Assembly (NCBI GenBank): GCA_944393195.1
Contig: CALXZG010000013.1
Location: 1 to 35,650 of the forward strand
Origin: an uncultured Alphaproteobacteria bacterium
GTDB taxonomy: Bacteria > Pseudomonadota > Alphaproteobacteria > CAAHEQ01 > UBA3637
Length of the DNA stretch: 35,650 nucleotides
Reading direction: 5' to 3'
Shown in pieces: positions 1 through 35,650 of the stretch. The notes beneath the pieces were generated by a model. That model worked only from the letters and a program-made list of their open reading frames with translations. It made no database searches and was not told the DNA's origin. Position numbers and translations under genes: made by a program. The first letter of the stretch is position 1. The number at the start of each line of letters is the position of its first letter.

Positions 1-1
1 C

Positions 2-2878
2 GGTGGTGGCGGCGGTGGCAGCAGCGGTGGAAACAGTGGTGGTGATTCAGGGAATGCCGGTGAACCGGATACGCCAACACCGCCCGCACCGGACACAGGT
101 GATGATACGGATTTGTGCGCTAATGTCAATTGCGGTAAACACGGAACATGTAATCCCGTAAACGGTTCCTGTATCTGTTCTGATAGTTACACGGGGGATT
201 TGTGCGAAATTGCACCGGCTGTTGATCCGTGGGCAAGTCGAGACCCCGAAACATATAAAACAGAGGAATTTAATAAAGGGAATTTCTTGACGCAGATTAA
301 GGCCGAGCAAGCCTATGCCCGTGGTTTTAGCGGATATGTGACGGAGGCCTTAACGGATGAGGAAACGGGGGAAATCACCTATGTCAACACATCGGAAAAG
401 GTTCGGCTCGGTGTTTTGGACGGTGGGACGGATATTAACCATCTGGATTTAATTGCGAATATTGTCAAGGATGAAAACGGTAATCCCTACGGATATAATT
501 TTGACTACGGTCCTTGCCGTAATGGGGATACCACCAATTGTTACGGATATAAGGCGGTAACATCTTCTTATGGAAACTTTGTTTTTTATGATGCTAACGG
601 AGAAATGACCACAGTAATTGACGGCTATGTGACGCGATCAGCCGTTGAGGATCTTTTTACGGACTACCCCGATGATTATGATTGGGATAAGGAACAAAAT
701 GACCCCAGCCACCATCAAACAGAAACAAAAGATGCCGATTTTGAGTATAACAATCACACATCTGGTGATCATGGAACACATGTGGCGGGCATTGTCGGGG
801 CGACCAAAAACGGGAACGGTATGCACGGTGTGGCGCCAAATGTTGAGATCGTTGCCGGTATTTTTGATCCGGTAACGGCCGGTTTCGGTTTTGAAAAAGC
901 GATGGAAACGTATGCGGTCGAAAAGGTGCGAGTTATTAATATGAGTTTTGGGCAAACAACCTCTTCTGATACAAGTACTTGGGTATCCTATGCCGCCGGA
1001 AAGGATGCTTCAGAGATACTTTATGAGCCTGAGATAAACGGATACAAAATAGTGGCCGAGAACAATATCGTTATGGTGAAAGCAGCCGGAAATTTGGGAA
1101 ATGATTTCCAGGCAAGTGTGGATAACGGGGTTCCGCTGACAACAACGTTTGGTGCCGGTAGTGAGTATGATATGACAAACCTGTTTATCACGGTTGTGGC
1201 GGCCAGTCCGGAAAATACGCTGGCTTCCTATTCCCAAACCTGTGGAGCGGGACAAGCCTATTGTTTAACGGCACCGGGCGGTGATGCTGCGTATTACACG
1301 GATGAAGCCATTGAAAAAATGCAGGAAAAATGGAATAATGGTGAGTTTACGTCGACAGATGAAGCTTATGATTGGGCAATGCAATATCTGTATGAAAAAG
1401 GCGGTATTTATTCAACCGTGCAATCGGACAGTAATCATGTGACGGACGACACGGGATCGGCCTATGGGTATATGCAGGGAACATCCATGGCCGCCCCGGT
1501 TGTGACGGGGAGTGTGGCTTTATTAATGGGAGCTTACCCGCATTTAACGTCCCAAGAGGTTGTTGAAATCCTGTTCCGGACGGCAAATAAAACCGATTTA
1601 GTCGATTGGACGGATGACGGTATATGGACAGACAGTAAGGGGAATACCTATGCCACCAGTTCGACTTTCGGACATGGTATGGTCGATTTGGATGCTGCAA
1701 CCCAACCGTTGGGAGAGGTGATGTTGGCTATGGATAACACGGCTTCCGGTGCTAAGGTTTCGTTTAAGGAAACAAAGTTGGCTCTGCCGCGGGGATTCAA
1801 CGCCGCCATGACCGCCGCTTTGCCGCAGGTTGTTATCGGGTTGGATGATTATAATCGGCCATTCCCGATTACGACCAAAACTTTCGTAACGCAGGCGCAT
1901 CGATCGGATGAATCCTTTAAGCGGTCCGTTCGGTTGTTTATGAACCGGCACAAAGTGAAAACGGTCGGCGATAAAGATACAATGAGCTTTTCGTTTTCGG
2001 AAACGATTACGGATGCGGATTTAATGGGCCTCGGCACCTTGGACATGAACTATCGTTTGTCGGATAGTCAAGCGTTGCATTTCGCCTATCGTGCCGATGT
2101 TCGATCGGGGAACGGTTATTTTGACGAGGCGTTATCCAATCCGTTTGTTGATATGACGGATAGTTATGCCCTGACACATAGCTTTAAGCTGAACGATAAA
2201 ACCGCTGTGTCGTTTGGGGCTGCCCTCGGTAAAAACGGCTTCTTTGAAGGCGATGAAGATTTGAATGAAGAATTTAACCGGTCCATGAGCGCGTTTTCGT
2301 CCGAGTTATCCTGGCAGCCGATTGATAAGATTACCTTTAAGGCCGTCGGTGGTTTGATTTCCGAAAAAGATGCCGTCTTGGGCCTCAATGGGAGTGGTGG
2401 TTTTGAAACCGATACGACACGGACATATTTTGCCGGTGCTGTGGTCGAAGCCCGCCCGATACCGGATTTAACCCTTTCGGCCGCTTATTATTATGGACGC
2501 AGTATGGATTCTCAGGGGAATTCCTTGGTAGCGATCAGCGACCTTGTCAGCGATAGTTTCGCATTGGATGCCCGCTATCGTTTGGATAAGAAACGCTTTG
2601 CCGGTATTCAATTGTCTTCCCCGTTGCGCATCCGCTCCGGAAAGGCTTCCTTCAACCTGCCGATCGCCCGGGATTCGGTCGCCGATACCGTCTATCGTGA
2701 TGCGTTTGACGTATCGTTGAAATTTCAGGCACGTGAATACAATTTCGGTGTTTACTATGCGCACGAAACGGATGATTTCGAATGGCGGTATGAATTGGGT
2801 GTTCGTATCAATCCCGATCATATGGCGCATGTTAAACCGGATTACCGCGCATTGTTCGGCTTAGCCTGGCAATACTAG
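2..2878 (+). CDS. Subtilisin-like serine protease autotransporter with EGF-like domain (5' end outside window)
   Basis: The frame is open to the left window edge, so the true start, signal peptide and extreme N-terminus lie outside. The visible protein begins with a Gly/Ser/Pro-rich linker. An EGF-like module follows, with six Cys and the signature CICSDSYTGDLC. Next is a peptidase S8 domain with Asp in VLDGGTD (codon 419), His in GDHGTHVAG (codon 770), Asn in KAAGN and Ser in GTSMAAPV (codon 1484). The last ~280 residues look like alternating beta strands and end in a terminal aromatic residue (LAWQY), as in outer-membrane autotransporter barrels. The expected role is a surface-exposed or released protease translocated through its own barrel. 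All catalytic residues are present. The family call is strong; the substrate is unknown. Confidence 0.88.
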   Translation, partial: GGGGGGSSGGNSGGDSGNAGEPDTPTPPAPDTGDDTDLCANVNCGKHGTCNPVNGSCICSDSYTGDLCEIAPAVDPWASRDPETYKTEEFNKGNFLTQIKAEQAYARGFSGYVTEALTDEETGEITYVNTSEKVRLGVLDGGTDINHLDLIANIVKDENGNPYGYNFDYGPCRNGDTTNCYGYKAVTSSYGNFVFYDANGEMTTVIDGYVTRSAVEDLFTDYPDDYDWDKEQNDPSHHQTETKDADFEYNNHTSGDHGTHVAGIVGATKNGNGMHGVAPNVEIVAGIFDPVTAGFGFEKAMETYAVEKVRVINMSFGQTTSSDTSTWVSYAAGKDASEILYEPEINGYKIVAENNIVMVKAAGNLGNDFQASVDNGVPLTTTFGAGSEYDMTNLFITVVAASPENTLASYSQTCGAGQAYCLTAPGGDAAYYTDEAIEKMQEKWNNGEFTSTDEAYDWAMQYLYEKGGIYSTVQSDSNHVTDDTGSAYGYMQGTSMAAPVVTGSVALLMGAYPHLTSQEVVEILFRTANKTDLVDWTDDGIWTDSKGNTYATSSTFGHGMVDLDAATQPLGEVMLAMDNTASGAKVSFKETKLALPRGFNAAMTAALPQVVIGLDDYNRPFPITTKTFVTQAHRSDESFKRSVRLFMNRHKVKTVGDKDTMSFSFSETITDADLMGLGTLDMNYRLSDSQALHFAYRADVRSGNGYFDEALSNPFVDMTDSYALTHSFKLNDKTAVSFGAALGKNGFFEGDEDLNEEFNRSMSAFSSELSWQPIDKITFKAVGGLISEKDAVLGLNGSGGFETDTTRTYFAGAVVEARPIPDLTLSAAYYYGRSMDSQGNSLVAISDLVSDSFALDARYRLDKKRFAGIQLSSPLRIRSGKASFNLPIARDSVADTVYRDAFDVSLKFQAREYNFGVYYAHETDDFEWRYELGVRINPDHMAHVKPDYRALFGLAWQY

Positions 2879-2886
2879 GTTGTGTC

Positions 2887-2917
2887 AAAAGGCTCTGATT
2901 ATTGTCAGAGCCTTTTT
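2887..2917 (+). terminator. Rho-independent terminator of the autotransporter gene
   Basis: A 12-bp perfect stem (AAAAGGCTCTGA / TCAGAGCCTTTT, 2887-2898 and 2905-2916) with a 6-nt loop runs into a T-tract. It starts 8 nt after the autotransporter stop. On the minus strand it follows the trmFO stop closely, so it may act in both directions. Confidence 0.85.
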
Positions 2918-2919
2918 TC

Positions 2920-4245
2920 TTAAATGTGATGGAGCCAATCTGTCAAAGCTTGTTCGGCGCGGTGTGTGTAGAGTTTTTTTCTGTCACTACCTTTGATTTT
3001 TTTGCCGCGTTCGTCAAAAGCGTACACTTCCGGAAACAGACCGAAATTGATATTCATCGGTTGAAATGTTTCGGCTTCGGCTTCGACCGTAATATGGCGC
3101 AACATAGCCCCCAAAGCCGTTTCGGCCGGCGGAATCGGCAAATCGGGCAGGGCGGTAAATAATCCGGCCAATAATCCGATAGAGGCGCTTTCAATATACC
3201 CTTCGCATCCCGTTAATTGTCCGGCCAGACGGATAAGCGGATGTCCCTTTAATTCCAACTTGGCATCCAAGACTTTGGGACCGCACACAAACGTATTGCG
3301 ATGAATGCCGCCCAATCGGGCAAACTCGGCCTGAGCCAGCGCCGGAATCATTCGAAAAACCTGTTTCTGCGCCCCATAAGTCAGTTTGGTTTGAAAACCG
3401 ACCAAATTCATCAATGTTCCCTGTTTATTTTCTTTGCGCAGTTGAACAACGGCAAACGGCCGGCGACCGTCTTCGTGCGGATTGGATAATCCGACCGGCT
3501 TCATCGGCCCGAACAATAGTGTTTGCCGTCCGCGTTCGGCCATAACCTCAACCGGCAGGCAACCTTCAAAGTACGCTGTTTCTTTTTCCCAATCGTGAAA
3601 TTGCACTTTTTCACCGTCAAGTAAGGCATCGATAAAATCATTATATTCCTGTTTGGATAAAGCACAGTTTAAATAATCCGTTCCGTCCCCTTTATCATAC
3701 CGCGATTGGTACCAGGCTTTGGACATATCTACCGTGTCGGTGTAAACTATCGGTGCAATAGCGTCGAAAAAATGAAGTGATTCCGTTTGTGTGACGGCCT
3801 GTAATTGTTCGGCCATTTTATCGGAAGTCAACGGCCCCGTCGCAATAATGGTCGGCTCTGTCGGATTGGTCGGAAATGCGGCTTCACAAATGTCTAGGGA
3901 AAAACCGGGAAAAGAATGCAATGTTTCGGTAATCCGTGTTGCAAAATCCGTCCGATTAACGGCCAAAGCGCCACCGGCCGGTACTGTCGTCGCATCCGCA
4001 CATTTCATGATCAGGGAATCACATCGCCGCATTTCCCTGTGCATTAATCCGACGGCGTTTGTTTCGGCATCATCCGATCGTAGAGAGTTTGAACACACAA
4101 GCTCCCCGAACAATCCCGTTGTATGTGCGGGTGTTGATTTAACGGGGCGCATTTCAATCATGCGCACCTGAAATCCGCGCTTTAATAATTGATAGGCTGC
4201 TTCACTGCCGGCCAGGCCGGCTCCGATAATAGTTGCTTTTTTCAT
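2920..4245 (-). CDS. trmFO: Folate-dependent tRNA (uracil-54-C5)-methyltransferase TrmFO
   Basis: The 441-residue product has the usual TrmFO length. It starts with a Rossmann FAD-binding loop (IGAGLAGSEAA), followed by the family stretch RMIEMRP and the segment GLFGELVCSNSLRSD. TrmFO uses methylenetetrahydrofolate and FADH2 to make ribothymidine at position 54 of tRNA, and replaces the SAM-dependent TrmA in many bacteria including Alphaproteobacteria. AAAAGGAAAG upstream of the ATG serves as the ribosome-binding site. The gene is divergent from the Sel1-repeat gene, with only 44 bp between the two starts, so the two promoters must share or overlap this gap. Nothing looks broken. Confidence 0.95.
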   Translation of the reverse strand: MKKATIIGAGLAGSEAAYQLLKRGFQVRMIEMRPVKSTPAHTTGLFGELVCSNSLRSDDAETNAVGLMHREMRRCDSLIMKCADATTVPAGGALAVNRTDFATRITETLHSFPGFSLDICEAAFPTNPTEPTIIATGPLTSDKMAEQLQAVTQTESLHFFDAIAPIVYTDTVDMSKAWYQSRYDKGDGTDYLNCALSKQEYNDFIDALLDGEKVQFHDWEKETAYFEGCLPVEVMAERGRQTLLFGPMKPVGLSNPHEDGRRPFAVVQLRKENKQGTLMNLVGFQTKLTYGAQKQVFRMIPALAQAEFARLGGIHRNTFVCGPKVLDAKLELKGHPLIRLAGQLTGCEGYIESASIGLLAGLFTALPDLPIPPAETALGAMLRHITVEAEAETFQPMNINFGLFPEVYAFDERGKKIKGSDRKKLYTHRAEQALTDWLHHI

Positions 4246-4289
4246 TTTTTCTTTCCTTTTATGCTAAAATTTGATATACCATATTTGCC

Positions 4290-4862
4290 ATGAAAAAGAA
4301 AGTATTTTATCTGTTTGTTTGGGGATGGCTGGCGGGTATGGCCGTATCGGCTTCGGCCGACGTGATTCAATCCGATCTGCGCCTGTTGAACGGGGCACCG
4401 GATATGGATGAGGATGATCATTCGGATCCGCAATGGGATTTGGCTTGGCATGCTAAATTAGCCGAATACGGGGATCCCGATAGTCAGTTTTTTATCGCCA
4501 ATGTGTATGAACAAGGGCGCCTTGTTCCCCGTAACCGGCAAAAAGCCATTACTTTTTATAAAAAAGCCGCACAACAAAACCATGTGGAATCGTGTATGCG
4601 ATTGGGACAGATTTATCGTGATGAAGCCTGGGGAACACCTGATTTGGCGCAATCTTTTGAATGGTACTTGCGGGCGGCCGAACAAAATTATACGCCAGCT
4701 CAAATTTTAATATCTAAATTGTATGAAGCTAAAAAAGAGTACGATTCGGCTATTGTCTGGCTTGAAAAAGCAATGCGACAATTGTTTCCGCATGTGTCTG
4801 ACCTGACAACCGTTTCACCCGATCTGGAACGCCTTTATCTGTTGCGGGGGAAAGCGCAATGA
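4290..4862 (+). CDS. Secreted Sel1/TPR-repeat protein
   Basis: The 190-residue product has a clear signal peptide: a KKK N-terminus, a hydrophobic core and a likely cleavage after SASA near residue 24. It is followed by about three Sel1-like helical repeats, for example GDPDSQFFIANVYEQGR, AITFYKKAAQQNHVESCMRL and SFEWYLRAAEQNY. Sel1 repeats mediate protein-protein contacts, so a periplasmic scaffold is likely, but no specific partner can be named. The stop overlaps the dusB start in an ATGA, so translation is probably coupled. It heads the run Sel1 - dusB - trkA - mfd. It is not recognisable as a named gene. Confidence 0.85.
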   Translation: MKKKVFYLFVWGWLAGMAVSASADVIQSDLRLLNGAPDMDEDDHSDPQWDLAWHAKLAEYGDPDSQFFIANVYEQGRLVPRNRQKAITFYKKAAQQNHVESCMRLGQIYRDEAWGTPDLAQSFEWYLRAAEQNYTPAQILISKLYEAKKEYDSAIVWLEKAMRQLFPHVSDLTTVSPDLERLYLLRGKAQ

Positions 4863-5773
4863 TTTCTCCGGTTGTGTTGGCACCGATGGCTGGTATTACC
4901 GATAAACCGTTTCGCCGGATGATGCGTCAATTCGGTTCTCAAACCTTGTTTACCGAAATGGTAGGGGTTGAATCCCTACACCGAAATCATCCCGTCACAC
5001 GAAAAATGATGGATATTCGGGATGAAGGCAATCTGATTGTCCAATTGGTGGGGATTAATCCGGGGGCTATGGTGTATGCCGCGCAAATGGCCGAAGCAAA
5101 CGGTGCCGTCGGTATTGATATCAATATGGGGTGTCCGGTTAAAAAATTGATTGCCAACGGTAGTGGTGCCGCTCTGATGAAAACACCCGATGTCGCGGCA
5201 CGACTTGTGTCCGTTGTGGCGGAATCCGTTTCTCTTCCCGTATCGGTTAAAATGCGGATCGGGTGGGATGATACGCATATTAATGCCGTTTCTTTTGCGC
5301 AAACGTTGGTTGCTGCCGGGGCAGCCCGCTTGACGGTGCACGGTCGTACCAAAGCACAAGGATATGCCGGAACGGCAGATTGGGATATCATTCGTCAGGT
5401 AAAAGCCGCCGTTTCCGTTCCCGTTTATGCCAATGGCGATATAACGGATAAAACATCCGCCGACACGGCTTTGGCGCAAACCGGAGCCGACGGGGTTATG
5501 ATCGGTCGCGGCGCTTTGGGACGGCCATGGATTTTACAGGAAATTGAAAGCGGTATTCGCCCGCCGATTGATAGGCTTTCTCTTGTTTTACAACATCTGG
5601 ATTTATTATTGGATTATTACGGAAAACATGGTATTTTTGTCGCCCGAAAGCATATTGCCTGGTACGCCCGCGGTAAAAAAGGAGTTGCGGAATTTTGCCA
5701 AAAAGTGTATGCTGAACAGGATGTCGAACGGGTCAAAAAAATGATAACGGATTTTTTGAAGGGGGAAGGATGA
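4859..5773 (+). CDS. dusB: tRNA-dihydrouridine synthase, DusB/NifR3 type
   Basis: The 304-residue flavoenzyme reduces uridine to dihydrouridine in the D-loop of tRNA. Visible family features are the N-terminal LAPMAGITDKPFRR, the active-site segment NMGCPVKK with the catalytic Cys near residue 92, KMRIGWD, the HGRTKAQGYAG segment and the phosphate-binding GVMIGRGALGRPW. The CPVKK version points to DusB/NifR3 rather than DusA or DusC. It is slightly shorter than the E. coli protein (about 320 residues), with a trimmed C-terminus. Its start overlaps the Sel1 gene and its stop overlaps the trkA start, both as ATGA. In many Alphaproteobacteria nifR3 lies before the ntrBC genes; here trkA follows, and no ntr genes are present. 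Confidence 0.92.
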   Translation: MISPVVLAPMAGITDKPFRRMMRQFGSQTLFTEMVGVESLHRNHPVTRKMMDIRDEGNLIVQLVGINPGAMVYAAQMAEANGAVGIDINMGCPVKKLIANGSGAALMKTPDVAARLVSVVAESVSLPVSVKMRIGWDDTHINAVSFAQTLVAAGAARLTVHGRTKAQGYAGTADWDIIRQVKAAVSVPVYANGDITDKTSADTALAQTGADGVMIGRGALGRPWILQEIESGIRPPIDRLSLVLQHLDLLLDYYGKHGIFVARKHIAWYARGKKGVAEFCQKVYAEQDVERVKKMITDFLKGEG

Positions 5774-7137
5774 AAGTAATTATTGCCGGCGCCGGCGAAG
5801 TCGGTGTTGCGTTGGCACGTTATTTGCGTGCCGAACAGGATGATATCGTATTGATTGATAAAGACGCCGATCGTTTGGGAAGCCTCAGTGAACAATTGGA
5901 TATTCAAACGATTGTCGGTTCGGCTTCTTATCCGGCTGTTTTGGAACGTGCCGGTGCCGATCACGCCGATGTTTTTTTGGCCGTGACGGGGAACGATGAA
6001 ACGAATATTGTTTCCTGCGGTGTGGCTAACTCTATTTTCCATATACCCAAACGGATTGCCCGTATTTCTTCATCAGAATATTTATCCGCCCGTTATAAGG
6101 CTTTTTTGCAATCGTGGGAGATTGAAGCTGTCTTATCACCCGAAAAGGAAACGGCCGATCGCATTACCGAAAATTTGGAAATTTCCGGTTCCGTGGATAT
6201 GCGTGAAATGGGTGGCGGATTGGTGCGCTTTGTCGGGCTTCGATGCCGTCGGACATCCCCGTTGGCGGGCAGGACTATTGCCGAAATTCAACAAATGACA
6301 TCGGATTTTCCCGTTCATATTGTCGCCGTTCGCCGGCGGTTTCAATTAATGTCTTTGGCCGATGTGACGATTAAAGCCGGCGATGATGTTTATTTTATCG
6401 TGGATACCCCCCATTTGACACAGGCGTTGGATGTGTTCGGGTATGATAAAACATCACCGCGTTATGTTGTGATTTACGGTGGCGGAAAGGTCGGCTTTCA
6501 ATTGGCTAAACGGTTGGAGGAGGACAAAGTTTCCCATACGGTGACGGTTGTCGAAAGTAATGAAGAACGTGCCCACTTTTTGGCAGAAAAATTGGAATCG
6601 GCCTTGGTGATTAACGGGGACGCTTTGGACGATAATTTGGTTGAAGAGCTCAATTTAAAAAATTATGAAACCGCGATTGCAACAACCGATTCGGATGAAA
6701 GCAATATTTTATTATCCTTGATATCCAAACGCAACGGGATTGAAAGAACTTGTGCCTTGATTCATAATCCGCTTTATAATACCGCTTTGTCCGGTCTGGG
6801 GATTGATTCGATGATTAATCCGAACGCCGTGATGGTGTCGGCTATTTTACAACATTTGCGTAAAGGTCGTGTGCGGGATGATTACTTTATTCAATCCGGT
6901 ATTGGCGAGGTTTTGGAAGTGGAAGCCCTTGCGACATCCAAAATAACCAAAAATTGTCTGGGGAAAATTAAAATACCGGATGGGGTTGTCATCGGTGGTA
7001 TTTTGCGCGGGGATTTGTTTATGGTACCCAGTAAAGATTTGATGATTCAGGAAAAAGATATTGTTTTCGTCTTTGTGGCGCGCGGCCATGTTCAGGAAGC
7101 GGAAAACCTTTTTTCCGTAGGGATTAGCTTTTTTTAG
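5770..7137 (+). CDS. trkA: Trk potassium uptake regulatory subunit TrkA
   Basis: The 455-residue product has the tandem arrangement RCK_N - RCK_C - RCK_N - RCK_C. The first nucleotide-binding loop is IIAGAGEVGVALARYL at the N-terminus; the second is VIYGGGKVGFQLAKRL near residue 237. TrkA is the cytosolic NAD/ATP-binding subunit that gates the TrkH/TrkG potassium channel. No trkH is present in the window, so the membrane partner must be elsewhere. The start overlaps the dusB stop (ATGA), and mfd starts only 9 nt after the trkA stop, which supports one transcription unit. Length and motifs are normal. Confidence 0.94.
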   Translation: MKVIIAGAGEVGVALARYLRAEQDDIVLIDKDADRLGSLSEQLDIQTIVGSASYPAVLERAGADHADVFLAVTGNDETNIVSCGVANSIFHIPKRIARISSSEYLSARYKAFLQSWEIEAVLSPEKETADRITENLEISGSVDMREMGGGLVRFVGLRCRRTSPLAGRTIAEIQQMTSDFPVHIVAVRRRFQLMSLADVTIKAGDDVYFIVDTPHLTQALDVFGYDKTSPRYVVIYGGGKVGFQLAKRLEEDKVSHTVTVVESNEERAHFLAEKLESALVINGDALDDNLVEELNLKNYETAIATTDSDESNILLSLISKRNGIERTCALIHNPLYNTALSGLGIDSMINPNAVMVSAILQHLRKGRVRDDYFIQSGIGEVLEVEALATSKITKNCLGKIKIPDGVVIGGILRGDLFMVPSKDLMIQEKDIVFVFVARGHVQEAENLFSVGISFF

Positions 7138-7146
7138 GATATAACC

Positions 7147-10100
7147 ATGTCGCAACCGCAACGTTTATCGGGGATTCCCGTCGGATTTGAGCCACTGACC
7201 GTTCGCCGTCTGATACAAAAGCATCCGATTTTGCTATGGGTTGTTCCGAATGAAACACGGCTGGCTTTTGTTGCGGATTGTATGAAATTGATGGCACCGG
7301 ATATACCCGTTCTGCCTTTTCCGGCATGGGATACCGTTCCTTATGATCGGGTGGCACCCCGTCCCGAAATTGTCGGTCGGCGGATTGATACCTTGTCCCG
7401 CTTGTTAAATCGGTCGGAAAAAGAATCGGTTGTTGTGTTGACAACCGTTTCCGCAATAACACAAATGGTGCCGCCGCCGGCCTTTTGGCAAAACGGTATT
7501 TTATCTTTGCGTGTTGGGGATTCTGTTCCGTTTGAAACATTGACTTCTTTTTTGGTTAAAAACGGCTATCATGCGACCGATACCGTCATGGAAACAGGGG
7601 AGTTTGCCGTTCGCGGTGGTTTAATCGATATTTTTCCCGGCGGTTCGGATACCCCGTTTCGTGTTGATTTCTTCGGGGATGAAATTGATTCCATTCGTCG
7701 ATTTGATCCGGCAACGCAACGGACGACGGCTTCGGCCGATGATATTTCCCTGAAACCGATGGCGGAGTTTAACCTGTCGCCGGAAAGCATTTCTCTGTTT
7801 CGTAGCCGTTATCGTACGTTGTTTGATAAAAAGTCGGATGATGTTTTTTACGAATCCGTTTCGGAAGGGCGATATACCCAAGGATTGGAACATTTTTTGC
7901 CGTTGTTCCATGCCGAACTGGTTCCGATGTGGGCATATCTGCCGAATGCGGCGGTAATTTTAGATTTTCAAACACCGGATGCGTTGGTCAGCCGTGATGA
8001 GCAAATTCAAGAGTATTATGAAGCCCGTCGGCAGGTGTTAACGGACGGAACCGTCGGCGTTCCCTATCATCCGATACCGCCGGATTTATTCTTTTTAAAT
8101 CAGGCGCAGGTTAATGAATTTGTCGCCCGTTCGTCGGCTTTTTATTTGTCGCCATTTGTGGAGGCTGATGCCACGGATGAGGGCGGTCGCCCCGGACACG
8201 ATTTTGTGGATGTTCGGGTTCAAGATGATCAAGATATTTTTGATGCCGTCGCCGATTTCGCCCGTCGTGAAAAAAGGCATGTCATTTTCGCGGCGGCAAC
8301 ACCCGGATCCGCCCAACGGATTGCCGGCCTGATGCGGGATAGGGGATTGCCGTTATGCGAAGCCGACACATTTGATGTCGCCCTTCAAAAAGCACCGTCC
8401 ATTTTAATAGCCCCGTATGAAAAAGGATTTGCCTCGGAAAAATGGATTGTGATAACGGAAACGGATATGTTGGGTGATCGTATTATTCGGACACCGAAGA
8501 AACGAAAAAATCCGAATTTTATCTCTGACCTAACGACCTTAAATCCCGGGGATTTGGTTGTTCATCAAACGCATGGTATCGGACGCTTTGTCGGCTTGAT
8601 GCCGTTACAAATCGCCGGGGCGGCCCATGATTGCCTGTGTATTGAATATGACGGCGGTGATAAATTGTTCGTTCCCGTTGAAAATGCCGATGTGTTATCC
8701 CGGTATGGGAATGCCGAACATGTATCATTGGATAAATTGGGCAGTGCGGCTTTTGCCACCCGTAAAGAACGTGTCAAAAAAGACCTGTTCGCCATGGCCG
8801 AAAAATTGATTGGAATTGCTTCTCAACGTGCGTTGAATCCGACCGAACGAATTTTGGCACCGCATGGATTGTATCAGGAATTTTGTGCCCGCTTCCCCTA
8901 CTCGGAAACCGATGATCAATTACGCTCCATTCAGGAAATCGAAACGGATTTGGCGGCCGGTAAGCCGATGGACAGGCTTGTCTGCGGGGATGTGGGATTC
9001 GGCAAAACGGAAGTTGCTATGCGCGCTGCTTTTTTGGCTGTTATGGCCGGATATCAGGTGGCCGTTATCGTTCCGACAACGTTATTGGCGCGACAACATA
9101 CCCAAAATTTTATTGATCGGTTCCAAGGTTTTCCTGTTCGAATAGCCGGCTTGTCCCGTCTGGTTTCTCATGCTGATACCCAAAAAATTCATGAAGAAAT
9201 GAAACGCGGTGTCGTTGATATTGTCGTCGGAACCCACGCGTTATTGGCCAAAGGTATTACCTTTAAAAATTTAGGCCTTGTGATTGTGGATGAAGAACAA
9301 CATTTCGGTGTTGCCCATAAGGAACGCTTGAAAGAGCTGAAAAAGGGTGTGCATGTTCTGACTTTAACGGCGACACCGATTCCGCGAACGTTGCAACTTT
9401 CTCTGGCCGGCGTGCGGGAGTTATCGGTGATTGCAACACCACCGGTAGACAGATTGGCCGTCAAAACATTTGTGACCCCGTTTGATCCCGTGATTATTAA
9501 AGAAGCCATTTTGCGGGAACAATTCCGTGGCGGGCAAACTTTCTTTGTGTGTCCACGTATTTCCGATATGGCCGAAGTGGCCGATACATTATCCAAAATC
9601 GTGCCGGATATTCGGGTTGTACAGGCGCATGGACAAATGGCCGCCGGTAAATTGGAAAGCATTATGACGGCCTTTGCCGATAAAAAATATGATATCTTGT
9701 TGGCGACAAGCATTATTGAATCCGGTCTGGATATGCCGTCGGTGAATACCATGATTGTCTATCGCGCGGATATGTTCGGATTGGCCGCTTTGTATCAATT
9801 ACGCGGGCGTGTCGGACGAGGGAAGCTGCGTGCCTACGCTTACCTGACAACACCGCCACATCAACGTTTGTCCGATACCGCCCAAAAACGACTGACGGTT
9901 ATGCAAAGTCTGGATAGTTTGGGGGCGGGTTTTGCCTTGGCCAGTCATGATTTGGATATTCGCGGTGCCGGTAATTTGTTGGGACAGGAACAATCCGGTC
10001 ATATCCGTGAAGTCGGGGTTGCTCTGTACCAAAAAATGTTGGCCGATGCTATTCGAAATCTGCGTCGGAACGGCGGAACCGCCGAACAGTTACCGGACGA

Positions 10101-10557
10101 TGATTTTTCACCGCAAATTTCAATCGGATTGCCGGTTCTGATTCCCGATACATATATTCGTGATTTGGATGTACGTATGGGCTTGTATCACCGGATCGGG
10201 GATATGACCGATTTAAACGATGTGGAATCCCTACGTGCTGAATTGATGGATCGATTTGGTGCTTATCCGACAGAAGTCGATAATCTGCTCATGACGGTGG
10301 AATTAAAGATCTTGGCTAAATCCGTGAATATTGAACGGTTGGATGCCGGTCCGAAAGGGGCCAGTATCGCTTTCCACAACAATACGTTTCCCAATCCGGC
10401 CGGTTTGATTGCCTATATTTCTTCCCAAATGGGGACAATTCGGATTCGACCGGATCAAAAATTGGTCGTTATTCGCCCATGGGAAAAAATGACCGATCGG
10501 TTGACCGGTATTCGGAATATCATCAAAAAATTATCGGAAATCGTGTCCGCCTCTTGA
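7147..10557 (+). CDS. mfd: Transcription-repair coupling factor Mfd
   Basis: The 1136-residue protein matches the usual Mfd length. The N-terminus is UvrB-like (PFPAWDTVPYDRVAP, then GGLIDIFPGG). A CarD-like RNA polymerase-interacting domain starts near residue 467 (PGDLVVHQTHGIGRFVG). The RecG-type translocase has Walker A GDVGFGKT at 614-621, the DEEQ box at 715-718, TATPIPRT, and the late helicase motif QLRGRVGRG. A TRCF C-terminal domain follows. Mfd removes stalled RNA polymerase and recruits UvrA to the transcribed strand. It follows trkA by 9 nt and is probably the last gene of that run, because a separate promoter precedes proS. No anomalies seen. Confidence 0.97.
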   Translation: MSQPQRLSGIPVGFEPLTVRRLIQKHPILLWVVPNETRLAFVADCMKLMAPDIPVLPFPAWDTVPYDRVAPRPEIVGRRIDTLSRLLNRSEKESVVVLTTVSAITQMVPPPAFWQNGILSLRVGDSVPFETLTSFLVKNGYHATDTVMETGEFAVRGGLIDIFPGGSDTPFRVDFFGDEIDSIRRFDPATQRTTASADDISLKPMAEFNLSPESISLFRSRYRTLFDKKSDDVFYESVSEGRYTQGLEHFLPLFHAELVPMWAYLPNAAVILDFQTPDALVSRDEQIQEYYEARRQVLTDGTVGVPYHPIPPDLFFLNQAQVNEFVARSSAFYLSPFVEADATDEGGRPGHDFVDVRVQDDQDIFDAVADFARREKRHVIFAAATPGSAQRIAGLMRDRGLPLCEADTFDVALQKAPSILIAPYEKGFASEKWIVITETDMLGDRIIRTPKKRKNPNFISDLTTLNPGDLVVHQTHGIGRFVGLMPLQIAGAAHDCLCIEYDGGDKLFVPVENADVLSRYGNAEHVSLDKLGSAAFATRKERVKKDLFAMAEKLIGIASQRALNPTERILAPHGLYQEFCARFPYSETDDQLRSIQEIETDLAAGKPMDRLVCGDVGFGKTEVAMRAAFLAVMAGYQVAVIVPTTLLARQHTQNFIDRFQGFPVRIAGLSRLVSHADTQKIHEEMKRGVVDIVVGTHALLAKGITFKNLGLVIVDEEQHFGVAHKERLKELKKGVHVLTLTATPIPRTLQLSLAGVRELSVIATPPVDRLAVKTFVTPFDPVIIKEAILREQFRGGQTFFVCPRISDMAEVADTLSKIVPDIRVVQAHGQMAAGKLESIMTAFADKKYDILLATSIIESGLDMPSVNTMIVYRADMFGLAALYQLRGRVGRGKLRAYAYLTTPPHQRLSDTAQKRLTVMQSLDSLGAGFALASHDLDIRGAGNLLGQEQSGHIREVGVALYQKMLADAIRNLRRNGGTAEQLPDDDFSPQISIGLPVLIPDTYIRDLDVRMGLYHRIGDMTDLNDVESLRAELMDRFGAYPTEVDNLLMTVELKILAKSVNIERLDAGPKGASIAFHNNTFPNPAGLIAYISSQMGTIRIRPDQKLVVIRPWEKMTDRLTGIRNIIKKLSEIVSAS

Positions 10558-10582
10558 AATTAAAATGGGAAAAGAGTATACT
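10554..10582 (+). promoter_or_regulatory. Sigma-70-type promoter for proS
   Basis: TTGAAA (10554-10559), a 17-bp spacer and TATACT (10577-10582), ending 38 bp before the proS ATG. The -35 element overlaps the end of mfd. AAAGGA lies before the ATG as ribosome-binding site. Confidence 0.75.
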
Positions 10583-10620
10583 TGCGCTCCGATAATGATT
10601 TTTAAAGAAAGGATACAGTT

Positions 10621-12333
10621 ATGCGTGTCAGCCGCCTGATTTCGAAAAAACATAAAGAAAAACCGTCCGAGGCTCAATTAATCAGCCATATTTACCTGTT
10701 GCGTGGCGGCTATATGCGTCCGGTTGCCAACGGTATTTATTCGTTGTTGATGCCGGCGGTGCGGGTTCAGGCTAAAATCGAAAATATCATTCGTGAAGAA
10801 ATGAATAAAATCGATGGTCAGGAAGTCAAAATGCCGGTCGTTTTACCGCGCGAACTGTGGGATGAATCCGATCGGTGGAATAACGTCGGTTCCGAATTAT
10901 TGCGTTTTAAAGATCGGACGCAACACGATATGTTGTTGGCTATGACACATGAAGAGGCTGTCACCGCTTTGGCCCGTACCGAGGTGACAAGCTATAAAGA
11001 TTACCCCTTTATGTTATATCAGATTCAAACAAAATTCCGGGATGAAGCCCGTTCCCGCGGCGGCTTGATTCGCGTGCGTGAATTTACGATGAAGGACGCG
11101 TATTCTTTCCATACTTCATGGGCGGATTTGGATAATTATTACGAACGGTGTGCGGCGGCGTATCATACGATTTTCCGTCGTTGCGGCGTTCCCGAAGTGG
11201 TTTCCATTCAATCCGATACGGGAATGATGGGCGGTAAAGTGGCACATGAATATCAATTGTTGACGGATGCCGGCGAAGACCGTGTCGTTGTTTGCGACGC
11301 GTGTCATTCGTATGCGAACAGCGAAGTGGCAACCTGCCTCTTTAAAGCCGAACCGGAAGATTTGTTGCCGTTGGAAGAAGTTGAAACACCCGATGCAAAA
11401 ACAATTGCGGATTTGGAAAGCTTTTTAAACGTACCGGCGACCAAGATTGCCAAAACGGTTTTTTATACCTCGGAAAAAGGGGAAACTTTTGCCGTTGTCG
11501 TGCGTGGTGATATTGAGGTTAATGAGCTGAAACTGCAAAAAATCGTCCGCTGTCTGTTTAATTTTGCAACGGATGACGAGGTGGTGAAAGCCGGTGCCGT
11601 TCCGGGTTTTGCCAATGTGATCGGGTTGAATTGTCGCGTTTTTGTGGATTATTCGGTTGCGAACGGCTATAACCTGATTTGCGGTGCGAATGAAGAAGGT
11701 TGGCATTTGCGGAACTTTAATATATCGCGCGACATTCCCCATGCGACGGTCGTTGATATTGCGACGGTTAAGGACGGTGATGTTTGTGCTAAATGCGGCG
11801 CTCCGTTACGTATTTCCCGCGGGATAGAAGTCGGTAACATCTTTAAACTCGGCACAAAATATACCGAATCTATGAAGATGACATATACCGATGAAAAAGG
11901 TCAGGAACAAACCCCGATTATGGCGTGTTATGGTATCGGTGTCGGCCGTTTGTTGGGATCGATTATTGAAGCGCGTCACGATGATTACGGTCCGATTTGG
12001 CCGTTGTCCGTTGCGCCGTGGCAAATTCAACTTAATGCAATGGGTATGGCAAATCAACAGGTTAAAGAGGTCGCCGAACAATTGTATGCGGATTTGCAAG
12101 CCGCCGGAGCCGAAGTCCTGTATGATGATCGCGGTTTGTCGGCCGGTGTTCAATTCGCGGATGCGGATTTGATGGGGATTCCGTTGCGTTTAATTGTGGC
12201 ACCTCGGGCGTTAGAGCAGGGGATGGTCGAATATAAAATCCGCGGAACCGATGAAAAAGGCCTCATCCCGATTGCCGAGGCGGTTTCTTTCGCCCAAAAT
12301 TGGGTTGCCGAAGAAATGAAAAAATATCGTTAA
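10621..12333 (+). CDS. proS: Prolyl-tRNA synthetase, long bacterial type with editing insertion
   Basis: The 570-residue class II synthetase charges tRNA-Pro. Visible features are N-terminal RPVANGIYSLL, motif 2 FRDEARSRGGLIRVREFTM, motif 3 CYGIGVGRLLGSIIEA, and a C-terminal anticodon-binding domain. Between motifs 2 and 3 is an insertion of about 160 residues that reads as the INS editing domain (NVPATKIAKTVFYT, then VVVRGDIEVNELKL), which hydrolyses misacylated Ala-tRNA-Pro. The length matches E. coli ProRS. Many Alphaproteobacteria instead carry a ~440-residue ProRS without this insertion, so the long form is worth noting. It has its own promoter and a weak hairpin terminator downstream. 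Confidence 0.95.
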   Translation: MRVSRLISKKHKEKPSEAQLISHIYLLRGGYMRPVANGIYSLLMPAVRVQAKIENIIREEMNKIDGQEVKMPVVLPRELWDESDRWNNVGSELLRFKDRTQHDMLLAMTHEEAVTALARTEVTSYKDYPFMLYQIQTKFRDEARSRGGLIRVREFTMKDAYSFHTSWADLDNYYERCAAAYHTIFRRCGVPEVVSIQSDTGMMGGKVAHEYQLLTDAGEDRVVVCDACHSYANSEVATCLFKAEPEDLLPLEEVETPDAKTIADLESFLNVPATKIAKTVFYTSEKGETFAVVVRGDIEVNELKLQKIVRCLFNFATDDEVVKAGAVPGFANVIGLNCRVFVDYSVANGYNLICGANEEGWHLRNFNISRDIPHATVVDIATVKDGDVCAKCGAPLRISRGIEVGNIFKLGTKYTESMKMTYTDEKGQEQTPIMACYGIGVGRLLGSIIEARHDDYGPIWPLSVAPWQIQLNAMGMANQQVKEVAEQLYADLQAAGAEVLYDDRGLSAGVQFADADLMGIPLRLIVAPRALEQGMVEYKIRGTDEKGLIPIAEAVSFAQNWVAEEMKKYR

Positions 12334-12335
12334 AT

Positions 12336-12379
12336 TAAGAATTGTTTTTCCCAACTATCAATATGGTTCTTAGTTTTTT
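12336..12379 (+). terminator. Possible proS terminator
   Basis: TAAGAATTG pairs in two blocks with CAAT and TTCTTA (12336-12344 with 12359-12362 and 12367-12372), followed by G and six Ts. The stem is AU-rich with a 4-nt bulge, so this is only a plausible terminator. Confidence 0.4.
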
Positions 12380-12426
12380 GTGGAATATAAAAAGAAGATA
12401 AAATTAAAAATTTTTTCTATATATTA

Positions 12427-12459
12427 AATGAAATTCCTACATATGGTAGGAATTTCATT
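12427..12459 (-). terminator. 14-bp perfect hairpin between proS and the pilin-like pseudogene
   Basis: AATGAAATTCCTAC and GTAGGAATTTCATT form a perfect 14-bp stem with a 5-nt loop, 21 bp past the stop of the pseudogene. Neither side has a long T-run, so it may act as a weak terminator or as a 3'-end stabiliser for either strand. Confidence 0.55.
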
Positions 12460-12480
12460 CAATACGAGCCGATAAATATA

Positions 12481-12919
12481 TTATTTCACACATAGTGGTT
12501 GTAGACTGGCATATCGATGAACGTTACCGATATATCCCCGTGTTCCATCCGCTGCATAAGCTGCGCAAGCACCGCCATCATAACGTGTAAAAGGTTTGTC
12601 TAGCCAGTACATGCGCTCTCCATACATTGCCATGATTGCCTGAAAAGTTTCTGAATTATAGCAATATTGATCTCCGCTACTATAATTTCCGCACCCGATG
12701 TCATCTAAGGTCGCCATCTTATATCCCATTTCTAAGCAAATAGCCTTGGCCGCCCACCATGTTGGTGCAATATCCATAACAACAAATTTATCAGCTAACT
12801 GTCGTGCTTTTTCTTCTCCCATACCCGGCGACACCACCGATTGACAATACGCCCATGACCGCCAGAACACCCAACATTTCAACCATACTCCGACCATTTT
12901 CCATTTTGATTTCAGTCAT
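12481..12919 (-). pseudogene. Type IV pilin-like (prepilin) protein, frameshifted
   Basis: A good ribosome-binding site (AAAGGAG) precedes the ATG at 12919. That frame encodes MTEIKMENGRSMVEMLGVLA and continues VMGVLSIGGVAGYG, a classic prepilin N-terminus: a peptidase site after Gly, Glu at mature position 5, and a hydrophobic helix. It then hits TGA at 12793-12791. A second frame with no plausible start of its own continues from about 12811 to the stop at 12481 (EEKARQLADKFVVMD ... ASLQPLCVK), with several Cys and aromatic residues. One extra A in the five-A run at 12808-12812 would explain the break; removing it gives a continuous ~145-residue protein. This could be a real pseudogene, a sequencing error in a homopolymer, or slippage-dependent expression. 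Confidence 0.8.
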
Positions 12920-13371
12920 TTAATACTCCTTTCGAACTGTAACACAAAAATGTACCCTTTCGTGTTACACTTTGGACAAAAAATGACAAAACGACAACTA
13001 ATTCATTCTTAATAAAAAAGGACTTGCGTCACATTCTCAATTATGTTATAAAATCTATAACATTTTAAGGTACATTAAATTGTTACAGTTATAATTCTCA
13101 ATTTCTTTTAACGATGGGTGCATATTGACACGTATATTGATATGCGGGGGTTTTCTGTACTCTCTTTTGAAAGCCATTTATTTAAGTATTTTTTATATTT
13201 TTAGGTCGATTTGTATACTAATTATTACAAAATGATGTTTTAAATAAAAAAAATTAAAAAATAACTTTACTTGTTATTAAATTTGATGTAAAATAAATCC
13301 ATAAATTGAGAAAACGTGATAGGAATATATGTCTGTTTGCTTTTCGTTTTTATGACGATGGTAAACAAACG
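12920..13371. other. AT-rich intergenic region with several short dyads
   Basis: No convincing gene on either strand. Visible dyads are GTAACAC (12939-12945) with GTGTTAC (12962-12968) just upstream of the pilin-like gene; TGTTATA (13044-13050) with TATAACA (13056-13062); and TTGTA/TACAA near 13210-13229. The first lies where an operator for the pilin-like gene would be. The right end runs into the parE terminator. Confidence 0.5.
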
Positions 13372-13399
13372 AAAACAGAGGGAATTTTTCCCTCTGTTT

Positions 13400-13400
<1 letters not shown>
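13372..13400 (-). terminator. Terminator of parE
   Basis: A 13-bp perfect stem (AAAACAGAGGGAA / TTCCCTCTGTTTT) with a 3-nt loop lies at the parE stop codon. The stem has T-rich ends on both strands, so it can act in both directions. Confidence 0.8.
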
Positions 13401-17162
<3,762 letters not shown>

Positions 17163-17180
17163 TCTCTGTCGGGCTTATTT

Positions 17181-17214
17181 AAAACCGCTTGGCTGTTATG
17201 GCTAAGCGGTTTTG
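17181..17214 (+). terminator. Terminator of gltX
   Basis: AAAACCGCTT (17181-17190) pairs with AAGCGGTTTT (17204-17213), with a 13-nt loop and a short T-run, 18 nt after the gltX stop. Confidence 0.75.
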
Positions 17215-17228
17215 ATGTGTGTATCTGG

Positions 17229-17258
17229 AAAAAAACGGAGGTTGTTTAGCCTCCGTTT
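17229..17258 (-). terminator. Terminator of leuS
   Basis: On the minus strand AAACGGAGG pairs with CCTCCGTTT (17233-17241 with 17250-17258) and is followed by seven Ts (17229-17235), directly after the leuS stop. Confidence 0.85.
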
Positions 17259-17264
17259 CGCGTC

Positions 17265-19769
17265 TTACTTCACAACGATATTCATCAATCGACCGGGAAC
17301 GTAAATGACTTTGACGATTTCCTTGCCGGCAATGAATTCCTGAACGTGTGACTCTTGTTTTGCCAGATCCAGCAAAGCGTCCTGCGTGATGTCTGTCGGC
17401 ACGGTCAGGGTCGCCCGCTTTTTCCCCAGAACCTGAATCACAATATCCATCTCATTCTTCACCAATAAGGTTTCATCATACGTTGGCCACGGCGCATAGG
17501 CAATGCTTTCTGTATGTCCCATTCGTTCCCAAAGCTCTTCCGTGATAAACGGTGCCAACGGGGACAACATTTTAACAAGGCTTTCCATATCGGCTTTGGC
17601 AATCGGCTTGTCGGATTTATAGATGGCATTAACCATTTCCATCATCTTGGAAATCGCGGTATTAAATGTCATCCGTTCCATATCTTCCGTGACGCCTTTG
17701 ATGGTTTTGTGCATCAATTTCGTCAATTCGGCGTCACCGTTTTCCTGAATTTTGTCCGGCGTTTCAAAAATATTCCAAACCCGTTTTACAAACCGGTTGA
17801 CACCATTAATGCCATCCGCTGTCCACGGTTTCTCCGCTTCAATCGGTCCCATGAACATCAGGTAGAGTCGCATCGAATCCGATCCGAATTCGGTTGCTAC
17901 ATCATCGGGATTGACAACGTTAAAGCGCGATTTACTCATTTTTTCAATCTGTGTGTTGACTTTTATATCGCTGCCTTTCACATACCAATCGTTGCCCCGA
18001 CGTTCAACCTGATGCGGATAGTAATACTTGCCGTTGTCATCCTGATAGGAATAGGCCAATACCATTCCCTGGTTGACAAGGCGTTTAAACGGTTCATCCG
18101 TGGAAACTAATCCGGCGTCAAACAAGACTTTTTGCCAGAACCGCGCATACAACAGGTGTAAAACCGCGTGTTCTACCCCGCCGACATATAAATCGACCGG
18201 CATCCAGTATTCATCGGCTTCCTTACTGACAAATTCTGTGTCATTATGCGGATCACAAAAGCGCAGGAAGTACCACGAACTACCCGCCCATTGCGGCATC
18301 GTGTTCGTTTCGCGCTTGGCCGGCTTACCTGTTTCCGGATCGATTGTGTTGACCCAATCCGTGCACCGTGCCAAAGGCGGTTCCCCGTCGGGTGTCGGTT
18401 TAAACTCTGCCATCGGTGGCAGTAAGACCGGTAAATCCGTGAAGGGCAGGGATTTTATCGTTCCGTCTTCACAATGAATAATCGGGAACGGTTCCCCCCA
18501 ATACCGTTGCCGCGCAAATAACCAGTCGCGCAATTTGTAGTTGACCGTTCCTTTTCCGAATCCTTTTTCTTCCGCATAGGCAATCATTTTCTTTTTTGAT
18601 TCAGCCACATGCAAACCGTTTAAAAAGTCCGAATTGATTAACGCGCCGTCGCCTTCCCAAGCGGCCTCGGAAATATCGCCGCCTTCAATAACCTGAATCA
18701 TCGGAATACCGAATTTTTTCGCAAAATCATAGTCCCGTTGGTCATGCGCCGGAACGGCCATAATGGCGCCGTATCCGTAATCCCCCAACACATAATCCGC
18801 AATATAAATCGGAATTTCTTTACCGTTTAGCGGATTGACGGCATATGCCCCCGTAAAGGCCCCCGTTTTTTCACGAACATCCGCCAACCGATCCTGCGCC
18901 GATTTTTTGGAAGCCGCTTCAACATAAGCTTCCACCGCCGCCCGTTGTTCCGGTGTCGTGATTTCCTTAACCAGAGCATGTTCCGGTGCCAACACGCAAT
19001 ACGTTGCCCCGAACAAAGTATCCGGTCGCGTTGTGTAGACCGTAAATTCGGCATTTTGTCCGGCGATCTTAAATGTAATATCGGCCCCCGTCGATTTGCC
19101 GATCCATTCGCGTTGCATTGTTTTAATGCCTTCCGGCCAATCCAGTTTATCAATATCCTGTAACAACCGTTCGGCATAGGCTGTAATTTTGAGCATCCAT
19201 TGCCGCAACGGTTTTCGAACAACCTCATCCCCCGTTTCGACGTATTTGCCGTCTTTGACCTCTTCGTTGGCTAACACGGTTCCCAATTTAGGACACCAAT
19301 TAACGGGTGTGACAACTTCGTATGCCAACCCTTTGTCAAATAAAATTTTGAAAATATATTGTGTCCATTTGTAATAAGCCGGATCCGTCGTGTTAATTTC
19401 CCGATCCCAATCATAAGATAACCCGATGGATTTCAATTGAGCCCGAAACGTATCGGCGTTTTGCTTAACGACATCGGCCGGATGCATTCCCGTTTTTTCG
19501 GCGTACCGTTCGGCCGGTAAACCGAAAGCATCCCATCCCATCGGATGTAATACATTAAATCCGTTCATGCGTTTGTATCGCGCCATAATATCGGATATGG
19601 CATAATTTTCGGCATGACCGACATGTAACCCGGCCCCTGACGGATAGGGGAACATGTCCAATACATAATACTTTGGCTTGCTTTTATCTATTTCGGCCTT
19701 GAATGTTTTGTGTTCATCCCAATATTTTTGCCATTTTTTTTCAATTGCAATATGATTGTATTCTGCCAT
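17265..19769 (-). CDS. leuS: Leucyl-tRNA synthetase
   Basis: The chosen ATG ([10 protein letters not shown]) is preceded by CAGGAG at good spacing and gives 834 residues; an upstream in-frame ATG lacks such a site. Features of this class I enzyme are the HIGH region [15 protein letters not shown], the CP1 editing domain including [19 protein letters not shown] and [39 protein letters not shown] as the KMSKS loop, and a C-terminal anticodon-binding region. It charges tRNA-Leu and edits mischarged amino acids. It has its own promoter (19805-19833) and terminator. Length and motifs are normal. Confidence 0.97.
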
Positions 19770-19804
19770 TTGTCGCTCCTGCTGTACTTGAAACAATATG
19801 AGAA

Positions 19805-19833
19805 ATCATATGAAAAATCCCCCCGAAAGTCAA
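19805..19833 (-). promoter_or_regulatory. Sigma-70-type promoter for leuS
   Basis: Read on the minus strand: TTGACT (19833-19828), a 17-bp spacer and TATGAT (19810-19805), ending ~35 bp before the leuS ATG. Confidence 0.78.
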
Positions 19834-19977
19834 TCATTATTTACTGTCGGCTTGATTTTTTCACCGATTGCGGACAAGTATAACGCCGGAGTTCGATTTT
19901 TTAATCGATCCGGCTTTAATTTAGCCGCCCTCATTTATAATACGGATGGCGGTATTTTTTTGTTAAGCAAAAAATCA

Positions 19978-20006
19978 TTGACTCGAACGATGTTTTCATG
20001 TATACT
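19978..20006 (+). promoter_or_regulatory. Sigma-70-type promoter for the ankyrin-like gene pair
   Basis: TTGACT (19978-19983), a 17-bp spacer and TATACT (20001-20006). Its position shows that the upstream open frame (from 19798) is not part of the following gene. Confidence 0.75.
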
Positions 20007-20055
20007 CAAAAATTACTTTCTCATAAAAATAAACATAAGGATGATGGAAATTACT

Positions 20056-20550
20056 ATGAATAAAATAAATGATTGTGCATTACCGAATTGCTTTTTTAAA
20101 GCGTGTGCCGAAGGCGATTTGGAAACGGTAAAAGATTTACTTCCCATTGTTAACGTCAATCAATTGTTGCCGGACGGCTTTGCGGATGACGATATTCATC
20201 ACCCGGCGGAAACACCGCATTTAAAGGTTTCTCCTTTTTTGCGCGCAGCCCAAAACGAACAAGGGGATGTTTTAAAATTATTGTTGCGTCACGGCGTGGA
20301 TTTAACAAAAGTCGTCACATTTTCTGCGCATGGTATGGAACCGTTTTGTTTTTCCATGGATGATGTTTTGCGGGCTTCTCGCGCCCATGCGGCCGGGGAT
20401 AAAGCGCATCCGGTTTTGAAAAAATATGTGTTGTCATTGGATATGATAGAGTATGTTGACCATTTGATTCATGGTAAGCCGTCACAGATCGCAACGCACA
20501 AGGTTTCAAAAGAACGGCCGACGGATATTCAAAATCAACGGGAAGATTAA
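20056..20550 (+). CDS. Ankyrin-repeat-like protein
   Basis: The 164-residue product starts MNKINDCALPN, with GATGGAAA as a modest ribosome-binding site. Nearby ATGs at 20041 and 20044 are alternatives. Ankyrin-type helical pairs are visible: FFKACAEGDLETVKDLLP, then SPFLRAAQNEQGDVLKLLLR ending in HGVDL. No signal peptide is present, so it is probably cytosolic, or an effector secreted by a route not visible here. It has its own promoter. The second ankyrin-like gene follows 54 bp later and may be co-transcribed. Function is unknown; ankyrin repeats only indicate protein binding. Confidence 0.75.
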   Translation: MNKINDCALPNCFFKACAEGDLETVKDLLPIVNVNQLLPDGFADDDIHHPAETPHLKVSPFLRAAQNEQGDVLKLLLRHGVDLTKVVTFSAHGMEPFCFSMDDVLRASRAHAAGDKAHPVLKKYVLSLDMIEYVDHLIHGKPSQIATHKVSKERPTDIQNQRED

Positions 20551-20604
20551 TTGTCCCGATCATTCAGGATATATTTTTAACACATCGAAACGGATAAGAA
20601 AAGA

Positions 20605-21189
20605 ATGGATTTATTTCATATACAAACACGACGCTTGTGGGCGGGTATTCGCCACGGTAACGCAGAAACCATGTTACAGGCGATAGAGGCCGGTGCGGCG
20701 GTTAATGCCTGGTGTTTGCAAAGTCGTGAAAATCATGCTTTGCGATCGGATGTGCGGGTTGATTTTTTTCAACGACCGATTTTGGCGGCCGCCATTGCCG
20801 AACAATACGATATGGTTCGGTTGTTGATGTCCGATCCGAAAGTTCGGTTGAATGCCGTGTATGCGGCGCGTCCTTCCCTTGACTGTTCGTTGGGGACCTT
20901 GTCCGGCGCTTGTCGAGTCTTGGGCGGATGGGATGATGTTATTCAACAAAAATTTTCAAAGTTAAAACGTCCCCGCCGTTTTTTCTTCTCTCTGGCCGAT
21001 ATTGTGCGACTTAATCAAACCGGTAAGTCGGCCCTGATGCCGGATGTCAGTCAAATAGTGTTAAGCCGAGGTATGACGGCTTATTTGGATCAGGCCTTGA
21101 AAAAAAGAAAAGTCATCTCTCGGGATGAAATACCGAACATTGCGGCCGTTCTATCTAAAATGGCCGATATCCGTTCATACACGCGTTGA
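20605..21189 (+). CDS. Ankyrin-repeat-like protein, second copy
   Basis: The 194-residue product begins MDLFHIQTRRLW after a purine-rich site (AAGAAAAGA). Repeat-like helices are GIRHGNAETMLQAIEAGAAV and RPILAAAIAEQYDMVRLLMS, which is ankyrin-like but degenerate. The rest (SLADIVRLNQTGKSALMPDV and on) shows no family I can name. The layout (short, helix-rich, no signal peptide) parallels the gene before it, suggesting an old duplication or a functional pair. Function is unknown. Confidence 0.68.
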   Translation: MDLFHIQTRRLWAGIRHGNAETMLQAIEAGAAVNAWCLQSRENHALRSDVRVDFFQRPILAAAIAEQYDMVRLLMSDPKVRLNAVYAARPSLDCSLGTLSGACRVLGGWDDVIQQKFSKLKRPRRFFFSLADIVRLNQTGKSALMPDVSQIVLSRGMTAYLDQALKKRKVISRDEIPNIAAVLSKMADIRSYTR

Positions 21190-21222
21190 TACTAATTTGA
21201 TAAACCGGGGGTAATACCTGTT

Positions 21223-21654
21223 TTATTCCCCGATGAGTTTTTTCTTTTCCATCTCCAAACAGGTGCGTTCGTGCGCTTGTCGTTCGGAAGTGGTTTGGGT
21301 TAATGCCTTGCGATAATACTCAATTTTATAGTTAATTTTATCCATGCATGCTTCAAGTTTTTTAATTTGTGCCTGAACCACTTTTTTATGATCGACAAAA
21401 AAATGATACCGTTGTTCCAAAGTGCTGTCGCCGGCCATGCACCAATCAATAAATACTTTAATTTGTTTGACGCTCATCCCCGTATTTTTTAAACAGGTAA
21501 TGATAACCAGCCACTCGATATCTTTTTCCGTAAAAACGCGTAATCCGGATGAAGATCGATGCACAAACGGTAACAATCCCTCTTTTTCATAATACCGTAA
21601 TGTATGTGGCGTTAATCCGACTTTTTGACCAAACTCACTGATACTATATGACAT
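21223..21654 (-). CDS. MerR-family regulator, AdhR/NmlR-like
   Basis: The 143-residue product has the MerR winged-helix N-terminus (YSISEFGQKVGLTPHTLRYY, then EKEGLLPF) and a long coiled dimerisation helix. Cys54 lies at the position equivalent to the sensing Cys of NmlR/AdhR-type regulators, which respond to aldehydes or electrophiles. Other Cys are at about residues 67, 101 and 134. It is divergent from the AhpD/cupin gene across a 115-bp gap. That gap holds a promoter with a 19-bp spacer and a central dyad, the classic MerR target, so it probably activates that operon and may repress itself. The inducer is inferred, not shown. Confidence 0.85.
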   Translation of the reverse strand: MSYSISEFGQKVGLTPHTLRYYEKEGLLPFVHRSSSGLRVFTEKDIEWLVIITCLKNTGMSVKQIKVFIDWCMAGDSTLEQRYHFFVDHKKVVQAQIKKLEACMDKINYKIEYYRKALTQTTSERQAHERTCLEMEKKKLIGE

Positions 21655-21686
21655 GATTACCTTTCTTTGTATTTTGAAAAAAACAC

Positions 21687-21717
21687 TTGACTTAAAGTTA
21701 ACTCTAAGTTGTAGAGT
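21687..21717 (+). promoter_or_regulatory. MerR-type promoter with 19-bp spacer and operator dyad
   Basis: TTGACT (21687-21692), a 19-bp spacer and TAGAGT (21712-21717). The spacer region holds the near-perfect dyad ACTTAAAGTTAACTCTAAGT (21690-21709, one mismatched pair). Over-long spacing corrected by activator-induced DNA twist is the known MerR mechanism. Confidence 0.8.
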
Positions 21718-21769
21718 TAATCCGAATCGAGTTCATTGTCAATATATTTAATGCGGGAGGTTGAAATAA

Positions 21770-22918
21770 ATGCACAAAAAAATTAAACAAATGAGTGTTT
21801 TTCTTTTTACGATAATCGGATTAACATGTTTTCATTTAACGGGAAAGGCAGAAATAATGACATCTTTAACACAACGACAACAATCGATTGTTGGTATCTC
21901 GGCTTTAACGGCTGTCGGAAATTGGGATAAGTTAAATACCACATTGCATACGGCATTGGATAACGGTTTGACCGTTAACGAAATTAAGGAGATTTTATTA
22001 CAAATGTATGCTTATACGGGCTTTCCGAAAAGCCTGAATGGCATCAACACGTTAATTACGGTTCAACATGAACGTCACAAACTGGGGATTCGGGATAATG
22101 CAGGTCCGGAACCTCAACTTTTGCCGTCTGAAACAAATCGGTACGCTTATGGTAAATCGGTTGTGGAAAAATTATTTGGTCCTGAGAAGGGAAAGGCATT
22201 ATATGCTATTTCCGTTCCGGCAACGGACACTTTTTTGAAAGAACATTTGTTTGCCGATATTTTTAGCCGTGGTATTTTGTCATTTCAAGATCGTGAATTA
22301 GCCACCGTTTCGGCATTGGCGGCTTTGGAAACCGTGGAACCGATGTTGCAGGCACATATGACGGGAGCCCTGAATACCGGCCTGACGACAGAACAATTGA
22401 ACGGAATGATTGATATGATCGATGCATTATTGGGGGAGGAGCCGGCGAACAAAGCCCGTGCTATTTTGGCCGGGATAAGTGGGACACAATCGGCACCTCA
22501 AAACATGGCGCGGATTGATACCGTTTTTGCCCGAGGAGAGAAAAATCCGTATGGCCAATTTTTTACCGGACAAACTTACTTACAACGATTAAGTGAATAT
22601 GATGATATTTGGCATGCTTCTATTGCTAACGTGACTTTTGAACCGAAAGCGCGAACAAATTGGCATACGCATACGGGCGGTCAGATTTTGTTGGTTACCG
22701 GTGGGGCGGGATATTATCAAGAAAAAGGAAAACCCGCGCGTCACTTGCGTAAAGGAGACGTTGTTCGGATTCCATTTAATGTTGAACATTGGCACGGTGC
22801 CGCACCGGATAGTTGGTTTTCCCATATTTCATTGGAAACAAACGGTATCGATAATAAAGTGGATTGGTTAAATCCCGTGACAGATACGGAATATGAAACA
22901 GCAACAAAAGGAGAATAA
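21770..22918 (+). CDS. Exported protein with two AhpD/carboxymuconolactone decarboxylase-like domains and a C-terminal cupin
   Basis: The 382-residue product starts with a signal-peptide-like segment (MHKKIKQMSVFLFTIIGLTC). Two carboxymuconolactone-decarboxylase-like helical domains follow, at about residues 35-110 and 140-225 (VGISALTAVGNWDKL, DNGLTVNEIKEILLQMYAYT; later ALNTGLTTEQLNGMID). No CxxC peroxidatic pair like that of AhpD is visible. A cupin occupies about 255-350, with the metal-binding HTHTGGQ and later EHWHGA. The protein is probably periplasmic and may handle a small reactive or aromatic compound; the substrate is not known. A GGGAGG site precedes the ATG, and the MerR promoter lies directly upstream. 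The FMN reductase follows after 1 nt. Confidence 0.85.
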   Translation: MHKKIKQMSVFLFTIIGLTCFHLTGKAEIMTSLTQRQQSIVGISALTAVGNWDKLNTTLHTALDNGLTVNEIKEILLQMYAYTGFPKSLNGINTLITVQHERHKLGIRDNAGPEPQLLPSETNRYAYGKSVVEKLFGPEKGKALYAISVPATDTFLKEHLFADIFSRGILSFQDRELATVSALAALETVEPMLQAHMTGALNTGLTTEQLNGMIDMIDALLGEEPANKARAILAGISGTQSAPQNMARIDTVFARGEKNPYGQFFTGQTYLQRLSEYDDIWHASIANVTFEPKARTNWHTHTGGQILLVTGGAGYYQEKGKPARHLRKGDVVRIPFNVEHWHGAAPDSWFSHISLETNGIDNKVDWLNPVTDTEYETATKGE

Positions 22919-22919
22919 T

Positions 22920-23456
22920 ATGAAAAAAGTATTGATTATTTCGGGAAGTCCCCGTAAAGGCGGTAATTCGGATATGCTTTGTGATCAATTTATGAAAGGG
23001 GCGATTTCCGCCGGTCATACGGTTGAAAAAATTCGGTTGGCAGAGAAAAAGATCGGCTTTTGTCTGGGGTGCGGTGCTTGCAATCAAACCCATAGATGTA
23101 TTCAAAAAGATGATATGACCGAATTGCTCGATAAAATGGTGACGGCCGATGTGATTGTGTTGGCAACACCGGTTTATTTTTACACTATGAACGGGCAAAT
23201 GAAGACCTTTATTGATAGGTGTGTTCCGCGCTATACGGAAATCAGTCATAAGGATTTTTATTTTATCGTCGCGGCGGCGGATACCGATAAAGATATGATG
23301 CGTAAGACCATTGATTCTTTCCGTGGATTTACGGCTGATTGTTTGGATGATGCCCGTGAAAAAGGTATTATCTACGGTGTCGGGGTTTGGCAGAAAGGGG
23401 AAATTGCCGATTCGTCGGCTATGACCGAAGCCTATGATATGGGACGTGCCGTCTGA
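22920..23456 (+). CDS. Flavodoxin-fold NAD(P)H-dependent FMN reductase / iron-sulfur-flavoprotein-like
   Basis: The chosen ATG follows AAAGGAG and gives 178 residues starting MKKVLIISGSPRKGGNSDML, a typical NADPH-dependent FMN reductase start. The cluster FCLGCGACNQTHRCIQKDDM has the Cys spacing of the iron-sulfur flavoprotein branch, and ATPVYFYTMNGQMKTFIDR is the usual flavin-site segment. It probably reduces flavin or a quinone/electrophile in the cytosol. It directly follows the AhpD/cupin gene under the MerR-type promoter, consistent with an electrophile- or aldehyde-stress operon. A strong terminator follows. Confidence 0.88.
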   Translation: MKKVLIISGSPRKGGNSDMLCDQFMKGAISAGHTVEKIRLAEKKIGFCLGCGACNQTHRCIQKDDMTELLDKMVTADVIVLATPVYFYTMNGQMKTFIDRCVPRYTEISHKDFYFIVAAADTDKDMMRKTIDSFRGFTADCLDDAREKGIIYGVGVWQKGEIADSSAMTEAYDMGRAV

Positions 23457-23484
23457 TACCTATCTGCCTGACCATTTTTTCTTT

Positions 23485-23513
23485 AAAAAGGCGGTTTGTT
23501 CCGCCTTTTTTTT
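23485..23513 (+). terminator. Terminator of the MerR-controlled operon
   Basis: AAAAAGGCGG (23485-23494) pairs with CCGCCTTTTT (23501-23510) around a 6-nt loop and runs into eight Ts. Confidence 0.9.
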
Positions 23514-23533
23514 CTGCAAAATGATATTGTCGC

Positions 23534-23563
23534 CCTCTTGAAAAAAGAGGAATATATCCTTAT
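23534..23563 (+). promoter_or_regulatory. Possible heat-shock-type promoter of clpB with overlapping dyad
   Basis: CTTGAA (23537-23542), 15 bp, CCTTAT (23558-23563) resembles a sigma-32/RpoH promoter. It overlaps a 6-bp dyad, CCTCTT/AAGAGG (23534-23550). The match is partial; a sigma-70-like reading is also possible. Confidence 0.35.
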
Positions 23564-23586
23564 GTTTTATCATAAAGAGGTGTAAC

Positions 23587-26094
23587 ATGAACATAGAACA
23601 ATTAACAGATAGATCCAAAGGATTTTTACAATCCGCTCAAAATTTAGCCGCTCGGCTGTCCAATCCGTATATTGCGCCGGTTCATTTGCTGCGCGTTATG
23701 TTGGATGATAAACAGGGATTGGCCGCTCAATTATTAACACAAAGCGGGGCGAACTCCGATGATATCAGTCGTCAAGTGGATGAAGAATTGGCCAAATTAC
23801 CACGGGTTTCCGGCTCATCCGTCCAAGTGTCGGCTTCGCAAGAGTTGTTGCAGGTTTTGGACCGCGCCGAACAAATAGCCCGTAAAGCCAAAGACGCTTA
23901 TGTAACGGTTGAACGATTGCTGCAAGCTTTATTAGCAACCCATTCATACGGTGTTGATGCGCATAAGTTGAATGAGGTTATCAATGCCATGCGTCAAGGG
24001 CGTACGGCGGAATCCCCGACGGCAGAGGATAATTTTGATGCCCTAAAACGGTATGCCATTGATTTTACGGATCGTGCGCGTCAAGGGAAATTGGATCCCG
24101 TTATCGGTCGTGACGAAGAAATTCGTCATACCATTCAGGTATTATCCCGTCGGACCAAAAATAACCCGATTTTAATCGGCGAACCGGGGGTTGGTAAAAC
24201 CGCGATTGTGGAGGGATTGGCCTTACGCATCATTAACGGTGACGTGCCGGAAAGTTTGGCCAATAAACGGTTAATGGCGTTGGATATGGGGGCTTTAATT
24301 GCGGGTGCTAAATATCGTGGTGAGTTTGAAGAACGATTGAAAGCGGTTTTACAGGAAGTCGCCGCTTCCAACGGTGGCGTGATTTTGTTTATTGATGAAA
24401 TGCATACCGTTGTCGGGGCCGGCGCAGGGGAGGGGTCAATGGATGCTTCCAACCTGTTGAAACCGGCGTTGGCGCGTGGAGAGTTGCATTGCGTTGGTGC
24501 GACCACCTTGAAAGAATACCAAAAATATATTGAAAAAGATGCTGCTTTTGCCCGTCGTTTTCAACCGGTGTATGTCGGTGAACCGGGGGTAGAGGAAACG
24601 ATTTCCATTCTACGCGGTATTAAAGAAAAGTATGAAATTCACCACGGTGTTCGGATTGCCGATGCTGCTTTGGTTGCGGCGGCCGTTATGTCCAACCGGT
24701 ATATTGCCGACCGTTTTTTGCCGGACAAAGCCATTGATTTGGTGGATGAAGCGGCCAGCAAGTTGAAAATGGCATTGGATTCCAAACCGGAAGCATTGGA
24801 TGAACTGGATCGTAAATTACTGCAACTTAAAATCGAACGTGAGGCTTTGCGAAAAGAAAAAGATAAGGCTTCACAGGAACGCTTGTCCGTAATTGAAGAC
24901 AGTATCGCCAAAATGGAAAAAGAATCCGCCGATCAGGCGGCCGCATGGCAAACGACGAAAAACAGTGTGCGGGATGCCAATGCGTTGCGTGAAAAAATCG
25001 ATAAAGCCAAAATCGATATTGATAAAGCCTTTCGGGAAGGTAATTACGATTTGGCCGGTCGGTTGCAGTATAAAGATATTCCCGAAATGCAGGCGCGTTT
25101 GGCCGAGTTGGATAAGTTAAATCAACAACATAGTGCACCGGAAACCGTTACGCCGGATTTAATCGCCGGTGTTGTGTCGAAATGGACGGGGATTCCGGTG
25201 GATAAATTAATGAGTTCGGAACGGGAAAAACTCCTGAATATCGAAAAAGATTTGGCGCGTCGGGTTGTCGGTCAGGATGCGGCCATCACGGCTGTCGCTA
25301 ATGCCGTTCGTCGGTCGCGTGCCGGGTTGAAAGATCCCAACCGTCCTATCGGATCGTTCCTGTTTTTAGGGCCGACGGGTGTCGGTAAAACAGAACTGGC
25401 CAAAGCTTTGGCGACATTCCTGTTTGATGAAGAATCGGCATACATCCGCATTGATATGTCGGAGTATATGGAAAAGCATGCTGTTGCCCGTCTGATTGGC
25501 GCGCCTCCGGGGTATGTCGGATATGATGAAGGCGGCGTTTTGACCGAAGCCGTTCGCCGTCGTCCGTATCAGGTTATTTTGTTTGACGAAGTGGAAAAAG
25601 CACATCCGGATGTTTTTAACCTGTTGTTGCAAATTTTGGATGAAGGCCGCCTGACTGACAGTAAAGGGCGTACGGTTGATTTTAAAAATACCTTTATTAT
25701 TTTGACATCCAACTTAATCGTGAATGAAAAAGAAAAGGATATGATGGCTAAATTAAAGACATTCTTTAAGCCGGAGTTCCTTAACCGATTGGATGAAATT
25801 ATCCGCTTTCAACCGTTGCAAAAGGAACATATTCGGCAAATTGTCGATATTCAAATGGAACGGTTGCAACATCGGTTGGATGAACATCATATTACCCTGC
25901 ATTTGGATGATAAAGCCAAAGATTGGTTGGGGGCTAACGGATATGATGCGGAATTCGGGGCACGTCCGTTAAAACGTCTGATTCAACAAGAGGTGGAAAA
26001 TCCGTTGGCAATTAAATTGTTGGCCGGGGAAATTCCGGATAACGCGACGGTTCGGGTGACGGCGCATAATAACCGCTTAGTGATATCCGTTTAA
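23587..26094 (+). CDS. clpB: ATP-dependent disaggregase ClpB
   Basis: The 835-residue product has an N-terminal Clp repeat domain, a first AAA+ ring with Walker A GEPGVGKT at 198-205 and [12 protein letters not shown], a coiled middle domain (about 395-525), and a second AAA+ ring with GPTGVGKT at 595-602 and [12 protein letters not shown]. It rescues aggregated proteins together with DnaK. The middle domain marks it as ClpB rather than ClpA or ClpC. It is about 20 residues shorter than E. coli ClpB, mainly in the loop after ILTSNL, where the usual Gly is replaced by Ile. It has its own upstream region with a heat-shock-like element. Confidence 0.96.
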
Positions 26095-26138
26095 TGTCGG
26101 GATAATAGCGATAAAACGCCGCCCTTTTGCTATTTTCC

Positions 26139-26167
26139 TTGTCAATCATACGGTTGTATGATATACT
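26139..26167 (+). promoter_or_regulatory. Sigma-70-type promoter for the NUDIX gene
   Basis: TTGTCA (26139-26144), a 17-bp spacer and TATACT (26162-26167). It sets the start of the following gene at 26187 rather than further upstream. Confidence 0.75.
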
Positions 26168-26186
26168 CGTCGACCGGAGGTTGATT

Positions 26187-26597
26187 ATGGAACACAGTAC
26201 ACGAAAAGTCGCGGCCGTTTTTATCTTTAAACAAGGGGATACCTACCTGTTTCAAAAACGAACCCATACCGGTTCGTGTGACGGGTATTATATGCTCCCC
26301 GGTGGCCATATTGAGGCAGGCGAAACCGTTCGTGAAGGTGGTGTACGGGAATTGTATGAAGAATTGGGCGTGACCGTTGATCCGCAAGATTTGGAATTTA
26401 AACTTATTATCATAAATCAAGCCCGAGTTTACTTTTTCTTTTTGGTAAAAAAATATACCGGCACCATTACAAACCGTGAGCCGGAAAAACATGGTGACCT
26501 TTCTTTTCTGCCTGTGACGGCACCGGATATTTATCCCACCATTCCCAAGGAATTAGCCGCTATCGAGGCGGGCGTCACCTTTTGGGAATATCAATAA
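26187..26597 (+). CDS. NUDIX hydrolase
   Basis: The chosen ATG follows CCGGAGG and lies just after the promoter, giving 136 residues (MEHSTRKVAAVFIF). The NUDIX box is complete: GHIEAGE, seven residues, then RELYEELGV. NUDIX enzymes hydrolyse nucleoside diphosphates linked to another moiety, such as oxidised dNTPs or ADP-sugars, using Mg bound by the REUxEE helix. The substrate cannot be inferred. It is monocistronic between clpB and the lysozyme gene and unrelated in position to the second NUDIX gene at 34261. Confidence 0.88.
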   Translation: MEHSTRKVAAVFIFKQGDTYLFQKRTHTGSCDGYYMLPGGHIEAGETVREGGVRELYEELGVTVDPQDLEFKLIIINQARVYFFFLVKKYTGTITNREPEKHGDLSFLPVTAPDIYPTIPKELAAIEAGVTFWEYQ

Positions 26598-26633
26598 TGA
26601 CAAGCTTGTTTTGATAAAACAGGAAAATATTCC

Positions 26634-26662
26634 TTGACAAACTTGTGCAATTGTGATATACT
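26634..26662 (+). promoter_or_regulatory. Consensus promoter of the lysozyme gene
   Basis: TTGACA (26634-26639), a 17-bp spacer and TATACT (26657-26662). This is the closest match to the sigma-70 consensus in the window, yet two terminator-like hairpins follow before the gene. Confidence 0.85.
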
Positions 26663-26673
26663 GTTCGTTAATT

Positions 26674-26735
26674 AGTCAGGATACCTGTATCCTGACTTTT
26701 TATATCCGCCGGGTATGCTGCCCGGCGTTTTTTTT
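26674..26735 (+). promoter_or_regulatory. Double-terminator leader of the lysozyme gene
   Basis: Hairpin 1 is AGTCAGGATA/TATCCTGACT (26674-26683 with 26688-26697, loop CCTG) followed by five Ts. Hairpin 2 is CGCCGGG/CCCGGCG (26707-26713 with 26721-26727) followed by eight Ts. Hairpin 1 starts 11 nt after the -10 box. Both have the form of intrinsic terminators and lie between promoter and Shine-Dalgarno, so read-through or antitermination would be needed for expression. The alternative reading is a ~65-nt small RNA. The leader at 29690-29752 has the same layout. Confidence 0.75.
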
Positions 26736-26760
26736 ATTCTTTTTTTTTAGGAGGTACATT

Positions 26761-27786
26761 ATGTCCAATTCACTATTTACAATTTTTCAGGTTTTAAAAA
26801 GGATATCACAAAATGGCTCCCCTCTTGATGCAATGATAACCGGAAATCAATCGGGTAATAGCCAAGGATCGTCTTCGAATACACGTAACAACAGATCGGA
26901 TAAATCAACCACGACAAAGGGAAAACATGATGTCAGCGGTGATTGTCAATACCGATTCCATGTTCGAAGCCATTTACGTGAAGGCCGTCGTGTTTCGTCA
27001 TACGAACGTCGATGCGGTCAGGACCATTCTCCGGAAGAGGCCGAACGCTTAAATCGAGAGGGGGCGCCTAACAAACAATCGGATACCAAAGAGCAATCAA
27101 AGCGTAAAGCCGAATCGGACAATGTCTTTCCCAAAAAGAATGATAATACGTCTTTCGAAGATGACAATATCTCTGGGGATGTCATGGCTCGTCGTTCAAT
27201 CGATTTTATTGCCCCCTATGAAGGGTTTATTCCCCATGCCTATTTTGATTCCAACGGAAATTTAACAACGGGATACGGTACATTGATTCCGAATAAAGAA
27301 GCCTATACGGGGATGAATTGGCAAAAACAGGGACACTATTTAACCAATACGCAAAAGGAGGTTAATTACGATAAAATAATGGACTTAAAGGATGAATATG
27401 GCTCTAACCGTATTGCAGATAGTCAAACAAAAATGAAAGAATTCGGTTTTATTCCTGAAACTGACTTGCGCATCATGGCAGAAGATCATATTCAAAACAA
27501 AACGATTCCAAGTCTTCAAAAAACATTGGCTCGGGATGGTGTTCAATTTAATCAACTGCCACCCTCCGTCCAAATGGCGCTGATAGATATAGAATATAAT
27601 ACGGGTAATTTTAAAAGTTTTTCCAAAATGCGAGAGGCAATTCAAAAAATGGATTTTGAAACCATGATAAAGGAAAGTCATCGTCGTTTTCCTGTTTCCG
27701 AAAAAAGAAATAACGCAGTTCGTCGGTTAATTTTGCAAGGTCAACAGGAAATGGCACACAAGTCCAAATATGGCACATGGGAATAA
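26761..27786 (+). CDS. GH24 (T4-type) lysozyme with an unnamed N-terminal Cys/His domain
   Basis: The chosen ATG (MSNSLFTIFQ) follows AGGAGG and gives 341 residues. Residues 54 to ~100 form a compact domain, GKHDVSGDCQ ... SSYERRCGQDHSPEEAE, also found in the transpeptidase-like protein at 29676. A low-complexity linker leads to a GH24 muramidase domain from about residue 148. Glu154, Asp163 and Thr169 have the exact E-x8-D-x5-T spacing of T4 lysozyme (YEGFIPHAYFD, NLTTGYGT). The enzyme should cut the MurNAc-GlcNAc bond. No signal peptide is seen, so it needs a special export route or lysis. It could be a phage-derived endolysin or an antibacterial effector. It ends 2 bp from the convergent lipoprotein gene. 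Confidence 0.85.
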   Translation: MSNSLFTIFQVLKRISQNGSPLDAMITGNQSGNSQGSSSNTRNNRSDKSTTTKGKHDVSGDCQYRFHVRSHLREGRRVSSYERRCGQDHSPEEAERLNREGAPNKQSDTKEQSKRKAESDNVFPKKNDNTSFEDDNISGDVMARRSIDFIAPYEGFIPHAYFDSNGNLTTGYGTLIPNKEAYTGMNWQKQGHYLTNTQKEVNYDKIMDLKDEYGSNRIADSQTKMKEFGFIPETDLRIMAEDHIQNKTIPSLQKTLARDGVQFNQLPPSVQMALIDIEYNTGNFKSFSKMREAIQKMDFETMIKESHRRFPVSEKRNNAVRRLILQGQQEMAHKSKYGTWE

Positions 27787-27788
27787 AT

Positions 27789-28253
27789 TCATATCTTATA
27801 GGAATCAAGAATATGTTGCGGTGCTATTTGCCCGCAACTCTCCTCTTCCGGGACTCGGATACTACTCTGAAATATAATTGAAGGTCTTCCTTCCTTCCAT
27901 TCGTCCTCGTCGAAAATCTCTTCACGAATGCGACAATAGTCTTTTAAAAGTTTCCCTTTTCCCGTACTGGTAAAACGATAATAGCGGGTTCTTTCTGGAG
28001 TCGTGCGATAGGGGGGGACTCGACACTCCATAACAATCTGATACCCGATATCGCTTAATACTTTACACTTGGCCGGTAAAACTTCATCGTCATGAAAATG
28101 AACCATGGCAACCGGGGTGATCACTTTGTCATAATATACTCTGTGTCCATACATCGGCTCATAAAAAATAGGGTTTTTAAAATAGAGTGTCGGTTGTTGA
28201 CAACCGAATAAAACGAATAAGCCACCCATCCATCCCAAAATTTTCAATCGCAT
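27789..28253 (-). CDS. Small lipoprotein; candidate partner or inhibitor of the lysozyme
   Basis: The chosen ATG (MRLKILGWMGGLFVLFGCQQ) lies just after a promoter and AAAGGA and gives 154 residues; longer in-frame extensions run across that promoter. The signal sequence ends in a lipobox (VLFGC), so Cys18 should be lipidated and the protein anchored in the periplasm. The remainder has several Cys and many aromatic and charged residues, but no family I recognise. It is tail-to-tail with the GH24 lysozyme gene. Lipoproteins of the MliC/PliC type inhibit lysozymes, so an immunity role is possible; this rests on position and location only. Confidence 0.75.
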   Translation of the reverse strand: MRLKILGWMGGLFVLFGCQQPTLYFKNPIFYEPMYGHRVYYDKVITPVAMVHFHDDEVLPAKCKVLSDIGYQIVMECRVPPYRTTPERTRYYRFTSTGKGKLLKDYCRIREEIFDEDEWKEGRPSIIFQSSIRVPEEESCGQIAPQHILDSYKI

Positions 28254-28273
28254 AATAACCATCCTTTGAATAC

Positions 28274-28302
28274 ATTTTAACCTGTTTCCCGAAACGATGC
28301 AA
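28274..28302 (-). promoter_or_regulatory. Promoter of the lipoprotein gene
   Basis: On the minus strand: TTGCAT (28302-28297), a 17-bp spacer and TAAAAT (28279-28274), ending ~20 bp before the ATG at 28253. Confidence 0.65.
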
Positions 28303-28338
28303 GTCTTTTTTTGACCAAAGGTTATTTTGTTTTTATAC

Positions 28339-28362
28339 AAAAAAAGCCCGCAAAAAGCGGAC
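28339..28362 (-). terminator. Terminator downstream of the small membrane protein gene
   Basis: On the minus strand GTCCGC and GCGGGC form a 6-bp stem (one G-U) around a T-loop (28346-28362), followed by seven Ts (28339-28345). The 15 bases AAAAAAAGCCCGCAA on the plus strand also occur at 29690-29704, in hairpin 2 of the transpeptidase leader. Confidence 0.75.
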
Positions 28363-28485
28363 TGTTAAAATTTTGGTGGTGTTACTTGATTTTTGAACGA
28401 AAAGCAGGCGTTTGTCCTTTGTTTTGGGGCATTTTGCGAATGAATAGTATGCAAAATAAATCCCCTACTTGAGTAATGCCGTCCG

Positions 28486-28860
28486 TCAATAAAAAAGACA
28501 TTCCTGTTGTGAAATCCCTAAATAAATAGATATTTCACGTGTTCCTATATAAAAAACATATCCCCAAATAAGTAAAAATAAGACGTTTAGTAATGTTATT
28601 TTTATCTTTTTGAGAACAGAAAAGTGAAAATACTTTCTTTCATTATAAAGAATAACTATTCCCATTAAAATAGATAGAAAAATACATAAAAGAAATACTA
28701 TATAATTTACATCGGCAGGTTTTAAACTTTTTCCCCAAAAGACACAGTGATGTTTAAGGGTGGGGATCAAATAATATAATTGTAAAGAGTAAAAAAATCC
28801 CCACCCTATAATAAAGATGATGTTTAATATCCAATGTGTTATTTTTATCATAAGGTACAC
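28486..28860 (-). CDS. Small membrane protein with about three transmembrane helices; candidate immunity protein
   Basis: The 124-residue product is strongly hydrophobic, with helices around WILNIIFIIGWGFFYSLQLY, VNYIVFLLCIFLSILMGIVI and ITLLNVLFLLIWGYVFYIG. The start may be GTG at 28860 (weak AAGTGA upstream) or ATG at 28851. It begins 24 bp downstream of the read-through end of the transpeptidase-like frame, on the same strand, as is typical of toxin-immunity or enzyme-holin pairs. It is visibly more AT-rich than the left half of the window. No family recognised; an inner-membrane immunity protein or a holin-like protein are the main options. Confidence 0.65.
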   Translation of the reverse strand: MYLMIKITHWILNIIFIIGWGFFYSLQLYYLIPTLKHHCVFWGKSLKPADVNYIVFLLCIFLSILMGIVILYNERKYFHFSVLKKIKITLLNVLFLLIWGYVFYIGTREISIYLGISQQECLFY

Positions 28861-28884
28861 TATATCACTTTTTAGGTAGAAAAT

Positions 28885-29091
28885 CTAGTATTTTACATGT
28901 ACAATAACATCAAATCCATTTTTTTCAAACCATTGCGTAAAATTTTGAATATCTTTTGTCAAATCAATGCAACCTGATGAACCAGGTGTTTTTCCTCCAT
29001 GAATAGAAAAATTATCTCGGTTATAAGTATTTGTTTCTAATGATGGTGTTAACCAAATACGGTTTTCTCCCCAAGCATATGTACCGCCGGG
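28885..29091 (-). other. In-frame catalytic half of the L,D-transpeptidase-like protein, after an amber codon
   Basis: Directly after the TAG at 29094-29092 the same frame stays open for 68 codons to a TAG at 28885. It encodes PGGTYAWGENRIWLTP, then FSIHGG with the presumed catalytic His (residue 226 counted through the amber codon), PGSSGCIDL with the presumed catalytic Cys (residue 236), and a normal-looking end, VIVHVKY. These are the active-site elements of the DUF2778/YkuD-like fold. Without read-through they are not made. It has no good start of its own. Confidence 0.78.
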
Positions 29092-29676
29092 CTATTCCCC
29101 TTTTCCAACATATGCACTTGTTTTCTGAAGAAGGCTTAATTCTTCCCACTTTTGGTGTTCATCCTTTCTAGCTACATAATTTCCTTCCGGAATTGGGCCA
29201 TAATTTTTTAAGTCTTGATAATTAGGATGTTGAAATCCAGTTTTTCCTGATACAGCATTCCAGCTTTTTTCCAAATTCCCATTTTCATATAACGTGAGCT
29301 TTTTCCCATCAAATAATAAGTATTGATTTTCTTTTGTTGTAATGAGTTGATCCCATGATGATCGGTTTACATTTTCTTGGATACTCTCTTCTTGATTTTT
29401 TTCGGCCGCCTCTTTGGCGGTATGTTTTTGACCACAAAGGCGGTCATAGGCAGACACAGGATGCCCTTGGCGTGTATGAGCGGGCACATAAACAACTTGC
29501 TGACAATGACCAGAGGCATCATGTTTTCCTGTGCGTGTCACTTCCTCTGTGGGTTGAGATGGTTTTTGTGATTCATGTGATTGAATGTAAGTTTGTAATA
29601 AATTTGTTTGGGATGATGTTGTAGTTTCTGGTGTTCCAGATGATTGAGACTCTGTTGATGATGATTGATTTTTCAT
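29092..29676 (-). CDS. L,D-transpeptidase-like (DUF2778/Tlde1-like) protein with the shared Cys/His domain, cut by an amber stop
   Basis: The 194-residue product as written starts MKNQSSSTES after AGGAG. A Ser/Thr/Gln-rich N-terminus leads to the shared domain at residues 50 to ~95 (GKHDASGHCQ ... VSAYDRLCGQKHTAKEAAE). The start of a transpeptidase fold follows: KLTLYENGNLEKSWNAVSGK, then YGPIPEGNYVARK. The frame stops at TAG (codon 195) just before the catalytic half, which continues in frame downstream. DUF2778 proteins include Tlde1, a T6SS effector acting on peptidoglycan stem peptides. No signal peptide is seen. As written the protein lacks catalytic residues; it is a nonsense allele or depends on stop-codon read-through. 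Confidence 0.78.
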   Translation of the reverse strand: MKNQSSSTESQSSGTPETTTSSQTNLLQTYIQSHESQKPSQPTEEVTRTGKHDASGHCQQVVYVPAHTRQGHPVSAYDRLCGQKHTAKEAAEKNQEESIQENVNRSSWDQLITTKENQYLLFDGKKLTLYENGNLEKSWNAVSGKTGFQHPNYQDLKNYGPIPEGNYVARKDEHQKWEELSLLQKTSAYVGKGE

Positions 29677-29689
29677 TATTGACTCCTAT

Positions 29690-29752
29690 AAAAAAAGCCC
29701 GCAAGGTTCATTCCTTACGGGCACAAAAAAACAGGGCATAATCCACCCTGTT
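29690..29752 (-). promoter_or_regulatory. Double-terminator leader of the transpeptidase-like gene
   Basis: On the minus strand hairpin 1 is AACAGGG/CCCTGTT (29752-29746 with 29736-29730) followed by a seven-T run (29731-29725) that overlaps the end of the stem. Hairpin 2 is a 10-bp stem with one mismatch, GCCCGTAAGG/CCTTGCGGGC (29722-29713 with 29706-29697), followed by seven Ts. AGGAG and the ATG come next. Hairpin 1 starts 11 nt after the -10 box, exactly as in the lysozyme leader, although the stem sequences differ. Confidence 0.75.
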
Positions 29753-29763
29753 AACTAGAACGA

Positions 29764-29792
29764 AGTATAGCATAAATCGACCCAAAAGTCAA
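29764..29792 (-). promoter_or_regulatory. Consensus promoter of the transpeptidase-like gene
   Basis: On the minus strand: TTGACT (29792-29787), a 17-bp spacer and TATACT (29769-29764). It differs by one base from the lysozyme promoter boxes. Confidence 0.82.
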
Positions 29793-29828
29793 GATTTTTT
29801 TTGGTTTTTCAAGATAAGACTCAAATAT

Positions 29829-29879
29829 GGTGCACTATTCATTTGCAAAAATAGTGTTGGTTATCGTCAAAAATGCACC
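29829..29879. repeat. Nested inverted repeats upstream of the small peptide gene
   Basis: GGTGCA (29829-29834) can pair with TGCACC (29874-29879). CACTATT (29833-29839) can pair with AATAGTG (29850-29856). The two pairings share bases and are partly exclusive. They lie between the transpeptidase promoter and the small-peptide promoter and may be an operator or part of an RNA. Confidence 0.5.
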
Positions 29880-29894
29880 TTTTCAAAATATAAG

Positions 29895-29924
29895 TTGATA
29901 AATCTGAAAATAAGAGCATATATG
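29895..29924 (+). promoter_or_regulatory. Possible promoter of the small peptide gene
   Basis: TTGATA (29895-29900), an 18-bp spacer and TATATG (29919-29924), about 28 bp before the ATG at 29953. Confidence 0.45.
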
Positions 29925-29952
29925 GTGATGCCCTCAATTGAAAGGACAGCAC

Positions 29953-30045
29953 ATGGAAAAGCAACTTAAACTCTTGGCCCAAATCATCCTGCCAATGCTC
30001 TTAACCGTATTGAAAAATAAGAAAATCAAAAAACGCCGATCTTAA
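29953..30045 (+). CDS. 30-residue hydrophobic/basic peptide (type I toxin-like or holin-like)
   Basis: AAAGGA lies 8 nt before the ATG. The frame encodes MEKQLKLLAQIILPMLLTVL followed by the basic tail KNKKIKKRRS and TAA. One membrane-spanning or amphipathic helix plus a cationic end is the layout of type I toxins and of small membrane-active peptides. A promoter-like element and nested dyads lie upstream. It sits between the transpeptidase-like gene and the DUF433/PIN-like pair. With so short a gene, chance cannot be excluded; the ribosome-binding site and composition are the main support. Confidence 0.5.
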   Translation: MEKQLKLLAQIILPMLLTVLKNKKIKKRRS

Positions 30046-30070
30046 GCAAAAAAGAAAAAGGATATCAATG

Positions 30071-30496
30071 TTATTTTTTGTGTTTTTTAATTTCAGTTGC
30101 AGTTAATCCCATTTTTGCAGGCAGTAAATAGATATCTCTTTCTTTAGAATGAGATGCAACATCACAAATACCTTTCCATGCATTTAAAATATACAAGATT
30201 CGATCTTGAAAGGGCTTTTCACAAACTGATGGTGGGCATAGAAACGCTATTAATCCATTCACCTTTAGCGATTGAATTTCAGGAGGGCGCCTTGTAATAT
30301 ATCTATCTCCACTAATCAGAATGCATTTCTTTCCATTTGAAAATTCTTTTATCTTATTAAACAGATCTACATCAGAAGTTCCAAGTAATTCCAAATCTTT
30401 TACAGAATGAACTTCTATATTGGGAATATCTGTAAATATATCCTTTACTAAATTTGGTAATTTTGGTGGAATATTTTCATCAAACACAAAAAACAT
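30071..30496 (-). CDS. PIN-like (DUF5615) toxin of a DUF433-type toxin-antitoxin pair
   Basis: The 141-residue product starts FVFDENIPPKLPNLV, typical of the DUF5615/COG4634 PIN-like family, where the first Asp and Glu belong to the acidic site. GTSDVDLFNKIKEF and LISGDRYITRRPPE carry further acidic residues. Such proteins are predicted nucleases partnered with DUF433 antitoxins. Its ATG overlaps the upstream gene's TAA by one base (TAATG), so the two are translationally coupled. The target RNA is unknown. All expected acidic residues seem present, so the gene looks intact. Confidence 0.78.
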   Translation of the reverse strand: MFFVFDENIPPKLPNLVKDIFTDIPNIEVHSVKDLELLGTSDVDLFNKIKEFSNGKKCILISGDRYITRRPPEIQSLKVNGLIAFLCPPSVCEKPFQDRILYILNAWKGICDVASHSKERDIYLLPAKMGLTATEIKKHKK

Positions 30497-31149
30497 TAAT
30501 TAAGCCTTTTTTCAAAATCAATAGCTTCTTGTACAAGAGAACATGGAATATCAAACCACTCACTTACGATTTTAATATTTTTCTTTTCTGCAGTATAAGA
30601 ATCGTATAAGGTCTTTGTTAAGATGTTATAGCCATTAACAATTGGTTGACCGTATTTTCGCAAAGGATCCAACATAATGTTTTTTAACTCTGGGAATGGA
30701 CGCCAATTTTTAGGAATATCATCTTCAAACTCTATGCCCTCATATAAATTTTGTTCTAATATTTCTCTAAATACAAATTGTTCACTTCGAACAGCTAAAA
30801 GTATTTTTTTGTTATCGGCCAGGATATATTTCCCGTCTGTAGTAAATTTGGTTGCGAAAGGATGCTCTTTCTTTAATTCCTTTTGGGCTTTTTTGTATGC
30901 CTCAATTATTTCCTTTCTGGATACACCTTTGGATAAAAAATATTTTATAAATTTTATCTCAATTAAATCATAAAAGGACAAATACTCTCTATTGTTGTAT
31001 GAAATACTTTGTTTTTTAAACGCAGGGGTCTGAGGTTTATTTGGATATTTATAACCGTTAACTAGTCCACGAATTTTAGCCACAGAAAGATCAAGTAAAC
31101 GTGATGCTTCAGAATATGGATAAATTCCCCTGTTTATGAAATCCTGCAT
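30496..31149 (-). CDS. DUF433-type antitoxin with N-terminal helix-turn-helix
   Basis: The 217-residue product follows the strong ribosome-binding site AAAGGGAGG. The N-terminus (YPYSEASRLLDLSVAKIRGL) is a MerR-like helix-turn-helix. A central region follows (YLSFYDLIEIKFIKYFLSKG), and the C-terminal DUF433-like domain includes PIVNGYNILTKTLYDSYTAE and the final SEWFDIPCSLVQEAIDFE. It should bind and neutralise the PIN-like protein and repress its own promoter. A near-palindrome overlaps the probable -10 box. It is larger than minimal DUF433 antitoxins (~80 residues). Confidence 0.78.
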   Translation of the reverse strand: MQDFINRGIYPYSEASRLLDLSVAKIRGLVNGYKYPNKPQTPAFKKQSISYNNREYLSFYDLIEIKFIKYFLSKGVSRKEIIEAYKKAQKELKKEHPFATKFTTDGKYILADNKKILLAVRSEQFVFREILEQNLYEGIEFEDDIPKNWRPFPELKNIMLDPLRKYGQPIVNGYNILTKTLYDSYTAEKKNIKIVSEWFDIPCSLVQEAIDFEKRLN

Positions 31150-31182
31150 ACAAAACCTCCCTTTAAATGCCCAAAATCTAAT

Positions 31183-31215
31183 CTAATAATTACTAGAAAA
31201 AAGATATAAAAGCAA
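31183..31215 (-). promoter_or_regulatory. Promoter and possible operator of the toxin-antitoxin operon
   Basis: On the minus strand: TTGCTT (31215-31210), a 17-bp spacer and TAATTA (31192-31187). The -10 box lies inside the near-palindrome CTAGTAATTATTAG (31196-31183), a natural site for autoregulation by the HTH antitoxin. Confidence 0.45.
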
Positions 31216-31296
31216 GAAAAAATAAAAATCCTTTCTATTTCACTGGACTCTTCTTTTGTTTCAAGCATTCATTGTGTTGCAACGAAAGGAAAACTG

Positions 31297-31545
31297 ATGA
31301 AAATGCGCAAGTATGAAGATATCACCCCAAGCAACCAGACAAACTTTACAATGCTTTATTACCACGCCGGCCGGATTTTGACACATATTGAAACCCATCT
31401 GAAGCAGGCTTACGGTATTCCTCTTCCCATAAAACAGGCGCGAAATCTGACCCGCATGCAGCACAAATTGCAACAAATGGTTGCGCGGTACAAGCAAGTA
31501 AAATCGGACCTGGACAAGGAATATCAACTCAAAAAAGCAAAATAG
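31297..31545 (+). CDS. Hypothetical 82-residue basic, helix-rich protein
   Basis: AAAGGAAA precedes the ATG by 4-5 nt. The product (MKMRKYEDITPSNQTNF and on) is mostly helical, with a positively charged second half (ARNLTRMQHKLQQMVARYKQ, VKSDLDKEYQLKKAK). No family recognised. It stops 3 bp before the -35 box of the structured RNA promoter. RNA binding is conceivable from its charge and position, but that is speculation. A long open frame on the opposite strand here is a shadow. Confidence 0.6.
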   Translation: MKMRKYEDITPSNQTNFTMLYYHAGRILTHIETHLKQAYGIPLPIKQARNLTRMQHKLQQMVARYKQVKSDLDKEYQLKKAK

Positions 31546-31548
31546 GGC

Positions 31549-31578
31549 TTGTTTTTTTGAACGTTCTTCGTATATAAT
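31549..31578 (+). promoter_or_regulatory. Promoter of the structured RNA
   Basis: TTGTTT (31549-31554), an 18-bp spacer and TATAAT (31573-31578), a perfect -10 box. Transcription should start near 31585, where the first hairpin begins. Confidence 0.65.
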
Positions 31579-31584
31579 CAGTTC

Positions 31585-31800
31585 TGTTAGGACAGCCCAA
31601 GTTCTAACAAGGGAGTACAAACCCTGATTCTCGTGGGCAAGGGACTTTTGTATTATTGAAAGTTTCTTTGTTAGTGGGCATCTCACCGTTTGGTGGGTGC
31701 CGGCGATATAAGGCATGCTCGAATAAACCGGGCTACTTTTCACGAGATTCGTAGTTTGTAACACCCACCGCCTTCTGGCGGTGTTTTGTTTGGGCTGACA
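31585..31800 (+). ncRNA. Structured RNA of unrecognised class, upstream of the SLOG-like gene
   Basis: A 9-bp hairpin (31585-31593 with 31601-31609, one G-U) starts at the predicted transcription start. Its 7-nt loop AGCCCAA is fully complementary to TTGGGCT at 31790-31796. Long-range helices are TACAAAC/GTTTGTA (31616-31622 with 31754-31760) and TCTCGTG/CACGAGA (31629-31635 with 31741-31747), enclosing hairpins 31639-31668 and 31677-31701. A terminator-like stem, CACCGCC/GGCGGTG (31766-31772 with 31777-31783), is followed by TTTTGTTT. GGTGGGTG (31692-31699) can instead pair with CACCCACC (31762-31769), breaking the terminator stem. I do not recognise it as tmRNA, RNase P, SRP or a known riboswitch; a divergent 6S RNA is not excluded. 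Confidence 0.65.
31766..31790 (+). terminator. Terminator-like hairpin at the 3' end of the structured RNA
   Basis: CACCGCC/GGCGGTG with a TTCT loop, followed by TTTTGTTT, 21 bp before the next gene. It could end the RNA or act as an attenuator of the SLOG-like gene. Confidence 0.65.
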
Positions 31801-31810
31801 GGTATTCAGT

Positions 31811-32260
31811 TTGAGTATTTGCGCTTTTTTCGGCCACCGCGATACCCCTATGTCCAGCAACATAGAGCGACATTTAGAGGAAGTTATCAGAGATTTAATA
31901 GCCCAAGGGGTAGATGAATTTTGGCTGTGCGAACAAGGCACATTTGACTGTATGGCGCGCCTTACCTTGAAAGAATTAAAAAAGGAGTTTAGAGGGATTT
32001 CCCTGTGTTTGCTTCAGGCGTATCATCCAAGTGATGCCAAAATGGAGTGGGTTGAGGCGCAAGATTATGACCTGATATACCCCGATGAAGTGGCCAACGC
32101 CCCACCGCAAGTTGCCATTTTACGGAGAAACGACTACATCACCAAGAATGCGGATTACATTGTTTGCTATATCACTCACAATTCCGGTGGTGCTTATAAG
32201 GCTGTCGAAAAAGCCCGAAAACACAAAAAGAAAATCATCAACCTGGCCGAGTATATTTAG
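31811..32260 (+). CDS. SLOG-family (DUF1273-like) Rossmannoid protein
   Basis: The 149-residue product probably starts at TTG 31811, since an in-frame stop lies just upstream and no better start is visible; its ribosome-binding site is weak. The N-terminus SICAFFGHRDT and the later ITHNSGGAYKAVEKARKH match the two signature regions of DUF1273/SLOG proteins, which bind nucleotide-like ligands. SLOG domains occur in DprA-like proteins, in ligand sensors of defence systems and in stress proteins. It directly follows the structured RNA, so its expression may depend on that element. Its exact role is unknown. Confidence 0.75.
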   Translation: MSICAFFGHRDTPMSSNIERHLEEVIRDLIAQGVDEFWLCEQGTFDCMARLTLKELKKEFRGISLCLLQAYHPSDAKMEWVEAQDYDLIYPDEVANAPPQVAILRRNDYITKNADYIVCYITHNSGGAYKAVEKARKHKKKIINLAEYI

Positions 32261-32270
32261 CCCCAAAGGA

Positions 32271-32299
32271 TTGACTTTTATGTGCGGTTTGGTTAGGAT
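32271..32299 (+). promoter_or_regulatory. Promoter of the NTPase-ASCH gene
   Basis: TTGACT (32271-32276), a 17-bp spacer and TAGGAT (32294-32299), ending 23 bp before the ATG. Confidence 0.65.
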
Positions 32300-32322
32300 G
32301 AAAGCAATCACAAGGAGTTTTA

Positions 32323-33213
32323 ATGTTAATACTGAATATTAATGGACCAATCAATTCAGGAAAGACAACAGTTTCCAAGATTTTGGTAAATCTGTTGCCC
32401 AATGCCACTTTTATTGAAGTGGATGAGTTGATGAGTGACGAAGAGGAAGCAAAATTGGGACTTTCTATACAGGATGGTTGGGCAGAACGTCAAAAACGCC
32501 TAAATGAAACACTCTTAGCATTGAAACAATCTCGTCAATACGAAACGGTTATATTTGCCTATCCCATCAGTGAAAATAGTTATAAAACATGGTCCTCTAT
32601 GGCGGATGAAAACACTCGTTTTATAAATATCACCCTTGCCCCCAATTTGGAAGAATGTTTAAAGAATCGTGGCGAACGGGAACTGGATGATTGGGAACGA
32701 AACAGAATCAAAGAGATGTATGAGGAAGGATATCAAAATCGTCCATACTCTGACTTTATCATCAACAATGACAATCAAACACCCAAAGAAACTGATGAGA
32801 TTATTAAAGGATTTATTGAACATGCTCTCTCTTCAAAACAACAGTGGTTGCATTTAGTGGGAAGACGTTGGTCAGCTTTGTTAAATGGCGAAAAGACTTC
32901 TACATTTCGTTTGAATGAAGGATTTGTTCATAAGGGATTTTTGGTTTATAAAGACTGTCCGAAAGAACAATGGGCAGAGGTGGTTTATGTGACTCATGTG
33001 TATTATGTCCCTTTACGTCAAGCATTAGAAATAGATGGTTTCGATGAGCATACACCAGATATGGAAACGGCCTTAAAACAAATGCGTGTTCATTATCCAG
33101 ATATTACTTTGGATACGCCCATTTTATTTGCTCAGCATTTAGGAGTTCCTGAAACAAAAAAACTCTATCCCAATCAAGTAGAGGAGATTTTAGATGCAAT
33201 TAAAAATTCGTAA
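32323..33213 (+). CDS. P-loop kinase-like NTPase fused to an ASCH domain
   Basis: The 296-residue product starts MLILNINGPINSGKTTVSKI, a Walker A motif in a small kinase fold similar to chloramphenicol phosphotransferase or shikimate-kinase-like enzymes. This domain runs to about residue 170. The second half (WLHLVGRRWSALLNGEKTST, then FRLNEGFVHKGF) reads as an ASCH domain, a PUA-like fold thought to bind RNA or modified nucleosides. AAGGAG precedes the ATG. The stop overlaps the GNAT gene by 20 bp. Kinase plus ASCH suggests a nucleoside or RNA-related substrate, but that is inference. The fusion boundary is clean, with no stop or frame change. Confidence 0.8.
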   Translation: MLILNINGPINSGKTTVSKILVNLLPNATFIEVDELMSDEEEAKLGLSIQDGWAERQKRLNETLLALKQSRQYETVIFAYPISENSYKTWSSMADENTRFINITLAPNLEECLKNRGERELDDWERNRIKEMYEEGYQNRPYSDFIINNDNQTPKETDEIIKGFIEHALSSKQQWLHLVGRRWSALLNGEKTSTFRLNEGFVHKGFLVYKDCPKEQWAEVVYVTHVYYVPLRQALEIDGFDEHTPDMETALKQMRVHYPDITLDTPILFAQHLGVPETKKLYPNQVEEILDAIKNS

Positions 33214-33679
33214 GGCTATCCCAAACGATGCCAGAGATATAAAATCCGCCCACTATCATGCTTACCAAGCCTGTTATCGAGGATATTTACCTGATGATTT
33301 TCTGGACAATATGCCTTTTGATGAAGCGGTGATAGAACGAACAGCTAATCGTATTAAAGAAGTTGAATATTATGTTGCCGAAACAGAAAATCACGTTGTT
33401 GGATTTTTAACTCTTGAATATCCGGAAGAAAGAACTGTTGAAATTCAAATGCTTTATGTTCATCCTGACTTTCAAAAACAAGGTGTCGGAAGCGCTTTAA
33501 TGAAAGAGATTTGCCGATTAAAAAAAGAAGACGGCTATAATAAGTTAATTGTGTGGACAATCAAGGATGGATCTTCCATTGGTTTTTATCAAAAACAAGG
33601 GATGATAAAAACAAACGCTCCGAGTAAAAACTTTTGGAAACTTGATGTTCCACTCATCCGTTTTGAAAAAGAGTTATAG
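33194..33679 (+). CDS. GNAT-family N-acetyltransferase
   Basis: The 161-residue product begins MQLKIRKAIPNDARDIKSAH after GAGGAG, which lies inside the previous gene. The acetyl-CoA-binding motif A is VHPDFQKQGVGSALMKEI (Q-x-x-G-x-G/A pattern), and the C-terminal GFYQKQGM matches motif B. The substrate cannot be told; GNAT enzymes acetylate small amines, antibiotics or protein N-termini. Coupled translation with the NTPase-ASCH gene suggests a shared transcript. Confidence 0.88.
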   Translation: MQLKIRKAIPNDARDIKSAHYHAYQACYRGYLPDDFLDNMPFDEAVIERTANRIKEVEYYVAETENHVVGFLTLEYPEERTVEIQMLYVHPDFQKQGVGSALMKEICRLKKEDGYNKLIVWTIKDGSSIGFYQKQGMIKTNAPSKNFWKLDVPLIRFEKEL

Positions 33680-33723
33680 GAAAGTTGAAATTATTTCATT
33701 AATTTTTAAATGGGAGGAAGTTT

Positions 33724-34206
33724 ATGCCTAAAATTTATATTTCGGGTGGACCGGGGAGTGGCAAAACCACCTATGCCAAAAAATTATCGCAAGAATTAAA
33801 TATACCTTGTTTTGATTTAGATGAGGTTAAGTGGATTAATCGCCCGAATGCATTTAATCTGCGTCGTTCCAAAGAAGAAAGATTAGCCTTGTTAAACCAA
33901 ATCCTATCTGAAAATAAAGATTGGATTTTAGAAGGGGTTTATTTCCAAGATTGGATTATACCCGTTATTGAACAAGCCGATAAAGTCATAATTTTAAAAC
34001 CGCCCCGCCGACTAAGGCAGTATCGAATAATAAAACGTTCTATCCGCCGAATGTTTCATATTGAGCCTAAAAAGCACCGTGAAAATCCGATTACGCTGTT
34101 CCGTCTTTTACGGTGGAGTCATGAATACGAAAAGAAATACTTGCCCATTTTATTAGAGAAAGCAAAAAAAGAAAACAAACCTGTTGAAATGATAGAGAGC
34201 ATTTAA
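33724..34206 (+). CDS. Adenylate-kinase-like P-loop NTPase (FlaR-related)
   Basis: The 160-residue product has Walker A ISGGPGSGKTTYAKKLS and the early acidic segment FDLDEVKW, followed by an Arg/Lys-rich helical part (PPRRLRQYRIIKRSIRRMF). This matches the small-kinase family often labelled DNA topology modulation protein FlaR. The true activity is uncertain; a nucleotide or small-molecule kinase is likely. GGGAGGAAG precedes the ATG. It follows the GNAT gene by 44 bp with no clear terminator. Confidence 0.82.
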   Translation: MPKIYISGGPGSGKTTYAKKLSQELNIPCFDLDEVKWINRPNAFNLRRSKEERLALLNQILSENKDWILEGVYFQDWIIPVIEQADKVIILKPPRRLRQYRIIKRSIRRMFHIEPKKHRENPITLFRLLRWSHEYEKKYLPILLEKAKKENKPVEMIESI

Positions 34207-34210
34207 TTTT

Positions 34211-34239
34211 TTGACTTTCTTTTTAAGATGTTTTATAAT
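34211..34239 (+). promoter_or_regulatory. Promoter of the second NUDIX gene
   Basis: TTGACT (34211-34216), a 17-bp spacer and TATAAT (34234-34239), starting 4 bp after the previous stop. Confidence 0.82.
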
Positions 34240-34260
34240 TTAGTCTAAACGGAGGAAGTG

Positions 34261-34698
34261 ATGTCTGAACGGGTCAAATTTAATGCTAGTGTCAGTTTTA
34301 TTTTGGAGCAAGACGATAAAATCTTATTGTTCTATCGGACGGACGGTTATTTCAAAGATGGATGGTGGGTATTGCCGGCCGGCCATATAGAAGAAAATGA
34401 AACCGCTACTCAAGCCATTGTCCGAGAAGCCAAAGAAGAACTGGGAATTGATGTAGACATCAAGGATGTTGAGTTTGCTCACATTGTTCATAATTTGGTC
34501 GGTGATAACAAACGGATGGATTTTTATTTCCTCATAAAAGATTTTAAAGGTGAATTGCAAAATCTGGAACCGTCTAAATGTACCGATATGCAATTTTTTA
34601 GCAAGGATAAACTGCCATTTGAAAAAATCGCTCCAACCACATTGCAGGCTTTGCAAAGTGTTTGGGCTAAAAAATATTATTCAGAAAGACAAGAATAA
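34261..34698 (+). CDS. NUDIX hydrolase
   Basis: ATG 34261 is preferred over GTG 34258 because GGAGG is then at the proper distance; this gives 145 residues. The NUDIX box is complete (GHIEENE, seven residues, then REAKEELGI). The N-terminus (KFNASVSFILEQDDKILLFY) and the WWVLPAGH before the box are typical. The substrate is unknown. It has its own strong promoter and is convergent with the acetyltransferase gene (6 bp apart), leaving no room for a terminator outside the coding ends. Confidence 0.88.
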   Translation: MSERVKFNASVSFILEQDDKILLFYRTDGYFKDGWWVLPAGHIEENETATQAIVREAKEELGIDVDIKDVEFAHIVHNLVGDNKRMDFYFLIKDFKGELQNLEPSKCTDMQFFSKDKLPFEKIAPTTLQALQSVWAKKYYSERQE

Positions 34699-34704
34699 AG
34701 ATTA

Positions 34705-35247
34705 TTATTTTATTTTCCGAATGACTTTACAGGGAACTCCGTAGGCCAAAGTATTGGTTGGAATGTCTTTTGTAACGACACTACCGGCACCGATAACTGC
34801 ATTATCTCCAATGGTAACGCCCGACAAAATTGTTACATTTGCCCCAATCCATACATTATTGCCGATTGTAATATCTTGAACCGTTTGCCAACCTTCTTTG
34901 CGTTGCTCTGAATTCAAGGGATGTTGGGCTGTATAAATACCAACATAGGGACCAACTATCACATTATTGCCGATTTTGATTTTTCCGCCATCTCCAATAG
35001 ATAAATGATGATTGAAATAACAATCGTTTCCAATCTCGGTAAAACAACCATAGTCACAGTTTAATGGAAATTCAAACCAACTGTTTATTCCCAATTTTTT
35101 AAAAAGTTTAGGCAAAATCTGTTGATGAATTTCCACTCTTTTGTCTGGAAAAGACATATTGATTTCATACACCAATCGGGTGGTATTTTCTTTTAATGCT
35201 AACAACTCACTGTCGTTTCCTTTATAAGGTGTGTTTTGTTTAATCAA
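34705..35247 (-). CDS. Hexapeptide-repeat O-acetyltransferase (maltose/galactoside acetyltransferase-like)
   Basis: The 180-residue product has an N-terminal helical part (DSELLALKENTTRLVYEINM), then left-handed beta-helix repeats (IGNDCYFNHHLSIGDGGKIK, IGNNVWIGANVTILSGVTIG), and ends VTKDIPTNTLAYGVPCKVIR. The His in YTAQHPL is the likely catalytic base, as in LacA/Maa/NodL enzymes. It should transfer acetyl from acetyl-CoA to a sugar or similar acceptor. The start is TTG at 35247, overlapping the stop of the phosphatase gene, with AAGGAGG upstream; the two genes are coupled. Confidence 0.85.
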   Translation of the reverse strand: MIKQNTPYKGNDSELLALKENTTRLVYEINMSFPDKRVEIHQQILPKLFKKLGINSWFEFPLNCDYGCFTEIGNDCYFNHHLSIGDGGKIKIGNNVIVGPYVGIYTAQHPLNSEQRKEGWQTVQDITIGNNVWIGANVTILSGVTIGDNAVIGAGSVVTKDIPTNTLAYGVPCKVIRKIK

Positions 35248-35650
35248 CTTCTTTTTCCTCCTTATTTTTCAAATACTTCAAAAATGCATCGCAACCTTCA
35301 ACGATATCCCAATAGGTTTCATCAAAATTACCGGTGTACCAAGGGTCTTTGATATTGCGGGGCTTATTTGAAAAATCTAACAAACGATGGATTTTATTAT
35401 CCGTATCTACGCCAACGATAGATTGAATGTCTTCAATATTGCTGTCGTCCATCGCTAAGATATAATCGTAATAAGCATAATCAGACGGACGAATTCGACG
35501 AGAATAATGCTCTTCAAAAGGAACGTGCATAGCGCTCAACATCTCGCGCGTACCATAGTGCATACCGGCATGACACATTTCATTATATCCCTCGGTGGCG
35601 GCAGAATCTATTTCAAACTGATCGGATAGGCCTCGCTCATTCACCATTTG
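35240..35650 (-). CDS. Low-molecular-weight protein-tyrosine phosphatase (N-terminus outside window)
   Basis: The frame is open to the right window edge, so the catalytic C-x5-R loop at the N-terminus is not visible; the ATG at 35647 is internal. The visible part has GLSDQFEIDSAATEGYNEM, then RRIRPSDYAYYDYILAMDDS, and the general-acid loop with Asp in DPWYTGNFDETYWDI, all typical of LMW-PTP. These enzymes dephosphorylate tyrosine in proteins, or arsenate in the ArsC branch; the DPWYTG segment favours the tyrosine phosphatase branch. It overlaps the acetyltransferase start by 8 bp. Confidence 0.85.
   Translation of the reverse strand, partial: QMVNERGLSDQFEIDSAATEGYNEMCHAGMHYGTREMLSAMHVPFEEHYSRRIRPSDYAYYDYILAMDDSNIEDIQSIVGVDTDNKIHRLLDFSNKPRNIKDPWYTGNFDETYWDIVEGCDAFLKYLKNKEEKEVD

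Follow-up and report, generated by a model that had tools for sequence, protein, structure and literature searches.

The RNA encoded immediately upstream of a SLOG-like gene in the window, i.e., the whole 35,650-nucleotide stretch of alphaproteobacterial DNA analysed here, is by comparative sequence analysis a covarying, switch-capable leader RNA of high copy number that belongs to the sRNA-Xcc1 family in the broad sense. The alphaproteobacterial RNA is a large, mostly unrecorded branch of that family. We consider it probable, at roughly 60%, that the family to which the window RNA belongs is a cis-encoded attenuator leader of the sRNA-Xcc1/C4 type.

Layout of the RNA in the window

The RNA is about 200 nt long (31586-31791, forward strand). 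Its 5′ end lies about 8 nt past a TATAAT box, and its 3′ end is a GC-rich hairpin followed by TTTTGTTT. The predicted minimum free energy is −83.7 kcal/mol, as compared to −60 ± 4.7 kcal/mol in dinucleotide shuffles (z = −5.03; 0/200 shuffles). The elements of the region, all on the forward strand, are as follows.

31549-31578 (+), promoter-like sequence: −35 TTGTTT at 31549-31554, spacer of 18 nt, −10 TATAAT at 31573-31578
31586-31608 (+), P1 hairpin: strands 31586-31593 and 31601-31608, loop AGCCCAA at 31594-31600
31611-31624 (+), H2 hairpin GGG-AGTACAAA-CCC, the loop of which is strand b1
31626-31635 (+), strand a1 (5′ strand of P2b), partner a′ at 31741-31750
31634-31638 (+), TGGGC, partner of the P1 loop (PK1)
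31639-31675 (+), P3 region, variable, differing in length and sequence among copies
31677-31701 (+), P4 hairpin (strands a-b), the terminator-permitting state; 92.4% paired
31691-31699 (+), strand b of the antiterminator/core helix b-c, partner 31762-31769
31700-31731 (+), P5 arm (CCGGC/ACCGG) with the conserved internal loop AATAAGG..AATA; the same arm occurs in RF02221
31733-31754 (+), P6 arm (CTAC/GTAG), with strand a′ within its loop
31755-31760 (+), strand b′ (TTTGTA), partner b1 at 31616-31621
31762-31769 (+), strand c (CACCCACC), common to antiterminator and terminator
31766-31791 (+), intrinsic terminator: stem CACCGCC/GGCGGTG at 31766-31783 and a U-rich tail; 96% paired
31790-31796 (+), TTGGGCT, complement of the P1 loop, directly ahead of an SD-like AGG
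31811-32260 (+), SLOG-like gene (YpsA-like, TTG start), downstream of the RNA

The core thus runs from the closing helix b-c through P5 and P6, with a′ in the loop of the latter, to b′; a1 and b1 lie upstream on the same strand, and the intrinsic terminator follows, strand c being common to both. A base-by-base coordinate check found the sequence features named in the initial annotation at the positions given there. The TATAAT sequence taken there for a promoter does lie ahead of the RNA, and the P1 hairpin is present, with a stem of 8 bp in the window rather than the 9 bp claimed. In 63 of 104 copies the RNA is preceded, usually at a distance of 11-14 nt, by a −10-like hexamer with a match of at least 5/6; the shuffled control gives 29%. 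The SLOG-like protein scores 23.3 bits with Pfam PF06908, below the cut-off of 27.7. No tRNA or tmRNA was found within the window.

Covariation and the proposed terminator switch

An alignment of 106 copies was scored over 47 base pairs in nine helices. Paired cells make up 94.9% of the total, versus 66.1% in shuffles and about 40% when the strands are slid, and 46 of the 47 pairs change on both sides. Because P1, P2, P4, P5 and the terminator had guided the alignment, it is the helices absent from every model, namely b-c, P6 and H2, that provide the fair tests. The antiterminator helix b-c is 96.4% paired, with 8/9 pairs changing on both sides; P6 is 90.1% paired (3/3 scored pairs), and H2 is 93.1% paired (3/3). 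Compensatory variation in P6 goes from CUAY/RUAG to CCGU/ACGG. The remaining helices behave in the same way: P1 is 95.4% paired with 7/7 outer pairs changing on both sides, a1-a′ 97.5% (9/9), b1-b′ 98.5% (6/6), and P5 98.3% (5/5). Even near-identical copies reveal compensatory changes, such as GTACAAAC/GTTTGTAAC to TTGTTAAC/GTTAACAA and CTCGTG/CACGAG to CTTATG/CATAAG. The covariation test that the initial annotation had proposed for homologous regions therefore turned out in favour of the helices; a chance palindrome is ruled out by the covariation together with the sliding controls.

The same annotation had suggested a choice between terminator and antiterminator. Two partners are open to the strand GGTGGGTG (31692-31699): the other side of its hairpin (31677-31701), or CACCCACC, part of which lies in the terminator stem. 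Both alternative helices covary. Strand b thus covaries with both P4 and c, and strand c with both b and the terminator, which amounts to the switch that had been proposed. At least four U residues occur in the 8 nt after the terminator hairpin in 99 of 104 copies. The terminator state is favoured by a median of 6 kcal/mol, calculated for the 3′ half alone with pseudoknots left uncounted.

Two pairings had been suggested for the P1 loop. That of its core with TGGGC holds well in the SLOG-type copies (Fisher p = 6e-6 in 17 copies), with a compensatory change from GCCC:GGGC to GTCC:GGAC. The complementarity of the loop to the 3′ end is exact in the window and in near-identical copies; among the 17 SLOG-type copies it is marginal, with a Fisher p of 0.058, and in the other copies it is absent (p about 1). 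It is the least supported element of the initial description.

Distribution and downstream genes

Four further genomes of this bacterial family, from three other genera, contain a near-identical RNA. Homologs of the SLOG-like gene were found in 15 of 43 genomes of the family, and the diverged ones among them are nearly always preceded by a diverged form of the RNA; no RNA was found upstream of three homologs (L070, L072 and L075). In two loci of one genome (L056 and L067 of G026) an inserted repeat beginning GTAATCCGTCATTGCGAGG separates the RNA from the start codon of the SLOG gene, and stretches similar to this repeat stand at the start of pilin-like genes in that genome.

A covariance model trained on 20 SLOG-type copies only (R1) detects the RNA in 39 of the 43 family genomes, with up to 37 copies per genome. 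It matches copies of the other type at E-values of 1e-20 and below, E-values of such home-made models being rough. The fact that a model trained without the other type matches it strongly is independent evidence that the two types form one family. A second model (R2), run on 385 genomes sampled evenly across the class with 6 candidates per genome being scored, places the RNA in at least 40 of them, which represent about 27 families. When 398 genomes of the phylum were sampled, the matches of this second model fell only within the same class. Named records that carry the RNA are uncultured Alphaproteobacteria, mostly from gut and rumen, and our literature searches found no published description of the alphaproteobacterial RNA. 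In one genome (G022, L114 2897-4172) three tandem units of the RNA and a small lipoprotein gene follow one another, resembling the sRNA-Xcc1 clusters of Xylella.

An open reading frame lies downstream of 119 of 127 copies. In 110 of the 127 a start codon on the same strand is located 10-45 nt past the RNA (median 26). The initial annotation had proposed a leader or attenuator of the SLOG-like gene, and this is supported by the presence of the RNA upstream of the gene in most relatives, by the U-run of the terminator and by the covarying helices. Specificity for that gene did not hold up: other copies head pilin-like, lipoprotein, outer-membrane and further genes. Pfam names among the downstream genes include outer-membrane barrels, opacity porins, surface antigens, glycosyltransferases, pilins, HTH and zinc-ribbon proteins. 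By a crude classifier (lipobox, signal peptide, prepilin), 68 of 99 RNA-led genes look exported, the SLOG set being left out since it had been sampled by protein; for neighbouring genes, the RNA-led ones included, the same classifier gives 162 of 482. A tie of the RNA to the upstream 82-aa gene (31297-31545) was considered and rejected, as the distant homologs of that gene have no RNA after them.

Relation to known RNA families

The Infernal/Rfam check called for in the initial annotation gave no family match for the window copy at Rfam thresholds, and RF02221 gave no hit to it at E ≤ 10 (gathering score 53 bits). 6S RNA (RF00013), which had been named as a candidate, matched neither in the region nor in the whole genome. 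The statement that no known class fits is thus true of the window copy at these thresholds, and it fails for the core, which is that of RF02221, sRNA-Xcc1. Among the relatives joined to the window copy through R1 and R2, one copy of the other type (L211) scores 56.2 bits with RF02221, above gathering; further such copies score 29-41 bits, below it, and a copy elsewhere in the window's own genome (C9) scores 32.9 bits (E = 3e-4). The matches fall exactly on the core of the other-type copies. Across the 106 copies, helix b-c, P5, P6 and b′ covary, and they can be aligned with the structure of RF02221.

The RNA shares with RF02221, known from Xanthomonas, Xylella and integron cassettes, the closing helix, the arm with an A-rich internal loop, the CCGU..ACGG arm and a UUUUCUA-type strand. 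It also shares the position upstream of a gene, as with symE in Xanthomonas cassettes; an sRNA-Xcc1 upstream of symE in integron cassettes has been described (PMC12444791), as has a cluster of five copies in Xylella (PMC12189769). However, RF02221 models an 87-nt core only, whereas the copies studied here add about 100 nt upstream (P1, b1, a1, P3 and P4); the window copy stays below any threshold, and the SLOG-type copies lack a2 and b2, the ribosome-binding-site complements described below. Xanthomonas sRNA-Xcc1 was mapped as an 88-nt RNA and treated as an sRNA (PMC2996969), a length that fits the 87-nt core model starting at strand b. Two side observations concern neighbours of sRNA-Xcc1 copies: a c4-2 (RF02944) match of 34.8 bits, below gathering, lies about 1.3 kb from such a copy in the same genome (L337 2890-2958), and two matches to TwoAYGGAY RNA, just over gathering, lie near another (L343 2372-2494 and 2791-2857).

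Probable C4-like antisense logic

A wider set of 29 RF02221 copies was collected from outside the family of the window, most of them from outside the class (L344 lies within it) and three in phages. These copies carry the same upstream half. In them, strands a′ and b′ have two complements each, one farther upstream (a1 and b1) and one at the ribosome-binding site of the adjacent gene (a2 and b2). The Fisher p-values are 6e-12 for a′ with its upstream strand, 9e-14 for a′ with the ribosome-binding site, 1e-27 for b′ with its upstream strand and 3e-10 for b′ with the ribosome-binding site, all of them, like the other Fisher values given here, optimistic as loci may share ancestry. The pairing letters of a′ and b′ vary by locus. 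The gene ant follows the RNA directly in the phages Aaphi23 and Rac-SA53; in the latter, CTTGTA and TTTCGAA of the core face TACAAG and TTCGAAA immediately before the ATG of ant. The phage copies surfaced only with RF02221-type queries, while a Blast search of phage and plasmid sequences with the window copy as query and a strict DNA pattern run on viral contigs gave no match.

Within the Alphaproteobacteria, b′ matches the ribosome-binding site in 17 of 83 other-type copies at p < 0.05 (Fisher 1e-5); the matching letters are of several types and in most cases reach the start codon. No a2 was found in these copies (a′/P2b′ versus ribosome-binding site, p about 1), and neither a2 nor b2 was found in the SLOG-type copies (b′ versus ribosome-binding site, Fisher 0.70). 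The SLOG-type copy keeps a1, b1 and the terminator with no clear a2 or b2. Since a1-a′ is strongly conserved without a2, the fold must matter in cis beyond the needs of a simple antisense RNA.

C4 controls ant in phages P1 and P7 (PMC5320573, PMC12197685). In C4, b′ acts over the ribosome-binding site, a′ confers specificity, and RNase P cuts the RNA out of a larger transcript (PMC5320573). The likeness to C4 (P1/P7; RF01695), c4-2 (RF02944) and the c4-a1b1 motif lies in the three-stem core and the a′ and b′ loops, and the phage copies reported here also precede ant. In contrast, the alphaproteobacterial copies have a terminator switch in addition and are followed by non-phage genes. RF01695 itself gave no match in the window (E ≤ 10) or in the relatives scanned (E ≤ 5 or E ≤ 1). 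The C4 label used here is a statement on the working mode, not on membership of RF01695.

Proposed mechanism and alternatives

The anatomy described above suggests attenuation at the terminator, combined with C4-like translational silencing where a2 and b2 exist. With the b-c core folded, the terminator would be blocked and the gene read; with P4 (a-b) formed, transcription would stop and only a short RNA would result. Strands a′ and b′ could also cover the ribosome-binding site of their own gene, and the RNA could thereby repress that gene in cis, in relatives outside the class and, as far as b′ is concerned, in some of the alphaproteobacterial copies. If it were released by RNase P in the way known from C4, it might perhaps act on sister copies as well, in trans. 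The data on the SLOG copy of the window support the transcriptional half of the mechanism only.

A metabolite- or ion-sensing riboswitch is a possible, though doubtful, alternative. Here, the pseudoknotted core would be an aptamer, and the ligand would fix either b-c (gene on) or P4 (gene off). The leader has the mutually exclusive terminator and antiterminator helices of a riboswitch, both of them conserved, and it recurs in many copies ahead of unrelated genes. Two expression platforms, the terminator and the ribosome-binding site, the strongly conserved unpaired AATAAGG..AATA in P5, and the retention of a1-a′ even without a2 would also suit such a sensor. However, in the relatives the switching strands vary and match the ribosome-binding site of the gene that they precede, as an antisense RNA does, and the downstream genes have no metabolic theme. 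The c-di-GMP-I (GEMM) riboswitches occur in many copies per genome ahead of surface-structure genes and use terminator platforms, in all of which they resemble the RNA described here; the RNA differs from them in having no Rfam match and in occurring in genomes without GGDEF domains. c-di-GMP, the initial candidate given the many surface genes, was rejected as a general ligand, since five genomes (G110, G229, G399, G368 and G028) hold at least four copies each with no GGDEF match. These five genomes, 98-100% complete, are unlike most of their group in that no GGDEF domain was found in them.

If the RNA were a small RNA acting in trans, in line with the description of sRNA-Xcc1, its position upstream of genes would be incidental; we regard this as improbable. 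The title of Chen et al. 2011 reportedly presents sRNA-Xcc1 as trans-acting. The mapping of the 88-nt RNA in Xanthomonas (PMC2996969) and the terminator after the RNA fit this idea too. Such incidental placement is hard to reconcile with the 110 of 127 copies that end 10-45 nt before a same-strand start codon, and in the relatives a2 and b2 sit at the ribosome-binding site of the adjacent gene itself. An RNA-binding protein, or RNA polymerase and antitermination factors, could instead read the attenuator. This would involve the same terminator/antiterminator anatomy and could account for the conserved unpaired bases of P5, but no linked protein gene is common to all copies, and this reading is highly improbable.

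Genomic setting and implications

The RNA of the window lies within a block (31236-33299, with a left edge exactly at 31236) that comprises the 82-aa gene, the RNA, the SLOG gene and, in some genomes, further genes. Four other genomes share the block at 91-97% but have different DNA on its left side, and on this pattern it is apparently a mobile unit. Compared with one of these genomes (G006), the 241-bp RNA stretch is 100% identical and the whole block 94.6%. A stretch of about 200 bp to the left of the block (29844-30041) is found again close to it in each of these four genomes. A TGKHDxSGxCQ-type motif is common to two genes of the window, 26653-27786 and 29092-29676, which encode a lysozyme-like and a 194-aa protein.

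The C4-type attenuator reading links a high-copy, unannotated RNA of gut Alphaproteobacteria, the "trans-acting" sRNA-Xcc1 and the C4 logic of phages, which are separate in the literature and databases searched. If it is correct, RF02221 would have to be rebuilt as a leader family of about 200 nt with two expression platforms, and target predictions for sRNA-Xcc1 and sXF would need re-reading, because the first target would be the adjacent gene. The surface-gene regulon of uncultured gut bacteria would also become testable in E. coli, owing to the phage copies there. A further, rather speculative and on balance unlikely, idea is that a phage-type self-silencing RNA was adopted as a genome-wide control layer in gut Alphaproteobacteria with reduced genomes, its copies silencing each other or newcomers in trans. 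In this view the layer would consist of the up to 37 copies per genome of 1.1 Mb, mostly before surface genes, each with its own terminator switch and many of them with b′ and b2 in common. The arrangement would be akin to phage immunity for accessory genes.
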